NCBI RefSeq assembly: GCF_017939625.1
Contig: NZ_JAGKTC010000003.1
Span: forward strand, 434,001-498,000
Direction: 5' to 3'
Origin: Pseudoxanthomonas helianthi
Lineage (GTDB): Bacteria > Pseudomonadota > Gammaproteobacteria > Xanthomonadales > Xanthomonadaceae
DNA length: 64,000 nucleotides
The position numbers were made by a program, and so were the translations under genes. This document shows positions 1 through 64,000 of the stretch, piece by piece. Numbering within the stretch: the first letter of the stretch is position 1; the number at the start of each line of letters is the position of its first letter. The notes beneath the pieces are model-generated. The model was not told the origin of the DNA. It did no database searches and saw only the letters and a list, made by a program, of their open reading frames with translations.

Positions 1-1502
<1,502 letters not shown>

Positions 1503-1612
1503 TGCGTATTCGCGTGGCGCTTTCGTCGTTGCGGAAGGCCGATTGTCGCAAGCGTCGCAGCGCAAGTGGAGCCTTGACATGAGTGGCCAGCTCGCATCCG
1601 GGCTTGGCTTGC

Positions 1613-1720
1613 GTAGAGTCGAGCTTGCTCGACTACTCTTGCCTCTCAGGATTGCCGGACAAAAAGCAGTCGAGCAAGCTCGACTCTACAAAAGCGTTCG
1701 CGACCAAGGCCGCTTCCACA
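1613..1720. repeat. Composite palindromic repeat, SMAG/REP-like, copy 1
   Basis: Two perfect 22-base inverted arms at 1613-1634 and 1668-1689 begin GTAGAGTCGAGCTTGC, and each arm is itself palindromic around GAGCTTGCTC. The GTAG end resembles the SMAG elements of Stenotrophomonas. Directly beside it, 1697-1720 carries the reverse complement of a TGTGGAAGC...TTGGTCGCGAA half-element. The same two modules recur in reverse orientation at 51027-51145. The element fills the gap between tex and the protease gene. Confidence 0.85.
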
Positions 1721-1728
1721 GGAACAAA

Positions 1729-4191
1729 TCAGGTCGAGCCGAGCATCCGCATCAGGTTCGGCAGTCCCTTGCCCTGCATGTAGCCATCGCGTCCCAGGTC
1801 CGTGCAGTTGTCCAGCACGATGCGCTTGACCCGGTCGGGGAAGCCGATGAATTCGCGTCGCGCCGACAGGAAGCTGGCCACCACGCCGGACACGTGCGGC
1901 GCGGCCATGCTGGTGCCGCTCATCTCGACCATCCAGGTTTCCGGCTTGGCCAAATGGAAGCCATGGTGCGCGGAGACGATCTTCTCGCCCGGCGCGACCA
2001 CGTCCGGCTTCTGCCGGCCGTCGGCGGTCGGCCCGCGCGAGGAGAAATACGACACGCCGTAATTGTGCGGACTGCTCTTGTGCACCGAACCGACCGCGAT
2101 GGCGTCCTCCAGATTGGCCGGGTCGCCGATGCTCAGGTCCATGTTGGTCGGATACGCCTCGCCGTCGCCCTGCACCAGGTAGGCCAGGCCTTCGTTGCCT
2201 GCCGCCACCACCACGACCACGCCCTGGCGCCACAGCCGGCGCAGTTCGTTGCACAGCGGCGTGAAGCCGCAACCGTAGCTTTCCGGGTCGAAGTCGCTGC
2301 CCAGGCTCAGGTTGACCCCATGGATCACCAGCTCGCCCGCCTTCTCGTTGATTTCGGCGACCTGTTGCACGGCCTTGATCACCCACGAATCGCGGCCTTC
2401 GCCATCGTCGTTCAGCACTTTGAAGCCGTACAGCTTCGCTTCCGGCGCGACGCCCGAAAACGCCACCTCCTCCGGCGTGCCGTCCGCGCCCGGCAACGGC
2501 GCGCGGCAACTGCCGGCGATGATGCCGGCGACGTGGGTGCCGTGGCCGTCGTGGTCCAGCTTGTGGAAGGCGTCGCCGTCGGCACGGGTCAGTTTCCTTG
2601 GCGCGCCGCGATGGGTGCAGTCCCACTGCGCTTCGACCGTGGCCGGCTTGTCGCGCTGGTTGAAATGCGGATGGTCGGCGCGGATGCCGGTATCCAGCAC
2701 CGCCCAACCGATGCGATTGCCGCCGGCGCGATAGGCATTCTGCGCGGCATCGGCCTGCAACACGCTGCGCGACTGGTTCAACAGTGCGCGCTTGCCGGCA
2801 TCGCGCCACAACCGCTTGAAACTGTATTGGCGATAGTCGTTGCGCAGCGATTCGATCTCGAACCGGGTCAGCCGCGCCGACACGTAACGCTGCAGGCTGT
2901 CTTCCAGGCAGATAGCGTCGTCCAGTTGCTCGCCGGACAGGCCGGTGCTGGCGCCGGCCATCGCGCGGATCCTGGCCAGCAGCGCGGTGCGCGAAGCCTC
3001 GACGTCGCGCTCGCCGGAATGCAGCTTGTCCATCTCGATCAAGGTTTCGTGGCGATAGTCGGGGCCTTGCGACTCCAACTGGTCCGACAGGTCCTTGATC
3101 AACACGGTATTGGAAACCGGCTGGTCGAAACCCGTTCCCACCGCCTGCCGCACGCGTGCGCGCAGCGCCGGGTTCGACAGGTATCCGGACGCCGAATGCG
3201 GCGTGCGCGGGCTTTCCAGGTTGGCCCCGGCGTGCCACACGTTGCTGAAGCGCGTGTCGCCGGCCTTGATGTCGATGTCGTCGCGCAGGTCGCCGTCCAG
3301 CGCGACCGGGTCCGCGCGGTCGGCGACGTTGTGCCAGTGGCGAATGCAGGCCGGGAACGGCAGCTTCTTTTTCTTCAGGCGCTGCTTGAACATGCTGCGC
3401 ACGGCGAACAGGCCCAGCGGCGAACCGATGGTGACGAACAGGGCCACGTCGCAGACCTTGGGATCCATCTTGCGCAGCACTTCGTAGGCGATCATCGAGC
3501 CCTGGCTGTGGGCTACAACCACGAACGGCCCGCCGCCGGCCAGCAGGCGCTCGCGCAGGCTGCGCTCCATCGCCTCGCGCCGCGCCGGCACGAAGAAGAA
3601 GTCGTGCACGTCCTCGAGCAGCGCCGCCGATACCAGGCGCAGCAGCGCTTCGTTGATCTCGTCCAGCAAACCCCGCTTGCGCGTGCCGCCGGCGGCCGGA
3701 CGGTCGGCGCCCATCTCTTTCAGGATGTCCTGCAGCAACTGTTCCTCGCGCGGCGTCTGCGCGATTTCGCTGGCCAGCTGGCGCAGCTCCTTGCGCGGCG
3801 CATGCACGCCCAGCGCGCTGATCACCCGCTGTTCGGCCAGGTTGATGGTCGGGCCCTGGTCGCGATCGTTGCGGGTGCCGGGCTCGGGGGTGGGATAGCG
3901 TTCGCGGTCGACCCAGTAGGCCATGCGCGTGCGCTCGCCCATGTTGCGGCCGAACAACGCCATGTCCCACTGCCCGCGCAACACCTCGGCGGGCGGCTTG
4001 TTGCCGATGCCGTGGATGTAGACCACGGTCTTGGCCTCGCCCTGCGCCATCGCCATGAAGTCGGTCGCGGCGAGCGCTTCCATTTCCGCCGGCCTGGCCG
4101 CGGCGCGTTTGCGGGCTTTCGGCTTCGTCGACTTCTTCGCCGCCTTGGCTGTCTTCGTCGTCTTCGCGACGGTGCGTTTCCGGGTTGCCAT
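1729..4191 (-). CDS. Alpha/beta-hydrolase and subtilisin-like (S8) peptidase fusion
   Basis: This 820-residue protein has two complete catalytic modules. Residues 1-35 are a Lys/Ala/Arg-rich tail, with no signal peptide. Residues 55-340 look like an alpha/beta hydrolase: YIHGIGN (oxyanion loop), AHSQGS with nucleophile Ser229, RADPV with Asp294, and PHSASGY with His332. Residues 490-815 are a subtilase: VLDTGI (Asp500), DGHGTHVAG (His550), AAGNEG (oxyanion Asn666) and GTSMAAP (Ser761). ATG 4191 was chosen over 4242 because GGGAG lies 8 bases upstream. The location is probably cytoplasmic. Family knowledge supports each domain, but the combined function is unknown to me. Confidence 0.85.
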   Translation of the reverse strand: MATRKRTVAKTTKTAKAAKKSTKPKARKRAAARPAEMEALAATDFMAMAQGEAKTVVYIHGIGNKPPAEVLRGQWDMALFGRNMGERTRMAYWVDRERYPTPEPGTRNDRDQGPTINLAEQRVISALGVHAPRKELRQLASEIAQTPREEQLLQDILKEMGADRPAAGGTRKRGLLDEINEALLRLVSAALLEDVHDFFFVPARREAMERSLRERLLAGGGPFVVVAHSQGSMIAYEVLRKMDPKVCDVALFVTIGSPLGLFAVRSMFKQRLKKKKLPFPACIRHWHNVADRADPVALDGDLRDDIDIKAGDTRFSNVWHAGANLESPRTPHSASGYLSNPALRARVRQAVGTGFDQPVSNTVLIKDLSDQLESQGPDYRHETLIEMDKLHSGERDVEASRTALLARIRAMAGASTGLSGEQLDDAICLEDSLQRYVSARLTRFEIESLRNDYRQYSFKRLWRDAGKRALLNQSRSVLQADAAQNAYRAGGNRIGWAVLDTGIRADHPHFNQRDKPATVEAQWDCTHRGAPRKLTRADGDAFHKLDHDGHGTHVAGIIAGSCRAPLPGADGTPEEVAFSGVAPEAKLYGFKVLNDDGEGRDSWVIKAVQQVAEINEKAGELVIHGVNLSLGSDFDPESYGCGFTPLCNELRRLWRQGVVVVVAAGNEGLAYLVQGDGEAYPTNMDLSIGDPANLEDAIAVGSVHKSSPHNYGVSYFSSRGPTADGRQKPDVVAPGEKIVSAHHGFHLAKPETWMVEMSGTSMAAPHVSGVVASFLSARREFIGFPDRVKRIVLDNCTDLGRDGYMQGKGLPNLMRMLGST

Positions 4192-4315
4192 GCGTGTTTG
4201 CTCCCTTTGTTGCCGGCGGTCCGGCGTCCTTTCCCCACTCAAAACGCAAGGCAGCCGCGGAGCCAGCCACGCGGAATGACGGTGAAGCCACGATAACCCC
4301 GTTCAGTCTCCAAAC

Positions 4316-4344
4316 TTGTGACGGCGGTCGCCCGCCCCTACACT
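4316..4344 (+). promoter_or_regulatory. Sigma-70 promoter of ssrA
   Basis: TTGTGA (4316-4321) and TACACT (4339-4344) are separated by exactly 17 bases. The predicted start near 4351 lies about 20 bases before the mature tmRNA 5' end, which fits later trimming by RNase P. Confidence 0.65.
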
Positions 4345-4371
4345 GCCGGGGTCAGCAATGACGACACCCAT

Positions 4372-4724
4372 GGGGCTGCACTGGCTTCGACGGGGGTTGC
4401 GAAATTGCCTGGCGCATGCCGAGGGGGCAGCTTTCCTCGTAAATCCAGCGGCAAACATCTAGTTGCCAACGACGACAACTACGCTCTCGCCGCTTAAGGC
4501 GTAAGCCCCGAACCCACTTGTGCCCGTGCTCGTGGATGTAGGGTCATTATCACGGGGTACAGCCGAGGTGGCCGCCTGTCTGCCCCGGCTGAACTTACAG
4601 GCTGGTCCTCCGATGCGCTTTGCGCACCGTGCTGTCGGGGGGCGAGATCCAACGGTGAGCTAAGCATGTAGTGCCGGGGATGGAGTGCCTTCGGACGCGG
4701 GTTCGACTCCCGCCAGCTCCACCA
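4372..4724 (+). ncRNA. ssrA: Transfer-messenger RNA (tmRNA)
   Basis: The 5' GGGGCTG (4372-4378) pairs with CAGCTCC (4714-4720), followed by ACCA, giving the tRNA-Ala-like acceptor stem. The T-arm GTTCGACTC lies at 4701-4709. The reading frame resumes at GCC 4465 and encodes ANDDNYALAA followed by TAA at 4495-4497. With SmpB, tmRNA rescues stalled ribosomes and tags the unfinished protein for proteolysis. Length is 353 bases, normal for the one-piece form. It is flanked by its own promoter and terminator. smpB is not in the window. Confidence 0.97.
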
Positions 4725-4754
4725 TCCAACTGATAGTCACCTGTCTATCAACCG

Positions 4755-4788
4755 TTCGGGCCGAGGTCACTCTCGGCCCGAATTTTTT
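4755..4788 (+). terminator. Rho-independent terminator of ssrA
   Basis: TTCGGGCCGAG (4755-4765) pairs with CTCGGCCCGAA (4772-4782) and is followed by six T. It begins 30 bases after the tmRNA CCA end. Confidence 0.9.
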
Positions 4789-5053
4789 CGATCATCTGCC
4801 CACCCTATGTCCGCGCGCCTGGCAAGCATCGGCGCCGCGACTTATGATGCGGGCGTCGAAAATGGCAGGCCGGTATCTTGGTGAGCCCCGGCCACTGTTC
4901 GTGACGAACAGGTTTTCCAGCCCGTGATGGGCCGCGGACCGCGACGGAAGCACGCGCCAGTGCTTGCCCGTCGTTGCCGCCTTCTTGGCATCGTTCGAGC
5001 GGATTGAGCGCGTTGCGCCACTTCCTCTCATCGATTGTCCAAGGAGTTCCAAC
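4789..5053. other. Non-coding gap with two inverted repeats
   Basis: No convincing gene is seen. The 17-base palindrome CTGTTCGTGACGAACAG at 4895-4911 and AAGCAC-N6-GTGCTT at 4948-4965 lie 90 to 160 bases before the next start codon. They could be operators of the downstream gene, but that is inference. A minus-strand ORF across the region has no recognisable domain. Confidence 0.4.
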
Positions 5054-5530
5054 GTGCTTACCCATTCCAATCCCTACGTCGCCTTCCTTCCGCTGCTGTC
5101 GCTGTGCGGATGGCTGTTCATGTTCGCCCTGAAACGCCGGAGCCTTTTCATCGGCGACTGCATGGGACTGCTGTATCACCTCGCCCTCGTTCCGGTGGTG
5201 CAATTGCTGCCCGGCGGGGTCGAACTGAAATTCGCGGGTTATCTGTGGCTGTTCTGCGATGCGATGATCGACATGGCTTCGATCAATGGCGCCGGTCACG
5301 ACGCGATATGGAAAGCGCGCATGGCCGTCCATCTGCCCGCGGCCATCTGGATCACCGGGGCTTCGGCCGGCATGAGCGGCGGAGCGTTCTACATCGGGAT
5401 GCTGCTCGGCCCCGGCCTTTTGCTGCACGCCGTTTTCGGGCCGCGAATCCGCAATACCAAGCAGGTACTCGGCGTTTTCGTCATCCCGACGATGGCCGCG
5501 TGGCTGGGATGCGTCGCCTACTGGCTGTGA
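5054..5530 (+). CDS. Small integral membrane protein, unknown function
   Basis: This 158-residue protein is hydrophobic over most of its length, with about four to five membrane segments (for example VAFLPLLSLCGWLFMF and GVFVIPTMAAWLGCVAYW). I do not recognise the family. The GTG start at 5054 was preferred to the upstream ATG at 4964 because AAGGAG sits 7 bases before it and because the membrane segments begin right after it. The gene stands alone between ssrA and a convergent lipoprotein gene, with which it shares a hairpin at 5561-5584. Two palindromes upstream may control it. Confidence 0.65.
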   Translation: MLTHSNPYVAFLPLLSLCGWLFMFALKRRSLFIGDCMGLLYHLALVPVVQLLPGGVELKFAGYLWLFCDAMIDMASINGAGHDAIWKARMAVHLPAAIWITGASAGMSGGAFYIGMLLGPGLLLHAVFGPRIRNTKQVLGVFVIPTMAAWLGCVAYWL

Positions 5531-5560
5531 ACCCGGCAGCTCTCCCGCCGACCAGAAGAA

Positions 5561-5584
5561 AACGGGCCGCTTTCGCGGCCCGTT
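5561..5584. terminator. Shared hairpin terminator between convergent genes
   Basis: AACGGGCCGC and GCGGCCCGTT form a 10-bp stem around TTTC. Short T- or A-rich flanks occur on both sides, so it can serve both the membrane protein gene and the OmpA-type lipoprotein gene. Confidence 0.65.
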
Positions 5585-5607
5585 CTTCGTTGCGGCGATC
5601 GCGTGGA

Positions 5608-6288
5608 TCAGCCCTGCGCGCGCAGCGGTACCACGCGGATCTCGACGCGGCGGTTCAACGCACGGCCGGAGTCGGTGTCGTTGCTGGCGATCGGGCGGGT
5701 TTCGCCGAAGCCGACCAGCTCGAGGCGCGCGCTCTGCACGCCCTGGCCTTCCAGGTAATGGCCGACCGAGGCGGCACGGCGCTCGGAAAGAGCCTGGTTG
5801 GCCGCATCGCTGCCCACGCTGTCGGTATGGCCCGACACTTCCACGATGGTCTGGTTGTATTCGCGCAAGGTGCTGGCCACGTTGTTCAGCGCCGGATAGA
5901 ACTGCGGCTTCAGCTCGGACTTGCCGAAGTCGAAGGTGACGCCGTCGGGCAGGTTCAGCTTGATCACGTCGCCTTCGCGGCTGACGTCGATACCGGTACC
6001 GGCGGTCTGGCGGCGCAGTTCGGCTTCCTGGCGGTCCTGGTAGGCGCCGATGCCGGCACCGGTCAGACCGCCGATGCCCGCACCGACCATCGCGCGCTGG
6101 CGGCGTTCGGTGGCGTTGCCGCCGCTGAGCAGGCCGGCCACCGCGCCGATGCCGGCGCCGATCAGCGCACCGGTGCGGGTTCGGTTGGGATCGTTCGGAT
6201 CGTTGGTCTGGCCGGTGTAGCTGGCGCAGCCGCCGAGGGTGGCGACGGACACTGCGGCAAGCAAGCCGATCTTCAGCGTGGTCTTCAT
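5608..6288 (-). CDS. OmpA-family outer membrane lipoprotein with glycine zipper
   Basis: The 226-residue product has a lipoprotein signal ending in TLGGC (Cys21). Two glycine-zipper segments follow (GALIGAGIGAVAG and AMVGAGIGGLTGAG). The C-terminal OmpA-like peptidoglycan-binding domain spans about residues 110-222 and contains VEVSGHTDSVG, NQALSERRAASV and ALNRRVEI. Such YiaD-type proteins link the outer membrane to the cell wall. ATG 6288 has AAGGAGT at good spacing; a longer ORF back to 6345 lacks one. It appears to be a single-gene unit. Confidence 0.9.
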   Translation of the reverse strand: MKTTLKIGLLAAVSVATLGGCASYTGQTNDPNDPNRTRTGALIGAGIGAVAGLLSGGNATERRQRAMVGAGIGGLTGAGIGAYQDRQEAELRRQTAGTGIDVSREGDVIKLNLPDGVTFDFGKSELKPQFYPALNNVASTLREYNQTIVEVSGHTDSVGSDAANQALSERRAASVGHYLEGQGVQSARLELVGFGETRPIASNDTDSGRALNRRVEIRVVPLRAQG

Positions 6289-6424
6289 GGTGCGACTCCT
6301 TGGGGTGGATGCCCGGCGCGAGGGAACGCCGAAGCTGGGAAGCATTCGCCGCGAAGACTGCCAAGACGAACATGAACGCGATGAAAAGCCGCCATTCCGG
6401 TGCGAACCGCTCCCCCGGCGCCGT

Positions 6425-7921
6425 TCAGCTTTCGGCGGGCAACAGCGCCAATGCGGATTCGGCGTCGAAGGTGCGGTCCCAATCGCCCATCAGCGCCAGG
6501 TACAGCAGCTTGTCGAACTCGCTGCCGAAACGGCGGATGACCGCATCCGGATCGGGCACCAGCTTGGCGTCGGCGATCAGGCCGAAATGGACCCGGTTGT
6601 TGTAGCTGAGGATCGAAATGCCCAGGCCGATCGACCCGGTCTGCGGTACCCAGAACATCAGTTCCCGCAGCTTGCTGCCGCCCAGGTACAGCGGTTGCTG
6701 CGGGCCGGGCACGTTGGTCGCCACTGCCGTGGCCTTGCGGCTGAACAGTTCCAGGGCCACGCCCTGCAATGCTGCCGGGGCCATGCCGAGCGCCGCCAAA
6801 AGCCCAAATGCGACAATGGCTTGGCGAGAATTCTTTAGGTTATTCATGCATTCCGCGACGCGTTCGACCCGGCGTATCGGATTGGGTTCGCCGACCGGCA
6901 ATTCGAGGAAGACCAGACCGAAGTGGTTGCCCAGTTTGCGCGCGTGTTCCAGCGGACGCAGGTTGACCGGCACGGTCGCGCGCAGAGTCACCCCGTCGAT
7001 GTTTTCGCCCCGCTCCAGCAGGTAGTCGCGCAGCGCACCGGCCGCAGCGGCCATCAGCACGTCGTTGACGGTGCAATCGCAGGCGCGGCCGACCGCCTTC
7101 ACCTCGTCCAGATCCAGCGGCTCGGCCCAGGCGACGCGCTTGCTGACCCCCAGCTTGCCGCGCAACAAGGTCGGCGGGTCGTCGGACAGGGCCAATGCAG
7201 CCAACAGTTCGCGGCCGATCTCGCCGCCCTCCTTCGCCAGCATCGTGGCCAGGGTCGGGTCCTGGACCATCTCCATGCCCTTGCCCAGCACCTTGCCGCC
7301 CAGCTTCATGTAGCGGTCGATCGCACCGACCCGGCGCGCGACGCCGGCGCCGTCCTGCTTCAGCCAGGCACTGCCCAGGTCGGCCTGCTTTTCCGGCTTC
7401 CGCTGCACGTCGGTCAGCGACAGCAGCACTTGCACCAGGGCGATGCCATCCGCATAGCTGTGGTGGATGCGCGCGACCACCGCCGAGCCGCCGCCGTATT
7501 TCTCGACCAGGTGGAATTGCCAGAGCGGCTTGGTCTTGTCCAGGGGCGAAGACGCCAACTGGCTGACGAAACGCTCCAGCGCACGCTTTTCCGAACGCGG
7601 ATCGCTGCGCCCCGGCAATGCCGAAATGCGTACGTGCCAGTCGAGGTCGAAATTCGCATCGTCGACCCACGATGCGCCGGCCGGCGTATCGACCGCCTTC
7701 TGCCGGAAGCGCGGATAGGCGAGGAAGCGCTCGCGGATCAGCCGCTTCAGCCGTTCCAGCGTCATCGGCTCGTCCAGCATCAGCACGCCGGTGATCATCA
7801 TCGGGTTGGTCGGCCGCTCCATCCGCAGCCATGCGGTATCGACGCGCGACATCGCTTCGCGCTTGGACCGCCTTTGGCCTTCGCCTGCAGGCCGCTTCGC
7901 GCGCTGTGTGGAAATGGCCAT
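6425..7921 (-). CDS. Wax ester synthase/diacylglycerol acyltransferase-like protein
   Basis: The 498 residues match the WS/DGAT family in length. The active-site motif HHSYADG (HHxxxDG) lies near residue 150. The start of the family, SRVDTAWLRMERPTNPM, follows a basic 23-residue extension. These enzymes join fatty acyl-CoA to alcohols or diacylglycerol to store neutral lipid. ATG 7921 has GGGAGG seven bases upstream, whereas the ATG at 7852 lacks one, so the basic N-terminus is probably real. Substrate specificity cannot be read from sequence. The gene follows a membrane-protein gene on the same strand by 31 bases. Confidence 0.88.
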   Translation of the reverse strand: MAISTQRAKRPAGEGQRRSKREAMSRVDTAWLRMERPTNPMMITGVLMLDEPMTLERLKRLIRERFLAYPRFRQKAVDTPAGASWVDDANFDLDWHVRISALPGRSDPRSEKRALERFVSQLASSPLDKTKPLWQFHLVEKYGGGSAVVARIHHSYADGIALVQVLLSLTDVQRKPEKQADLGSAWLKQDGAGVARRVGAIDRYMKLGGKVLGKGMEMVQDPTLATMLAKEGGEIGRELLAALALSDDPPTLLRGKLGVSKRVAWAEPLDLDEVKAVGRACDCTVNDVLMAAAAGALRDYLLERGENIDGVTLRATVPVNLRPLEHARKLGNHFGLVFLELPVGEPNPIRRVERVAECMNNLKNSRQAIVAFGLLAALGMAPAALQGVALELFSRKATAVATNVPGPQQPLYLGGSKLRELMFWVPQTGSIGLGISILSYNNRVHFGLIADAKLVPDPDAVIRRFGSEFDKLLYLALMGDWDRTFDAESALALLPAES

Positions 7922-7952
7922 CGGTATCCTCCCCGGACTGGCCGTGAGTGAA

Positions 7953-8648
7953 TCATGTTGCGCCGAAGGCGGTCAACGCACGGCCACGACGGACGAGCGC
8001 GCCGTGCAAAGCCAGCAACAGGATCAGCACACCCACTTCTATTTCCCAGACGGACCATGGCACGCCGAACATCGCAGGCAGCACGCGTTCGCCACTGATC
8101 CACCCGCCGTAGAACGCATGATCGAGGAAAGGCACGCCCAGGAGCGGCAACATCGGCAACATCAAGGCCCCGGCCAGCACCGGACCGCGACGCGGTGGCG
8201 CCAAGGCCCGCCAGCAGGCTGCCAGCGGCGGCAAGCACAGCAACGCCACGCTGGCGGTCGCCAGCCAGCGGCTGGAACCTACTGAAGCCAGGTCCCACAG
8301 CATTCTCTCGTCGCCCCCGCCAGCCACGGCGGTAACCAGGCGCATCAGCGGCTTGTTCGAGATGACCAGCGCGAAGCCCCACCAGATCGCGCGTCGGCGC
8401 AACAACAGCGCCATGCCTGTCCACATCAGCACATAGCTCAACAGCGGACCGGCGGCGGTGGTCCAGGGCCAGCGAGCGCCACAGCCGTCGGCGGTCACGA
8501 ACAGGCTCAAGCTCATGCGGCCGACACCGCCGCAAAGCAGCGCCGCGGCCGCATGGTGGGTGAACTCATGGGCGAACGAAGCCAGCCAACCCAAGGCGAC
8601 CAGCGCCGAAAGGTTGCGCGGATCGAAGGAAAAGCGGTATCCGGACAT
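7953..8648 (-). CDS. Multi-spanning membrane protein with HEFTH motif (M50-like)
   Basis: The 231-residue product has an early membrane helix carrying HEFTHH (His27 to His32), like the zinc motif of site-2/M50 proteases, followed by four to five further hydrophobic segments. I do not see a clear NPDG-type second motif. Near residue 77 an L-L-x-P-x-x-D pattern is also lacking, so catalytic activity is uncertain. The start at ATG 8648 has only a poor ribosome site. The gene lies 50 bases after tcdA and just before the acyltransferase gene, all on the minus strand. It may be a relative of M50 peptidases or a metal-binding membrane protein. Confidence 0.65.
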   Translation of the reverse strand: MSGYRFSFDPRNLSALVALGWLASFAHEFTHHAAAALLCGGVGRMSLSLFVTADGCGARWPWTTAAGPLLSYVLMWTGMALLLRRRAIWWGFALVISNKPLMRLVTAVAGGGDERMLWDLASVGSSRWLATASVALLCLPPLAACWRALAPPRRGPVLAGALMLPMLPLLGVPFLDHAFYGGWISGERVLPAMFGVPWSVWEIEVGVLILLLALHGALVRRGRALTAFGAT

Positions 8649-8698
8649 TGCGAAACCCCGCGATGAAAGCGACAGGGATACCGGATCCAGGCGGACGG

Positions 8699-9484
8699 TT
8701 ACGGCTTGCGCAGCAGTTGCAACGCCTTGCCGACCATCGCGAAGGCGAACGCGCCGGTGATGTGGGTGGCCGCGCCAAGGCCGACACCGCAATCCAGCTT
8801 CAACGCCGCGTCGGCGCCCAGCTGCGGACGCAGGCCGCAGACGCTGCCGTCGGCCTGCGGGTATTGCACGTTCTCCAGCGAATACACCGCAGGCACGCCG
8901 AAATAGCGTTGCGGATTCTTCGGGAAGTTGAATTCGCCGCGCAGTTTCTTGCGCACCAGCGCCAGCAACGCGTCGTGCTCGGTACGCGACAGGTCGCGGA
9001 TGCGGATCTGGGTCGGGTCGGTGCGACCGCCGGCCGAACCCGACACGATGATCGGCAGCTTGCGCCGCCGGCACCAGGCGATCATCTCGACCTTGGTGCG
9101 GAAACTGTCGCAGGCATCCAGCACCAGGTCGAAACCGCGGCCCAGCATCTCCTCGAGGTTGCCGGCGGTGACGAATGCGGGCACCGCCTCTGCTTCGATC
9201 AGCGGATTGATCGCACGGCAACGCTCGGAGACGGCTTCGGCCTTGTTGCGCCCGTACTGTCCCTCCAGCGCCGGCAACTGCCGGTTGGTGTTGGACACGC
9301 ACAGGTCGTCCGCGTCGATCAGGCTCAAGTGGCCCACGCCCGAACGCGCCAAGGCTTCGACCACCCACGAGCCAACGCCACCCAGCCCGACCACCGCCAC
9401 GCGCTTGGCGGCGAAGCCCTCGACGGCGCCCTGCCCGTACAGCCGATCGATGCCGGCGAAGCGTTCGCGCAGTTCTTTTTTCAT
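8699..9484 (-). CDS. tcdA: tRNA threonylcarbamoyladenosine dehydratase
   Basis: The 261-residue E1-like protein has the ATP-binding GLGGVGSW motif at residues 33-40. The ThiF-type sequence LIDADDLCVSNTNRQL and a catalytic-cysteine region with SLENVQYP follow. TcdA (CsdL/YgdL) uses ATP to cyclise t6A37 to ct6A in ANN-decoding tRNAs in the cytoplasm. ATG 9484 gives the usual family N-terminus (KKELRERFAGIDRLYG), although no strong ribosome site is visible. It is divergent from the cytochrome gene at 9559, with about 75 bases for both promoters. Confidence 0.92.
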   Translation of the reverse strand: MKKELRERFAGIDRLYGQGAVEGFAAKRVAVVGLGGVGSWVVEALARSGVGHLSLIDADDLCVSNTNRQLPALEGQYGRNKAEAVSERCRAINPLIEAEAVPAFVTAGNLEEMLGRGFDLVLDACDSFRTKVEMIAWCRRRKLPIIVSGSAGGRTDPTQIRIRDLSRTEHDALLALVRKKLRGEFNFPKNPQRYFGVPAVYSLENVQYPQADGSVCGLRPQLGADAALKLDCGVGLGAATHITGAFAFAMVGKALQLLRKP

Positions 9485-9558
9485 CGGCGAATTGTACCCG
9501 TGGCGGATACCGTGACGGCCGTCGTACCATGGGCCTTCCAACACAAGGAGCCCGCCGC

Positions 9559-10002
9559 ATGGCCAGCGAAACGCCCGTCACCGCCAAGAAGTCGAACGCT
9601 TCCCGCTATCTGTTCCTGTTCCTGCTCGGCCTGGTGGTCGGCGCGGTGGGCACCGTGTTCGCGATGCGAGCGATCCAGGCACGGCAGGATCCGTTCCCGC
9701 ACAGCGTGATGCACGTGATGGGCAAGCAGATGGACCTGCTGGATGCGACGGTGAAGAGCAACCGCTGCGCCGCCACCGATACCGTGCCCTATGCGCGCAC
9801 CCTGCGGGCGATGGGCAACGACCTGGAAATCGCCTTCCCCAGTCTTGCCGAAGACCAGCGTTTTGTTGCCCATGCCAGCGACTTCCGCGGCAAGCTCGAC
9901 GCGGCGCTGGCCGCGCCGCCGACCGACTGCGCCGCCGCCACCGCGATGGCCAAGCAGATCGGCGGTGCCTGCAAGGCCTGCCACCAGGATTTCCGCAACT
10001 GA
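9559..10002 (+). CDS. Membrane-anchored cytochrome c'-like (class II) protein
   Basis: The 147-residue protein has one N-terminal membrane segment (YLFLFLLGLVVGAVGTVFAM) and a C-terminal heme-binding motif CKACH at residues 138-142. The heme motif near the C-terminus of a helical domain is typical of cytochrome c' proteins. The heme domain should face the periplasm. AAGGAG lies 8 bases before ATG 9559, so the ATG at 9529 is not used. Electron partner or gas-binding role is unknown. It ends before a strong hairpin at 10037-10060. Confidence 0.82.
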   Translation: MASETPVTAKKSNASRYLFLFLLGLVVGAVGTVFAMRAIQARQDPFPHSVMHVMGKQMDLLDATVKSNRCAATDTVPYARTLRAMGNDLEIAFPSLAEDQRFVAHASDFRGKLDAALAAPPTDCAAATAMAKQIGGACKACHQDFRN

Positions 10003-10036
10003 TCCACGCGGCGATCACTGAATCGCCACTGACGCG

Positions 10037-10060
10037 CAACCCGGCGAATCCGCCGGGTTG
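10037..10060 (+). terminator. Hairpin after the cytochrome c' gene
   Basis: CAACCCGGCG and CGCCGGGTTG pair perfectly over 10 bp around AATC. There is no T-tract, so termination efficiency is uncertain. Confidence 0.45.
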
Positions 10061-10146
10061 ACGCAGGGTTCATCGGCCGCCGCCAACCATGCGTCACGAG
10101 CGATGCGACGCATCGCGCATGACGAACGCAGGCCAAGGAGAACCCG

Positions 10147-10623
10147 ATGAATACCCGTCTGATGCTTGCCGCTGCCATCGCCACCGCCGCGCTGGCCGGT
10201 TGCGCCACCTCGCCCGGCTACGGGCCTTCCTACGGCGGCGGTTACAACAACGGCGCGGGTTCGTATTCGCGCAGTTCCTGTTACGACTGCGGCGTGGTGG
10301 TGCGCGTCGACAGCATCGCCTCGGGGCGTACCGCGCCTTCGGCCACCGGCGCGGTATTGGGCGGCATCGTCGGCGCAGTCGCCGGCCGGCAGATTTCCGA
10401 ACACACCGGCGGCAGCAAGGGCGAGAAGAACACCGCCACCGTGGCCGGCGCCGCCGCTGGCGCACTGGCCGGCAATGCCATCCAGAACCGTACCGCTGGC
10501 AGCTACGACATCACCGTGCGCATGGACGACGGCCGTACCGTGGTGATCAACCAGCGCAACCTGGGCGGCATCCGCGAAAACGCCTACGTTCGCGTGGTCA
10601 ACGGCCAGGTCGTGCTGCGCTGA
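10147..10623 (+). CDS. Glycine-zipper 2TM (SlyB-like) outer membrane lipoprotein
   Basis: The 158-residue protein has a lipoprotein signal ending LAGC (Cys19), a Gly/Tyr/Ser-rich linker, and a glycine-zipper domain (AVLGGIVGAVAGRQISEH, then AGAAAGALAGNAIQ). A C-terminal beta region, ITVRMDDGRTVVINQ, follows. SlyB/Pcp-type lipoproteins stabilise the outer membrane. ATG 10147 has CAAGGAGAA at ideal spacing. It is convergent with the pilus operon, only 19 bases from pilE. Confidence 0.9.
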   Translation: MNTRLMLAAAIATAALAGCATSPGYGPSYGGGYNNGAGSYSRSSCYDCGVVVRVDSIASGRTAPSATGAVLGGIVGAVAGRQISEHTGGSKGEKNTATVAGAAAGALAGNAIQNRTAGSYDITVRMDDGRTVVINQRNLGGIRENAYVRVVNGQVVLR

Positions 10624-10642
10624 GGCCACGCCGGCACAAGCG

Positions 10643-11053
10643 CTACTTCCAGCAATCGGCCTTGGTCGCGGTCTTCTTGCCGGTCTGGTCGATGGTCATG
10701 GTGCCGCACTTGCCGTCGGCTTCGGCTTGGCGTCCTTGCGGCACGATCTGCAACGTATAGGCGGAGGCAGTCGGATCTTCGGCGTAGCTGATCGTGTAGA
10801 ACGGGGATACGTCGTCGCTGCAGGTCGGGGCCGCCGCTCCCACGTAGGTCATGGCGGTCGTGTAGTAGCGCTCCATGTACTGCGCGTGATCGGTCAGGCA
10901 ACCCTTGGCCGCGCTGGTTCGCGCCTTGACCATCGCGAATTCGTAGCTGGCGATCGCCGTCACCGTCAGGATGGCGACGATCGCGACCACGATCAACAGT
11001 TCGATCAGGGTGAACCCCTGCCCTGTCCGCCTCTGGCTCATGGACTCAGTCAT
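10643..11053 (-). CDS. pilE: Type IV pilin-like protein PilE
   Basis: The 136-residue prepilin has the cleavage site QG/FTLIELLIVVAIVAIL with Glu5 present. Two C-terminal cysteine pairs (CSDD and CGTM...CW) may form the disulfide loop. PilE is a minor pilin processed by PilD and placed in the pilus with PilV/W/X and PilY1. ATG 11053 overlaps the pilY1 stop by eight bases; ATG 11041 is an alternative with a 9-residue leader. It is the last gene of the operon and converges with the glycine-zipper gene. Confidence 0.9.
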   Translation of the reverse strand: MTESMSQRRTGQGFTLIELLIVVAIVAILTVTAIASYEFAMVKARTSAAKGCLTDHAQYMERYYTTAMTYVGAAAPTCSDDVSPFYTISYAEDPTASAYTLQIVPQGRQAEADGKCGTMTIDQTGKKTATKADCWK

Positions 11054-14000
11054 GCAGGATCTCGCGCCAGGAAACCCGCCGCGGCGCCGATCCTGGCGGA
11101 TTGATCGGCGGATCGGCCAGGCCTCCGCCCGAGCCACCGACGACGGCTACGGATTCGTCGGATCCGCGGATGATGATCGGCTTGGTCGGCATGCCGACGC
11201 CAGGGTTGATGGAGCCCGTCGCGACCTTTTTCCCGGAGCCATCGTCCAGCGTGTCGTTTTGGTCGAATTTCCTGTCGCCGTTGGTGTCGAAGAACGGATC
11301 CGCCAGGCTGGTACCGGTGAAGGCATCGATGGCGTTGAGATAGCCGTTGCCACCGGCGTCGCAGACGTTGCTGGTCGGCGGGACGACGCTGGCGAAGAAC
11401 AGCGCCGAGCCGTCGACCAGGGGCCGGCTGAGCACGCGCTCTCCGGGCGACGGATTCGACAGATTGAGGTACCAGCCGCGCTTGCCCGCCGGCAAGGTAC
11501 CGCTCGCCTCGAAGGCACGGTTGCCGGTGGTCGCATCGACCACCGCGATGGTCCGCGCTTGGAGTTCGGATGTCGCGATCGGGTCCGGTCCCTCGTCGAT
11601 CAACGCATACATCGACTGCACGGTGTTGTCCGTCAGGTCGAGTTTCGACAGCAGGCTGCCGGTACCGGCGAACACCCAGCGCTGCCCCGTCTTCGGATGC
11701 TGCGCCAGCGCGAGGTCGGCGGTAACCGGCTGGCCGGAAGCGGTGGTGAACATCGGCCTGCCGCCATAACCGATCGACGGAGTCGTGCCGGTGAAGTCGA
11801 ACTTCCAGACATGACCCTTCAGGTCGCCGGCGAAAACGTAATCGACGCTACCGTCCCCGTTCTCGTCCCAGCCGCGCGGCGAGAACAAGCCGTTGTCGCC
11901 AGCCTCGCCGGTGTCGATCTCGTTGAGCACCGCGCCGGTGAGCAGGTCGACGACATACAGCACGGCCTTGCCGCTGGCGCTGTTGATCCCGTTGCCGAAG
12001 ATGGCGACCGCGGTGCCGTTGCCGAGGTGGCTGATCAGCGGCTCGCCCAGGACCTGGCCCAGGTTGGCGCCGCTGTTGAGTTCCCAGAGCACGTCGGCGG
12101 CGCGGAACGTCTGCGGCGAGGTGACGTCCAGCGCATACATGCCCTTGCCGCCGCGGCCCAGTGCGCCGACCAGGTAGTTCTTGCCCGGGGTGACGGCGCG
12201 AGACGAGACCATCAGGGGGCCGTCGACGAAGTATTGGTGCAGGTAACGCGGATTGCTCAGGCTCGCCAGGTTCGTGAAGTTGATGCCGCCCGGTACATAA
12301 GCGAAGAGTTCCGCGCCGGTGGTCGCATCGAAGGCATGCAGCATGCCGTCGTTGGCGCCGACGAAGATCGTCTGGGATTCCTTCACGTATACAGGCGATG
12401 AATTGGCGATGTCGCCGAGCACGGTGCCGCGGTCGCGCAGCTCCCCGCCGTTCTGCTTTTCCTTGCTGCGATCGCCTGCGATGTAGGCGGCGTTGTCCGT
12501 TCCATTGACCGGGGCGATGGCCCGCGACGACTGGTCCAGCAGGGCGATCTGGGCACTGGTCGGAAACGATGCGCCTCCCCTGCCGCCCCAGGTCAGCAGG
12601 TTGCGGCCCGAGGTCGGAATCAGCGCCGACGCCCTCCAGACCGGAGTGTCGTCCTTCACGTCGGCCGTGGAAGCATCGTAGGCCGCCAGTTCCCCGCTCC
12701 ATGCACCGGAAAGATAGCTGGCCTGGTAGACGCGTCCGTTGGTCACGAACGAAGTGCTGTTCGCGGTCACGTTCGAGGCCGAGCCTAGGCGCTTGGCGAC
12801 TTCCGCAAACGCCGCCAACAGGCCGTCGGTGAATTCCTTGCTGTTGCTGGCGACGAGGAAATCGCCGCGTCCGTTGACGCTGGCGTGCCACAGGTCGTCG
12901 ATGCGATCCCTGTTTTCGCCGCCATTGATCGGATCGGGCCAGTGCTTGGTGCCGTTCCTGATCGACGGCAGGTCGCTCGACGGGTCCAGGTTGCCCCTCA
13001 AGCCGATCGAAACGCCGAAGGTGACCATGTGCTGCCAGAAAGCCTCGTCGGCCAGCGATTCGGGGACATTGTTTTCCAGATCGTTGCGCAAGTCGCGCTT
13101 CCAGTAATACATCGCGACGTCGGCAAGGGTATTCGATCGCGATTTGGTGGCGGTCTCGACGAAATTGTCCTGGTAAGGGTTTCCCGGCGCGTAGGTGAAG
13201 CTCTTCCTGATATTGCCCGACGCATCGGTCCAGGTGTTGGCCGGACCGGCGGTGCCGTCGGCATCGCCCACGCTGGCGAAACCGTCGGTCGAATTCCAGT
13301 AGCCATCGGTGGTCAGGATAGCGAAATTCTGGCGGCAGCTGATTTGCGAGACGCCGGTTCCCGAATCCCACGGCCCGGCCGCGTCGCTACGCGAAAAATA
13401 ATCGCCGGCGCGTTGCAATGCGCGATGCAAGGGAGTGCTGCCATCGCCCTGCGCCGACCGCAGGCGGTCGAACCAGGTGCTCTTGTTGGCGCCGCGGAAC
13501 AGGCCGCCGTCAGCGCCCACCGGGATATCGTAGGGAAAGCCCGTGGTGTTGCGGTTGATCGTGTCCAGGCCGATGCGCAGGTACTCGCCCACCCGGCTCA
13601 GGGCCTCGCTGGCACCGGCCTTGGCGACCTTCATCCGGCTGCGATGGTAGGAATACCAGATCGCGAAGTTGGTCATCTCGTCCGCTTCGCTGCGCCTCGA
13701 TGCGGGGCTGGTCGGCAGCAGCGGGGTCGCGAACTCGCATTGCATCCAGCCGTCGTCCCGATTGGCGCCGTCGTCGCAACCGGCACCGGGCTCGCCTCGA
13801 TTGTTGCTTCGCAACCTGCCCCACGTGCTGCGCACGACGTGAAGATTGCCGTTGACCCTGAGTATCTGGAACCGCTGGAAATCGGCCGGATCGGTGCTGG
13901 TCTTCACGGCGTCGGAATTCGGCACGAAGAACGTGCGCGTCGCAGTGGAAAGATTGACCGTATCGCTCAGCAAGGCGGTGTGGCGGTATGCCGCCGTGTA

Positions 14001-14393
14001 GGAAGTGCCGCCGGTGGAACGGGTGCCGTCGGCCTTGATCCAGGGAAGGTAGGTCGTCGCCGGGTTGTAGTAGATCGTGTTGTGGCCGTAAGACGCGTGG
14101 CGGATATTGGTGTCGTCCAGGTAGCCGGACGCACCCGTGCCGTCGCTGTATTTCGGGTCCGCCAAAGAAGCGGGCATCGAGACCAGGTTCATCGAGCCGG
14201 AATCGTCGAGGATGAAACGCACGTTCGCCGGCGGATACGCCGCCTGCGATTGCAGCGGATCGTTGGGGATGTCGACGGCGTGCCCCGGCCCCGCGGCCAG
14301 GGTGGCCAGGAAGGCGATGGCGACGGCCGTCAGTCGGCCACGCAGGGAATGACGGCGGGAATCGGAACGGATGGCGTTCATGGCCTGGCTCAT
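11046..14393 (-). CDS. pilY1: Type IV pilus tip/assembly adhesin PilY1
   Basis: The 1115-residue protein starts with a signal peptide (VAIAFLATLAAGPGHA). A von Willebrand A-like region follows, with the MIDAS sequence LDDSGSM near residue 62. The C-terminal PilC-type beta-propeller starts around residue 640 (IFVGANDGMLHAFDATTG) and carries the calcium loop DENGDGSVDYVFAGD. A second loop, DTNGDRKFDQND, lies near the end. PilY1 promotes pilus extension, adhesion and surface sensing. ATG 14393 lies one base after the pilX stop (TGAGATG); ATG 14381 is possible. Size and layout fit the family. Confidence 0.95.
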   Translation of the reverse strand: MSQAMNAIRSDSRRHSLRGRLTAVAIAFLATLAAGPGHAVDIPNDPLQSQAAYPPANVRFILDDSGSMNLVSMPASLADPKYSDGTGASGYLDDTNIRHASYGHNTIYYNPATTYLPWIKADGTRSTGGTSYTAAYRHTALLSDTVNLSTATRTFFVPNSDAVKTSTDPADFQRFQILRVNGNLHVVRSTWGRLRSNNRGEPGAGCDDGANRDDGWMQCEFATPLLPTSPASRRSEADEMTNFAIWYSYHRSRMKVAKAGASEALSRVGEYLRIGLDTINRNTTGFPYDIPVGADGGLFRGANKSTWFDRLRSAQGDGSTPLHRALQRAGDYFSRSDAAGPWDSGTGVSQISCRQNFAILTTDGYWNSTDGFASVGDADGTAGPANTWTDASGNIRKSFTYAPGNPYQDNFVETATKSRSNTLADVAMYYWKRDLRNDLENNVPESLADEAFWQHMVTFGVSIGLRGNLDPSSDLPSIRNGTKHWPDPINGGENRDRIDDLWHASVNGRGDFLVASNSKEFTDGLLAAFAEVAKRLGSASNVTANSTSFVTNGRVYQASYLSGAWSGELAAYDASTADVKDDTPVWRASALIPTSGRNLLTWGGRGGASFPTSAQIALLDQSSRAIAPVNGTDNAAYIAGDRSKEKQNGGELRDRGTVLGDIANSSPVYVKESQTIFVGANDGMLHAFDATTGAELFAYVPGGINFTNLASLSNPRYLHQYFVDGPLMVSSRAVTPGKNYLVGALGRGGKGMYALDVTSPQTFRAADVLWELNSGANLGQVLGEPLISHLGNGTAVAIFGNGINSASGKAVLYVVDLLTGAVLNEIDTGEAGDNGLFSPRGWDENGDGSVDYVFAGDLKGHVWKFDFTGTTPSIGYGGRPMFTTASGQPVTADLALAQHPKTGQRWVFAGTGSLLSKLDLTDNTVQSMYALIDEGPDPIATSELQARTIAVVDATTGNRAFEASGTLPAGKRGWYLNLSNPSPGERVLSRPLVDGSALFFASVVPPTSNVCDAGGNGYLNAIDAFTGTSLADPFFDTNGDRKFDQNDTLDDGSGKKVATGSINPGVGMPTKPIIIRGSDESVAVVGGSGGGLADPPINPPGSAPRRVSWREILHD

Positions 14394-14394
14394 C

Positions 14395-14931
14395 TCAAGG
14401 AACCGCGTAGATGGACTGCAGCATCACCTCGGCCCTGCCGTCGGCGCGGCTGAGCGCGGTGATGCGGTAGCGTCTTTCGGTGCCGCTGCAGGAGGTTTCG
14501 CCGATCACCTTGCTGGTGGTGCAACTGCCCCGCGGCGGCACGTTGGTGGCGAGCAGCTCGACGATGTACTTCGGCTTCGCCGTCTGGTCGCCGAGGGTCA
14601 CGACGGTCTCGGGCGCATCCGCCCATACCGAGGGGTCTTCCCATATCGGTGCGGCACCCGGCACCGGAATCGCACACAACCCCTTCGTACAGCCGGATGC
14701 CGGAACCGCCGGCCGATCCGCAGCCACCAGTTCGCCCTCGCGCAAGGCAGCCTCGGCCGCCTGGAAGGCCAGTCCGCGATCGCGCACGCCGGCGCTCATG
14801 CGTTCCTCCATCAGCGTGCCGCGCAGGCTGGCCAAGCCGATCAGCGCGACGACCAGCAGCAGGATCAACACCACGAGCAGCGTCGCGGCGCCGCGCTGAC
14901 GGGAATGGGATGCGGTCATGGGAGTCGTCAT
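14395..14931 (-). CDS. pilX: Minor pilin assembly protein PilX
   Basis: The 178-residue protein begins with a basic leader ending RQRG, followed by the helix AATLLVVLILLLVVALIG, the usual PilX pattern lacking Glu5. The SxRxTLMEERMSAGVRD-like part follows (LRGTLMEERMSAG), then QAAEAALREGE. A PilX-type minor pilin helps start pilus assembly. ATG 14931 shares bases with the pilW stop (ATGA), showing translational coupling. The C-terminal region has two Cys pairs (ASGCTKGLC and GSCTTSK...TSCSG). Confidence 0.92.
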   Translation of the reverse strand: MTTPMTASHSRQRGAATLLVVLILLLVVALIGLASLRGTLMEERMSAGVRDRGLAFQAAEAALREGELVAADRPAVPASGCTKGLCAIPVPGAAPIWEDPSVWADAPETVVTLGDQTAKPKYIVELLATNVPPRGSCTTSKVIGETSCSGTERRYRITALSRADGRAEVMLQSIYAVP

Positions 14932-16022
14932 TCGGTGTGGTTCCGGATGGTCGTGATCATCTTCAGGTGGCGCCGGATGTCCTTTCCGTCCGCGCCCGGA
15001 GTTCCGGCACCTGTCAATACGATGTCGATGGAGACGGCGACGACCTTGTCCGAGGTCCAGTCCGCGGCGCTCACCGCGGTGGCGTCGACATAGCCCGTCG
15101 CACCGACGAGGAGGTACTTCAGGCTCATGTCCTCCACGCCGTCGACGATCTCGTTGTTGTCGACCTTGAGCTTGCCACCGTCGTTGCGGACGCTGGCTTG
15201 GTACAGCGACCTGCCGCCCTGTGCATTGGCGCCGATGTACCAACGCTCCATGCGCAGCCGGGAGATGATGGCGGGCCACAGGTCTTCCGGTTCGTTCTTG
15301 GTCCCATCCTCGTCGCCGTCGCAGCCGCCGCCGGAGAACTTGCCCATGTAGCAGCCGAAGGCGTACTGGTTGCCGTTGGCGCCATCGCAGTTCGGCGGAG
15401 CGCTGTACCCCAGTCCCTTGCTGCAGTTGCCGGGCGTGCCGGTGCCCGGGTTGTGGACCACCGTGACGTTGATTCCCGGTTGTGCGTTGGTCACCTGGAA
15501 TACGGCGACCTCACCGAAATCGCAGGCCATTGCGATGTCGCCCGGAGACAGGCCGTGATCGGCGGTGCCCAGCTTGAATTGCGCGGAAGTCGGCACGTGG
15601 CTGACGATGCTCATGCCGGGCCCGGCGCTCTTGATTTCGATCGCGTCGGTGCCGGCGATGCGCTGTCCTTCGCCGGTACCGAAAGGCTCGCCCTCGAAAG
15701 CCTCGGTGCCTTCGTATCCATGGATGCCGATCGCATCGGTATACCACTTGCCCTGCGGATTATTGAGCACGTTGTAGACCGGCAAGCCGCGTTCGCACGG
15801 GTTTCCCCCCGCCTCGCGGATGTCGCGGGCCATCAGTTCGAAGGCGACGCGCAGATTCTCCTGCACGCGGCCGAGGCTTTCGGTGGCGTCGTAGGTGCGG
15901 CTGGTGGACAGGAACACGGTGATCGCTGCACCGGTGACGATCAGTCCGACCGCCAGCGCGACCATCAGCTCGACGAGGCTGAAGCCGCGCACCCGGGGGA
16001 CCTGGTGGAAAGAACCGTTCAT
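14928..16022 (-). CDS. pilW: Minor pilin PilW
   Basis: The 364-residue prepilin has leader MNGSFHQVPRVRG and helix FSLVELMVALAVGLIVTG with Glu5. ARDIREAGGNPCERG matches the conserved start of PilW ectodomains. A Cys- and Gly-rich insert in the middle (for example YMGKFSGGGCDGDEDG) may bind metal, but that is inference. ATG 16022 overlaps the pilV stop (ATGA). It works with PilV, PilX and FimT/U as an initiation complex for the type IV pilus at the inner membrane. Confidence 0.92.
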   Translation of the reverse strand: MNGSFHQVPRVRGFSLVELMVALAVGLIVTGAAITVFLSTSRTYDATESLGRVQENLRVAFELMARDIREAGGNPCERGLPVYNVLNNPQGKWYTDAIGIHGYEGTEAFEGEPFGTGEGQRIAGTDAIEIKSAGPGMSIVSHVPTSAQFKLGTADHGLSPGDIAMACDFGEVAVFQVTNAQPGINVTVVHNPGTGTPGNCSKGLGYSAPPNCDGANGNQYAFGCYMGKFSGGGCDGDEDGTKNEPEDLWPAIISRLRMERWYIGANAQGGRSLYQASVRNDGGKLKVDNNEIVDGVEDMSLKYLLVGATGYVDATAVSAADWTSDKVVAVSIDIVLTGAGTPGADGKDIRRHLKMITTIRNHTE

Positions 16023-16489
16023 AGGCGCGTGACCGTCACGACCGGCGGGGTGGGCTCCCCAGCCTTCGCGCGCGTATCGGTCCAGCTGACCTCGATCTCG
16101 CATTTGTCGTTGCCGCAAACGATCTTCGCGCACGCGGAATCGCCAAGGACCTGCTTCAGGGAACCCATCCATTCGGCCAGGTCGTTCTTGGCCAGAGAAC
16201 CGGTATCCGGTATGGCGCAGGTCTTGGCGGTCAGGTTGTAGGCGCCAACGCGCGCCTCGTCGCGATTCGCGCGCATTGCGTCGAGGATCGCGTAGGTCGC
16301 GATCGTGGCCTGGCTGCGCTGCAGCGAACCCTGGCTGCTGCGCAATGCGGCCATCTGCAGCGCCGCGATGCCCAGCATACCGAATGCGAGCAGCACGACC
16401 GCGATCAGCACTTCGATCATGCCGACGCCGGCGACGCGCCGGGGACCGGCGAATCCTCGTCCCGTCCGCATGCGAACGACCTCGCTCAT
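16019..16489 (-). CDS. pilV: Minor pilin PilV
   Basis: The 156-residue protein contains the prepilin segment GVG/MIEVLIAVVLLAFGMLG, then AALQMAALRSSQGSLQRSQA, characteristic of PilV. C-terminal cysteines (CAKIVCGNDKCEIEVSW) suggest disulfides. ATG 16489 overlaps the upstream stop (ATGA) and has GGAGAC nearby. It is the second gene of the operon. Confidence 0.92.
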   Translation of the reverse strand: MSEVVRMRTGRGFAGPRRVAGVGMIEVLIAVVLLAFGMLGIAALQMAALRSSQGSLQRSQATIATYAILDAMRANRDEARVGAYNLTAKTCAIPDTGSLAKNDLAEWMGSLKQVLGDSACAKIVCGNDKCEIEVSWTDTRAKAGEPTPPVVTVTRL

Positions 16490-17181
16490 GGTTTGTCTCC
16501 TGGTGTTTCGCACTTTCCGCCGGCGTCCTTGCGCTCCGCGCGGAACCGGCTGCCTGCGCTGATGCTGATGTCGCTTCGGTTCTGCCGCGGAGCGGTCAGC
16601 GGCAGGCACGCGCTCACGGCGGCGTTGAGCAGGTTGCCGGCCGCATCCCTTGCCATGCCGTCTGCATTGAAGGTGATCCGGCCGTTCAATGCCGTGCTGC
16701 CGAGCAGGCGCACTTCGCCGGCAACGGAAGTCCGCCGGACCAGGCGTTCGGTGGCCGCGTACTTGCCGTTGCGGTCCGCGTCCTGGAACACGATCCACCC
16801 ACTGGCGCCGTTGCCATCGCACACCGGCGCATCGGCGTTCGGGTCGACCGTCAGGCAGGCGACCATGCGACGGTTCGCCCGGATCGCTTCGATCCTTGCC
16901 GCCTGGAGCGTCGCCAGCGTCTCATTGGTGGCGGTGCGCAACCGGTTGCTGTTGATCAGCGACTGCATGGAAGGCACGGCCAGGGCCAGCAGGATGGCGG
17001 CCACGGCGAGCGCGACCATCAGTTCGACCAGGGTCACGCCGGACTGCACACCGACGTACGCGACAGCGCCGGACGCTGGCCTTCGCTGTCGCCCCCCGCT
17101 GGCACACGCACGGAACCCCGCCGCGGCAATCACCGCAGCCATGAATCCAGCGTGCCGAGTTCCCCAGCGAAGCGAGCGCAT
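16486..17181 (-). CDS. fimT: Minor pilin FimT/GspH-type with unusually long leader
   Basis: The prepilin helix VTLVELMVALAVAAILLALA with Glu5 and the following PSMQSLINSNRLRTATNE identify a GspH/FimT minor pilin. The ectodomain contains WIVFQDADRNGKY and ITFNADGMA, both typical. ATG 17181 has AGGGA eight bases upstream, but it gives a 47-residue leader that includes its own hydrophobic stretch (AGFMAAVIAAAGFRA). ATG 17142 is an alternative. FimT is reported to bind DNA in natural transformation in relatives. It is the first gene of the operon. Confidence 0.85.
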   Translation of the reverse strand: MRSLRWGTRHAGFMAAVIAAAGFRACASGGRQRRPASGAVAYVGVQSGVTLVELMVALAVAAILLALAVPSMQSLINSNRLRTATNETLATLQAARIEAIRANRRMVACLTVDPNADAPVCDGNGASGWIVFQDADRNGKYAATERLVRRTSVAGEVRLLGSTALNGRITFNADGMARDAAGNLLNAAVSACLPLTAPRQNRSDISISAGSRFRAERKDAGGKCETPGDKP

Positions 17182-17464
17182 CCGTTTTCCCTGATTGCGG
17201 CATTCCCCCTGCCAGGCAATCGGCTGCCGCTCCGACTTGCCCGCCCACATCATCCGATAATGCGGATAAAAGTAGCATTTTTCCCGACAAGCGGTATTTT
17301 TTGGCCCGATCCGGGCCTTTCATCACGTTTTTGTCATTACTAATACAGATTGTCGGCCGGCCGGGCGCGGCAAATTCGGTCAAATCCGGCGAACCGATCG
17401 GGCAGAAATCGGGGCGTCCCGGCCCAAGAGAGCGACTGGGGATCGGGAGCGGTACCCCGGCAGT
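17182..17464. other. Intergenic region before the pilus operon
   Basis: About 280 bases without a gene. The stretch 17256-17350 is markedly AT-rich for this genome and includes the hairpin GGCCCGATCCGGGCC (17313-17327 approx.). I found no sigma-70 pair with good spacing. Apart from the sigma-54-like site noted separately, nothing else is recognised. Confidence 0.5.
17199..17215 (-). promoter_or_regulatory. Possible sigma-54 promoter for the minor pilin operon
   Basis: On the minus strand CTGGCAGG-N4-ATGCC places GG and GC at the spacing of a -24/-12 promoter. One mismatch occurs in the -24 box and one in the -12 box. Its predicted start near 17188 would leave little leader before ATG 17181 but enough for ATG 17142. 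Pilin genes are often sigma-54 controlled in relatives. This is weak evidence. Confidence 0.3.
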
Positions 17465-18163
17465 TCAGGGCAAGGCCAGCGCACCCCGATGCGCGCAACC
17501 GCTGAGCGTCTTGCCGTCCAGGCTCAGCTTCGCCTCCCAACCCGAGGCCGCATCGGCCATGCCGTCGGCGCAATAGCCGGGAACGATTTCGACCTTCGCC
17601 GCCGGCGCTGAAGATTCCCAGACGTAAGCCGTGCCGGCCCTGGTCGCCGGCGCCTGCACCCGCAGCGCTTCCTGCCCGGGACGTTGCAGTTCCCATCCCG
17701 TCGCGCTCAACGACAGCGACCAGAACGGTTCGGTGCCGCGGGCAACGAACATCGCCTGTTCCAGCGGCGCGTCGCAACGCGGTCCCTCGGTGTGGACGCG
17801 TTCGACCGAGTCGACGATCCACTTGCCCTCGCGTTCGCGTACCCAGCCATCGAAGAAGAACGCGAGCCGCCCGCCCGGCTCCAGGAAACGATCGATGAAA
17901 GCCTGCGCATCCGGCGCGAATTCGACGATCCGCTGCCGGTCGCTGCCGCAAGGCGTAACGCCGTAGCCGTCCTTGCCGACCACGGCTTCGCCGCGCAGAC
18001 GTTCCAACCCTGCGGCCGGCGACGATGCCGCGACCGGCTGCGCCGGCACCGGCGTCGATGCCGGCGGCTCGCCAGCGCTGGAATTCGTTGCACCGCCGCA
18101 AGCCGATACCGTCATCGCGACCATGGCAACCACCCCCAGGGACAGAAATTTCGTCGTTTCCAC
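17465..18163 (-). CDS. Putative lipoprotein, COG3650-like
   Basis: The 232-residue product starts with METTKFLSLGVVAMVAMTVSAC, a lipoprotein signal with the acylated Cys in SAC/GG. A Pro/Ala/Ser-rich linker follows. The C-terminal half contains ARGTEPFWSLSLS, which resembles the G-x-EPFWS motif of COG3650-type envelope proteins. An internal domain, FIDRFLEPGGRLAFFFDGW, precedes it. Function is unknown. The GTG start at 18163 is chosen for the signal peptide; GTG 18205 would give 14 more residues. No strong ribosome site is seen, so the start is uncertain. It diverges from the M35 peptidase gene. Confidence 0.7.
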   Translation of the reverse strand: METTKFLSLGVVAMVAMTVSACGGATNSSAGEPPASTPVPAQPVAASSPAAGLERLRGEAVVGKDGYGVTPCGSDRQRIVEFAPDAQAFIDRFLEPGGRLAFFFDGWVREREGKWIVDSVERVHTEGPRCDAPLEQAMFVARGTEPFWSLSLSATGWELQRPGQEALRVQAPATRAGTAYVWESSAPAAKVEIVPGYCADGMADAASGWEAKLSLDGKTLSGCAHRGALALP

Positions 18164-18308
18164 GGCCGAATCCGTTTTCAACCTTCGATTCGACGAGGCT
18201 AGCACGGAGGCCGCCCACGCATCGCGATGCGTTCACCCGCATCCCGGCTACATTCGGCCTGTCCGCCGCCCGGCGGGCATTCCACCCAACTCCAAGGAAA
18301 AGCCGAGC

Positions 18309-19415
18309 ATGAAGTTCAAACCCGGTCATCTTGCTGTAGGCGCCACTCTCCTTTCGCTGTCGATCGCGGCCGTGGTCGCGGCGCCGAAGAACGCCGATCT
18401 CAATCCGCTGCAGGTCAGCATCGCGCCGGCCGCCTCCAAGGCGGGCGATCTACAGGGCCCGATCGAAGTCACCATCACCAACACCGGCAATCGCGCCGTG
18501 CGCGTGCCCAAGTGGGAACTGCCTTCGGACTCCCCGGAAACCTCGCTGTTCAAGGTCACCCTGGACGGCGAGCCGGTCGCGTACGAAGGCATGCTGGTCA
18601 AGCGTGGACTGCCGGAAGCGACCGACTTCGTCGTGCTGCCGCCAGGTCGCAGCCTGAAGACGGTGGTCGACCTCTCCGCTTCCTACGACCTGAGCAAGAG
18701 CGGCAACTACGAAATCAGCCTGGTTTCGCCGTTGCAGCACGCTTCGCTGTCCGACGGGCGCATGCTGCGCGATTCGCGCGGCAATCCGATGGTCCTGCGC
18801 AGCGACAAGGCGCGCGTCTGGATCGACGGCAACGACGTGCTCGGCGCCGCCAAGTCCGGAACCAACGGCAAGGGCAAGCCGGGCAGCGGCGGCACCGTGG
18901 TCAACGGCGTCAGCTACGTCGGTTGCTCGACCACCCAGATCGCCACCGCCGGCGACGCGGTGATCGCCGCGCGCGGCTACTCGGAAAACGCGAAGAACTA
19001 CAACTTCACTTCACCGGGCCCGCGCTACACCACCTGGTTCGGCACCCCGACCTCGACCCGCACCAACACGGCCAAGCAGCATTTCACCGCGATCGACGCG
19101 GCGCTCGACCAGAGCAACGGCGAAGTCAAGATCAACTGCGGCTGCAACCAGAGCTACTACGCCTACGTCTACCCGACCCGGCCGTACGAGATCTTCGTCT
19201 GCCGCGCGTTCTGGAACGCACCGCTGACCGGCACCGATTCCAAGGCCGGCACGCTGATCCACGAAACCAGCCACTTCAACGTGGTCGCCGGCACCGACGA
19301 CGTGGTCTATGGCCAGGCGGGCGCGAAGAACCTCGCCCTGACCGACCCGGATGGCGCGCTGAACAACGCCGACAGCCACGAATACTTCGCCGAAAACAAT
19401 CCGGCGCAGAACTGA
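18309..19415 (+). CDS. Secreted M35 (deuterolysin/aspzincin) metallopeptidase
   Basis: The 368-residue preproprotein has a signal peptide (LAVGATLLSLSIAAVVAA) and a beta-rich N-terminal prodomain to about residue 185. A Gly/Lys linker and an aspzincin catalytic domain follow. Zinc ligands are His318 and His322 in HETSH and Asp331 in GTDDVVYG, with Glu319 the base. The C-terminal NADSHEYFAENNP is also typical. M35 enzymes, often peptidyl-Lys specific, digest proteins outside the cell. ATG 18309 has AAGGA about 10 bases upstream. A strong terminator follows. Confidence 0.93.
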   Translation: MKFKPGHLAVGATLLSLSIAAVVAAPKNADLNPLQVSIAPAASKAGDLQGPIEVTITNTGNRAVRVPKWELPSDSPETSLFKVTLDGEPVAYEGMLVKRGLPEATDFVVLPPGRSLKTVVDLSASYDLSKSGNYEISLVSPLQHASLSDGRMLRDSRGNPMVLRSDKARVWIDGNDVLGAAKSGTNGKGKPGSGGTVVNGVSYVGCSTTQIATAGDAVIAARGYSENAKNYNFTSPGPRYTTWFGTPTSTRTNTAKQHFTAIDAALDQSNGEVKINCGCNQSYYAYVYPTRPYEIFVCRAFWNAPLTGTDSKAGTLIHETSHFNVVAGTDDVVYGQAGAKNLALTDPDGALNNADSHEYFAENNPAQN

Positions 19416-19433
19416 GGCGTTTCAAGCAGCAAC

Positions 19434-19461
19434 AAAAAACCCGGCGCAAGCCGGGTTTTTT
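19434..19461. terminator. Bidirectional terminator
   Basis: AAAAAACCCGGC and GCCGGGTTTTTT pair around GCAA. The symmetric A and T tracts serve both the M35 peptidase gene and the convergent cold-shock gene. Confidence 0.9.
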
Positions 19462-19504
19462 GTTCGACCGGCCGCATTCGGCCGGCGATGTTGTCGGGCC
19501 TGCC

Positions 19505-19714
19505 TCAGAGCGGCTGCACGGCGTCGGCCTGCAGGCCCTTCTGGCCCTGGACGACGGTGAAGCTGACCTTCTGGCCTTCCTTCAAGCTCTTGAAGCCCTG
19601 GGTCTGGATGGCGCGGAAGTGCACGAACACGTCCTCGCCGTTCTCGCGGCTGATGAAACCGAAGCCCTTCGCATCGTTGAACCACTTGACGGTTCCGTTC
19701 TCACGCTCGGACAT
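19505..19714 (-). CDS. Cold-shock domain protein (CspA family), copy 1
   Basis: The 69-residue protein is a single cold-shock domain with RNP1 KGFGFI and RNP2 VFVHF. It binds single-stranded RNA/DNA and melts RNA structures. It differs at about 15 positions from the second copy at 51902. AAGGAG lies 12 bases from ATG 19714, longer than usual, and a leader of about 140 bases precedes it. Csp genes of this kind are regulated at the mRNA level by the leader. Whether this copy is cold-induced is not shown. Confidence 0.95.
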
Positions 19715-19857
19715 ACGCTTTACTTGCTCCTTGAAACAGGTGGTGGAAACGCCGGGTCGCGGCGGCTGGTTGCAAGGAGGAAGCGCGTAACGATGAAGCG
19801 ACCTGCAAGGATCGACTACACGTAGCCACAATCCACGATGAATCCGGCAAGCACAGC
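19715..19857 (-). promoter_or_regulatory. Long 5' leader of csp copy 1
   Basis: About 143 bases lie between the predicted transcription start and ATG. The leader shares CTGTGCTTGCCGGA (19843-19856), CGCTTC, CAACCA and TGTTTCA-GGAG, in that order, with the leader of csp copy 2. This suggests a conserved RNA element. Confidence 0.6.
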
Positions 19858-19863
19858 GCCTGC

Positions 19864-19892
19864 ACAGTAGCGCGGCATTTGTGAAAATGCAA
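19864..19892 (-). promoter_or_regulatory. Sigma-70 promoter of csp copy 1
   Basis: On the minus strand TTGCAT (19887-19892) and TACTGT (19864-19869) are 17 bases apart. Predicted start is near 19857. Confidence 0.65.
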
Positions 19893-19949
19893 ACCCCCGC
19901 CGGACCGGGTTTCGGCAACTACAACCGATTGATCGATAAAGGAATTTTC

Positions 19950-20435
19950 GTGGACACCCAAGCCATCTGCTACGCCCTGGCGGTACTGATGATCGTGGTG
20001 GGCATCGTCGGCGTGGTCCTGCCCGCGCTGCCCGGCCTGCCGCTGGTGTTCGCCGGCATGCTGCTGGCGGCCTGGGCCGGCGACTTCCAGCGGATCGGCT
20101 GGGTGGCGCTGGTCGTGCTGGGCCTGATGACCCTGCTGTCGCTGGCGGTGGATTTCCTCTCCACCACGGTCGGGGCGAAGAAGGTCGGCGCCAGTTCCAA
20201 GGCGCTGTGGGGTTCGGTGATCGGCACCTTCGCCGGCCTGTTCTTCATGCCGATCGGCGTGCTGGTCGGCCCCTTCGTCGGCGCCCTGCTCGGCGAACTG
20301 TGGCATGGCCGCAAATGGCGCAAGGCCGCGAAGGTCGGCTTCGGTACCTGGCTGGGCATCGCGCTGGGCATCGTGCTGAAGCTGGGATTGGCGTTCGCGA
20401 TGCTCGGACTGTTCGTGTTCGCGTGGTTCTTCTGA
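19950..20435 (+). CDS. DUF456 membrane protein
   Basis: The 161-residue protein has about four to five membrane segments. It opens with MIVVGIVGVVLPALPGLPLV, the family hallmark, followed by Gly-rich repeats (GTWLGIALGIVLKLG). Its biochemical role is unknown. The GTG start at 19950 follows AAAGGA by six bases and gives the usual family length, so the 23 residues encoded upstream from 19881 are not included. It diverges from csp copy 1. Confidence 0.88.
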   Translation: MDTQAICYALAVLMIVVGIVGVVLPALPGLPLVFAGMLLAAWAGDFQRIGWVALVVLGLMTLLSLAVDFLSTTVGAKKVGASSKALWGSVIGTFAGLFFMPIGVLVGPFVGALLGELWHGRKWRKAAKVGFGTWLGIALGIVLKLGLAFAMLGLFVFAWFF

Positions 20436-20483
20436 CGCGCGATTTGCGATGATCCGTCCGAAGACCTGCGAACCATTGCGCCC

Positions 20484-21638
20484 ATGACGACTTCCGCTTT
20501 CCGCACTTCCCTGCTGACCCTCGCCATCCTCTCGACGCCGGCCCTGGCGCAGGAAACGGACAAGGCCACGATGGCCGGCGCCTGCACCGCGATCGCCACC
20601 GACGCCGAACGCCTGGCCTGTTACGACCATGCACTGGGCCGACGGCCGTCGGACACGAATGCCGCCGACGCCGACGCCAATGCCGCGCGCCTGCAACTGG
20701 AACAACTGAAGGCCGCAAGCGCGCCGCCGGCCGACGCACCGCTGGGGCAACGCGCACGCCATCGCCTCGGCGCGGTGTTCGCGGTGGACGATCCGGCCGC
20801 CGCCGATGCGCTCGCCAACGCCGGCAAGGGCTCGCTGCTGGACAGCCGCTGGGAACTGGCCAAGGACTCCAAGCTGGGCGTGTTCCAGATGCGCGCATAC
20901 AAACCGGTGTACCTGTTGCCGGCGTTCTGGACCAGCCAGGTCAACGAGACGCCGTATTCGCCCAATCCGCGCAATACCGTGACCGAGCCGCAGAACCTGC
21001 AGGACGTCGAGGCGAAGTTCCAGCTCAGCTTCAAGACCAAGTTCGCCGAGAACCTGTTCGGCGACAACGGCGACCTGTGGGGCGCGTACACGCAAAGCTC
21101 GCGCTGGCAGGTCTTCAACGGCGACGACTCGCGTCCGTTCCGCGAAACCAACTACGAACCGGAAGTGATGCTGGTGTTCCGCAACAACTACAGCCTGGGT
21201 GGCTGGAAGGGGCGGATGACCGGCATCGGCATCAACCACCAGTCGAACGGCCGGCCCGACCCGTTGTCGCGCAGCTGGAACCGGGTCGTGGCCAGCTTCG
21301 GGCTGGACCGCGAGAACTGGGCGCTGGTGCTGCGGCCGTGGTGGCGCATCCCGGACGGCAACGACGACGACAACCCGGACATCGAGGATTACGTCGGCCG
21401 CGGGGACGCGATGCTGACCTACACGCGCGGCGGCCACGTGTTCACCGTGCTGGGCCGGCATTCGCTGCGCACCGGCGAAGATTCGCACGGCGCGGTACAG
21501 GTGGACTACGGCTTTCCGATCAACCGTTCGTTCCGCGCGCACATGCAGCTGTTCCACGGCTACGGCGAAAGCCTGATCGACTACAACCACAAGGCCACCT
21601 ATTTCGGCCTGGGCATTTCCCTGCTGGATTGGTACTGA
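20484..21638 (+). CDS. pldA: Outer membrane phospholipase A1
   Basis: The 384-residue precursor has a signal peptide (TLAILSTPALA) and a short Cys-containing N-terminal domain (residues 30-50, GACTAIATDAERLACYD). A beta-barrel of about 270 residues follows. The catalytic site is intact: NHQSNGRPDPLSRSWNR gives His252, Ser254 and Asn266. OMPLA hydrolyses phospholipids that reach the outer leaflet of the outer membrane. The stop codon overlaps the arsC-like start by one base (TGATG), so the two are probably co-transcribed. Confidence 0.95.
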   Translation: MTTSAFRTSLLTLAILSTPALAQETDKATMAGACTAIATDAERLACYDHALGRRPSDTNAADADANAARLQLEQLKAASAPPADAPLGQRARHRLGAVFAVDDPAAADALANAGKGSLLDSRWELAKDSKLGVFQMRAYKPVYLLPAFWTSQVNETPYSPNPRNTVTEPQNLQDVEAKFQLSFKTKFAENLFGDNGDLWGAYTQSSRWQVFNGDDSRPFRETNYEPEVMLVFRNNYSLGGWKGRMTGIGINHQSNGRPDPLSRSWNRVVASFGLDRENWALVLRPWWRIPDGNDDDNPDIEDYVGRGDAMLTYTRGGHVFTVLGRHSLRTGEDSHGAVQVDYGFPINRSFRAHMQLFHGYGESLIDYNHKATYFGLGISLLDWY

Positions 21639-22063
21639 TGGAAGAAACCACGATCTACCACAACCCGCGCTGCGGCACTTCGCGCAACACGCTGGGCCTG
21701 ATCCGCAACGCCGGCATCGAGCCGCGCGTCATCGAATACCTGCAATCGCCGCCCGACCGCGCCACCCTGCTGGACCTGATCGGACGCATGCGGGTGCCGG
21801 TGCGCGACGTGGTGCGCAGCAAGGAAACGCTGTATGCGGAACTCGGGCTGGAAGACGCGGACGACGATGCACTGGTCGATGCGATGCTGGCGCACCCGGT
21901 GCTGATCAACCGCCCGATCGTGGTGACCTCGCGAGGCGTGAAACTGTGCCGGCCCTCGGAGCAGGTGCTCGACATCCTGCCTGCGCCGCAACGCGGCGAG
22001 TTCCGCAAGGAAGACGGCGAGCTGGTGGTCGACGCGAACGGCCGGCGCGTTTCCGCGGCCTGA
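21638..22063 (+). CDS. arsC: ArsC-family arsenate reductase (glutaredoxin-linked)
   Basis: The 141-residue protein begins IYHNPRCGTSRNT with catalytic Cys12, as in plasmid R773 ArsC. The substrate-binding region INRPIVVTSRGVKLCRP supplies the conserved arginines. It would reduce arsenate to arsenite with glutathione and glutaredoxin. No arsB or arsR is nearby. It lies in a unit with pldA (one-base overlap), so its role may be general rather than part of an ars operon. Confidence 0.9.
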   Translation: MEETTIYHNPRCGTSRNTLGLIRNAGIEPRVIEYLQSPPDRATLLDLIGRMRVPVRDVVRSKETLYAELGLEDADDDALVDAMLAHPVLINRPIVVTSRGVKLCRPSEQVLDILPAPQRGEFRKEDGELVVDANGRRVSAA

Positions 22064-22065
22064 AA

Positions 22066-22521
22066 TCAGTCGCGTCCGCTGCGCCAGCGACGGTGCTCGA
22101 CCCGCATGCAGCGGTCCTGCACCACGTCGATGCCGGCATCGAGCAGTTTCCCCGCGAACGCGTCGTGGCGGATCCCGGATTGCAGCCACACCACGCGCGG
22201 CCTCGCCGCCAGCAGATCGGGCAGGTGCGGTTCCAGGTCTTCCGGCTTGCGGAACACGTCGACCACGTCGACGCGGCCGGGAACGTCCGCGACTTTCCGG
22301 TGCACCGCCCTGCCGAGGATGCGGTCGACGTCCGGGTAGTAGACCGGCACGGGCAGCACTTCGTAGCCGGCGTTGCTCAGGTACAGCGGAATCTGGTGGG
22401 CAGGCCGCTCGGCGCGCGTTTCCGGCTTGATGCCGAGCACGGCGATCCGCCGGGTGCGTTGCAGCAGGCGGTCGATGGCGTCGAAGTCTTCCAGCAGCTG
22501 GCCACGCACGGTCGGCTCCAT
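22066..22521 (-). CDS. CoA-binding (YccU-like) protein
   Basis: The 151-residue Rossmann protein has RRIAVLGIKPETRAERPAHQ near its N-terminus, a pattern of the YccU/succinyl-CoA-synthetase CoA-binding fold. VVWLQSGIRHDAF follows, then CMRVEHRRW at the end. Its function is unknown; relatives bind CoA. ATG 22521 gives the usual family length. ATG 22623 would overlap the divergent hydroxylase gene. It converges with arsC with two bases between the stops. Confidence 0.88.
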   Translation of the reverse strand: MEPTVRGQLLEDFDAIDRLLQRTRRIAVLGIKPETRAERPAHQIPLYLSNAGYEVLPVPVYYPDVDRILGRAVHRKVADVPGRVDVVDVFRKPEDLEPHLPDLLAARPRVVWLQSGIRHDAFAGKLLDAGIDVVQDRCMRVEHRRWRSGRD

Positions 22522-22621
22522 GAGGTTGTGGGAACGGCGATTCGGATCGGCGGCAAGGCTACGCAGCGGGCCGGCCATTCCGTAGACTCGGCCATCGATC
22601 CGGGATCCTTCGAAGGTACGC

Positions 22622-23740
22622 ATGTCCGACCAGCCTCGTCCGCGCCGCTCGTACGCCGCTTACGCCTCCGCCCTGCTCGGGCTGCTCAGCCTGTTCGGCG
22701 TGCTCTGCTTCCACTTCCCGGAGTTGCTGACCAGCCAGGACTTCCGCAAAGTCTATACCGAACAGTTCGCGCGCCACCTGTTGCTGGTGGGACTGGTGGC
22801 GGCGTTCGTGCTGGGCACGCTGGCCATCCTGCGCGACCGCAACAAGCGCGTCGCGCTGACCGGCGTCGGCGCCGCGACCCTGGCGGTGCTGCTGGGCGGC
22901 ACCAACGTGCAGTTCGACTCGATCGGCAAGACGCCGTATTCGCTGGGCCTGGACTGGTTCGTGATCTCGCTGTTCTTCTCGGCCCTGGTGTTCGTGCCGA
23001 TGGAGCGCTTCCTCGGCAAGCGCGAGCTTTCCCCGCTGCGGCCGGGCTGGCGCACTGATCTCGCCTATTTCTTCATGAGCCACGTGCTGGTGCAGTTCAT
23101 CCTGATCCTGGTCACTGCGTCGACCTCGACGATCGCCGGGCTTGCGCTGTTTCCCTCGTTGAAGGCGGCGATCCAGTCGTTGCCGACCTGGGCGCAGTTC
23201 CTGATCGCGGTTTTCGTCGCCGATCTCGCGCAGGCGCTGCTGCACCGCGCGTACCACAACATTCCGTGGCTGTGGCGCTTCCACGCGGTGCACCATTCCA
23301 GCCGTGCGATGGACTGGCTGGCCGGTTCGCGCGTGCACTTCGTCGAAATCGTGCTGACCCGCAGCGCTGTGCTGTTGCCGTTGCTGGTGCTGGGTTTTTC
23401 CGCATCGGCGGTCAACGCCTACGTCGTGCTGGTCGGGCTGCAGGCCGTGCTGGCCCACGCCAACCTGGGCATCCGCTTCGGCTGGCTGGAATACCTGCTG
23501 GTGCTGCCGCGCTACCACCACTGGCATCACGCACGGCACAAGGACTACCTGGACGTGAACTACGCGATCCACCTGCCGTTGGTGGACATGCTGATGGGCA
23601 CCTTCAAACTGCCGAAGAAGCAGGAAGAATGGCCGGAGGAATACGGCGTGATGAAGCTGGAAACCGTGCCGCGCGGCATCCTCGGCCAGCACCTGATGCC
23701 GTTCCAGGGCGGCAAGAAGTTCGACGATTACGTCGCGTAG
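22622..23740 (+). CDS. Sterol desaturase/fatty acid hydroxylase family protein
   Basis: The 372-residue integral membrane protein has about seven hydrophobic segments. All eight or more histidines of the di-iron site are present: HRAYH (208-212), HAVHH (221-225) and HHWHH (299-303). The family hydroxylates or desaturates lipids, carotenoids or alkylglycerols; the substrate is not evident. The extra N-terminal membrane region (residues 10-125) is longer than in minimal members. ATG 22622 has GAAGG six bases upstream. Confidence 0.9.
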   Translation: MSDQPRPRRSYAAYASALLGLLSLFGVLCFHFPELLTSQDFRKVYTEQFARHLLLVGLVAAFVLGTLAILRDRNKRVALTGVGAATLAVLLGGTNVQFDSIGKTPYSLGLDWFVISLFFSALVFVPMERFLGKRELSPLRPGWRTDLAYFFMSHVLVQFILILVTASTSTIAGLALFPSLKAAIQSLPTWAQFLIAVFVADLAQALLHRAYHNIPWLWRFHAVHHSSRAMDWLAGSRVHFVEIVLTRSAVLLPLLVLGFSASAVNAYVVLVGLQAVLAHANLGIRFGWLEYLLVLPRYHHWHHARHKDYLDVNYAIHLPLVDMLMGTFKLPKKQEEWPEEYGVMKLETVPRGILGQHLMPFQGGKKFDDYVA

Positions 23741-23745
23741 GGCTT

Positions 23746-23766
23746 GCCCCATACCGGGTATGGGGC
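23746..23766. terminator. Hairpin between convergent genes
   Basis: GCCCCATACC and GGTATGGGGC form a perfect 10-bp stem with a one-base loop (so in practice a few pairs open). There is no T-tract. Position between convergent stops suggests termination. Confidence 0.35.
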
Positions 23767-23779
23767 GGCTCTGGACCGC

Positions 23780-24415
23780 TTACGTCCAGTCGGTCAGTCC
23801 TTCGCGCGCATACACCTCGCGGAACGAAGGCAGCGCCTTCATCCGCGCGGCGTACGCATGCAGCGCCGGCCAGCGGTCGATGGGACGCGGCATGTTGCGC
23901 GACCAGCGCATCAGCATGGTGAACAGGAAATCGGCGGCCGAACGCCGCTCGCCGAGCAGGTAGGGACCATTGGCTTCGAGATGATCGCTGACCTGCTGCC
24001 ACGCGGATTCGAGCCCGGCGCGCGACGAAGCTTTCACCTTGTCGATGTTTTCCGCACCGGCCGGCTCGTCGGGATAGAACCAGCCGCGATAGGCCGGCAT
24101 CAGCGTGTACGCACCGAAGAACATCCAGCGGTAATAGGCCGCGCGTTCCGGCGTACCGATGGCGGGCGCGAGGCCGGCCTGCGGATACAGGTCGGCCAGG
24201 TGCATGGCGATTGCGGCTGATTCGGTCAATACCTGCCCGTCGATCAGCAACGTCGGCACCCTGCCCTGCGGGTTGAGCTTCAGGTATTCGGGGGACTTCT
24301 GTTCGCGCTTGTCGAAGTCGAGCATGCGCAGTTCGTGCTCGACGCCTAGTTCGATCAGCAGCCAGTGGACCACGAGGGAAGCGGTGCTTTGGGAGCCGTA
24401 CAGAACGATGGACAT
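23780..24415 (-). CDS. Glutathione S-transferase
   Basis: The 211-residue protein has an N-terminal thioredoxin-like domain (residues 1-80). LNPQGRVPTLLIDG supplies the cis-Pro and ESAAIAMHLAD supplies the gamma-glutamyl binding Glu-Ser. The C-terminal all-helical domain contains FLFTMLMRW. It likely conjugates or isomerises electrophiles with glutathione. GAGGAA precedes ATG 24415 at good spacing. The upstream gap holds palindromic repeats. Confidence 0.92.
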   Translation of the reverse strand: MSIVLYGSQSTASLVVHWLLIELGVEHELRMLDFDKREQKSPEYLKLNPQGRVPTLLIDGQVLTESAAIAMHLADLYPQAGLAPAIGTPERAAYYRWMFFGAYTLMPAYRGWFYPDEPAGAENIDKVKASSRAGLESAWQQVSDHLEANGPYLLGERRSAADFLFTMLMRWSRNMPRPIDRWPALHAYAARMKALPSFREVYAREGLTDWT

Positions 24416-24440
24416 GCGGATTCCTCGAAATATGGGAAGT

Positions 24441-24594
24441 CGTCATTCCCGCGCAGGCGGGAATCACTCCTGCCTTTCGTTTCCGCCCTCGTTCCTGCGT
24501 GCTGTGAGCAGAAGCAAGAGCAAGAGCGATTCCCGCCTGCGCGGGAATGACGGGCTAAAGCAAGCGCTGGATCCCGGCTTGCGCCGGGACGACG
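24441..24594. repeat. Inverted palindromic repeats (TCATTCCCGC type)
   Basis: Arms at 24441-24465 and 24528-24552 are inverted copies starting CGTCATTCCCGCGCAGGC; each arm can fold on itself. A third related hairpin, GGATCCCGGCTTGCGCCGGG, sits at 24569-24588 with GACGACG after it. This family is widespread in proteobacterial intergenic regions. It separates the GST and fumarase genes. Confidence 0.85.
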
Positions 24595-24612
24595 CCGAAC
24601 AGCGAACGATAC

Positions 24613-26145
24613 TTACGCCACCACCACCGGAATCTTGCCGATGCGTGCCTGCCATTCCTTCGGGCCGGTGTTGTGCACGGACGTACCCTGCGAATCCACG
24701 GCGACCGTCACCGGCATGTCCTTGACCTCGAATTCGTAGATCGCCTCCATGCCCAGGTCGGCGAAGCCGACGACCCTGGCCGCCTTGATCGCCTTCGACA
24801 CCAGGTAGGCCGCGCCGCCGACCGCCATCAGGTAGGCCGACTGGTGCTTCTTGATCGCTTCGATGGCTGCCGGTCCGCGCTCGGCCTTGCCGACCATGCC
24901 CATCAGGCCGGTCTGGGCGAGCACCTGTTCGGTGAACTTGTCCATGCGCGTGGCGGTGGTCGGGCCTGCCGGGCCCACCACTTCATCGCGCACCGGATCG
25001 ACCGGGCCGACGTAATAGATGAAGCGACCCTTCAGGTCGACCGGCAGCGGCTCGCCCTTGTTGAGCATGTCGACCATGCGCTTGTGCGCGGCGTCGCGAC
25101 CGGTCAGCAGCTTGCCGTTGAGCAGCAGCACTTCGCCGGGCTTCCACGAAGCGACTGCTTCCTTCGTCACGGTGTCGAGATCGACGCGTCGCGCGTTCTG
25201 CGGCGAATAGGTCAGCTTCGGCCAGTCCTCCAGCGACGGCGGATCCAGCATCACCGGGCCGCTGCCGTCGAGGGTGAAATGCGCGTGGCGGGTGGCGGCG
25301 CAGTTCGGGATCATCGCCACCGGCAGGTTGGCGGCGTGGGTCGGGTAATCCTTGACCTTGATGTCGAGCACCGTGGTCAGGCCGCCCAGGCCCTGCGCGC
25401 CAATGCCGAGCGCGTTGACCTTTTCGTACAGCTCCAGGCGCAGTTCCTCGGCGCGATTCGACGGTCCGCGCGCCTGCAGCTCGACGATGTCGATCGGCTC
25501 CATCAGCGCTTCCTTGGCCAGCAGCATCGCCTTCTCGGCGGTGCCGCCGATGCCGATGCCGAGCATGCCCGGCGGGCACCAGCCGGCGCCCATCGTCGGC
25601 ACGGTCTTCAGCACCCAGTCGACGATGGAATCGGACGGGTTGAGCATCGCGAACTTCGACTTCGCTTCCGAACCGCCGCCCTTCGCGGCCACGATCACGT
25701 CGACGGTGTTGCCCGGCACGACCTTGACGTTGACCACGCCCGGCGTGTTGTCCTTCGTGTTCGTGCGCTTGCCGGCCGGATCGGCCAGCACCGAAGCGCG
25801 CAGCTTGTTGTCCGGATGGTTGTAGGCGCGGCGCACGCCCTCGTGGACCATGTCCTCGACGCCCATCGTGGCGTCGTCCCAACGCACGTCCATGCCGATC
25901 TCGAGGAACACGGTGACGATGCCGGTGTCCTGGCAGATCGGGCGATGGCCTTCGGCGCACATCCGCGAGTTGATCAGGATCTGGGCGATGGCGTCCTTCG
26001 CGGCCGGCGATTCCTCGCGTTCGTAGGCGGCGGCGAGGTTCTTGATGTAATCGACCGGGTGGTAGTAGCTGATGTACTGCAGGGCGTCGGCGACGGACTG
26101 GATCAGGTCTTCCTGGCGGATGCTGCGGCTCGGATTCGTGGTCAC
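24613..26145 (-). CDS. fumA: Fumarate hydratase, class I (iron-sulfur)
   Basis: The 510-residue single-chain enzyme has the three cluster cysteine regions: RPICQDTG, GWCPPGMLGIGIGG and PNCAATRHAHF. It interconverts fumarate and malate in the TCA cycle using a [4Fe-4S] cluster. The C-terminal part (residues 330-510) is the beta-subunit-like domain with GPTTATRMD. The GTG start at 26145 gives the N-terminus TTNPSRSIRQEDLIQSVADA, which matches relatives; no ribosome site is obvious. It is divergent from the serine hydrolase gene. Confidence 0.95.
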   Translation of the reverse strand: MTTNPSRSIRQEDLIQSVADALQYISYYHPVDYIKNLAAAYEREESPAAKDAIAQILINSRMCAEGHRPICQDTGIVTVFLEIGMDVRWDDATMGVEDMVHEGVRRAYNHPDNKLRASVLADPAGKRTNTKDNTPGVVNVKVVPGNTVDVIVAAKGGGSEAKSKFAMLNPSDSIVDWVLKTVPTMGAGWCPPGMLGIGIGGTAEKAMLLAKEALMEPIDIVELQARGPSNRAEELRLELYEKVNALGIGAQGLGGLTTVLDIKVKDYPTHAANLPVAMIPNCAATRHAHFTLDGSGPVMLDPPSLEDWPKLTYSPQNARRVDLDTVTKEAVASWKPGEVLLLNGKLLTGRDAAHKRMVDMLNKGEPLPVDLKGRFIYYVGPVDPVRDEVVGPAGPTTATRMDKFTEQVLAQTGLMGMVGKAERGPAAIEAIKKHQSAYLMAVGGAAYLVSKAIKAARVVGFADLGMEAIYEFEVKDMPVTVAVDSQGTSVHNTGPKEWQARIGKIPVVVA

Positions 26146-26257
26146 GGGTGGGCTTGGCGGGGGCTGAAGCCGCCATTTTACCGTGGCCGGGCAACCTTTC
26201 GGCCGCACCGTGCATCTCACGCCGATGCCGGCCTGAGCCGGAGACCAGAGGATCGCC

Positions 26258-27733
26258 ATGAAATTGCGCCTGCTCGCCACGGTGGCATTGTTCTGCACCG
26301 TCGCCCCGGCTTTTGCCGCCGGGTCATCGAAAGATCCGGGGACCGAACAAATGCGGATGGATCGCACGTTCGAGCGCCTGGGCAACCAGTTCATCCAAGA
26401 GGGGCGGACCGACGGCATGTCCATCGCCGTGGTCAAGGACGGCAAGGCGCACTTCTACAACTTCGGGACGACCACGCGCGGCAAGGTGCAGCCGCCCACC
26501 GAAAAGTCGGTCTACGAGATCGGATCGATCAGCAAGATCTTCACCTCGCTGGTGCTGGCGCATGCGGTGGAAGAAGGCAGGATCGGCCTGCAGGACGATA
26601 TCCGGCGCTACCTGCCCGGCGATTACCCCAATCTTGCCTGGGAAGGCACGCCGGTGCGCATCGTCGACCTGGCGAACACGACTTCCGGCCTGCCCGACAA
26701 CCTGCCCAATCCCTTCCCGCAGGGCAAGGTCGATCCGGACAAGGCGCCCTTCATCGCGCTGGAAGCCATGAAGGGCTTCGCGCCGGACCAGGTTTACGAA
26801 GAACTGAAGGCGGCCAAACTCGGCGCCAAGCCCGGGACGAAACCGCAGCATTCGAACCTCGCCGCGGACCTGCTCGGACGCATCCTCGAGAAAGTGTATG
26901 GAGAGCCTTATGAAGCGTTGATCGCGCGCTACGTCGAAAAGCCCTTCGGCATGGCATCTGGCACGGGCCGCAGCCGCGCCGCGGACGAGGTCAACGGCTA
27001 CAACAAGCGGCAGGTAGCCATGCCGCGCCTCTACGAGCGTGCGTTCCTGATGGCGGGCGGGTTGCGCTACAGCACGACGGACATGGCGAAGTTCCTGGGC
27101 GCAGAATTGGCCGCGACCGATCCAGCCATCCGCTTGAGCCAGCAGCCTGTCTGGGGCGATACGGACGAAGCCGCGACCAGCCTCAACTGGAACTTGAACA
27201 AGACCGTCGACGGCAAGTTGCGCCTGCGCATGTCCGGCAGCACGTTCGGGTGTTCCAGCTACATCGAAATGTATCCGGAGTTGGGCTACGGCATCGTGCT
27301 GCTGGCCAACCGGCCTGGCGAGACCCAGAACGAAATGCAGGAACTGGCGACCCACGCGATGGAGGAGATCTGGGGCAAGCCGCCCGCGCTGGCGGCATTC
27401 GAGAATGCACTGCAGGCCGGCAATTACCAGGACGTCACCCGCATCGCGACCGAAGTGCGGCGCCAGCACCCCGAACTCCATTTGACCGAGCAGTACATCA
27501 ACCTGTGGGGATACCGGCTGCTGCGCGAAGACAAGCCGAAGCAGGCCCTCGGCCTGTTCCGCTACAACGCGGAACAATGGCCGCAAAGCTGGAACGCCTT
27601 CGACAGCCTGGCCGAGGCCTACGAAAAGCTGGGCGACAAACCGCAAGCCATCGCCAACTACCGGAAATCGCTCGAGCTGGACCCGACCAACCAGAACGGC
27701 GCCTACCATCTGAAGAAACTGCTGGCCCGTTAA
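26258..27733 (+). CDS. Secreted serine hydrolase (S12 type) with C-terminal TPRs
   Basis: The 491-residue protein has a signal peptide (LATVALFCTVAPAFA) and a beta-lactamase/PBP-like domain at residues 35-370. The SxxK motif is SISK (Ser90, Lys93). The usual Y-x-N motif reads HSN (198-200), and the third motif region is MSGSTFG, both unusual. Two TPR units close the protein (ALGLFRYNAEQWPQSWNAF and AIANYRKSLELDPTNQNG). It may be an esterase, peptidase or inactive binder. AGAGGAT precedes ATG 26258. Confidence 0.85.
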   Translation: MKLRLLATVALFCTVAPAFAAGSSKDPGTEQMRMDRTFERLGNQFIQEGRTDGMSIAVVKDGKAHFYNFGTTTRGKVQPPTEKSVYEIGSISKIFTSLVLAHAVEEGRIGLQDDIRRYLPGDYPNLAWEGTPVRIVDLANTTSGLPDNLPNPFPQGKVDPDKAPFIALEAMKGFAPDQVYEELKAAKLGAKPGTKPQHSNLAADLLGRILEKVYGEPYEALIARYVEKPFGMASGTGRSRAADEVNGYNKRQVAMPRLYERAFLMAGGLRYSTTDMAKFLGAELAATDPAIRLSQQPVWGDTDEAATSLNWNLNKTVDGKLRLRMSGSTFGCSSYIEMYPELGYGIVLLANRPGETQNEMQELATHAMEEIWGKPPALAAFENALQAGNYQDVTRIATEVRRQHPELHLTEQYINLWGYRLLREDKPKQALGLFRYNAEQWPQSWNAFDSLAEAYEKLGDKPQAIANYRKSLELDPTNQNGAYHLKKLLAR

Positions 27734-27817
27734 GGGCCCGGACGGAGCACGGCTGGTTCCCCAAGCCGGCCGAGAGGAAAATCCGGCGCCGGGCCAAAGC
27801 GCCAGCACGGCCCTGGC

Positions 27818-27844
27818 TGTCACGCGGGCCCGCCTTGCTTCGTC
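27818..27844 (+). promoter_or_regulatory. ECF41-type promoter before the sigma gene
   Basis: TGTCACG (27818-27824), 16 bases, then CGTC (27841-27844). This matches the TGTCACA-n16-CGTC consensus I recall for ECF41 sigma factors, with one change at the last position of the -35 box. It suggests autoregulation. The -10 box ends nine bases before ATG, so the mRNA would be nearly leaderless. Confidence 0.6.
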
Positions 27845-27853
27845 CTGGAGAAC

Positions 27854-28741
27854 ATGAACGCCGATCCGACCTTCGAAGCCCAGCGCCCGCGCCTGTTTTC
27901 CCTCGCCTATCGCCTGCTCGGCACACCCGCCGACGCCGAAGACGTGGTGCAGGAAGCGTGGCTGCGCTGGCATGGCGCGGACCGCACGGCGATCCGCGAC
28001 GCGGAGGCGTGGCTGGTGACGACCGCGACCCGGTTGGGGCTGGATCGCCTGCGTGCAGCCAAGGCCGCGCGCACGGACTACGTCGGCCCATGGCTGCCGG
28101 AACCGCTGAGCGTGGACACCGCGCCCGATCCCGCCCATGCCGAGGAAATCGCCAGCGAGGTGTCGTTGGCCTTCCTGGCCCTGCTGGAGCGCCTCAATCC
28201 CGACGAACGCGCGGCGTTCCTGCTGAAGGAAGCCTTCGACTACGACTACGCCCGCATCGGCGAATGGCTCGGCCACAGCGAAGCCAACTGCCGGCAGCTG
28301 GTGCATCGTGCCCGCGAGCGCCTGCGCGCCGGGCGGCCGCGTTTCGAAGTGCCGCCCGAACGCCATCGCCGCCTGCTGCAGCGCTTCATGGAAGCGTCCC
28401 AGCGCGGCGACCAGGCCGCGATCACCGCCTTGCTGACCGAAGACGCACGCCTGGTTTCCGATGGCGGCGGCAAGGTCACCGCCACGCTGCGTCCGTTGAT
28501 CGGGGCCGCACGCATCGCCCGGCTGTACTGGGCGGTCGCCCGGCGCGGCGCAGTCGTGGACGCGCAACTGGGCTGGGTCAATGGCGAACCGGCGATCCTG
28601 CGCTTCGCCGATGGCCGCCTGCATTCGCTGACCCTGGCGGTCAGCGATGGCGAACGCATCAGCGAAGTGCTGACGCTGATGAATCCGGACAAGTTGCACG
28701 CGATTGTCACGGCGTCGCCCGCCGGCGCGTCCTTGGAGTGA
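27854..28741 (+). CDS. ECF41-group sigma factor with fused SnoaL-like regulatory domain
   Basis: The 295-residue protein has sigma-2 (residues 5-75, FSLAYRLLGTPADAEDVVQE) and the ECF41 linker WLPEPL (80-85). Sigma-4 (100-160, FLLKEAFDYDYARIGEWLG) follows, and then a C-terminal NTF2/SnoaL-like domain with DGGGK (203-207) and NPDKL (277-281). In this group the C-terminal extension replaces an anti-sigma factor. The carboxymuconolactone-decarboxylase gene downstream is the expected partner. GGAG precedes ATG 27854 closely. The stress or signal sensed is unknown. Confidence 0.95.
   Translation: MNADPTFEAQRPRLFSLAYRLLGTPADAEDVVQEAWLRWHGADRTAIRDAEAWLVTTATRLGLDRLRAAKAARTDYVGPWLPEPLSVDTAPDPAHAEEIASEVSLAFLALLERLNPDERAAFLLKEAFDYDYARIGEWLGHSEANCRQLVHRARERLRAGRPRFEVPPERHRRLLQRFMEASQRGDQAAITALLTEDARLVSDGGGKVTATLRPLIGAARIARLYWAVARRGAVVDAQLGWVNGEPAILRFADGRLHSLTLAVSDGERISEVLTLMNPDKLHAIVTASPAGASLE
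28705..28731 (+). promoter_or_regulatory. ECF41-type promoter before the CMD gene
   Basis: TGTCACG (28705-28711), 16 bases, CGTC (28728-28731), identical in both boxes and spacing to the site before the sigma gene. It lies inside the 3' end of the sigma gene and 44 bases before ATG 28776. Confidence 0.65.
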
Positions 28742-28775
28742 AGGCGGCCATTCCGGTCGTCGGGAAATCCCCTCC

Positions 28776-29216
28776 ATGAAGTTCCATCGCGTCGAATATC
28801 CCCGCTACGTCCCCGAAGCCTTCCGCGGCCTGTCCGCGATCAGCCTGGGCCTGCACAAGGGCAAACTGGGGGCCCCGTTCCTCGAACTGCTGTTCCTGCG
28901 CGTGTCGCAGATCAACGGGTGCGCTTTCTGCATGGACATGCACGGCACCGCGCTGCGCAAGGCCGGCGTGGAACCGCGCAAGCTCGATACCGTCGCCGGC
29001 TGGCGCGACAGCCGCTTTTTCGACGAGCGCGAACGCACCGCGCTGGCCTGGGCCGAGGCCCTCACCCACCTGCCGTCGGGCGCTCCCGCGGATGCGACCT
29101 ACGATGCATTGACGGCGCATTTCGACGAACAGGAAATCGCCGAGATGACCATGGCCATCGCCACCATCAATGCCTGGAACCGCCTGGGCGTGGGCCTGCA
29201 GCCCGAATTGCCCTGA
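28776..29216 (+). CDS. Carboxymuconolactone decarboxylase/AhpD-like protein
   Basis: The 146-residue all-helical protein has the redox motif CAFCMDMHG (Cys49, Cys52, His56). TALAWAEALT and INAWNRLGVGL are also typical of the CMD/AhpD family. Members are peroxidase-like disulfide enzymes. In ECF41 loci, a COE protein (CMD, oxidoreductase or epimerase) is the regulated gene. It is 34 bases after the sigma gene and has its own promoter-like site. The real reaction is not known. Confidence 0.93.
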   Translation: MKFHRVEYPRYVPEAFRGLSAISLGLHKGKLGAPFLELLFLRVSQINGCAFCMDMHGTALRKAGVEPRKLDTVAGWRDSRFFDERERTALAWAEALTHLPSGAPADATYDALTAHFDEQEIAEMTMAIATINAWNRLGVGLQPELP

Positions 29217-29286
29217 TCCACCTGCGGCGCGGACGTCGATCCGCGCCGCTTCCGCCGCTCCGGCACAGGCCGCACAATGCGGCCCC

Positions 29287-31140
29287 ATGCCACCTCCCCT
29301 GCCCCAGGCCCAGCTCAACCTGCGCCAGCGCTTCGGCGCGATGCGCAACATCCCGCCGTTCCTGCGCGAGATCTGGGGCACCAGCAAACCGCTGACCGCG
29401 GCGAGCATCGGCATCCGCCTGATCCGCGCTTTCCTGCCGATCGCCACGCTGTACATCGGCAAGCTGATCATCGACGAAGCCGTGCGCCTGATCGGCCTGG
29501 GCGTCGCCCGCGACCTGGCGGAAGCCTGGCATTCGGGGCAGATGGACCACCTGCTGGCGCTGCTGGGCATCGAATTCGCGCTGGCGATCGGCTCGGACCT
29601 GCTCGGCCGCCTGACCGGCTACGTCGACGCGGTGCTGTCCGAGAAGTTCACCAACGCCACCAGCATCCGCCTGATGGAACACGCGGCAACGCTGGACCTG
29701 GAAGATTTCGAGGACGCCGACCTGCAGGACAAGCTGGAGCGTGCGCGCCGGCAGACCATGGGCCGGATGAACCTGCTCAGCCAGTTGTTCGGGCAGGCGC
29801 AGGACGCGATCACCGTGGTCAGCTTCGCCGCGGGCCTGCTGGCCTACGCGCCGTGGCTGATGGTGCTGCTGGCCATCGCGCTGGTGCCGGCCTTCGTCGG
29901 CGAATCGCACTTCAACGCGCTGAACTACTCGCTGAACTTCCAGTGGACGCCGGAACGCCGGCAACTGGAGTACCTGCGGCAGATGGGCGCCAGCGTGGAG
30001 ACGGCGAAAGAGGTCAAGATCTTCAACCTCAACCGCTTCTTCATCGAACGCTTCCGCACCCTGTCGCAGAAGTTCTACCTGGCCAACCGCAAGCTGGCCG
30101 GCAAGCGCGCGTTCTGGGGCACCCTGCTGGCCGCGCTGGGCACACTGGGCTACTACGTCGCCTACGCCTACATCGCCTGGCGCACCGTGCGCGGCGATTT
30201 CTCCATCGGCGACCTGACTTTCCTCGCCGGCAGCTTCCGCCGCCTGCGCCAATTGCTGGAAAGCCTGCTCGCCGGCTTCTCGCAGGTAGCCAGCCAGGCG
30301 CTGTACCTGGACGACCTGTACTCGTTCTTCGAGATCGAACCCGAGATCCGCAGCAAGCCGGACGCATTGCCGGTGCCGGCGCCGATCCGCGAGGGCTTCG
30401 TGTTCGACAACGTCGGTTTCCGCTACGAGGGATCCGAACGCTGGGCATTGCGCGGCCTGTCGTTCGAACTGCATGCCGGCGAAGTGCTGGCCCTGGTTGG
30501 CGAGAACGGTGCCGGCAAGACCACGCTGGTGAAGTTGCTGGCGCGGCTCTACGACCCCGACGAGGGCCGCATCCTGCTCGACGGGCGCGACCTCAGGGAC
30601 TACGACCTCGACGACCTGCGCGCCAACATCGGGGTGATCTTCCAGGATTTCGTGCGCTACCACCTGACCGCGGCGGAGAACATCGGCGTCGGCCAGATCG
30701 ACGCGATGGACGACCGCGCGCGGATCGAACGCGCGGCGCATAAGGGCATGGCCGACGAGGTCGTGGCCACCCTGCCGAAGGGCTACGAACAGGTGATCGG
30801 GCGCCGTTTCAAGGACGGCATGGACCTGTCCGGCGGCCAGTGGCAGAAGATCGCCATAGCCCGCGCCTACATGCGCGATGCGCAGGTGATGATCCTCGAC
30901 GAACCGACCGCGGCGCTGGACGCGCGCAGCGAGTTCGAGGTATTCGAACGCTTCAAGGAACTGTCGGACGGCAAGACCGCGGTGCTGATCAGCCACCGCT
31001 TCAGCAGCGTGCGCATGGCCGACCGGATCCTGGTGCTGGCCGACGGCAAGGTCGAGGCCAGCGGTACCCATGCCGAACTGATGGCCCAGGGCGGGCGCTA
31101 CGCCGAGCTGTTCGAGCTGCAGGCCGCCGGCTATCGCTGA
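29287..31140 (+). CDS. ABC exporter (fused membrane and ATPase domains)
   Basis: The 617-residue half-transporter has a six-helix type-1 exporter domain (residues 30-340) and an ATPase domain (360-617). Walker A is GENGAGKTT, Q-loop IFQDF, signature LSGGQW, Walker B MILDEPT, and switch ISHRFS. It would act as a homodimer in the inner membrane, exporting a lipid, peptide or drug; no substrate clue is seen. ATG 29287 is chosen because the upstream reading overlaps the CMD gene. It ends just before a long repeat element. Confidence 0.92.
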   Translation: MPPPLPQAQLNLRQRFGAMRNIPPFLREIWGTSKPLTAASIGIRLIRAFLPIATLYIGKLIIDEAVRLIGLGVARDLAEAWHSGQMDHLLALLGIEFALAIGSDLLGRLTGYVDAVLSEKFTNATSIRLMEHAATLDLEDFEDADLQDKLERARRQTMGRMNLLSQLFGQAQDAITVVSFAAGLLAYAPWLMVLLAIALVPAFVGESHFNALNYSLNFQWTPERRQLEYLRQMGASVETAKEVKIFNLNRFFIERFRTLSQKFYLANRKLAGKRAFWGTLLAALGTLGYYVAYAYIAWRTVRGDFSIGDLTFLAGSFRRLRQLLESLLAGFSQVASQALYLDDLYSFFEIEPEIRSKPDALPVPAPIREGFVFDNVGFRYEGSERWALRGLSFELHAGEVLALVGENGAGKTTLVKLLARLYDPDEGRILLDGRDLRDYDLDDLRANIGVIFQDFVRYHLTAAENIGVGQIDAMDDRARIERAAHKGMADEVVATLPKGYEQVIGRRFKDGMDLSGGQWQKIAIARAYMRDAQVMILDEPTAALDARSEFEVFERFKELSDGKTAVLISHRFSSVRMADRILVLADGKVEASGTHAELMAQGGRYAELFELQAAGYR

Positions 31141-31154
31141 ACCTAGCGACAGCA

Positions 31155-31266
31155 CCTCCCCCTTTGAAAAAGGGGGTCTGAGGGGGATTTGAGCTTCTGC
31201 CGCGAACCGCAAATCCCCGGTCGCCTGCCGCGCAGGCGCCTGCCCCCTTTTTTCAAAGGGGGCGAT
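31155..31266. repeat. Nested palindromic repeat with C/G runs
   Basis: CTCCCCCTTTGAAAAAGGGGG (31156 on) and CCCCCTTTTTTCAAAGGGGG (31243-31262 region) are inverted copies. Between them lie GAGGGGGATTTG and CAAATCCCC, also inverted, and a central hairpin CGCCTGCCGCGCAGGCG. The whole folds as one long stem. It sits between the ABC exporter and fpr. Confidence 0.8.
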
Positions 31267-31326
31267 AAGGCCACCAATGCCGCACTCCGGTACAATGCGC
31301 ATCGACGTTTTCACCCAGCTTCCCCC

Positions 31327-32121
31327 ATGTCTTCCGCCTTCGGCACCGAGACGGTGCTCGACGTCCGCCACTGGACGGACGCCTACTTCAGTTTCACCAC
31401 CACCCGCGACGACGGCTTCCGCTTCGACAACGGCCAGTTCGTGATGATCGGCCTGGAAACCGAAGGCAAGCCGCTGATGCGCGCGTATTCCATCGCCAGC
31501 GCCAATTGGGAGGAGCAGCTCGAGTTCTTCAGCATCAAGGTGGCCAACGGCCCGCTGACCTCGCGCCTGCAGCACATCAAGCCCGGCGACAGCATCCTGG
31601 TCGGCAAGAAGCCCACCGGCACCCTGCTGATCTCCGACCTGCACCCCGGCCGCAACCTGTACCTGCTGGGCACCGGCACCGGCCTGGCGCCGTGGCTGTC
31701 GGTGATCAAGGATCCGGAAACCTACGAGCGCTTCGACAAGGTCGTGCTGTGCCACGGCGTGCGCGGCGCGGCCGACCTGGCCTACCGCGACTACATCGTC
31801 AACGAACTGCCGCACCACGAATTCCTCGGCGAGACGATCGCCGCCAAGCTGAAGTACTACCCGGCGGTGTCGCGCGAGCCGTTCGAGTTCAACGGCCACG
31901 ACCAGCATGGCCGCCTGACCGACCTGATGGCGGACGGACGGATGATGCAGCACCTGGGTATCGAACCGCTGGACGCCGAACACGATCGCGCGATGATCTG
32001 CGGCAGCCCGCAGATGCTGGCCGACTTCCGCGCCCTGCTCGATGGCCGCGGCTTCAGCGCCGCGCCGCGCATCGGCACGCCGGGGCAATACGTGTTCGAG
32101 CGGGCCTTCGTCGAGAAATAA
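31327..32121 (+). CDS. fpr: Ferredoxin/flavodoxin-NADP+ reductase
   Basis: The 264-residue flavoprotein has the FAD motif MRAYSIAS (RxYS) and the NADP motif GTGTGLAPWLS. It ends with YVFERAFVEK, typical of the bacterial Fpr subclass. It transfers electrons between NADPH and ferredoxin or flavodoxin in the cytoplasm, and is linked to oxidative stress in relatives. ATG 31327 gives the family N-terminus (SSAFGTETVLDVRHW-like). Confidence 0.94.
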   Translation: MSSAFGTETVLDVRHWTDAYFSFTTTRDDGFRFDNGQFVMIGLETEGKPLMRAYSIASANWEEQLEFFSIKVANGPLTSRLQHIKPGDSILVGKKPTGTLLISDLHPGRNLYLLGTGTGLAPWLSVIKDPETYERFDKVVLCHGVRGAADLAYRDYIVNELPHHEFLGETIAAKLKYYPAVSREPFEFNGHDQHGRLTDLMADGRMMQHLGIEPLDAEHDRAMICGSPQMLADFRALLDGRGFSAAPRIGTPGQYVFERAFVEK

Positions 32122-32201
32122 GCCATCGGCGCCGCCATGCGCGGGCCGCCCCCCGACGAATGGCCCATGTATCCGCCTGTGCCGCGCGGCACGATCGATC
32201 C

Positions 32202-33020
32202 ATGACCGCCGACGCACCGGTGACACGCGCGCATTCGCGCCCCTTGCGCAGCTGCGTGCACGCGATCCTTTTCTGGATCGCCACGATGGCAGCCCTGGTT
32301 GCGGTTTCCGGCGCCACTCATGCGCTGTCGTGGGTTCTGCAGGCGGTCGTCAACGGTGCCGTTGGATCCGCGGCCGCCTATGCCCTGTCGTTCTGGTTCT
32401 GTCGACGGGATGGGTTGCCCATGGCGGATGCCCGCCTGACGGCCGACCGGAAATCCCTGCCTCTCCTTGCGTTCGGGCTGATCGCGGGCGCGTTGCTCGC
32501 GTCCGCATTTGCGCTCCTGCTCTGGTGCTTCGGGATCGTCACGTATCGGTTCGCGGCGACTCCTGCTCCCGCCACGCTTGGATTGTCGATGCTCGGCTTC
32601 GTGCTGCTTGCCCTGCGCGAAGAGATCGTGTTCCGTGGATATCTGTTGCGAACGCTCGAAACCGGCCTGGGGCGCGGGCCGGCGTTGGCGCTCATGGCGA
32701 CGCTGTTCACGGTCGAACACCTGCTCGGCGGCTATTCGATCCTGAATGCCGTCGTCGGCTCGGTGCTGTCCGCCCTGGTCTTCGGCATGGCGGCCATCGC
32801 CAGCCGCAGCCTCGCGTTCCCGCTGGGGCTGCATGCCGCCTGGAACATGATCGACTGGGCTAGCGGCGGCAAGGGAGGCGTGGGGATACTTGAACGTACA
32901 GGCGAGGCCACACGCGGCAATCAGCTGGCCGGGCTGTCCGTCTATGCGGGCATCATGGGGATAGCGCTGCTGGTCCTGTGGCACGCGGAACGGCGACGCA
33001 CTCGCTCAGCTGCGTCCTGA
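32202..33020 (+). CDS. CPBP family intramembrane (CAAX-type) protease
   Basis: The 272-residue protein has about seven membrane segments. All CPBP motifs are present: REEIVFRGYLLR (Glu140, Glu141, Arg145), VEH (His173) and HAAWN (His211, Asn215). Bacterial members act in bacteriocin self-immunity or protein processing, and the substrate here is unknown. Codon use is slightly less biased than in neighbours (more T-ending codons), which might mean later acquisition. The ATG at 32202 has no strong ribosome site. Confidence 0.9.
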   Translation: MTADAPVTRAHSRPLRSCVHAILFWIATMAALVAVSGATHALSWVLQAVVNGAVGSAAAYALSFWFCRRDGLPMADARLTADRKSLPLLAFGLIAGALLASAFALLLWCFGIVTYRFAATPAPATLGLSMLGFVLLALREEIVFRGYLLRTLETGLGRGPALALMATLFTVEHLLGGYSILNAVVGSVLSALVFGMAAIASRSLAFPLGLHAAWNMIDWASGGKGGVGILERTGEATRGNQLAGLSVYAGIMGIALLVLWHAERRRTRSAAS

Positions 33021-33052
33021 TCGGCGGCCGTGCACACCGCCGAAGGCGGGAA

Positions 33053-33538
33053 TCATCCCAGCGCGGTCTCGATATCGCTTTTAAGCGATTCCGGCTTGTC
33101 GGTCGGCGCATAGCGCGCGATCACCTGGCCGTCGCGGCCGACCAGGAACTTGGTGAAGTTCCACTTGATCGCGCCGATGCCGAGCAGGCCGCCCTTCTGC
33201 TTCTTCAGCCACTGCCACAGCGGATGCGCCCCGCTGCCGTTGACCTCGATCTTGGCGAACATCGGGAAGGTCACGTCGTAGGTCAGCGAACAGAAATTCC
33301 TGATTTCGTCGGCATTGCCCGGCTCCTGATGGCCGAACTGGTCGCAGGGGAAACCCAGCACCACCAGTCCCTGGTCGCCGTATTCGCGCCACAGCTTCTC
33401 CAGCCCCTCGTATTGCGGGGTGAAGCCGCACTTGCTGGCCACGTTGACGATCAGCAGGGCCTTGCCGCGCCATGCGGACAACGGCTGCGGCGAACCGTCC
33501 AGCGCGGTCGCTTCGAAATCGTAGGCGGTGGTGGCCAT
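33053..33538 (-). CDS. Glutathione peroxidase
   Basis: The 161-residue thioredoxin-fold protein has the active-site Cys37 in NVASKCGFTPQY. GFPCDQFGHQEP supplies Gln, and KWNFTKFLV supplies Trp and Asn. It uses a cysteine rather than selenocysteine. It reduces hydroperoxides with glutathione or thioredoxin. ATG 33538 has GAGG eight bases upstream; ATG 33544 is too close to it. It is convergent with the CPBP gene. Confidence 0.94.
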   Translation of the reverse strand: MATTAYDFEATALDGSPQPLSAWRGKALLIVNVASKCGFTPQYEGLEKLWREYGDQGLVVLGFPCDQFGHQEPGNADEIRNFCSLTYDVTFPMFAKIEVNGSGAHPLWQWLKKQKGGLLGIGAIKWNFTKFLVGRDGQVIARYAPTDKPESLKSDIETALG

Positions 33539-33706
33539 GCGCATGCCTCGGCAAGTCGGAGCGGCGATTGTCGCGCAAAACGTGGCGGTGCGGCCAAGCT
33601 TGGCGTTACGCTACGGACCGGCTTTGGCCCATGCCATTCGTCACGGGCCTTGCCGTTCCGGCTGGGCTAGGCTTGCGCCCCTGTCCACCCATCCGACGAG
33701 ACCCAC

Positions 33707-35875
33707 ATGAAGCCCACCTTCGCCGGCGCGCTTGCGCTCGCAATCGCCACAGCGCTGTCCGCCCCGGCCGTGGCCCAGAACGCCAAGGAACCGCAGATGT
33801 CCTCCCCCGCCTACAACGGTCCGTTCGCCGCGCCAAGCCCGCTGGACCTGAACTATCCGCAGTTCGACAAGATCAAGGACAGCGATTTCGCCCCCGCCTT
33901 CGACGCCGGCATGGCGCAGGAGCTGCGCGAAATCGACGCCATCGCCGACAACCCGGAAAAACCCACCTTCCAGAACACCATCGTGGCGATGGAAAAGAGC
34001 GGCCAGCTGCTCGGCCGCGCGCGCAGCGTGTTCGGCAACCTGGTCGGCACCGACAAGACCGAAGCCCGCGACAAGCTGCAGACCGAATACGCGCCGAAGT
34101 TCTCCGCGCACAACGACGCCATCGCCCTGAACCCGAAGCTGTTCGCCCGGATCAAGGCGTTGTACGACCAGCGCGACTCGCTGGGCCTGGACGCCATCGA
34201 CCGCCGCCTGCTGGAAAAGCGCTACGAGGACTTCGTCCGCGCCGGCGCCGCGCTGAGCGAGGCGCAGAAGGCGCGCATCCGCGAGATCAACACCGAGATG
34301 TCGAAGCTGGGCACGCAGTTCAACAAGAACGTGCTGGCCGAGGTCAACGATTCGGCCATCGTCGTGGATAGCCGCGACGAACTGAAGGGCATGAGCGACG
34401 AACAGATCGCCGCGGCCGCCGAAGCCGCCAAGGCGCGCAAGCTGGAAGGCAAGTACGTGATCGCCCTGCTCAACACCACCGGCCAGCCTGCCGAAGCGCA
34501 GCTGGAGAACCGCGCCCTGCGCGAGCGCCTGTACCGGGCCTCGGTCGCGCGCGGCAGCCGCGGCAACCAGTGGGACAACACCGCGATCGTCTCGCAGGTG
34601 CTGAAGCTGCGCGCCGAACGGGCGAAGCTGATGGGCTACGACACCTCGGCCAACTTCGTGCTGGCCGACGAAACGGCCGCCAACCAGGACAACGTCAACA
34701 GGATGCTGCGCCAACTGGCGCCGGCCGCGGTAGCCAACGCCAAGCGCGAAGCCGGCGACCTGCAGGCGATGATCGACGCCGAGCAGAAGGCCAAGGGCCA
34801 GCCGTCCTTCCAGCTGGCGCCGTGGGACTGGTCCTACTACAGCGAGAAGGTGCGCCAGGCCAAGTACAGCTTCGACGAGTCCCAGCTAAAGCCCTACTTC
34901 GAAATGAAGAACGTGCTGGAGAACGGCGTGTTCTTCGCCGCGAACAAGCTGTATGGGATCAGCTTCAAGGCCCGGCCCGACCTGCCGAAGTACCATCCGG
35001 ACACCTGGGTCTACGACGTGTTCGACAAGGACGGCCAGCGCCTGGCGATCTTCATCTTCGACCCATACGCGCGCGACTCCAAGCGCGGCGGCGCGTGGAT
35101 GAACACCTACGTCAGCCAGTCCGCGCTGCTCGGCGAGAAGCCGGTGGTGGCCAACCACCTCAACATTCCCAAGCCGTCCGAAGGCAAGCCGACGCTGATG
35201 ACCTGGGACGAGGTCACCACCGCGTTCCACGAGTTCGGCCATGCCCTGCACGGCTTCTTCCAGGACGTGCGCTACCCGTATTTCTCGATGAACGTGCCGC
35301 GCGACTTCGTCGAATACCCGTCGCAGGTCAACGAGATGTGGGCCGACTGGCCGGAAGTGCTGGCCAACTATGCCAAGCATTACCAGACCGGCGCGCCGAT
35401 GCCGAAGGAACTGCTGGACAAGGTTGTCGCGGCGTCGAAGTTCAACCAGGGCTTCGCCACCACCGAATACCTGGGCGCGGCGATGCTGGACCAGCGCTGG
35501 CACCAATTGCCGCTGGACAAGATCCCCGACGCGTCGGGCGTGATGGCCTTCGAGGCCGAGGCACTGAAGGCCGACGGCATCGACTACGCGCCGGTGCCGC
35601 CGCGTTACCGGACGCCCTACTTCAGCCACATCATGGGCGGCTATGCGGCGGGTTACTACGCCTACATCTGGTCCGAAGTGCTGGGTGCGAATACCGAGCA
35701 GTACATCCGCCAGCACGGCGGCCTGTCGCGCGACAACGGCGACCGCATGCGCAAGTTCGTGCTGGCGCCGGGCGGCGAGATCGAAGCCGGCAAGCTGTTC
35801 CCGAACTTCTCCGGCTACGAAGCGAAGATCGAACCGTTGCTGGAAAAGCGCGGGCTGACCACCGCGAACCCGTAG
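33707..35875 (+). CDS. dcp: M3 family peptidyl-dipeptidase (Dcp), exported
   Basis: The 722-residue zinc peptidase has a signal peptide (LALAIATALSAPAVAQ). The catalytic helix contains HEFGHALHG, with the third ligand region NEMWADWPEVL about 30 residues on. The C-terminal GGYAAGYYAYIWSEVL is also diagnostic of M3. Dcp removes dipeptides from the C-terminus of peptides, here probably in the periplasm. Length fits the family. A strong terminator follows at 35896. Confidence 0.95.
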   Translation: MKPTFAGALALAIATALSAPAVAQNAKEPQMSSPAYNGPFAAPSPLDLNYPQFDKIKDSDFAPAFDAGMAQELREIDAIADNPEKPTFQNTIVAMEKSGQLLGRARSVFGNLVGTDKTEARDKLQTEYAPKFSAHNDAIALNPKLFARIKALYDQRDSLGLDAIDRRLLEKRYEDFVRAGAALSEAQKARIREINTEMSKLGTQFNKNVLAEVNDSAIVVDSRDELKGMSDEQIAAAAEAAKARKLEGKYVIALLNTTGQPAEAQLENRALRERLYRASVARGSRGNQWDNTAIVSQVLKLRAERAKLMGYDTSANFVLADETAANQDNVNRMLRQLAPAAVANAKREAGDLQAMIDAEQKAKGQPSFQLAPWDWSYYSEKVRQAKYSFDESQLKPYFEMKNVLENGVFFAANKLYGISFKARPDLPKYHPDTWVYDVFDKDGQRLAIFIFDPYARDSKRGGAWMNTYVSQSALLGEKPVVANHLNIPKPSEGKPTLMTWDEVTTAFHEFGHALHGFFQDVRYPYFSMNVPRDFVEYPSQVNEMWADWPEVLANYAKHYQTGAPMPKELLDKVVAASKFNQGFATTEYLGAAMLDQRWHQLPLDKIPDASGVMAFEAEALKADGIDYAPVPPRYRTPYFSHIMGGYAAGYYAYIWSEVLGANTEQYIRQHGGLSRDNGDRMRKFVLAPGGEIEAGKLFPNFSGYEAKIEPLLEKRGLTTANP

Positions 35876-35895
35876 CCGCCGCCACGATGCGAGAG

Positions 35896-35928
35896 AACGC
35901 CGCCTTCGGGCGGCGTTTTTCGTTTTTT
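35896..35928 (+). terminator. Rho-independent terminator of dcp
   Basis: ACGCCGCC and GGCGGCGT pair around TTCG, followed by TTTTTCGTTTTTT. The stem is directly after the dcp stop. Confidence 0.92.
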
Positions 35929-36004
35929 CCCGGCGTCGACAGGCGACTGGCGGGCCACCGGACGATGCGCTAGCCTCCGCCGAACGCCCCGCCGGACATG
36001 CCGC

Positions 36005-36610
36005 ATGCCTGTTTCGACGCACGCGCTCGACCCTGCCTCGATGGAAACCGTCTACCTGCACGTGCGCGTGCTGCTCGGCATGGTAGTCGGCCTCAGCCTG
36101 ACCCACCTGCTGCGCCACTTCGCCCGCATCGTCGAACGTCCGCGTCACCGACGGCTGTACTGGGTCCACCTGCTGTGGGCGGTCTTCATGTTCTCCTACC
36201 TGCTGCTGTTCTGGTGGTGGGAGTTCCGCCTGTCGGGCGTGGTGCGCTGGAGTTTCAACCTGTACCTCTTCATCACCCTGTACGCGTTGTTGCTGTACCT
36301 GCTGTGCGCGCTGGTGTTCCCGGAAAGCCTGGAAGAAGGCCGCGGCTACAGGGATTATTTCAACGACCGCCGCCATTGGTTCTTCGGCCTGCTGGCCCTG
36401 GCCTTCGCCGTCGACTTCATCGATACCTGGATCAAGGGACCGGCGTATTTCCACAGCTTCGGTGGCGAATACATCTTCCGCAACGTCGCCTACATCACCG
36501 GCTGCCTCATCGCGATCGCCACGCGCAACCGTTTCTACCACGGCGGCTTCGCCGTGGCGGCACTGCTTTACCAGGGCTCGTGGATCGGCCGCCAGTGGGA
36601 AGCCATCTGA
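36005..36610 (+). CDS. Multi-spanning membrane protein, unknown
   Basis: The 201-residue protein has about five hydrophobic segments (for example YWVHLLWAVFMFSYLLLFWW and FNLYLFITLYALLLYLLCAL). It is rich in Trp, Tyr and Phe. I do not recognise the family. ATG 36005 is the first start; ATG 36041 is an alternative. Neither has a strong ribosome site. It lies after dcp's terminator and converges with lhr, so it is likely a single-gene unit. Confidence 0.7.
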   Translation: MPVSTHALDPASMETVYLHVRVLLGMVVGLSLTHLLRHFARIVERPRHRRLYWVHLLWAVFMFSYLLLFWWWEFRLSGVVRWSFNLYLFITLYALLLYLLCALVFPESLEEGRGYRDYFNDRRHWFFGLLALAFAVDFIDTWIKGPAYFHSFGGEYIFRNVAYITGCLIAIATRNRFYHGGFAVAALLYQGSWIGRQWEAI

Positions 36611-36689
36611 TCGACTGGCGGAACGACGGATCGAGCCTTCGCCGGAAAAACCACGGCACGGCGCCGAACTGATCGCCCGCAATCTCCCT

Positions 36690-39600
36690 TCAGGAATGCA
36701 ATCCGAGCGGATCGGCCATCGGCCGGGAGCCGTAGCCCTGCGCGGAACCCGCGGGCGCGGACGGTGCGCGGAGCAGCGCCATCTGCGCCGCCGGTTCGTT
36801 GGCCAGCGCCAGGCCCGGCAGCGGCGTGAATTCGCCTGCGACGAGCGTGGCCACGGGCACACCGTCGCGCCACAACAGGCGCGCGCCCGGCTGGCGCGGC
36901 ACTTTGTCGCCGGCGACGATGCCGCCGATCAGGTTCAAGGGATCGGCGGCCGAGACCGCGATCATCGCGCCATCGCGCGCGCGCTTGCGCACGCCACGCA
37001 ATGCCGCCACCGCCTCCGGCAGGGCGAACTGCTGGCCGACCACGCCGGCGATGAAGCGGCCGCCGCGGATCTCGCCGCGCGCTTCCAGCCGCTGGTATTC
37101 GCGCAGCAATTCGCGCCACGGCGGCAGCCATTGCGCCTCGCGTTCCAGCAAGCGCCAGCAGACCACGCCATAGCGGCGCAGCAGCACGCGGGCGATGTGT
37201 TCGATCGACGCCGGCTCGATGGATGCCGGGTCGCCGGCGAGATCGGCCGCCCTGCGGGTCAGGCTCCAGCGCCCCGCATCGGCGATGCCCATCAGCGACG
37301 CGCGGCGCCCACGCCGGCCGAAACTCGCCGGCTTCTTCGCGGCAGGCAGCAACAAGGCGCGCAGGCCGGAGAAGCTGTCGCAGCTGGCGCGGCCACGCGC
37401 CACCAGTTCCGCGAGCGCATCCTCCAGTTCGGTTTCAAGCAAATGCGCGGCATCGGCCAGCTCGTCGAAGAACAGCGCGCCGTGTTCGCGCAGGCTGTCG
37501 GCGACCTTCCGTGCACGCGAAGACAGCGGCGATTCGTCGGACGGTTGCTGGGTCGCGGCCAGCCGCGTCCACAGCGGCAACTCGCGACGCGGCAGCAGCA
37601 CGATGGGCGCGGCGCGCACCAGCGATTCGCCGCCCGCGCGCAACCGCGTCCAGGCGACGCGTCCCGCGGAGCACAGGTCGTCCAGCCAGGCGATGGAATA
37701 GTCCTTGACCCGCGTTGGCAACAATTCGGATTCCCAGGCGCCGGCCGCGGCTTCGAAACCTTCCAGTTGCGCCAGCACGCCGGCCAGCGCTTCCGGCCCC
37801 TGTACGCGGGTGGCCGGCGAAACGCGCTGCCAGTCGCAGAGGAAACGCACGTAATCGCGCACCTCGACCGGTTCGATCTCGCGGCGCAAACGGCCCAGCG
37901 TGTTGCGGTGGATACGGGCCAGCAGGTGGCGTTCGCACCATTCGTCGCTGCTCGCGCCCGGCGTGAAGCGCCCGCGCATCGCGTAGCCTTCCTGTTCCAG
38001 CGCCAGCAAGGCGAAATCGACGTCGCGGCGCTCCACGGCCAAGGCATCGGCGATGGCGGCAGCCGTGGTCACGGCCATTCCTCCCAGACGGGCGCGGACG
38101 AGCTCGCGCATCGCGTCCTCATGCATCCAGTCGCGCGCGTAATCGGCCGGAACTTCGAGGCAGGGTTCGCATGCGGCTTGCGGATGCAGCGCCAGCAGTT
38201 GCGGCAGACGTTCGGCCGTAACCCACAGCCCCTCCCCCATCGGGAGACCGGTTGGGGTGAGGGCATGCGGCATCAACCGAGTTGCGCGCCGCGCTTTCGC
38301 CAGTCGCTCCAGCCATCCGTTCCAGCCCGAAGCTTCCGCTTCGCCGGCGGTCGCCGTCCCGAGCTGCATCAATGCCTCATGCATCTCGTCCTGATCGCGC
38401 GGCTGTGGCCAGGCATCCTCGCGCGCGCCTTCGATCGCGCCGAGGTCGAGCCGGCCCAGGTCTTCCGCCTGCGTCGCGCCCAAGCCGCGGGTCTGCACCG
38501 CGCGGGTGCGGCGTTCCTCTAACGGCGCATCGTCGAGGAAGGCGTAGGGCCGCGCGCTCAACACTTCCGCGGCGAAGGGCGATGGCCCGGTCAGGTCGCG
38601 GGCGACGACCTGCACCTCGCCGGCTTCCAGCGCGCGCAGCAAGGCGAGCCAACCGTCCACGTCCATCGCTTCGCGCAGGCAATCGTGCAAGGTCTGCGCG
38701 ACCAAGGGGTGGTCCGGCACCTCGCGCTCGCCGACGATGTTCTCCAGGCACGCCACTTGGTCCGGGAAGACCGTCGCCATCAGGTCTTCGGACTTCATCC
38801 GCTGCAGCTGCGGCGCGACCCGGGTGCCGCCGACGAAGCGCGGCAGCGCCAGCGCCGTAGTCGCGTTCCAGCGGAAGCGCGCCGGGAACAGCGGCGCGTC
38901 CAGCAGCGCCTGCACCAGCACCTGCTCGGCGCTGGACGAATGCAGGTAGGACATCACCTCGATCAGCGGGAACGAATGGCTGGTCGACAGCGAAAGCACG
39001 ATGGCGTCCTCGGTCGCCGCCGCCTGCAGTTCGAAATTGAACTTGCGGCAGAAGCGCTTGCGCAGCGCCAGCCCCCAGGCCTTGTTGATGCGGCTGCCGT
39101 AGGGCGAATGGATGATCAGCTGGGTGCCGCCGGATTCGTCGAAGAAACGCTCCAGCGCGATCCGCGATTGCGAAGGCAGCAGGCCGAAACCGGCGAACTG
39201 CGCGGCCGCGTAGCCCGCGATCTGCGCGGCGGCGGATTCGCCCAACCGCAGTTCCGACAGCAGCCACGCTTTCAGCTCCGCCTCGCCGCCCCGCTCCAGC
39301 TGGTCCTGCATCGCCTCGCGCAGGCGCGACACGCTGGCCGACAGTTCGATGCTGCGGCCCGGCGCCTCGCCCAGCCAGAACGGGATGCTCGGCGGCGCGC
39401 CTTCGGCATCCTCGACGCGCACGCGGCCGGCCTCGACACGGAGGATGCGATAACTCGTGTTGCCGAGCTGGAAGATGTCGCCGGCGATGCTCTCGATGGC
39501 GAAGTCCTCGTTGATCGTGCCGATCATCGTGGCATGCGGTTCCAGCACCACCTGGTAATCGGCGGTGTCGGGAATGGTCCCACCCGATAGGGTGGCGGTC

Positions 39601-41075
39601 ATGCGCGCGCCCTTGCGCCCGCGCAGCTTGCGGTGCACGGCGTCGCGATGGAGGTAGGCCGCGCGCTGGCCATAGCGGGTGCTGAATCCGTCGGCCAGCA
39701 TCCGCACCACCTCGTCGAAACCCTTACGATCGAGCTGTGCGTACGGCCACGCGCGACGCACGACCTCGAACAGTTCGTCCTCGTCCCATTCGCGGCAGGC
39801 CACTTCGGCGACGATCTGCTGCGCCAGCACGTCCAGCGGCGCCGGCGGCATGATCAGCGCGTCGAGTTCGCCGCGACGCACGGCATCCAGCAGCGCCGCG
39901 CTTTCCAGCAATTCGTCGCGCGAGCTCGGGAACAATCGACCCTTGGGAACGCCGCCGACATGGTGGCCGGAACGGCCCACGCGCTGCAGGAACGCAGCGA
40001 TGCTGCGCGGCGAACCGATCTGGCACACCAGGTCCACGTCGCCGATATCGATGCCCAGCTCCAGCGAGGCGGTGGCGACCAGCACCTTCAGCTCGCCTCG
40101 CTTGAGTTTCTGCTCCGCGTCCAGGCGCAATTCCTTGGCCAGAGAGCCGTGGTGCGCGGCGACGTGTTCCTTGCCCAGCAATTCGCCGAGGTGGCGCGCC
40201 GCGCGTTCGGCCATGCGCCGGGTATTGACGAAGACGAGCGTGGTTGCGTGCTGTTCGACCAGCTGCGCGATGCGTTCGTAGACCAGGTCCCACTGCGCGT
40301 TCGACATCACCGCTTCCAGCGGCACCGGCGGCAGTTCCAGCGCGAGGTCGCGCTTGCGCGCGTGGCCGATATCGACGATGGCCGGATCGGCTGCACCCGC
40401 GCCGACCAGGAACTTCCCTACCGTTTCGATCGGCTTCTGGGTGGCCGACAAGCCGACCCGGGTCGCGCGCCGGCCGGTCAGCGCGTCGAGCCGTTCCAGC
40501 GACAGCGCGAGGTGGCTGCCGCGCTTGCTCTGCACCAGCGCATGGATTTCGTCGACGATCACCGTGCGCACGGCCGACAGCATCGCCCGGCCGGATTCGG
40601 AACCCAGCAGCACGTACAACGATTCCGGCGTGGTGACCAGGATGTGCGGCGGACGCCTGCGCAGGGCCGCGCGTTCGGACTGCGGGGTGTCGCCGGTGCG
40701 TACCGCGGTGCGGATGTCCACGTCGGGCAGGCCCTGCGCGGCGAGTTCGTCGCGGATGCCTTGCAGCGGCGCTTCCAGGTTGACGTGGATGTCGTTGGAC
40801 AGCGCCTTCAGCGGCGAGACGTACAGCACCAGGGTCGCGTCGGGCAGGCCGTAGGACAGGCCCTCGCGCACCAGTCCGTCGATGGCGGTGAAGAACGCGG
40901 TGAGCGTCTTGCCCGAACCGGTCGGCGCCGCGACCAGGGTGTCGCGGCCGCTGGCGATGGCCGGCCACGCGGCGACCTGCGCCTCGGTCGGCGCGGGGAA
41001 GCTGCGCGCGAACCAGGTGGCGACGGCGGGATGGAAGGCAACGAGCGCCGGATGCTGGGGATGTCGCGAGGACAT
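36690..41075 (-). CDS. lhr: Large ATP-dependent helicase Lhr
   Basis: The 1461-residue protein belongs to superfamily 2. Seen: Q-motif region FPAPTEAQ (25-33), Walker A PTGSGKT (51-57), the DEIH box (175-178), SATQKPIE (near 206) and motif [11 protein letters not shown] (near 380). The Lhr-core winged-helix and beta-barrel parts reach to about residue 870. The long C-terminal extension is present, as in full-length Lhr (about 1500 residues). It translocates on single-stranded DNA and is tied to DNA repair. ATG 41075 fits the family start better than the far upstream ATG. Confidence 0.95.
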
Positions 41076-41270
41076 GCGCCGATTATCCGCCCGGCCGTCC
41101 CCGGCCGGATGAACGGAAGGGCTGAAATTCAGGCGGATCTGCGCGTGCACCGCTGCAGCATGGCCGCGCAGCGTCGCAGGAAGTGAGACGGCACCTTCGG
41201 GCGGGGGCAACTGGCGCCGGAACGGCGGCGACGCCCTGGGGCGCCGCCGCCGCATTGCAGGCGGAACCGG

Positions 41271-42557
41271 CTAGGGTTTGCTCAACTCGAGGAAGATGTC
41301 GCGTGCGGCCACACCCTGGTCGGGCTGGTCGATGAAGAACCCCTGCACGCCCAGGCCATACAGTTGCACGGCTTCGGCGATGACCGATTGCGCGACGCCG
41401 CCGGGCGTCTGCGCCAGGTAGCTTTCCTCGGCCCGCAGCGTGTACGGATGCACCTGCAGGCCGGCCTTCAACGCCCAGCCCAGCATCGGGTGGACCAGGC
41501 CGGTGTTGCGACTGCCCAACTCGGCCTTGCCATCGCCGTTGACGTCGAGCTTGGTCGCCAGTGGCACGCGCGGCAGCAGGCTGCCCTTCCACGGACCCAC
41601 GCCCGACGCGTAGTTGGCCTTCATCCAGTTCAGCATCGGCTCGGTGGCAAAGGCGCCATAGGGGGTGCCGGCGTTCAGGCCGCCCTGCACTTCGCCCGCC
41701 AGTCCGCCATAGACGCCGGCAAGATCGGCGCCGTGGGCGGCGTTGTAGGCCACGTCGTAAGGCTTGGCTTCGTAGAAGTCGTCGTACAACTGCACCAGCG
41801 GCAGGTCCACGCCGGCTTGCGGCATGACCTGCTTCTTCAGCTCGATCAGGTTCTCGAATTCGAAGCTCTGGATGTACACGCGCTTCGGATCGGTGAAGCC
41901 CGTGCTCACCAGCGTCTCAACCAGTTTGCGCCCCAATGAAGTCGCGATGAGGCTGCCGTCGAGGCGGCGCCCTTCCTTGGCGAAGTAGGTCGGATGCTTG
42001 GTTTCCGGGTAGATGCCGACCTTGCGGGTACCGCGGCTTTCGCGCTTGGCCAGTTCGATCACTTCGGCGAAGGTCGGCACCGTGTACAGGCCGTCGTAGC
42101 GGGTATTGCCCGGGCGGATGGCCGGGATGCGCTCCTTCGCCCGCAGGGTCTTGATTTCGGCCAGGGTGAAGTCCTCGGTGAACCAGCCGGTCATGCGCAC
42201 GCCATCGACCACCTTGGTGGTCTTGCGGTTGGCGAACTCCGGATGCGCGGCGACGTCGGTGGTGCCGGAAATCTCGTTCTCGTGGCGCGCGATCAGCACG
42301 CCGTCCTTGGTTGCGACCAGGTCGGGCTCGATGAAATCGGCGCCTTGCCGGATCGCCAGTCGGTACGATTCCAGCGTATGTTCGGGACGGTAGCCGCTGG
42401 CGCCGCGATGGCCGATCACGATCAGGCCGCGATGGTCCGCGTCGGCATTGCGGGAATGGAAGTCCACCTGCGCATTCTGGGCGAAGGCGGCGCCTGCGGA
42501 AACGAGCAGCAAGCCGGCGGCCAAAGCCGGAAGGAATCTGTTTGAACGCTTGTCCAT
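41271..42557 (-). CDS. glpQ: Glycerophosphodiester phosphodiesterase, exported (GlpQ-like)
   Basis: The 428-residue precursor has a signal peptide (LPALAAGLLLVSAGAAFA). The GDPD signature reads GHRGASGYRPEHTLES with the catalytic His pair, then FIEPDLVATKDGVLIARHE giving the metal-binding Glu/Asp. It cleaves glycerophosphodiesters in the periplasm to glycerol-3-phosphate and an alcohol. A short EF-hand-like loop, DVNGDGKAE, lies near residue 345. ATG 42557 has GAGG upstream. It follows cfa after about 120 bases. Confidence 0.93.
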   Translation of the reverse strand: MDKRSNRFLPALAAGLLLVSAGAAFAQNAQVDFHSRNADADHRGLIVIGHRGASGYRPEHTLESYRLAIRQGADFIEPDLVATKDGVLIARHENEISGTTDVAAHPEFANRKTTKVVDGVRMTGWFTEDFTLAEIKTLRAKERIPAIRPGNTRYDGLYTVPTFAEVIELAKRESRGTRKVGIYPETKHPTYFAKEGRRLDGSLIATSLGRKLVETLVSTGFTDPKRVYIQSFEFENLIELKKQVMPQAGVDLPLVQLYDDFYEAKPYDVAYNAAHGADLAGVYGGLAGEVQGGLNAGTPYGAFATEPMLNWMKANYASGVGPWKGSLLPRVPLATKLDVNGDGKAELGSRNTGLVHPMLGWALKAGLQVHPYTLRAEESYLAQTPGGVAQSVIAEAVQLYGLGVQGFFIDQPDQGVAARDIFLELSKP

Positions 42558-42676
42558 GTCGTCGAACCTCGGGTGGTCGGGGGAATGCCGACCGCGCGGA
42601 TCGGCCCGCGCATGTTCGAAGCCCGAAGTTACCCGCGTTTGACGCGCACGCTGCAACGCACGCTTTCACGCCGCCT

Positions 42677-43795
42677 TCACCGCGGCGCGACGTATCCGCC
42701 CGGCACGCCTTCCGGCGACATGACGATCTGCCACAGCTGCGAACGGCGGCTACGGAAAGTCGCCATCGATGCGGACAGGTAGAAGCGCCACATGCGGCGG
42801 AAGCGCTCGTCGTAGCGCGCGTCGAGCCGGTCCCACGCAGCCTCGATGTTGCGGTACCAGGCCTGCAGCGTGGTGTCGTAATCGGCGCCGAAGTTGTGCC
42901 AGTCCTCGATCACGAACAGGCCTTCGCTGGCCCGCGCGATCTGCTGCGCCGACGGCAGCATTGAGTTGGGGAAGATGTATTTCGCGATCCAGGGGTCGGT
43001 GTGGGTCGCCGAGACGTTGGTGCCGATGGTATGCAACAGGCTCAACCCGTCGTGGGGCAATAGCCGGCGCACGGTCTGGAAATAGTCTTCGTAGTTCTTC
43101 ACCCCGACATGCTCGAACATGCCGATGGAATACACCGCATCGAAGCGACCGTCGATGTCGCGGTAGTCCTGCAGGCGGATCTCGACCGGCAGGCCCGCGC
43201 ACAGCTCGCGCGCATATTCGGCCTGTTCCTTCGAGATGGTCACGCCGACGCCGCTGACGCCGTAGCGCTCGGCAGCGAATTTCAGCGCCTCGCCCCAGCC
43301 GCAGCCGATGTCCAGCACGCGCATGCCGGGTTGCAGGCGCAGCTTGCGGCAGACCAGGTCGAGCTTGGCTTCCTGCGCGTCATCGAGATTGTCCGCATTG
43401 CGCCAGTAGCCGCAGCTGTAGACCAGCCGCCTGCCCAGCATCGCCGCGTACAGGTCGTTGCCGAGGTCGTAATGGCGCTCGCCAACTTCGCGGCTGCGCC
43501 GGCGCGTCTGCGGATTGAACAGGCGCGCGAACAATGCGTCGCGGATTTCGCCGAAACCGTGCACGCGCTGGTCCAGTCGCGCCTGCAGCAGCTTGTACAG
43601 GAAACCGTCCACGGAAACCGCGTCCCACCAGCCGTCCATGTAGCTTTCGCCCAGACCCAGCGAACCCTCGCCCAGCAGGCGGGAGAACAGTTGCGGGTCG
43701 TGCACCTGCAAGTCCCACGGGCGTTCGCCGTCGACGCGTACGTCGGCTTCGCCCAGAAGCGCCTCGAGCCTGTGGCGGAAGCGGTCCGGAGCCAT
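42677..43795 (-). CDS. cfa: Cyclopropane-fatty-acyl-phospholipid synthase
   Basis: The 372-residue enzyme has an N-terminal lipid-binding domain (residues 1-90, with GLGESYMDGWWD). The SAM-dependent methyltransferase domain follows (VLDIGCGWGEALKFAA), then SIGMFEHVGVKNY and TDPWIAKYIFPN. It adds a methylene group from SAM to unsaturated membrane acyl chains, usually in stationary phase or acid stress. Start ATG 43795 is six bases after the lipoprotein stop, so the two are likely one operon. Confidence 0.95.
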   Translation of the reverse strand: MAPDRFRHRLEALLGEADVRVDGERPWDLQVHDPQLFSRLLGEGSLGLGESYMDGWWDAVSVDGFLYKLLQARLDQRVHGFGEIRDALFARLFNPQTRRRSREVGERHYDLGNDLYAAMLGRRLVYSCGYWRNADNLDDAQEAKLDLVCRKLRLQPGMRVLDIGCGWGEALKFAAERYGVSGVGVTISKEQAEYARELCAGLPVEIRLQDYRDIDGRFDAVYSIGMFEHVGVKNYEDYFQTVRRLLPHDGLSLLHTIGTNVSATHTDPWIAKYIFPNSMLPSAQQIARASEGLFVIEDWHNFGADYDTTLQAWYRNIEAAWDRLDARYDERFRRMWRFYLSASMATFRSRRSQLWQIVMSPEGVPGGYVAPR

Positions 43796-43801
43796 GCCGC
43801 G

Positions 43802-44623
43802 CTAGGGGGAGAAAAGCCCCACGTATTCCGGCGCCAGGTACGGCCGCACCACGTCGATCGGCACGTCCACCGATTGCGTGCCGTCGGCGTAAGGCCCGAC
43901 CTGGTACGGCGGGAACACGAAGCGCAACGCGGTCACCTTGCCCTGCGCGTCGGCCAGCGGCTGGAACTGGCGGAAGTTCGCCGAATCCGGCTCGGTGCCG
44001 GCGTCGATCATCTTGTCGGCGTTGGCGACGAACTGCTGGCGTTCTTCCGGCGGCATCTCGTCGGCATCGGCGCGCACCGACACGGCCGTGCGCAGTTGCT
44101 CGCGCGCGTAACCGCTGACCGCCAGCCAGCCCTTCGCATCGGGAATCAATTCGTCGGCCGTCAGCAGCTTGTTCTGCTTCGGCAACCAGACGAAGCGCGC
44201 CACCAGCGGTTCGCCGTGTGCGCCGCCGGTGTAGCGGCTGCCATCGCCGGCCACCGCGACGATGTCCGGGGTGTCCAGCACCTGTTCGAAGCTCAGCGAC
44301 AACTCGTAGGGCGCGGTCGGCTTGTCGTTGCCCAGGGCTTCCACCGCTTCCATCAGCTCGTCTTGCTCGGCCTTGACGTAGGCGGCGACGGCCTGGGCCA
44401 GGCCGGGGTACGCGTTCAATTTCGGCGGATAGCTGACCCCGACCACGTACCGATCGTTGTGCTCGATGACGTCCTTCAGCTGGGCCGGTGCCCCCGCGGG
44501 TGCCGTAGGCGCGGCGGCGTCCGGCGCGGCAGCGGGCGTGGCGGTCGGCGACTCCTGCCGGCAGGCGGCGAGCACGGCCAGCGCCAACGCCGACAAGGCC
44601 ACGAATTTGAAGGCGGATCGCAC
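43802..44623 (-). CDS. RsiV-like (DUF3298/DUF4163) lipoprotein
   Basis: The 273-residue lipoprotein has a signal ending VLAAC (Cys21) and an Ala/Pro/Thr-rich linker. A DUF4163-like region (VVGVSYPPKLNAYPGL) and a DUF3298 C-terminus (TALRFVFPPYQVGPYADG) follow. RsiV of Bacillus has this fold and binds lysozyme, but no sigma factor is next to this gene. The GTG start has AAGGAG seven bases upstream. It precedes cfa by six bases and is probably co-transcribed with it. The binding partner is unknown. Confidence 0.85.
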   Translation of the reverse strand: MRSAFKFVALSALALAVLAACRQESPTATPAAAPDAAAPTAPAGAPAQLKDVIEHNDRYVVGVSYPPKLNAYPGLAQAVAAYVKAEQDELMEAVEALGNDKPTAPYELSLSFEQVLDTPDIVAVAGDGSRYTGGAHGEPLVARFVWLPKQNKLLTADELIPDAKGWLAVSGYAREQLRTAVSVRADADEMPPEERQQFVANADKMIDAGTEPDSANFRQFQPLADAQGKVTALRFVFPPYQVGPYADGTQSVDVPIDVVRPYLAPEYVGLFSP

Positions 44624-44697
44624 AGCCGGGCTCCTTGCAGGCTTGGGGAACGACAGTTTATTTCGCGACGCAGCAGGGCGACAGCCCGCCGCGGTCG

Positions 44698-44985
44698 CTA
44701 CGCCACCAGGTCGGCATATTCGGGGTGGCGGCGAATATACACGGCCGAATACGAACAGGCCGGCACCACCCGCAGCCCCTCGGCGCGGGCGTATTCCAGT
44801 ACCGCCCGGACCAGTTCGCCAGCCACGCCGCGGCCGCCGATGGCCTCGGGGACGCCGGTGTGTTCGATGGTCAGGCGCCCATCGCGCAGGCGATAGACCA
44901 GTTCGGCCTCATGGCCTTCCAGTTCGGTACGGAACCGGTGCTGCGCGGCTTCGTGGACGATCGAAAGCGGGATTTCGGAACTCAT
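44698..44985 (-). CDS. Small GNAT-type N-acetyltransferase (YjdJ-like)
   Basis: The 95-residue protein is the short acetyltransferase type, with the acetyl-CoA loop GGRGVAGELVRAVLEYAR and ending VPACSYSAVYIRRHPEY. The substrate is unknown. ATG 44985 gives a product of family size; no strong ribosome site is seen. The gene diverges from the small ORF at 45178, and the palindrome at 45071-45086 lies between. Confidence 0.87.
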   Translation of the reverse strand: MSSEIPLSIVHEAAQHRFRTELEGHEAELVYRLRDGRLTIEHTGVPEAIGGRGVAGELVRAVLEYARAEGLRVVPACSYSAVYIRRHPEYADLVA

Positions 44986-45070
44986 GGGGGCGGCACCTGC
45001 ACGACTGACCGGCACATTGTGCCCGAAACGCTGGTACGGCAGTTTTCGCCCCATTGCGTCACCTGGTTAT

Positions 45071-45086
45071 GTGAAGACTCGTTCAC
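45071..45086. promoter_or_regulatory. Palindrome GTGAA-N6-TTCAC, possible activator site
   Basis: A perfect 5-bp inverted repeat with a 6-base centre. It lies about 65 to 80 bases upstream of the start predicted from the sigma-54-like site at 45123, where enhancer-binding proteins usually bind. A second short palindrome, GCGTGACACGC, is at 45098-45108. Confidence 0.45.
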
Positions 45087-45122
45087 GAACCAAAATGGCG
45101 TGACACGCATCCCAATACCGGA

Positions 45123-45139
45123 TTGGCACGCTTGATGCC
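45123..45139 (+). promoter_or_regulatory. Sigma-54-like promoter
   Basis: TTGGCACG-CTTG-ATGCC has the full -24 box and GC at the correct -12 spacing, with one mismatch (A for T) in the -12 box. Predicted start near 45150, 28 bases before ATG 45178. Confidence 0.5.
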
Positions 45140-45177
45140 CATTACCGGTACGACCTTGATCGTTAGACGTGGATGCC

Positions 45178-45354
45178 ATGACGCAAGAACCCGAAAAGAA
45201 CGAAGACGCCAAGGAATTCGCCCTGCTGCTCGACCTCTGCCAGAGGACCGTGCGCGGGCAGACCGCCGACGGCGATTTCAGCCGGCTGGACGAGATCGTC
45301 TACAAGCGCCTGCTGTCCACCTACCCCGGCAGCGACCAGCGGGCGGCGGCCTGA
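45178..45354 (+). CDS. Small acidic/charged protein of 58 residues, unknown
   Basis: The product is soluble, helical-looking and charged (for example EDAKEFALLLDLCQRTVRG and SRLDEIVYKRLLSTYPG). I do not recognise it. ATG 45178 is preferred over the in-frame GTG 45169. A sigma-54-like promoter and a palindrome lie upstream, which is unusual for so small a gene and supports it being real. It converges with the rhomboid gene. It might be a regulator or adaptor; this is inference only. Confidence 0.6.
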   Translation: MTQEPEKNEDAKEFALLLDLCQRTVRGQTADGDFSRLDEIVYKRLLSTYPGSDQRAAA

Positions 45355-45360
45355 ACCGGC

Positions 45361-45981
45361 TCAGCCGCCGAACGAAGGGTTCGACAGCTCCGTCAGGAAA
45401 TGCCCCAGGACTTCGGGGCGCATGATCAGCATGAACATCACCCCGTAAGCGGCGCCGGCTAGGTGCGCGCTGTGGTTGATGCGATCGCCGCCGCGGCGGT
45501 CCATCCAGATGCTGTAGGCCACGTATAGCACGGCGAAAACGATCGCCGGCATCGGAATGAAGAACACGCCGATCGTGGCCCAGGGCGCCACGACGATGAA
45601 GGCGAACAGCACCGCGGACACCGCGCCCGAGGCGCCGAGGCTCAGGTAATTCGGGTTGTGCTGGTTCTTCAGGTAGGTCGGCAGGATCGACACCACCAGC
45701 GCCGACAGATAGAACAGCGGGAACACCCAGGGACCGACCAGTCGGGTCATCAGCACCTCGATCTCGCGACCGAAGAAATACAGGGTGAACATGTTGAAGA
45801 ACAGGTGCCAGAAATCGGCATGGATGAAGCCGTAGGTCAGCAGCCGGTCGTACTGCTTGCGCTTGTCGATCGCCGGCGGCCACAGGATCAGCCGGTCGGC
45901 CAGCTTGCGGTTGCCGAAGGCCAGCCACGACACCAGCGCAGTGGCGGCGATCAACAGGTAGGTGAAGAACGGGGTCTGCAT
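45361..45981 (-). CDS. Rhomboid family intramembrane serine protease
   Basis: The 206-residue protein has about six membrane segments. The catalytic Ser118 lies in LGASGAV and His173 in HSAHLAG. FIHADFWHLFFNMFTL supplies the conserved loop with His and Asn. It cleaves transmembrane substrates in the inner membrane. AAGGAAT precedes ATG 45981. Length fits a compact bacterial rhomboid. Substrates unknown. Confidence 0.94.
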   Translation of the reverse strand: MQTPFFTYLLIAATALVSWLAFGNRKLADRLILWPPAIDKRKQYDRLLTYGFIHADFWHLFFNMFTLYFFGREIEVLMTRLVGPWVFPLFYLSALVVSILPTYLKNQHNPNYLSLGASGAVSAVLFAFIVVAPWATIGVFFIPMPAIVFAVLYVAYSIWMDRRGGDRINHSAHLAGAAYGVMFMLIMRPEVLGHFLTELSNPSFGG

Positions 45982-46119
45982 CGGATTCCTTGCATCGCTC
46001 ACGCACGCGAAAGTGCGCAAGCCTAACCGATCCGGGCCGGCGCTTCGAATCCCGCAGGTCATGGCTGCGCGAGGCGCAGGCATGCCGCATCATGGTGTTT
46101 TTCCGCGCGCGCCCACGAC

Positions 46120-47880
46120 ATGAACCGACTGACCTGCCTCAGCCTGCTCGCCTTAGCCGTTCCCGCTTTCGCCGCCGACGCCGACCTGAGCACCGTCGCC
46201 GAACGCTCCGGCTACACCGAAACCGGCCGTTACGCCGAAGTGGTCGAACTGTGCGACCGCTACGCCAGGGCCTGGCCGCAGGCAGTGCGCTGCTTCGATT
46301 TCGGCACCACGCCACAGGGCCGGCCGATGAAGGCGCTGGCGGTATCCACCAGCGGAGCGCTGGATCCGAAGGCGGCGCAGGCGAAGGGCCTGCCGGTGGT
46401 GCTGGCGCAGGGCGGCATCCACGCCGGCGAGATCGATGGCAAGGACGCCGGCTTCAAGCTGGTCCGCGACCTGCTGGAAGGCAAGGTCGGCCAGAGCCTG
46501 CTCGACAAACAGGTGTTGCTGTTCGTGCCGGTGTTCAACGCCGACGGCCACGAGAATTTCCGCGCCTGGAACCGCCCCAACCAACGCGGACCGAAGGAGA
46601 TGGGCTTCCGCGTCACCGCGCAGCGCTACAACCTCAACCGCGACTACGTGAAGGCCGACAGCCCGGAAATGCAGGCGATGCTCGACTTGGTGCAACGCTG
46701 GGACCCGCTGGCGATGCTCGACCTGCACGTCACCGACGGCGCCAAGTTCCAGCACGACATTTCGATCACCGGCGAGCCGACCAACTCCGGCGATGATGCC
46801 TTGCGCGAAGCCGGCAAGGCGCTGCTGCACGGCATCGTGGACAAGCTGGCCACGCAAGGCTCGCTGCCGGTGGATTTCTACCCCAGCTTCGCCAGGGACG
46901 ACGACCCGGCGTCCGGCTTCGTCGACGGGGTCAGTCCGCCGCGCTTCTCGCACGGCTATTTCCCGCTGCGCAACCGCCTCGGCATCCTGGTCGAAACGCA
47001 TTCGTGGCGTACTTACCCGGAACGGGTGAAGGCGACCTACAACACCGTGCTCGACGCGCTGGAACTGACCGCCGCGAACGGCCCGCACTGGCTGCAGCTG
47101 GCCCATGAAGCCGACCAGCGCGCCGCGCAGCTCGGCGGCAAGCCGGTGCCGCTCAGCTACAAGGCTACCGACGCGGTGCGCACCATCGACTTCCTCGGCT
47201 ACGCATACACGCGCACGCCGTCGGACATTTCCGGCGCGCTGATGACCCGCTACGACGAAAGCAAGCCGCAGGTATGGAAGGTGCCTCTGCGCAACACCCT
47301 CGTGCCCGACGCCGTCGTCGTCGCGCCGAAGGGCGGCTACCTGGTGCCGCCGCAGCATGCCGCAGCGGTATCGCGCTGGCTGCTGCGCCACGGCATCCGC
47401 TACCGGGTGCTGACCAACGCCACTTCGCACATGAAGGTGCAGTCCTTCGTCGCCGACAAGGTGGAGTTCGGCGGCGCCTCGGTCGAAGGCCACCAACGCG
47501 CGAACCTGCAGGGAAGCTGGCGCGACGACGAGGCCGACATCCGCGCCGGCACCCTATACGTGCCGATGGCGCAGGCGGAAGCCCGGCTGCTGGTGAACAT
47601 CCTCGAGCCGACCGCGCCCGATTCGATGGCTGCGTGGGGCGAGTTCAACAATGCCTTCGAGCGCAAGGAATACATGGAAGGCTACGTCGCCGAGGAACAG
47701 GCGCGCGAAATGCTGGCCCGCGATCCGAAGCTGAAGGCGGAGTTCGAAAAGAAGCTCAAGGACGATCCCGACTTCGCCAGGAACCCCGGCGCACGGCTGG
47801 ACTTCTTCTATCGCCGCCACCCGGCCTGGGACCGCGACGCCTTCCGCTATCCGGTACTGCGCACCGATACCGCCTTGTAG
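46120..47880 (+). CDS. Exported M14 family zinc carboxypeptidase
   Basis: The 586-residue precursor has a signal peptide (SLLALAVPAFA). The M14 zinc motif is HAGEIDG (His101, Glu104), with the third ligand in DLHVTDG. The catalytic Glu region is GILVETHSW. The N-terminal catalytic domain covers residues 30-320, with a C-terminal extension of unknown fold. It likely trims C-terminal residues from peptides in the periplasm or outside. The stop codon TAG is part of a GTAGGAGCG repeat that starts here. Confidence 0.92.
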   Translation: MNRLTCLSLLALAVPAFAADADLSTVAERSGYTETGRYAEVVELCDRYARAWPQAVRCFDFGTTPQGRPMKALAVSTSGALDPKAAQAKGLPVVLAQGGIHAGEIDGKDAGFKLVRDLLEGKVGQSLLDKQVLLFVPVFNADGHENFRAWNRPNQRGPKEMGFRVTAQRYNLNRDYVKADSPEMQAMLDLVQRWDPLAMLDLHVTDGAKFQHDISITGEPTNSGDDALREAGKALLHGIVDKLATQGSLPVDFYPSFARDDDPASGFVDGVSPPRFSHGYFPLRNRLGILVETHSWRTYPERVKATYNTVLDALELTAANGPHWLQLAHEADQRAAQLGGKPVPLSYKATDAVRTIDFLGYAYTRTPSDISGALMTRYDESKPQVWKVPLRNTLVPDAVVVAPKGGYLVPPQHAAAVSRWLLRHGIRYRVLTNATSHMKVQSFVADKVEFGGASVEGHQRANLQGSWRDDEADIRAGTLYVPMAQAEARLLVNILEPTAPDSMAAWGEFNNAFERKEYMEGYVAEEQAREMLARDPKLKAEFEKKLKDDPDFARNPGARLDFFYRRHPAWDRDAFRYPVLRTDTAL

Positions 47881-47970
47881 GAGCGGGCCTGCCCGCGACC
47901 GAAGGACGGGCGCAGCGCGGGCGAATTCCGTAGGGCGTGAAGTCTGCGGTCGCGCCCAGGGGCGCTCCTA
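47877..47970. repeat. GTAGGAGCG-type inverted repeat, overlaps M14 stop
   Basis: Arms GTAGGAGCGGGCCTGC (47877 on) and the inverted GGTCGCGCCCAGGGGCGC...CTA (47948-47970) are imperfect inverted copies. The first arm provides the TAG stop of the M14 gene. Confidence 0.8.
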
Positions 47971-48004
47971 CGGCGCCTCTCGGACAGGCGCGCCTCGCGA
48001 CGTT

Positions 48005-48607
48005 TCAGCAGTTCTCGTACTTCCAGTTGCGGCGCTTGCCTTCGGCCATCCATTCGACGGCCTGGGCCAGGCGCTTGGCCCGGGTGTCCTCGCGCTTGGC
48101 CTCGACGATCCATTCGATGTATTCGCGCTTCGCGCCGGGCGGAAACGCGTCGAACGACGCCTTCGCCGCCTTGTTCTTCTTCAACGCGGCCGCGAGGTCG
48201 GCGGGCGCCTCGGGCGGCGGCTTCGGCGCCGTTTTGCGTGTAGTCGGCGCCTTCACTCCATCCTCGTTGAGCTTCATCGCTTTCCTGATGTGGGCGACGA
48301 GCGTCTTCTTCGGCGGCAGGTCCTGCAGCGAAGCCATCTTGCCGTAGCTGCCCATGCCGTCGCGCGGCTCGCCCTCGCCCAGCACCAACGCATGTTTCCA
48401 GAAGCCGAACGAGGCGTGCTGCTTGAACGCGGCCATGCCGCAGAGGATGCCGCCCGCGTACTCGAAGGTCGGCATGCCCCATTTGATGGTTTCCTCGACC
48501 TGCGGGCAGGCCTCGTGCACCCATTCGCGAACGCGCGCCAGGATCGGCTGCGCGAACGGCGCGGCGCGTTCGATATAGGCATCGATGCGCGGGTCGTGTT
48601 TCGGCAT
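48005..48607 (-). CDS. DUF1801/YdeI-like protein
   Basis: The 200-residue protein has an N-terminal DUF1801 fold (KWGMPTFEYAGGILCGMAAFKQH). A basic Pro/Lys-rich linker (TTRKTAPKPPPEAP) and a C-terminal YdeI/OmpD-associated region (PPGAKREYIEWIVEAKREDTR) follow. YdeI relatives are linked to envelope stress or bacteriocin protection, but no enzymatic function is known. GAGGAGC precedes ATG 48607. It diverges from the RNase gene. Confidence 0.9.
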   Translation of the reverse strand: MPKHDPRIDAYIERAAPFAQPILARVREWVHEACPQVEETIKWGMPTFEYAGGILCGMAAFKQHASFGFWKHALVLGEGEPRDGMGSYGKMASLQDLPPKKTLVAHIRKAMKLNEDGVKAPTTRKTAPKPPPEAPADLAAALKKNKAAKASFDAFPPGAKREYIEWIVEAKREDTRAKRLAQAVEWMAEGKRRNWKYENC

Positions 48608-48708
48608 TGGGACGCTCCTCATCGGCCTCGTCGCGTTGCGGCGGATGTTCACCCGGTCCGCATCCGCGGCCATTATGATGCGTGCTCGACCCGAACCGCG
48701 GAGCGGTC

Positions 48709-49149
48709 TTGCGCAAGCTTTCCATCATCGCCCTGCTGTTGCTGGTCGCCGCCATGTGGTGGTGGGGTTCGCGTCCGGCGCAGCCGGCCTTCGCGCCGCC
48801 CCCGGTCGAAACATCCGCCCCGCCCCTGCACACCCCCCCCGGCCCGGCATCGCGATCCATGCCCGATTTCCTGCCGGCGGAAGCGCACGACACCCTGCGC
48901 CTGATCGCCAGCAAGGGGCCTTACCCGCACCGCCAGGACGGCAGCGTGTTCGGCAACCGCGAAGGTCGCCTGCCGGACCGGCCGCGCGGCTATTACCACG
49001 AATTCACCGTGGAGACGCCCGGCGCGGGCAATCGCGGTGCCCGGCGCATCATCACCGGCGGGCAACCGCCCGAGACCTGCTACTACACCGACGACCATTA
49101 CGAGTCGTTCCGCGAATTCGACTGCGCACTCGACGAGGCCCGCCGATGA
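48709..49149 (+). CDS. Barnase/RNase Sa-family ribonuclease with N-terminal signal or anchor
   Basis: The 146-residue protein has a hydrophobic N-terminus (RKLSIIALLLLVAAMWWWG), a Pro-rich linker, then a microbial RNase N1/T1 domain from residue 52. Catalytic residues are intact: Glu98 in YYHEFTVETPG, Arg113 in GARRIITGG and His130 in DDHYESF. It cuts single-stranded RNA after guanine in known relatives. The TTG start at 48709 has GGAG five bases upstream; GTG 48682 is possible. The stop overlaps the barstar start by four bases (ATGA). Confidence 0.88.
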   Translation: MRKLSIIALLLLVAAMWWWGSRPAQPAFAPPPVETSAPPLHTPPGPASRSMPDFLPAEAHDTLRLIASKGPYPHRQDGSVFGNREGRLPDRPRGYYHEFTVETPGAGNRGARRIITGGQPPETCYYTDDHYESFREFDCALDEARR

Positions 49150-49589
49150 GCGACTCCGGTTTCGACCTCGGCCTGGACGACGCCGGCCGCGCCGGCGTGT
49201 TCTTCGTCGCCACCGACGACCTGGACACGCTCGATGCCGCTGCGCGCGACGCCGGGCTGCTGGCAAGGCGCATCGATCTGCTCGGTTGCGAGAGCAAGGC
49301 GATGTTGCTGCTGCGCTTCGCCGTGGCGCTGGATTTCCCCGCCAGCGGCGGCCGCAATTGGGATGCGCTCAGCGACAGCCTGCGCGACCTGTCGTGGCTG
49401 CCCGCCCCCGGTTACACGCTGCTGCTGGACGGCGCCAGCGACCTGCATCGCGCCGAGGGCGACGATTTCGATACGCTGCTGTCGATCCTGGACGAAGCCC
49501 GCGCCTTCTGGGCCGAGCATGAGGTGCCGTTCTGGGTGTTCGTGGCACTGGACGAGGAAGACTTCGACGAGATGGAAGCGCAGGAATAA
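49146..49589 (+). CDS. Barstar-family ribonuclease inhibitor
   Basis: The 147-residue acidic protein has the barstar core FPASGGRNWDALSDSLRDLSWL (residues 62 to 83), shown here by its key FPxSGGRNWDAL pattern. It ends with an Asp/Glu-rich tail (DEEDFDEMEAQE). It is expected to bind the RNase in the cytoplasm and block it before export. Overlap with the RNase gene ensures matched translation. The N-terminal 45 residues form the first strand and helix. Confidence 0.92.
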   Translation: MSDSGFDLGLDDAGRAGVFFVATDDLDTLDAAARDAGLLARRIDLLGCESKAMLLLRFAVALDFPASGGRNWDALSDSLRDLSWLPAPGYTLLLDGASDLHRAEGDDFDTLLSILDEARAFWAEHEVPFWVFVALDEEDFDEMEAQE

Positions 49590-49621
49590 GCGCAACCGCC
49601 GCGATGCTGCGAAAATGGCGC

Positions 49622-51013
49622 ATGGACGCCCCCGCATCGCTCGACTTCGCCACCCTTCCCTTGTCTGCCGCCCTGAAGCAGGGCGTGGAAGCGGCCGGCT
49701 ATGCGCAACCCACGCCGATCCAGGCGCAAAGCCTGCCGGCGATCCTCGCCGGCCGCGACGTGCTGGCCCAGGCGCCCACCGGCAGCGGCAAGACCGCCGC
49801 GTTCGCGCTGGGCCTGCTGCAGCGGCTCGATCCGGCGCTGATCCGCGCGCAGGCGCTGGTGCTGTGCCCGACCCGCGAGCTGGCCGACCAGGTCGGCGCG
49901 CATATCCGCCGGCTGGCCGTCGCCATTCCCAACCTGAAGGTATCGGTGCTGTGCGGCGGCACGCCGCTGGCGCCGCAGCTGGCCTCCCTGCAGGCCCACG
50001 ACCCGCAGGTCGTGGTCGGTACGCCCGGTCGCGTGCAGGAGTTGTTGCACAAGAAGGTCCTGCACCTGGGCGGCGTGCGCACCGTGGTGCTCGACGAAGC
50101 CGACCGCATGCTCGACATGGGCTTCGAAGAGCCGATCCGCGAGATCGTCGGCAAGACCCCGAAAGAGCGCCAGACCCTGCTGTTCTCCGCCACCTGGCCC
50201 GAATCGATCCGCGCGATGGCCGCCGCGATGCTGCGCGATCCGCTGGAAGTCGGCGTCGAAGGCGTCGCCCATGCGCCGGAGATCGAGCAGCGTTTCTTCG
50301 AAGTCGACCCGGCGCGCAAGCAGCCGGCGCTGGCCGCGCTGCTGCTGGAGCTGTCCGCCGAATCCTGCGTGGTGTTCTGCAACACCCGACGCGACGCCGA
50401 CGAAGTGGCCGAATCGCTGCGCCATTTCGGCTTCACCGCGCTTGCGCTGCACGGCGACATGGAACAGCGCGACCGCGAGGAAGCCCTGCTGCGCTTCGCC
50501 AACCGCAGCTGTCAGGTGCTGGTAGCCAGCGACGTGGCCGCACGCGGGCTCGACGTGGAGGACCTGGCGTTGGTGGCGAACTACGAACTGCCCTCCGACC
50601 CCGACGTGTACCAGCACCGCATCGGCCGCACCGGCCGCGCGGGGCGCAGCGGCCTGGCGATCAGCCTGGTGTCTTCGCGCGAACTGCCGCGCGCAAAGAT
50701 CATCGAAGAACGCGCGGGCCAACCGTTGCGCTGGCTGCGTACGCCCACGGCCACGCCGAAGGCGAATGCCGCGGCGCCGGCCAGGATGGTCACCCTGCGC
50801 ATCGACGCCGGCAAGACCGACAAACTGCGTCCCGGCGACATCCTCGGCGCGCTGACCGGCGATGCCGGCCTGCCCGCGTCGGCGATCGGCAAGATCGCCA
50901 TCTTCGCCACGCGCAGCTACGTGGCCATCGAACGCGCGCTGGCCGGCAAGGCGCTGGCACGCCTTAACGAAGGCCGAATCAAGGGCCGCAGCTTCCGGGT
51001 CAGGAAAATCTAG
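49622..51013 (+). CDS. dbpA: DEAD-box RNA helicase DbpA
   Basis: The 463-residue protein has Q motif PTPIQAQSLP, Walker [13 protein letters not shown] in VVLDEADRMLDMGF, SAT, and HRIGRTGRAGRSG. The C-terminal DbpA RNA-binding domain begins near residue 390 (MVTLRIDAGKTDKLRPGDILGA type, with GRIKGRSFRVRKI at the end). DbpA acts on 23S rRNA helix 92 in 50S assembly. ATG 49622 gives the usual start (DAPASLDFATLPLS). Composite repeats follow the stop. Confidence 0.94.
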   Translation: MDAPASLDFATLPLSAALKQGVEAAGYAQPTPIQAQSLPAILAGRDVLAQAPTGSGKTAAFALGLLQRLDPALIRAQALVLCPTRELADQVGAHIRRLAVAIPNLKVSVLCGGTPLAPQLASLQAHDPQVVVGTPGRVQELLHKKVLHLGGVRTVVLDEADRMLDMGFEEPIREIVGKTPKERQTLLFSATWPESIRAMAAAMLRDPLEVGVEGVAHAPEIEQRFFEVDPARKQPALAALLLELSAESCVVFCNTRRDADEVAESLRHFGFTALALHGDMEQRDREEALLRFANRSCQVLVASDVAARGLDVEDLALVANYELPSDPDVYQHRIGRTGRAGRSGLAISLVSSRELPRAKIIEERAGQPLRWLRTPTATPKANAAAPARMVTLRIDAGKTDKLRPGDILGALTGDAGLPASAIGKIAIFATRSYVAIERALAGKALARLNEGRIKGRSFRVRKI

Positions 51014-51026
51014 CCCGCCTGCGACC

Positions 51027-51145
51027 TGTGGGAGCAACCTTGGTCGCGAATGCCTTCCCCGGCCCTTGTAGAGTCGAGCTTGCTCGACTGCTTTCGCTTA
51101 CGCGCCTCGATCGGGCGAAGAGCAGTCGAGCAAGCTCGACTCTAC
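51027..51145. repeat. Composite palindromic repeat, SMAG/REP-like, copy 2
   Basis: TGTGGGAGCAACCTTGGTCG (51027-51046) is followed by perfect 22-base inverted arms at 51068-51089 and 51124-51145 that begin GTAGAGTCGAGCTTGC. Both modules match copy 1 at 1613-1720 in reverse orientation. Confidence 0.85.
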
Positions 51146-51197
51146 AAAAGCAAGGGCAACGGCATCGCGGCCCACGACCGCTCTCACGACGCACAAG

Positions 51198-51728
51198 TCA
51201 GAAGTTCAGCACGGCCCGAAGCGGCAGGTCCTGCGGCCAACCGGCGCGGCCCTCCAGCGCCGCCAGTTCGATCAGCACCGCGGCCCCCGCCACTTCCGCG
51301 CCTTGCCGGCGCAGCAGGTTCGACGCGGCGCGCAAGGTGCCGCCGGTGGCCAGCACGTCGTCGACCAGCAACACCCGCGCGCCCGGCGGCAAGGCGTCGG
51401 CGTGGACTTGCAGGCTGTCGCTGCCGTATTCCAGCGCATAGCTTTCGCTCAGCACGGTAGCCGGCAGCTTGCCCGGCTTGCGCACCGGCACGAAACCCAC
51501 GCCCAGTTCCAGCGCCAGGGCCGCGCCCAGGATGAAACCGCGCGATTCGATGCCGACCACCGCGTCCAGCCCCGCGTCGCGCCACGGTTCGGCCATGGTC
51601 CGGATCGCGACGGCGAACGCATCGCCGTTCGCCAGCAACGGGGTGATGTCCTTGAACACGATGCCCGGCTTGGGGAAGTCGGGGACATCGCGGACCAGCG
51701 GCAGGTAGTCGGAAAGGGATTCGCTCAT
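51198..51728 (-). CDS. apt: Adenine phosphoribosyltransferase
   Basis: The 176-residue enzyme has the PRPP-binding loop [14 protein letters not shown]. The N-terminal [19 protein letters not shown] and [10 protein letters not shown] are diagnostic of Apt. It makes AMP from adenine and PRPP in purine salvage. ATG 51728 agrees with family length. Palindromic repeats lie on both sides, so it looks monocistronic. Confidence 0.96.
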
Positions 51729-51750
51729 CGCCAGATCTTACCGTCGATGC

Positions 51751-51838
51751 AGGAGCGCACTGGGCGCGACGCCGTTTGCCAGCTTGCGGAATCTGCCGCA
51801 CGAAGTCGTTTTTACGGTCGCGCCCGGGTACGCTCCTA
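51751..51838. repeat. AGGAGCGCAC-type inverted repeat
   Basis: AGGAGCGCACTGGGCGCGAC (51751-51770) and the inverted GGTCGCGCCCGGGTACGCTC (51816-51835) form the two arms. It is related to the elements at 47877 and 53591 but more diverged. Confidence 0.75.
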
Positions 51839-51850
51839 GCGGAGAAAAGA

Positions 51851-51876
51851 AAAACGCCGGGCGAGCCCGGCGTTTT
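51851..51876 (-). terminator. Terminator of csp copy 2
   Basis: AAAACGCCGGGC and GCCCGGCGTTTT pair around GA. On the minus strand the stem is followed by TTTTTCTTTTC. Confidence 0.88.
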
Positions 51877-51901
51877 CTGGATCAACCGTGAGACGCTGGA
51901 T

Positions 51902-52111
51902 TTACAGCGGCTGCACCTGGTCGGCCTGCATGCCCTTCTGGCCCTGCACGGCGACGAAGCTGACCTGCTGGCCTTCCTGCAGCGACTTGAAGCCGTTGCC
52001 GACGATCGAACGGAAGTGCACGAACAGGTCCGGGCCGCTCTGCGGGGTGATGAAACCGAAGCCCTTGGCATCGTTGAACCACTTGACGGTACCGGTTTGA
52101 CGCTCAGACAT
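51902..52111 (-). CDS. Cold-shock domain protein (CspA family), copy 2
   Basis: The 69-residue cold-shock domain has RNP1 KGFGFI and RNP2 LFVHF. It shares the start MSER and the end VQPL with copy 1 at 19505. AGGAG lies eight bases from ATG 52111. A leader of up to 160 bases holds the same conserved blocks as copy 1. Cold induction versus constitutive expression cannot be told. Confidence 0.95.
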
Positions 52112-52274
52112 CTTTCTAACTCCTGAAACAAATTGACAAAGTAACTACGGGTGCGCGGCACGGGAATTCCGGGCCGAGACTGGGTTTGCAGGTTGGTTGA
52201 AGCGGAAAGATGTAGCTGATCGTCTGGATCTACTGCATCCGGGGCCCAGGACCACGGGTTTCCGGCAAGCACAG
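52112..52274 (-). promoter_or_regulatory. 5' leader of csp copy 2
   Basis: CTGTGCTTGCCGGA (52261-52274), CGCTTC, CAACCA and TGTTTCAGGAG occur in the same order as before csp copy 1. I could not place a convincing promoter; the AT-rich stretch at 52295-52325 is the likely region. Confidence 0.55.
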
Positions 52275-52382
52275 TGGCGCGAACGATACGCACGTTTTAA
52301 CCAAATTGCGACTTTTTTTTCGGGACTCGTTCAGTTTCGGGGCCATTCCCCTAAACTGGCCCGCCCTGCCCCAGCCCGTTCG

Positions 52383-53594
52383 ATGCCTTCCAGCCACCCG
52401 CCTCCCACGACCGGTCGCGACTTCGACGTGGTCGTGGTCGGCGCCGGTGCGGCGGGGCTGATGTGTGCGCTGACCGCCGGCCAGCGGGGCCTGCGCGTTG
52501 TGGTGCTGGAACGGGCCAACAAGCCCGGCAAGAAGATCCTGATGTCCGGCGGCGGGCGCTGCAATTTCACCAACACCGGTGCCGGACCGGGCAATTTCAT
52601 TTCCGCGAACCCGCATTTCTGCAAGTCGGCGCTGGCCCGCTACACCCCGGCCGACTTCATCGAACTGGTCGAACGCCACCGCATCGCCTACCACGAAAAG
52701 GAACTCGGCCAGCTGTTCTGCGACGAGTCGTCGAAGCAGATCGTCAAGCTGCTGCTGGACGAATGCGCGGCCGCCGGCGTGCAGTTGCGCACCGAATGCC
52801 AGATCGAGCGGGTCGCGCATGCCGACAACGGCCGCTTCCGGCTGCATACGTTGCAGGGCGCGTTTTCCGCCGATTCGCTGGTCGTCGCCAGCGGCGGGCT
52901 GTCGATCCCCAGCCTCGGCGGCAGCGATTTCGGCTACGAGCTGGCGCGGCAGTTCGGCCACGACGTGCTGCCGACCCGCCCCGGCCTGGTGCCGCTGACC
53001 CTCAGCGGCAAGCACCAGGAACGGCTGCAGGACCTCAGCGGCGTCGCCCTGCCGGTCGAGGCGACCTGCAACGGCATCGGCTTCCGCAACTTCATGCTGC
53101 TGACCCACCGGGGCGTCAGCGGTCCGGCGATCCTGCAGGTGTCCTCCTACTGGCAACCGGGCGACGATCTGCGCCTGGACCTGCTGCCCGGCCACGACAT
53201 TCCCGCCCTGTTGGCCGAATGGCAACGCAGCCGTCGCGACGCGGAACTGAAGACCCTGCTCGGCGAAGTGCTGCCCAAACGCTTCGCCCAGCGCCTGTGC
53301 GAGCACTGGCTGCGCAACAAGCCGCTGCGCCAGTACAACGCGCCGGAATTGCGCGACATCGCTGGGCTGCTGGCGTCGTGGCCGCTGGTCGCCAGTGGTA
53401 CCGAGGGCTACCGGACCGCGGAGGTGACCCTGGGCGGCGTCGATACCGACGGCGTGTCTTCCAGCACGATGCAGTCCCGGCACGTGCCCGGCCTGTATTT
53501 CGTCGGCGAGGTGCTGGACGTCACCGGCTGGCTGGGTGGCTACAACTTCCAGTGGGCCTGGGCCAGCGGCCATGCCGCCGGCATGTCCTTGTAG
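52383..53594 (+). CDS. HI0933-family flavoprotein (NAD(P)/FAD-dependent oxidoreductase)
   Basis: The 403-residue protein has the FAD motif VVVVGAGAAGLMCALTAG and KKILMSGGGRCNFTN, typical of the HI0933/YhiN family. The C-terminal FVGEVLDVTGWLGGYNFQWA closes the FAD site. Relatives include bile-acid reductases, but the substrate here is unknown. ATG 52383 is supported by length. The TAG stop comes from a GTAGGAGCG repeat. A related protein of another branch is at 56980. Confidence 0.9.
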   Translation: MPSSHPPPTTGRDFDVVVVGAGAAGLMCALTAGQRGLRVVVLERANKPGKKILMSGGGRCNFTNTGAGPGNFISANPHFCKSALARYTPADFIELVERHRIAYHEKELGQLFCDESSKQIVKLLLDECAAAGVQLRTECQIERVAHADNGRFRLHTLQGAFSADSLVVASGGLSIPSLGGSDFGYELARQFGHDVLPTRPGLVPLTLSGKHQERLQDLSGVALPVEATCNGIGFRNFMLLTHRGVSGPAILQVSSYWQPGDDLRLDLLPGHDIPALLAEWQRSRRDAELKTLLGEVLPKRFAQRLCEHWLRNKPLRQYNAPELRDIAGLLASWPLVASGTEGYRTAEVTLGGVDTDGVSSSTMQSRHVPGLYFVGEVLDVTGWLGGYNFQWAWASGHAAGMSL

Positions 53595-53683
53595 GAGCGC
53601 ACCTGGGCGCGACCGCAAAAAACGGTACCGCGCGAAGAACTGCGCAAGCGGAAATCCCGGGTCGCGCCCAGGTGCGCTCCTAC
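53591..53683. repeat. GTAGGAGCGC perfect inverted repeat, overlaps gene stop
   Basis: Two perfect 24-base inverted arms, GTAGGAGCGCACCTGGGCGC (53591 on) and its complement at 53660-53683, flank 45 bases. The first arm supplies the TAG stop of the HI0933 gene. Confidence 0.88.
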
Positions 53684-53688
53684 GGGAG

Positions 53689-53841
53689 TCAGAACGGCCG
53701 CGGCAGGTCCAGCAGCGGCGCGAGGAACCAATACGCGCCGAACAGCACCAGCGCCCACATCAGCAGCTTGAGGAAGAAGCCGGCGACCTTCAGCGCCAGC
53801 CAGATGCCGAGGATGGCAAGGACAAGTCCGATCCAGCTCAT
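53689..53841 (-). CDS. Small membrane protein of 50 residues
   Basis: The ORF encodes MSWIGLVLAILGIWLALKVA and continues with a second hydrophobic stretch (FFLKLLMWALVLFGAYWFLA), ending DLPRPF. It gives two membrane segments. I do not know its function. ATG 53841 has GGAA about 10 bases upstream. It lies 30 bases downstream of trhO on the same strand, so it may be co-transcribed. It is close to the repeat at 53591. Confidence 0.7.
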   Translation of the reverse strand: MSWIGLVLAILGIWLALKVAGFFLKLLMWALVLFGAYWFLAPLLDLPRPF

Positions 53842-53871
53842 GCGAAAGATTCCGTCGAAGTTGCGCGCAGC

Positions 53872-54621
53872 TTAGGCCAGCGCTTCGCCGTCGGCCAGCG
53901 GGCGCAGCGCCGGGTCCAGGGCGATGCGGTCGTCGAACACGAAACAGGCGCCCTCGTAGCCTTCGCCGCCGACCCGTTCGAAGTAGCCGAGGATGCCGCC
54001 ATCCAACTGCAGCACATTGTCCATGCCGGCTTCGTTGCGCATCCACAGCGCGGCCTTTTCGCAGCGGATGCCGCCGGTGCAGAAACTGACCACGGTGGCG
54101 TCGGACCAGTCGGCCTTGCGCGCCTCGACCTCGGCGGGCAGGTCGGTGAACTTCACGATCGGCAGGATTTCCGCGCCGGCGAAGCTGCCGAACTCGGCTT
54201 CCTGCGCGTTGCGGGTATCCAGCATCACCACGCGCTTGCCAGCGTCGTCGTGGCCCTGCCGCAACCAGCGCGCCAGCGTGTCCGGATCGACCGCCGGTGC
54301 GCGCCCGGCCAGCGGCGAACTGCCTGCTCGGCGGAAGCTGATGATTTCCGGCTTGGCCCTGACCTTGAGCCGGGCGAACGGCACCGCATCGCTCCAGCTT
54401 TCCTTGACCGCGATGTCGGCGAACCGCGCGTCTTCGCGCAACCCGGCGATGAAGGCGCGCACCGCGGCCTCGCCGCCGGCCAGGAACAGGTTCACGCCCT
54501 CTTCCGCAACCAGCACGGTGCCGCGCAGCGCGAGCGCTTCGGCGCGCCCGCGCAAGTTCGCGACCAGCGCCTGCGGGTCGTCGATTCGGGCGAAGTGGTA
54601 GGCGGCGATGTTGAGGATCAT
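53872..54621 (-). CDS. trhO: tRNA uridine(34) hydroxylase, rhodanese-type
   Basis: The 249-residue protein has the N-terminal YceA domain (residues 1-90, [15 protein letters not shown]) and a rhodanese domain with active-site loop [10 protein letters not shown]. TrhO makes 5-hydroxyuridine at tRNA position 34 with oxygen. The family is about 250 to 330 residues, so this is a compact form. ATG 54621 gives the usual start ([13 protein letters not shown]). Confidence 0.93.
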
Positions 54622-54698
54622 CCTCGCATTTTACCCGTCGGCGGCCGCGCCGCGGCTTCGGCTACCCTGTCGCCCCTTCTCCTCCTTCCGGACTCCCC

Positions 54699-55127
54699 AT
54701 GCGTTTGTCGGCCTGCCTGTTCGCCCTCGTCCTTTCGCTTGGCGCCTGCACCCCCGCAGCGCCGTACCCCGGGGGCGACGTGGCCGCATTGCAGCGCATC
54801 GACGGCGTCGTCGGCCAGGGCCCGGTCGCCAGCGCGGGACACCGGGTCACCGTGCACTACACCGGCTGGCTGTACGAGCAGGACGCTGCCGACAAGCACG
54901 GACTGAAGTTCGACAGTTCGCGCGACCGCAACGAGCCGTTCACCTTCGTGCTGGGCGCAGGCCAGGTCATCCGCGGCTGGGACGACGGCGTGGCCGGCAT
55001 GCGCGTAGGGGGCAAACGCACGCTGCTGGTTCCGGCTGCCGACGGCTATGGCAGCGACGGTGCCGGCGGCGTGATCCCGCCGAATGCGTCGCTGGTGTTC
55101 GATGTGGAGTTGCTGGGGGTCGAATAA
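54699..55127 (+). CDS. FKBP-type peptidyl-prolyl isomerase lipoprotein
   Basis: The 142-residue protein has a lipoprotein signal ending SLGAC (Cys17). An FKBP domain follows, with [40 protein letters not shown] and a C-terminal [10 protein letters not shown]. It would catalyse proline isomerisation at the envelope. ATG 54699 is the only reasonable start. It diverges from trhO. Confidence 0.92.
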
Positions 55128-55156
55128 CGGGAACCCGGAACCACTCGCTCTTTCTG

Positions 55157-55259
55157 CCCGTCATCCCAGCGAAAGCTGGGATCCATCTTGATTTTGCCTT
55201 TGGGTCGGCATCGCAAGAGCAACAGCAAAATGGATCCCAGCTTTTGCTGGGATGACGGG
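55157..55259. repeat. CATCCCAGC-type inverted repeat pair
   Basis: Arms at 55157-55186 (start CCCGTCATCCCAGCGAAAGC) and 55230-55259 are inverted copies, each with its own hairpin. It is related in design, not in sequence, to the repeats at 24441. Confidence 0.85.
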
Positions 55260-55291
55260 ATTTTCGTTCCTGACGATCCGATACGACGCAA

Positions 55292-56890
55292 CTATTTGGC
55301 GTCGTCCTTCGTCGTCTCGACCCTGCGCAGATCCAAGTCCTGGAAATCGAAACTGAAGTCGGTCAGCGGCGAAACCGGCTTCATCGTCGCCGCGACGATC
55401 TTGCCGTCTTCGTCCAGGTCGAAGCTCACGAACGCATCGGCATTCAGCCAGCGCTGGCGCCAGTGCACGATGAAGGTGTCGTGCTGCCAGTGCTGCAGAT
55501 CGCCGACCAGCTCGGCGGTGCGCGAAAAGCGCATCACCGGCTTGCCCTGCTCCATCGCGATGCCGACGTCGCCATACCACGCATCGCGATAGGTGCCGGC
55601 GTAGGCGGACAGCGGCAGCGAAGGCTTCGACTTGGCGTCGCGCGCGGCCAGGTGCTTGTTCCAGCTTTCGTCGGCGTTGCCCTTCGACTTCGCCAGCGAC
55701 TTGGCGTAAGCCGCCGTCCAGTCGGTCGGTGCGATGCCCAGTTGCATGTCCAGGGCGCGCAGCGTCACCGCATTGAACGCGGCGCCGACCTCCTGGTTGG
55801 TCAACACGATCACGCCCAGCTTCTGTTCCGGCACCAGGGTCACGCGCGAGACCATGCCCGGCCAGCCACCGGTATGCCACACCAGCTTGCGCCCGCGATA
55901 GTCGGACAGGCTCCAGCCCTCGCCGTAGCCGGCGAAATTCGGCGCGGCCGCGGCCAGTTCCGGCACCGAGGGCTTCGACACCGGGATCGGCGTCAGCATG
56001 GTCCACATCGAACGCTGGCGCGCCTCGGTGAACAGGCGTTTGGCCTGCTCGCCTTCGCCGGAAATCACCCCGCCATCGAGTTGCACGCGCACCCACTTGG
56101 CCATGTCGTTGACGCTGGAATAGATGCCGCCGGCGCCGGCGACGTTCGACCAGGTCATCCGCGGTGCCGGCTGCAGCTTGCTGAAGTCCGCCATCGCATA
56201 GCCGGTGGCGACATCGTCGCCCGACTCCAGCCGGTCGCTGTTGAAGCGCGTGCGGTCCATGCCCAGCGGCGCGAAGATGCGCGTACGCAGGAACTGCTCG
56301 TACGGCATGCCGCTGGCCTGCTCGATCACCAGCTGGGCCACGCCGAACAGGATGTTGTCGTAGGCGTACTGCTCGCGGAAGCCGCCCTTGATCGGCACGT
56401 AGCGCAAGCGTTCGGCGACTTCGCGGTTGCTGTAATTGGTGGTCGGCCAGTACAGCAGGTCGCCCGCGCCCAGGCTCAGGCCGCTGCGATGCGCCAGCAG
56501 GTCGCGGATGCGCATCTCGCGGGTCACGTACGGGTCGGACATCTGGAACCACGGCAGGTGGTCGATGACCCGGTCGTCCATCTTCAGCTTGCCGTCGTCG
56601 ACCAGCATCTCCAGCGAAGCCGCGGTGAAGGCCTTGGTGTTGGAGGCGATGGCGAACAGCGTGTCGGCGCCGACCGGCTGGCCGCCGGCGATGTCGCGCG
56701 TACCGTAACCCTTGGCCAGCACCACCTTGCCGTCCTTGACGATGGCCACGGCGATGCCGGGTACGTCGAAGGTCTTGCGCACGTTCTCCACGTAGGCGTC
56801 GAAGTCGGTGGGTGCCGCGTCCTGCGCCAACACCGGCGATGGTGCGAAAACGGGAACCAGCAAGGCCGTGGCCAGGAACAGTGCGCGCAT
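55292..56890 (-). CDS. Secreted serine hydrolase, S12/beta-lactamase type with DUF3471
   Basis: The 532-residue precursor has a signal peptide (LFLATALLVPVFAPSPVLA) and an S12 domain. The SxxK motif is SNTK (Ser83, Lys86), Y-x-N is YDN, and H-x-G is HTG in VWHTGGWPG. A C-terminal DUF3471 domain (residues about 430-532, ending in an acidic tail) follows. It likely acts on peptides or esters in the periplasm; it is not a typical resistance beta-lactamase. All three motifs are canonical, unlike the protein at 26258. Confidence 0.9.
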   Translation of the reverse strand: MRALFLATALLVPVFAPSPVLAQDAAPTDFDAYVENVRKTFDVPGIAVAIVKDGKVVLAKGYGTRDIAGGQPVGADTLFAIASNTKAFTAASLEMLVDDGKLKMDDRVIDHLPWFQMSDPYVTREMRIRDLLAHRSGLSLGAGDLLYWPTTNYSNREVAERLRYVPIKGGFREQYAYDNILFGVAQLVIEQASGMPYEQFLRTRIFAPLGMDRTRFNSDRLESGDDVATGYAMADFSKLQPAPRMTWSNVAGAGGIYSSVNDMAKWVRVQLDGGVISGEGEQAKRLFTEARQRSMWTMLTPIPVSKPSVPELAAAAPNFAGYGEGWSLSDYRGRKLVWHTGGWPGMVSRVTLVPEQKLGVIVLTNQEVGAAFNAVTLRALDMQLGIAPTDWTAAYAKSLAKSKGNADESWNKHLAARDAKSKPSLPLSAYAGTYRDAWYGDVGIAMEQGKPVMRFSRTAELVGDLQHWQHDTFIVHWRQRWLNADAFVSFDLDEDGKIVAATMKPVSPLTDFSFDFQDLDLRRVETTKDDAK

Positions 56891-56979
56891 GGGAACTCCC
56901 CGGATTGGATGGCGCAGACGATAGCCGATCCGCGCTCCCCGGCACCGTGCCGACGGTCATTGCCGGCATAATTCCCGCG

Positions 56980-58260
56980 ATGCAGGAATCTTTTTCGAAA
57001 TACCCGCGCGTCGCCGTGGTCGGTGGCGGCCCGGCCGGACTGATGGCGGCCGAAACGCTGCGCGCTGCCGGCGTGGAAGTCGACCTGTACGAGGCCCAGG
57101 GATCGGTCGGGCGCCGCTTCCTGATCGCCGGCAAGGGCGGCTTGAACCTGACCCATTCCGAGCCGCGTCCCGGCTTCGATGCGCGCTATCGCGAGCGCGC
57201 CGGGCAGGTCGGCCGCTGGCTCGACGATTTCGACGCCAATGCCCTGCGCGAGTGGGCGCGCGGGTTGGGCGTGGAGACGTTCGTCGGCAGTTCCGGGCGC
57301 GTGTTCCCGACCGATCTGAAAGCCGCACCGCTGCTGCGCGGCTGGGTGCGGCGCCTGCGCGAGGCCGGCGTGCGCTTCCATGTGCACCATCGCTGGATCG
57401 GCTGGAGCGATGACGGTGCGCTGCGCTTCGCCACGCCCAGCAGCGAGCTCGAAACCAGCGCCGATGCCAGCGTATTCGCGCTCGGCGGCGCATCGTGGCC
57501 CGAGCTGGGTGGGAATGCCGATTGGATCGCGCCATTGCGGGGCATCGGTGTAGATGTCGCCCCGCTGAAGCCCGCCAACTGCGGTTTCGACGTGGCCTGG
57601 AGCGAGTTCTTCGCGACGAAATTCGCCGGCGCGCCGTTGAAGCCGGTCATCGCCCACTGGCGTGATGCGCGTGGCGAGGAACATGCGCTGCAGGGCGAAT
57701 GCGTGGTCAGCGCGCATGGCATCGAAGGCAGCCTGGTCTATGCGCTTTCGGCCGATCTGCGCGAAGCGATCGAACGCGGCGGCTCGGCGCTGTTGCACCT
57801 CGACCTCGTGCCGGGACGCGAGCAGGATCGCTTGCTGAAAGACCTGTCCAAGCCGCGCAATGGCCGCAGCTTCAGCGAATTCCTGCGCCGGCAGGCCGGC
57901 ATCGAAGGAGTCAAGGCTGCGTTGTTGCGTGAAGCGCTCGACAAGTCGCAATTGGAAGATCCAACGATATTGGCGCAAACCATGAAACGCTTGCCGCTGC
58001 CGCTACTGCGCCCACGTCCGATCGAGGAAGCCATCAGCAGTGCCGGCGGGGTGCGCCTGGAGGCGCTGGACGAACACCTGATGTTGCGCTCGAAAGCCGG
58101 CATGTTCTGCGCCGGCGAAATGCTCGACTGGGAAGCGCCGACCGGCGGTTACCTGCTGACGGCCAGCTTCGCCAGCGGCCTGCGCGCTGCACGTGGCGTG
58201 CTGCGTTGGCTCGACCACCGTGGGGCGGGCCTTGGCCCGCCATCCGGAGATTTGCGCTAG
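56980..58260 (+). CDS. TIGR03862-type flavoprotein (HI0933 superfamily)
   Basis: The 426-residue protein has VAVVGGGPAGLMAAETLR and RRFLIAGKGGLNLTHSE at its FAD site, with GMFCAGEMLDWEAPTGGYLL near the end. These match the PP_4765-like branch of the family. Function is unknown. The last 13 or so codons (HRGAGLGPPSGDLR) lie inside a GTGGGGCGGGCC repeat, so the C-terminus is probably added by the repeat. ATG 56980 fits the family. Confidence 0.9.
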   Translation: MQESFSKYPRVAVVGGGPAGLMAAETLRAAGVEVDLYEAQGSVGRRFLIAGKGGLNLTHSEPRPGFDARYRERAGQVGRWLDDFDANALREWARGLGVETFVGSSGRVFPTDLKAAPLLRGWVRRLREAGVRFHVHHRWIGWSDDGALRFATPSSELETSADASVFALGGASWPELGGNADWIAPLRGIGVDVAPLKPANCGFDVAWSEFFATKFAGAPLKPVIAHWRDARGEEHALQGECVVSAHGIEGSLVYALSADLREAIERGGSALLHLDLVPGREQDRLLKDLSKPRNGRSFSEFLRRQAGIEGVKAALLREALDKSQLEDPTILAQTMKRLPLPLLRPRPIEEAISSAGGVRLEALDEHLMLRSKAGMFCAGEMLDWEAPTGGYLLTASFASGLRAARGVLRWLDHRGAGLGPPSGDLR

Positions 58261-58287
58261 CCCATGGCGGGCCAGGGCCCGCCCCAC
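58220..58287. repeat. GTGGGGCGGGCC inverted repeat, overlaps the gene 3' end
   Basis: GTGGGGCGGGCCTTGGCCCG (58220 on) and the inverted GGCGGGCCAGGGCCCGCCCC (58266-58285) form two arms. The first arm encodes the last residues of the flavoprotein. Confidence 0.82.
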
Positions 58288-58302
58288 GCATTGAACTCCC
58301 GG

Positions 58303-58383
58303 CGTGGGAGCGACGTCAGTCGCGATGCTTTTCTGTTGTTCAACAAAGAAGCGAAGGCATCGCGACTGACGTCGCTCCCACAT
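58303..58383. repeat. TGGGAGCGACGTCAGTCGCGA inverted repeat pair
   Basis: GTGGGAGCGACGTCAGTCGC (58304 on) and the inverted copy at 58357-58383 flank about 30 bases. It follows the previous element directly. Confidence 0.85.
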
Positions 58384-58406
58384 CGGAGTGGTGCGCGCTT
58401 CCTGGC

Positions 58407-60161
58407 TTATTGACCGGGCCGCTTCTCGGTGCTCTTGCCCGCCGCCTCGCGCGCCTTCTTGTCCGCCTGGAACGCGACGATCTGCGGCAGGTCGCGCAGC
58501 ACCTTCGAATGCGGGTCCAGCGTATAGCTCGCGCCTGCCGGCAACGCGATGCCGCCCTGCCCGTTCTTCATCGGCACATCCACCACCTTGTCGCCGACAC
58601 GCACCTGCACCGGCATCGGGAAGGGCTTGTCGCCGGCGGTCTTCCAGCGCAACTCGAGCTTGTCGGCGTTGCGCGTGGCGATCAGTTGCGGCAATGCGGC
58701 AGAACGCAGGTACACGTCGAAGAACCAGCCATAGTCGCCGCGGGTATTGCGGTTGACAGCGTCGATGAAATCCTGCGTCGTGCCGTAACGCGGCTTGAAA
58801 TTGCCCGGCGCGGGATCCGGCCGGCCGTAGACCAGTTCGCGCGTCGCGGCGAAGAAGGCGCGGTCGCCGATCAGCCCGCGCAGCGTATGCAGGATCAGCG
58901 AACCCTTGTAGTAGATGTCCAGCCCCGGCCCGCGTTCGCCGTCGTAGACCTCCTTCTCCGACTTCGGTCCGCCCGACACCACCGGGAACTTGTTGGCCAG
59001 CGTCGCCCGCTGCTTCATCAGTGCCGCGAAATATTCCATGTCGCCGCGCAGCCACTGCAGGTACAGCGGCTGCATGTAGGTGCCGAAGCCCTCGTGCAGC
59101 CACATGTCGTCCCAATCCTGGTTGGTCAGCTGGTTGCCGAACCATTCGTGGGCGAACTCGTGCTGCAGCAGCCAGTCGTAGCCGTTCTCGTCCTTGCGGT
59201 AGTCGTTGCCGTAGGCGTTGATGGTCTGGTGTTCCATGCCCAGGTGCGGCGTTTCGACCACGCCCATCTTCTCGTCCGCGAACGGATACGGGCCGATGTT
59301 CTCCTCGAAGAAATCCAGCATCGGCGCGAACCCGTCGAACAGGCCTTGCGCCTTCGCCTTGTCGTCGCTCCTGAGGTACCAGTAGCGCAACGGGATCACG
59401 TTGCCGTAGCGCGACTTGTAATCGGCCTGCAGCAGTTCGTACGGACCGATGTTCAGGGCGATGGCATAGGTATTGGGGTTCTTCGCGCTCCAGTGGTAGG
59501 TGCGCCAGCCGTCCTTCTCGTCCATGCCGCGGGCGATGCCGTTGCCGGCCGCGACCAGCGGAGCAGGCACGGTGATGTGCTGGTCGACGCGCAGCGGCTC
59601 GCTCAGCGGATGGTCGATGCACGGCCAGAACAGGTCGCAGCCTTCGCCCTGCACCGCACTGGCCACCCATGGCTCGCCGGTCGGCGCCTTGGACCAGACG
59701 AAGCCGCCGTCCCAGGGCGCGCGCTTGGCCACGTGCGGAAGCCCGCCGTAACGGACGCGCAGCGTCGCCCGCGCGCCGGCGGCCAGCGGCTGCGGCAGGT
59801 CCACGCTCATGCGGCCTTCGGGATTGCGCCAGTGCGCCGCGCCGACCGGCTTGCCGTCGACCTCGACCAGGTCGACCTTGTAGTTGCGATCGAGGTCGAC
59901 AACCAGCTTGTCGACGGCTTTGTTGGCGAGGAAGGTCAGCTTCGCATCGCCGTCGAGGCGCTTGCGCGCCGGATCGACCTTGAACGACAGGTCGGCCAGC
60001 TCGAAGGTCACGGCTTCCTGTTCCGGCGCACGCGGCAAGCCGGTCGCGGCCGTGGTCGGGGTCAGCGCGGGTTGTTCGGTCTTCGTGGCCTTCGCGGCTA
60101 GCGCCTGCGAAGACATGGCGGACAACAGCGCGACGACAAGCAGGCGACGGTTCGGAGACAT
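58407..60161 (-). CDS. M1 family aminopeptidase, exported
   Basis: The 584-residue precursor has a signal peptide (LLVVALLSAMSSQALA). The zinc site is HEFAHEWFGN with the downstream Glu in LHEGFGTYM. The exopeptidase loop reads GMEHQTIN instead of the common GAMEN. It removes N-terminal residues from peptides, probably in the periplasm. It is shorter than PepN-type enzymes and lacks their C-terminal helical domain. ATG 60161 is chosen for the signal peptide. Confidence 0.92.
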   Translation of the reverse strand: MSPNRRLLVVALLSAMSSQALAAKATKTEQPALTPTTAATGLPRAPEQEAVTFELADLSFKVDPARKRLDGDAKLTFLANKAVDKLVVDLDRNYKVDLVEVDGKPVGAAHWRNPEGRMSVDLPQPLAAGARATLRVRYGGLPHVAKRAPWDGGFVWSKAPTGEPWVASAVQGEGCDLFWPCIDHPLSEPLRVDQHITVPAPLVAAGNGIARGMDEKDGWRTYHWSAKNPNTYAIALNIGPYELLQADYKSRYGNVIPLRYWYLRSDDKAKAQGLFDGFAPMLDFFEENIGPYPFADEKMGVVETPHLGMEHQTINAYGNDYRKDENGYDWLLQHEFAHEWFGNQLTNQDWDDMWLHEGFGTYMQPLYLQWLRGDMEYFAALMKQRATLANKFPVVSGGPKSEKEVYDGERGPGLDIYYKGSLILHTLRGLIGDRAFFAATRELVYGRPDPAPGNFKPRYGTTQDFIDAVNRNTRGDYGWFFDVYLRSAALPQLIATRNADKLELRWKTAGDKPFPMPVQVRVGDKVVDVPMKNGQGGIALPAGASYTLDPHSKVLRDLPQIVAFQADKKAREAAGKSTEKRPGQ

Positions 60162-60287
60162 GGCAGGGCCCGGATGAACAATAGCCAACTTTCGCATACC
60201 GGCACTCCGAACGACCCTGCCTAACGTCACATCACCCGGCGCGCGCGAAGGCTTAGGCTGCGGCCTTCCCCTCCCCGGAGTCCGACG

Positions 60288-60728
60288 ATGCGACTGTTCC
60301 TGATCCCCGCTGCCCTGGCGGTCGGCCTGCTGTCCACGCAAGCCTTCGCGTCCGAGTCCGCCGAAGCGGCCGCAGCATGCGTTCCGCTGGAGTCGTACCT
60401 GAAGGGCCATGCCACCGGCGACGGCGCCTACATGCGCAAGGCCTTCCTGCCGACCGCGCATATCGAAGGCATCCGCGACGGCAAGTTCGTGTCGTGGACG
60501 GTCGACGAATACGCGGCCGGGTTCAAGGGCACGCCCGCGGCGGACGAGGCGCAGCGCAAGCGCCGCATCGACGAGGTTGATGTCAGCGGCAACGCCGCGA
60601 TGGCGCGCGTCACCCTCGATTATCCGACCGGCACCTTCACCGACTACTTCGTACTGCTCAAGGTCGATGGCGAATGGAAGATCGCCAACAAGGTGTGGAC
60701 GCGCCAGCCGAAACCGGCGACGCCCTGA
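60288..60728 (+). CDS. Exported NTF2/SnoaL-like protein (lumazine-binding type)
   Basis: The 146-residue precursor has a signal peptide (IPAALAVGLLSTQAFA). A cone-shaped NTF2-like domain with VTLDYPTGTFTDYFVLLKVDGEWKI-type strands follows, visible as DGEWKIANKVW. Homologues have unknown roles. ATG 60288 has GGAG eight bases upstream. It diverges from the M1 aminopeptidase gene. Confidence 0.82.
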   Translation: MRLFLIPAALAVGLLSTQAFASESAEAAAACVPLESYLKGHATGDGAYMRKAFLPTAHIEGIRDGKFVSWTVDEYAAGFKGTPAADEAQRKRRIDEVDVSGNAAMARVTLDYPTGTFTDYFVLLKVDGEWKIANKVWTRQPKPATP

Positions 60729-60875
60729 CCTTTCGAAAATGGTCGTCCGCACAGGCCGCGGCGGGAAGATGGGGTTCCTGCCGACGACGAATGCGGACGT
60801 AGGATCAGCTTAGCCGGCGTCGCGTTGAAATTCGGTTAGCGGATGAAGTCCGCGACATGACAATGCGCGCGCCGC

Positions 60876-62096
60876 TCATGCCTCGTCGCGATGAACGGCG
60901 ACATCGTTTACCGGGAAGGGAACCGCCGCTGCCGGTTTCGCCAGCCGCGCGTACAAGTCCACCGTGCGCTGCATCAATGCCTGCGTGCTCCATGCCTGCG
61001 CATCCTGCGGTCCGAACCCGGAAAGTTCCGCGCGGCGCGCCGGGTCACGCAACAGTCCGGCGACCTGCGCGGCGAATTCGGCTTCGTCTTCGCCACTGAT
61101 CGCCGCGCTGCGCGTACCGCGCAGCACCATGGCCGTGCCCATTACCGCGGTCGACACCACCGGCACGCCCAGCGCCATCGCTTCGGTCAGCACCAGGCCC
61201 TGGGTTTCGGTCGGCGAGGCGAACACGAATACATCGCCGGCGCGGTACGCATCCAGCAGCTCGGTGCGCCGGTCGAGGTTGCCGAAGAAGCGTACGTTCC
61301 GGTCCAGGCCCAGCGTCGATGCGAGCTGCTTCAAGCGCGGTGCGTCGGGACCTTCGCCGGCGATCATGAACAGCAGGTCGGGGAATTCGCCGACCAGCCG
61401 CTGCGCGACGCGCAGCAGGAAGGCGATGTTCTTCTCGACCGCCAGCCGGCTGACCGTGACCAGGGTGGGCCGGTCGGCCGCGATGCCGTGCTTCGCGCGG
61501 AAACGGGCACCGTCGCCGCCGCGGAATTCGTCCAGGTCGATGCCGGTCGGCAACACCGTGGAAGGAGTGCGCACGCCGTAGCCGTCCAGCACTTCGACCA
61601 TCTGCTGGCTGGGCACGATCAGGTGGTCGACGCCATGGCAGAGGAAACGCGACAGGCGGCGCGCGAGGAAACGCAGCCACGATGCCGGCGCCCATGGCAG
61701 GTAATGGGCGATGTATTCCTCGAAATAGGTGTGATAAGTCTCGACCGTCGGCACGCCGGTGCGCTTGGCCAGGCGCACACCGAGGCGGTGCGCGCGGAAC
61801 GGCGTGTGGATATGGATCACGTCCCAGTGGCGCGCGGCGAGCCGGGGCTCGATCTCGCGCAACGCCCGTGCGGTGAGCAGGCGGTCTTCCGGGTCGAAGA
61901 AGATGACCTTCGCCGGCAGGCGGATCACCTCGAACTCGCCCTGCGAGTCGAAACCGCCCTGTCCTTCGCCGTAGTCCGGCGCCACCAGGGTGACCCGATG
62001 GCCGAGCCGCGAAAGGCTTTGGGCGAAGGTGCGGATCGAAGTGGAGACGCCGTTGACGCGCGGGAAATAGACGTCGGACAGCATCAGGATATCCAT
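60876..62096 (-). CDS. Glycosyltransferase family 4
   Basis: The 406-residue GT-B enzyme has the N-terminal VYFPRVNGVSTSIRTFAQ donor loop. HTPFRAHRLGVRLAKRTG, LVTVSRLAVEKN and the E-x7-E motif region SPTETQGLVLTEAMALG follow. It resembles the glycolipid alpha-mannosyl/glucosyltransferases. Acceptor and sugar are unknown. It lies 37 bases after the SGNH hydrolase gene on the same strand. Confidence 0.92.
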   Translation of the reverse strand: MDILMLSDVYFPRVNGVSTSIRTFAQSLSRLGHRVTLVAPDYGEGQGGFDSQGEFEVIRLPAKVIFFDPEDRLLTARALREIEPRLAARHWDVIHIHTPFRAHRLGVRLAKRTGVPTVETYHTYFEEYIAHYLPWAPASWLRFLARRLSRFLCHGVDHLIVPSQQMVEVLDGYGVRTPSTVLPTGIDLDEFRGGDGARFRAKHGIAADRPTLVTVSRLAVEKNIAFLLRVAQRLVGEFPDLLFMIAGEGPDAPRLKQLASTLGLDRNVRFFGNLDRRTELLDAYRAGDVFVFASPTETQGLVLTEAMALGVPVVSTAVMGTAMVLRGTRSAAISGEDEAEFAAQVAGLLRDPARRAELSGFGPQDAQAWSTQALMQRTVDLYARLAKPAAAVPFPVNDVAVHRDEA

Positions 62097-62133
62097 GCCC
62101 GCGATGCTATTTCAGGCCGATGAAGGATTTATG

Positions 62134-63186
62134 TCAGCGATACGCGGGCGGCAGCAGGGCCGCGATCTCCTCGTTGCGGACAGGCGCAATGCCCAGGTGG
62201 AAACGCGCGTTCAGCAGCACCACCAACGATTGAGCCCACAGCGCATTCCACGCCAGACCCGCGTGGCCGTCGGCCAGCACCGCGTAGTCGGGCGTGTCGC
62301 CTTCCCGGTTTTCGACACGCAGGCGGCCCAGGGTGACCGCGCGATAGGCGGGACGCCCGTCCGGCCCGCGTCCGCCCCAGCGCGCAGCGAACCAGGCGCG
62401 GTCGTCGAAGAACGCCACGCGCGGATCGGCTCGGGCCATGTGCAGCAACGCGTGATCGAACGCATCCAGACCCCGTTCGATGTTGGCCAGTTGCCGGGGC
62501 GAATGCCAGCGACCCAGGTAGCGTGGCCAGTGCGCGTTGTCGAAGATGCCGACCAGCACGATGCGCGTCTTCGGGTGATGCGCGTGGATCGCCGCGATCG
62601 ATGCACCGATCGCCCTGACACAGGCAGCGACAAGCGCCTGCACCTGCGGCGCCGCGGGATCGCGCGCCAAGGCGTCGAGTTGCCCGGCCATGCCGAAGTC
62701 GTTGACGCCGATGCGGATCACCACGATGCCGTTGCGCCATGCCGTGGGGTCTTCGTCCATCAGCGCGATCAGCGCCGGCACCTGGCGGTAGCCGGCCATC
62801 AGGCCGCCGCAGCCCTGCCCGGACACGGCGAAATTGTTGCGGTAGTCCTGCTTGCGTGGCGCGCGCAGGTGCAGCCCGAGCCGATAACCGAGGCCAGCAA
62901 CACGGGCGGAGGTGCCGTATTCGCCCCATGGGCCCAGGTCGAGTTGCCGTCCGCGCAGCCGGGCCAGGACTTCGTCCCATTGCAGCGTTGCCCATCGGTA
63001 GCGTCCCCCGCGCTTCGCGGTCCCCTCGGGAAACGACAGCCGGTCCTGGTAGGAATGGCTGTCCGAATCGCCGACCACCGCCAGCGGCACGCGCTCGCCG
63101 GTCGACGCCGGCATCGCGTCCACCGGCGCAGATAAACAAGCCAGCAGAAGCCACGAAATTCCGCTACGGCATGAGATCCAGGCCAT
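62134..63186 (-). CDS. SGNH/GDSL-type hydrolase, exported
   Basis: The 350-residue precursor has a signal peptide (SGISWLLLACLSAPVDA). Block I is AVVGDSDSHSYQD (Ser41), block III is IRIGVNDFG, and block V may be in LADGHAGLAWN. It may be an esterase or a polysaccharide deacetylase. The start ATG 63186 has AAGG very close to it (one base), so it is uncertain. The ATG at 63114 would lose the signal peptide. It probably forms a unit with the glycosyltransferase. Confidence 0.85.
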   Translation of the reverse strand: MAWISCRSGISWLLLACLSAPVDAMPASTGERVPLAVVGDSDSHSYQDRLSFPEGTAKRGGRYRWATLQWDEVLARLRGRQLDLGPWGEYGTSARVAGLGYRLGLHLRAPRKQDYRNNFAVSGQGCGGLMAGYRQVPALIALMDEDPTAWRNGIVVIRIGVNDFGMAGQLDALARDPAAPQVQALVAACVRAIGASIAAIHAHHPKTRIVLVGIFDNAHWPRYLGRWHSPRQLANIERGLDAFDHALLHMARADPRVAFFDDRAWFAARWGGRGPDGRPAYRAVTLGRLRVENREGDTPDYAVLADGHAGLAWNALWAQSLVVLLNARFHLGIAPVRNEEIAALLPPAYR

Positions 63187-63383
63187 GCCTTCAGGAACGG
63201 CGACCGTGCTGCCGGATGGCCATCCACTCGCCCCGTGTATTTCCAGCCTCGACCCCAAGCAACCGGTTACATCCGACGCCGGCTGAACGGCCCTTGGCGA
63301 TCTCAGATTGCATTCAGACGCGATGCCGCCAACTAGCCGCGGGGACGGTGATGGGACCGGCCCTACTGAACCGAGGTTCCAAG

Positions 63384-64000
63384 ATGAAACGCACCCACTC
63401 CCCGTTCGCGACGTGGCCGCAGGCTGCCCTGCTCGGCCTGCTGGTGGCGGCCGGCAGCGGCGCCGCTTCCGCCGCCGTGCAGGACAACCGCGACGACCCG
63501 CAGCAGCGACGCGAACAGCGTCGACAGCAAGCCCACGACCAGGCCGACGCCCGGCGCGAGCAGGCCCGACAGCAATCCGAACAGCGCGAGCAGCGTCAGG
63601 CGCAGCAGCGCGAGCAGGCCCAGGAACGGCGCCAGCAGGCCATGCGCGACAACGAGGCCCGCCAGCGCGATTTCCGTGAACAGGCCCAGCAACGCGAATC
63701 CATGCAGCGCGAGTCCATGCAGCGCGAGCGGATGCAGGCGCGCCAGGCCGAAATGCGCCGCGACCAGGCCGACCGCGAGCAGGCCCAGGAACGCCGCCAA
63801 CAGGCGAGGCGCGACAACGAAGCGCGCCAGCGCGATTTCCGCGAACAGGCGCAACGCGAACGCATGCAGCGCGACCAGGCCGCGCAGGCACGTCGCGCCG
63901 AAATGCAGCGCGACCAGGCCGACCGCGATCGCGCCGAGGCGCAACGGGACTGGCGCGAACAGGCCGCGCAGCGCCAGCAGGCGCAACGCGAACGCCAGGC
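63384..64000 (+). CDS. Exported Gln/Arg-rich coiled-coil protein (3' end beyond the window)
   Basis: About 205 residues are visible, open at the right edge. A signal peptide (QAALLGLLVAAGSGAASA) is followed by long helix made of Gln, Arg, Glu, Ala and Asp, with almost no hydrophobic residues. The block EQAQERRQQA-x-RDNEARQRD occurs twice, 55 residues apart, showing internal duplication. GAGG precedes ATG 63384. Function is unknown; such proteins can bind metal or link envelope layers. The C-terminus lies outside. Confidence 0.8.
   Translation, partial: MKRTHSPFATWPQAALLGLLVAAGSGAASAAVQDNRDDPQQRREQRRQQAHDQADARREQARQQSEQREQRQAQQREQAQERRQQAMRDNEARQRDFREQAQQRESMQRESMQRERMQARQAEMRRDQADREQAQERRQQARRDNEARQRDFREQAQRERMQRDQAAQARRAEMQRDQADRDRAEAQRDWREQAAQRQQAQRERQ

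What the first reader, a model, noticed from the sequence alone, without database searches (positions are those of the whole stretch)
1729..4191. Protein with two complete hydrolase triads: alpha/beta hydrolase fused to a subtilase
The N-terminal domain keeps Ser229, Asp294 and His332 in lipase-like order, and the C-terminal domain keeps Asp500, His550 and Ser761. A Lys/Arg tail and the lack of a signal peptide point to a cytoplasmic role. Such a fusion may act in conflict or stress systems, or the protease may activate the lipase by self-cleavage. I do not know a characterised example.
Basis: partly seen in the sequence, partly recalled or inferred. Interest (0 to 1): 0.62.

Follow-up and report, generated by a model that had tools for sequence, protein, structure and literature searches.

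The report
Protease fused to a lipase-like enzyme
A bacterial gene encodes one protein joining a lipase-like enzyme to a protein-cutting enzyme with its own built-in lock, an arrangement found in at least six bacterial phyla that resembles, but is not proven to be, a self-activating immune or cell-suicide switch.

Summary
They are invariant in 53 of 53 full-length fusions aligned, from six phyla. Structure prediction gives a lipase-like alpha/beta-hydrolase (~50-355), a pro-subtilisin-like propeptide (377-467) and an S8 domain (~473-820): a zymogen layout.

Two comparisons suggest function. (1) Eight S8 relatives lacking this hydrolase were read; each is followed by a partner gene, either a hydrolase-like protein or an Avs1a/LmuA-like metallo-beta-lactamase. 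(2) Hydrolase relatives outside the fusion often lie beside, or fused to, caspase/trypsin genes (14 of 65 loci) or VMAP genes (14 more); without HMM-seed loci 8 and 10 of 55; 0 of 20 control windows.

Best reading: a single-chain protease-hydrolase effector whose subtilase processes itself and activates or releases the hydrolase. No activity or phage defence is shown. Against it: no sensor domain found, ordinary neighbours, and in Lysobacteraceae a fixed site beside ssrA (27 of 28 loci). New variant of a known kind (protease-activated effectors).

The parts
1729..4191 (-). whole coding sequence of the fusion protein, 820 aa plus stop
   Evidence: translation; 100% self-match in own genome and orthologues
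4045..4191 (-). residues 1-49: Lys/Arg/Ala-rich N-terminal tail, low-confidence in the model
   Evidence: 14 K/R in 33 residues; pLDDT < 50 for residues 1-49
3127..4044 (-). residues 50-355: alpha/beta-hydrolase domain, lipase/phospholipase-like (ends approximate)
   Evidence: AlphaFold pLDDT 86, pTM 0.88 for residues 47-362; Foldseek and VIA matches to lipases, LPLA2, LCAT, DDHD
3526..3915 (-). residues 93-222: helical insertion between strands 88-92 and 223-228, with low-confidence loops at 115-134 and 167-173 (candidate lid or gate, inferred)
   Evidence: secondary structure and pLDDT, (same pattern); mean conservation 0.39-0.45 at 101-180
3505..3507 (-). Ser229, nucleophile (after strand 223-228)
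   Evidence: (53 of 53)
3310..3312 (-). Asp294, acid (after strand 283-290)
   Evidence: (53 of 53)
3196..3198 (-). His332 (after strand 315-319)
   Evidence: (53 of 53)
2791..3063 (-). residues 377-467: pro-subtilisin-like propeptide
   Evidence: VIA-align: model 377-820 on residues 2-396 of a pro-form of Tk-subtilisin (2zwp_B), Z 28.9, rmsd 3.4, 337 aligned
2731..2790 (-). residues 468-487: low-confidence junction between propeptide and protease, overlapping the start of the S8 domain; candidate self-processing stretch (inferred)
   Evidence: pLDDT < 50
1732..2775 (-). residues ~473-820: S8 subtilase catalytic domain
   Evidence: Pfam PF00082 3.9e-49; mature subtilisins align from 473-476 on
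2692..2694 (-). Asp500 of the subtilase triad
   Evidence: 53 of 53
2542..2544 (-). His550 of the subtilase triad
   Evidence: 53 of 53
1909..1911 (-). Ser761 of the subtilase triad (GTSMA)
   Evidence: 53 of 53

Best explanation
A cytoplasmic, single-chain protease-effector protein. The C-terminal subtilase is made as a zymogen held by its own propeptide (residues 377-467), and the N-terminal alpha/beta-hydrolase is the effector. On a trigger that is still unknown, the subtilase becomes active, cuts the chain at the propeptide junction and/or in the hydrolase's lid, and so switches on or releases the hydrolase. The hydrolase then attacks lipid or other acyl esters and stops or kills the cell, as an abortive-infection-like response to phages or other invaders. 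Shown here: the domains (predicted), both conserved triads, the propeptide (predicted), and the repeated occurrence of relatives of both halves with conflict-type partners. Inferred: trigger, cleavage sites, order of events, lipid substrate, cellular place, anti-phage role.
For: Fold and triads. The best solved matches of the C-terminal half are pro-subtilisins, propeptide included. S8 relatives without this hydrolase (profile comparison 45% identity over 356 columns, E 5e-105) lie directly upstream of a partner gene in all eight loci read. That partner is a hydrolase-like protein in five (Rhizobium, Sinorhizobium, Rhodococcus), or an MBL protein matching Avs1a (7e-41 to 2e-44, below NCBIfam's cut-off) and LmuA (2e-46 to 1e-52) in three. 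Of 17 plasmid records listed in both tables, mostly closely related Rhizobium, 16 have the S8 and hydrolase-like matches adjacent. The fused hydrolase's relatives sit with EAD1-, EAD5- or TPR-S-linked trypsins, AAA/STAND-like NTPases, a TIR gene, caspases, VMAP-M2 proteins, or are fused to trypsin. PADLOC 'subtilase' model PDLC03014 scores 1.2e-70. Published precedents: proteases activate gated MBL pro-nucleases, with the authors suggesting other proteolytically activated enzyme classes (PMC12799240; abstract, sections 8 and 9 and passages); caspase/alpha-beta-hydrolase pairing in VMAP systems (PMC7159879; passages); the fungal subtilase HET-Q2 activates gasdermin HET-Q1 (PMC10989679; passages).
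Against: No activity, cleavage or phage phenotype is known to me or was found. The fusion has no conserved neighbour across lineages. Those of its window neighbours that Pfam recognises are Tex, OmpA, WS/DGAT, ThiF and pilus genes. PADLOC hits among 123 flanking ORFs are scattered, at most 2 members per model (single strong hits such as mad3 1.9e-30 and E1-E2 5e-13 occur). In Lysobacteraceae it sits at one fixed place beside ssrA in 27 of 28 loci, unlike a mobile defence gene. No sensor domain was recognised. The separate rhizobial hydrolase is not shown to be the same family (hhalign probability 21.7%). 37 of 65 surveyed non-S8 hydrolase loci had no protease or VMAP hit by my HMMs within 2.5 kb on the same strand, and in half of the 28 positive loci the hit is a VMAP protein; in the four VMAP seeds Pfam showed VMAP-M2 but no protease domain.
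Confidence: 0.43

Rival explanations
1. The protease is the effector and the hydrolase domain is its sensor or regulator: an acyl ligand or phage-made lipid change is read by the hydrolase, which frees the subtilase to degrade cell or phage proteins.
For: IetS, an anti-phage S8 peptidase, is the nearest named defence subtilase model (48 bits over 549-776). The propeptide-zymogen layout fits release of the protease.
Against: The hydrolase triad is invariant (53 of 53), so catalysis probably matters. Relatives of the hydrolase occur with trypsins and caspases as well, which fits a shared effector better than a protease-specific sensor.
Confidence: 0.15
2. A housekeeping or stress enzyme of protein and lipid turnover, for example linked to trans-translation through its fixed place beside the tmRNA gene in Lysobacteraceae, or to storage lipids.
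For: Divergent from ssrA in 27 of 28 Lysobacteraceae loci. Window neighbours with Pfam matches are ordinary genes, among them a wax ester synthase/diacylglycerol acyltransferase at 6425-7921.
Against: No tmRNA found near the fusion in the scanned loci outside Lysobacteraceae (some have short flanks). Full length in only 13 of 36 same-genus genomes, no remnant at 21 of 30 ssrA sites examined, and broken in several lineages, so it is dispensable.
Confidence: 0.22
3. An exported toxin used against other bacteria (secreted lipase/protease effector).
For: Lipase-like effectors of secretion systems exist (recalled, not tested); S8 proteases are often secreted (recalled).
Against: No hydrophobic signal segment seen by eye in the N-terminus (no predictor run). 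No immunity-like partner conserved. The nine window neighbours scanned show pilus genes but no toxin-delivery match.
Confidence: 0.07

Closest known systems
Gated MBL nuclease-protease pairs of Hachiman, AVAST, Lamassu and DRT, and caspase-nuclease 'canu' loci (PMC12799240)
   Same: A protease coupled to a second hydrolase, here predicted to need proteolytic activation; the S8 clade of the window protein also occurs beside Avs1a/LmuA-like MBL genes.
   Different: The partner here is an alpha/beta-hydrolase, not an MBL nuclease; the protease is a subtilase; both are one chain; no sensor or NTPase gene is seen beside it.
Caspase / alpha-beta-hydrolase pairs of vWA-MoxR-VMAP ternary systems (PMC7159879)
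   Same: Relatives of the window's hydrolase domain lie next to VMAP-M2 genes and next to caspase genes.
   Different: Protease is S8 instead of caspase; no VMAP-M2 match in the window's genome (but its control genomes were silent too); no MoxR or vWA domain among the nine window neighbours scanned.
HET-Q1/HET-Q2 fungal gasdermin-subtilase pair (PMC10989679, passages)
   Same: A subtilase that switches on a membrane-attacking partner by proteolysis; here this is only proposed.
   Different: Partner is a hydrolase with a catalytic triad rather than a pore-former, and is fused; different organisms; no homology claimed outside the S8 domain.
IetAS (S8 peptidase IetS with AAA partner IetA)
   Same: S8 peptidase; partial PADLOC match (48 bits).
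   Different: 35 bits against an NCBIfam cut-off of 900; no AAA domain in the Pfam-scanned neighbours.
S8 peptidase with WD40 repeats beside STAND (NACHT) sensors at a DGR locus (PMC10907252, passages)
   Same: An S8 peptidase in a putative conflict system.
   Different: Separate gene with C-terminal WD40 repeats and a neighbouring sensor; no hydrolase mentioned in the text ('hydrolase' 0 occurrences).

Membership tests
S8 subtilase (PF00082) | Sequence match above the curated cut-off and Asp/His/Ser triad | tested here: met
   168 bits against 21.8; D500, H550, S761 in 53 of 53
S8 subtilase (PF00082) | Propeptide in front of the catalytic domain (pro-subtilisin layout) | tested here: met
   Model 377-820 aligns to pro-Tk-subtilisin 2-396, Z 28.9, rmsd 3.4, 337 aligned; predicted structure only
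alpha/beta-hydrolase superfamily | Fold | tested here: met
   Predicted model; 4x97_A LPLA2 Z 14.0, rmsd 3.6, 186 aligned. Foldseek's best is A. fulgidus lipase E 4.1e-5, but with low TM-scores (0.34/0.25) and rmsd 15
alpha/beta-hydrolase superfamily | Nucleophile, acid and histidine in canonical order after strands | tested here: met
   S229, D294, H332 follow strands 223-228, 283-290, 315-319; invariant. Geometry of the triad in space was not measured.
Pfam Abhydrolase_6 | Score above the curated cut-off | tested here: not met
   20.6 bits against 26.3
Phospholipase / lipase (activity) | Hydrolysis of lipid esters | not testable with these tools
   Fold resemblance only
Gated nuclease-protease pairs (PMC12799240) | MBL-fold nuclease partner | tested here: not met
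   Partner domain is an alpha/beta-hydrolase
Gated nuclease-protease pairs (PMC12799240) | Active-site-blocking insertion cut by the partner protease | tested here: inconclusive
   Insertion 93-222 with two low-confidence loops; no conserved cut site was identified, and blocking was not modelled
VMAP caspase / alpha-beta-hydrolase pair (PMC7159879) | Caspase as the protease | tested here: not met
   The protease is S8
VMAP caspase / alpha-beta-hydrolase pair (PMC7159879) | VMAP / MoxR / vWA core genes | tested here: inconclusive
   VMAP-M2 search of the own genome: 0 matches, but no control genome rang; none among nine window neighbours; MoxR and vWA not searched genome-wide
VMAP caspase / alpha-beta-hydrolase pair (PMC7159879) | Homologous hydrolase domain | tested here: met
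   Hydrolase HMM matches lie next to VMAP-M2 (PF19965) genes in Streptomyces-genus loci L159, L161, L174, L178; that these are the very family of the paper is inferred from that context
IetS (IetAS system) | NCBIfam IteS_antiphage score and AAA partner | tested here: not met
   35 bits against a cut-off of 900; no AAA domain in nine window neighbours
Anti-phage defence system (function) | Protection against phage | not testable with these tools
   none

The most novel reading that the evidence does not exclude
A one-gene immune suicide switch: a self-processing subtilase zymogen that activates a fused phospholipase-like effector. It would be a widespread class of proteolytically activated lipid-attacking effector, in which the alpha/beta-hydrolase plays the part that gasdermins or gated nucleases play elsewhere and is re-used with caspase, trypsin and subtilase partners.
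Probability: 0.37. Interest if true: 0.82.

Novelty: new variant of a known kind. Interest (0 to 1): 0.6.

Why it matters
[quoted passage not shown] This hydrolase family, fused to subtilases or trypsins and found beside trypsin and caspase genes, is a concrete candidate for such a class. The fusion puts protease and putative effector in one chain, so it can be tested with one gene and two point mutants. If true, it would link bacterial protease-triggered death to lipid attack and give a minimal single-protein analogue of caspase-gasdermin or subtilase-gasdermin pairs.

Tried and rejected
Rejected: an ordinary extracellular protease (no signal-like segment by eye; the own genome's two other S8 matches reach only 31% and 38% over parts). 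Rejected: phage or plasmid cargo: of 25 phage records with a match, none covers 80% of the query, and the 20 listed match the S8 part only; no plasmid record covers 80%. Rejected: integration at tmRNA: the gene lies at the 5' side of ssrA, not its 3' end. A first genome-contig scan with the single protein found nothing; the same scan with an alignment worked. PADLOC scan of 123 flanking ORFs (a selection from 218 candidates of 29 loci) showed no recurring defence family. The separate rhizobial hydrolase could not be shown to be the same family (BLAST best E 0.22; hhalign probability 21.7%, E 1e-3). I could not find which system the PADLOC model named 'subtilase' comes from. Neither the Pfam run nor the structure lists showed a known sensor domain; this is not evidence that none exists. 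Literature: ten searches listed no paper whose title or abstract start names a subtilase/alpha-beta-hydrolase fusion; only the top rows of each were seen, and most subscription papers are not in that library. PMC7159879 mentions subtilisin once, for NucA systems. PMC13092281 and PMC9079055 were seen as passages only.

Weak points of the survey: the protease and VMAP HMMs were built partly from ten of the surveyed loci (L102-L105, L112, L158, L159, L161, L174, L178), so counts are also given without them; the 12 loci were chosen for long open frames; the 40 are the best-scoring, not a random draw; ORFs were called mechanically; the hydrolase half of the trypsin fusions rests on my own HMM, not on Pfam. 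The control is 20 arbitrary windows from 14 of the same Streptomyces-genus genomes; there is no such control for the proteobacterial loci. One S8 hit 5.2 kb away on the other strand (L187) was not counted. On rechecking I lowered two odds slightly, because half of the survey's hits are VMAP proteins whose protease domain I could not confirm in the four seeds, and because a lipid-synthesis gene lies near.
Full report
OBSERVATION. The interval 1729-4191 holds an 820-aa reading frame on the minus strand; the finding did not give the strand. Pfam finds Peptidase_S8 at 497-803 (3.9e-49) and only a sub-threshold Abhydrolase_6 match at 208-302 (20.6 bits, cut-off 26.3).

HOW WIDESPREAD. In 61 genomes (own plus 60 relatives) the full-length fusion occurs in the own genome, in 13 of 36 same-genus genomes (66-73% identity) and in 2 of 24 same-order genomes (50%). 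One more same-genus genome (G004) has a copy split over several frames and one (G019) keeps only residues 1-353. In 398 genomes drawn from the phylum, 19 matched the hydrolase domain. Of the 18 besides the own genome, 14 were read in context and none showed an S8 hit; the other four were not examined. So the fusion is rare but broadly scattered. The tree of 41 fusions spans Pseudomonadota, Cyanobacteriota, Acidobacteriota, Chloroflexota, Gemmatimonadota and Verrucomicrobiota; several of these are single metagenome bins, and long branches make deep placements unsure.

CONSERVATION. In 53 full-length rows (window plus 52; the rows dropped are named under the observation check) S229, D294, H332, D500, H550, N666 and S761 are invariant, as are H60, G61 and D299. 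Residues 101-180 and the N-terminal tail vary. The Lys/Arg richness of the tail is usual (46 of 53 rows net positive) but its sequence is not kept.

STRUCTURE. The full-length model (40-row alignment) has mean pLDDT 74.5 and pTM 0.74, with several low-confidence stretches inside the S8 domain. The hydrolase domain alone (45-row alignment) gives pLDDT 86 and pTM 0.88. Its strand order places S229 after 223-228, D294 after 283-290 and H332 after 315-319, the canonical alpha/beta-hydrolase arrangement (canonical order recalled). Its best solved relatives by VIA-align are phospholipases/acyltransferases: lysosomal phospholipase A2 (Z 14.0, rmsd 3.6, 186 aligned), LCAT (Z 13.0, rmsd 3.6, 183 aligned) and acyl-protein thioesterase 1 (Z 12.6, rmsd 3.5, 181 aligned), with many other alpha/beta-hydrolases nearly tied. 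Foldseek ranks A. fulgidus lipase (E 4.1e-5) and the Nir2 DDHD domain (5.5e-4) first, with low TM-scores and only 4 matches at E <= 0.001. So the superfamily is clear and the substrate is not. The C-terminal half matches pro-forms of subtilisin: model 377-820 on pro-Tk-subtilisin residues 2-396, Z 28.9, rmsd 3.4, 337 aligned (Foldseek ranks the same group first). So a propeptide (377-467) separates the hydrolase from the protease (~473-820), with a low-confidence junction at 468-487.

THE S8 HALF HAS OTHER PARTNERS ELSEWHERE. The closest S8 proteins lacking this hydrolase are plasmid genes of Rhizobium, Sinorhizobium, Rhodococcus, Methylorubrum, Paroceanicella and Miltoncostaea (about 38-43% identity within residues 425-820; profile E 5e-105). 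In all eight loci read, the gene is followed 7-12 bp on by a partner. In the Rhizobium, Sinorhizobium and Rhodococcus loci it is a 430-442 aa protein with an invariant GHSFG motif. Of two such proteins scanned, Pfam gave a sub-threshold alpha/beta-hydrolase match for the Rhodococcus one and none for the Rhizobium one. In Methylorubrum, Paroceanicella and Miltoncostaea it is an MBL protein matching Avs1a and LmuA models. Among the rows listed in the two plasmid tables, 17 records are shared, mostly closely related Rhizobium. In 16 the S8 and partner matches are adjacent; NC_008269 is the exception for its best-scoring places. The rhizobial partner is not demonstrably the same family as the fused hydrolase.

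THE HYDROLASE HALF HAS OTHER PROTEASES ELSEWHERE. Kitasatospora L075: hydrolase, EAD1-trypsin, EAD1 protein, AAA_16 protein. Streptomyces L076, L078 and L080: hydrolase, small AAA-like protein, large AAA_16/NACHT-like protein, EAD5-trypsin, and a second trypsin confirmed by Pfam in L076 and L078. Proteobacterial L103 and L104: hydrolase next to TPR-S-trypsin, with a TIR gene in L104; L102: next to a caspase-like gene (Peptidase_C14 20.1 bits, just under its cut-off of 21.4). In a wider set of 66 loci (14 proteobacterial, 52 Streptomyces-genus), 65 have the hydrolase by HMM. 14 of 65 have a caspase or trypsin hit and 14 more a VMAP hit within 2.5 kb on the same strand; among the former are five trypsin-hydrolase frames (L193, L195-L198). 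Leaving out the ten loci that supplied HMM seeds, the figures are 8 and 10 of 55. None of 20 control windows (288 kb) from 14 of the same Streptomyces-genus genomes had any hit. Pfam confirms VMAP-M2 beside five hydrolases (a partial match in L176), but no protease domain in those VMAP proteins; a caspase-WD40-type protein beside L164, which my HMMs missed; and Trypsin_2 in three of the five trypsin fusions, the other two not scanned. The remaining 37 loci showed no HMM hit within that distance: L164 is one of them, and in L155 and L156 EAD5-trypsin genes lie 4.6 kb away.

GENOMIC PLACE. In 26 of 28 distinct Lysobacteraceae loci scanned (broken copies included) ARAGORN finds a tmRNA gene just upstream and divergent. 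For L005 the DNA search finds it too, giving 27 of 28; L071 is the exception and L062 was not scanned. No tmRNA was found in the scanned loci outside the family. Of 30 ssrA loci of the genus returned (37 of 38 genomes matched), 21 show no trace of the gene within the 1.5 kb held on each side. Window neighbours by Pfam are Tex, OmpA, WS/DGAT, ThiF, PilY1 and PilW-type genes; three of nine scanned had no match. The gene is thus a fixed-site, dispensable gene, not a typical island gene: no neighbour recurs across lineages, and PADLOC hits in flanks are sporadic. This counts against a simple 'mobile defence gene' story.

MECHANISM. The most economical reading joins four facts: a conserved zymogen-type protease, a conserved hydrolase whose relatives occur with conflict-type proteases, a protease clade found with other hydrolases (including relatives of nucleases known to be protease-activated), and fusion of the two. 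Published work shows trypsin-like proteases and a caspase activating gated MBL nucleases, and its discussion expects other enzyme classes (PMC12799240; outline, sections 8 and 9 and passages seen). VMAP systems pair caspases with alpha/beta-hydrolases (PMC7159879; passages seen). In fungi a subtilase activates a gasdermin (PMC10989679; passages seen). An S8 peptidase beside STAND sensors has been noted at a DGR locus (PMC10907252; passages seen). I therefore favour self-processing that activates or frees the hydrolase, with membrane or acyl-ester attack as the outcome (confidence 0.43). Which side is the effector, the trigger and the substrate are inferred.

NOVELTY. The parts are known families, and protease-activated effectors are a known kind. 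The single-chain subtilase/alpha-beta-hydrolase with a propeptide, its spread over six phyla and the link to caspase- and trypsin-associated hydrolases were not found in the listings of the ten paper searches (named under Tried and rejected). Verdict: new variant of a known kind.

Noticed in passing
window 4372-4724 (+): tmRNA gene ssrA (tag ANDDNYALAA), divergent from the fusion gene with 180 bases between them. In Lysobacteraceae this pairing is nearly constant (27 of 28 loci).
   Followed up: yes
window 1617-1685 and 51072-51141: Paired 18-bp palindromes (AGTCGAGCWWGCTCGACT) about 50 bp apart. The pattern occurs at 45 places in the own genome, mostly in such pairs, with none for the reversed control pattern: a REP-like dispersed repeat just downstream of the fusion gene.
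   Followed up: partly
window 6425-7921 (-): Wax ester synthase/diacylglycerol acyltransferase (PF03007, PF06974) near the lipase-like fusion, beyond an OmpA gene; link unknown.
   Followed up: no
L027 734-7409 (Methylorubrum extorquens CM4 plasmid pCMU01): Adenylate/guanylate cyclase, E2-domain and TIR-domain genes lie directly upstream of an S8 peptidase + Avs1a/LmuA-like MBL pair: a possible cyclic-nucleotide system with a subtilase-nuclease pair.
   Followed up: partly
L193 6971-9196, L195 3442-5580, L196 1628-4126, L197 3514-5679, L198 1902-3941: Streptomyces-genus open frames holding a trypsin domain at the N-terminal side and the alpha/beta-hydrolase at the C-terminal end (Pfam Trypsin_2 confirmed in the three scanned): the mirror-image fusion with a different protease.
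   Followed up: partly
L076, L078, L080, L155, L156: Operon-like run of alpha/beta-hydrolase, small AAA-like protein, large NACHT/AAA_16 protein, EAD5-trypsin and a further trypsin; in make-up it resembles gasdermin operons with two proteases (resemblance recalled, not tested). Pfam was run on L076, L078 and L080 only; in L155 and L156 only the hydrolase, EAD5-trypsin and trypsin were seen, by local HMMs.
   Followed up: partly
L015/L042, L018, L043, L062, L071: Broken copies: split frames in Pseudoxanthomonas winnipegensis, Xanthomonas populi and X. phaseoli; in X. hortorum (L062) the two halves lie about 6 kb apart; in G019 (L018) the protease half is missing from the frame.
   Followed up: no
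L061, L067, L068, L070, L074 (about 1.8-7.9 kb): Cyanobacterial fusions appear to share upstream genes of similar lengths and spacing, likely ordinary synteny among close relatives.
   Followed up: no
L072 6291-10499: In a Burkholderiales MAG the fusion's frame is open for about 570 further residues upstream (1402 aa); not examined whether coding.
   Followed up: no
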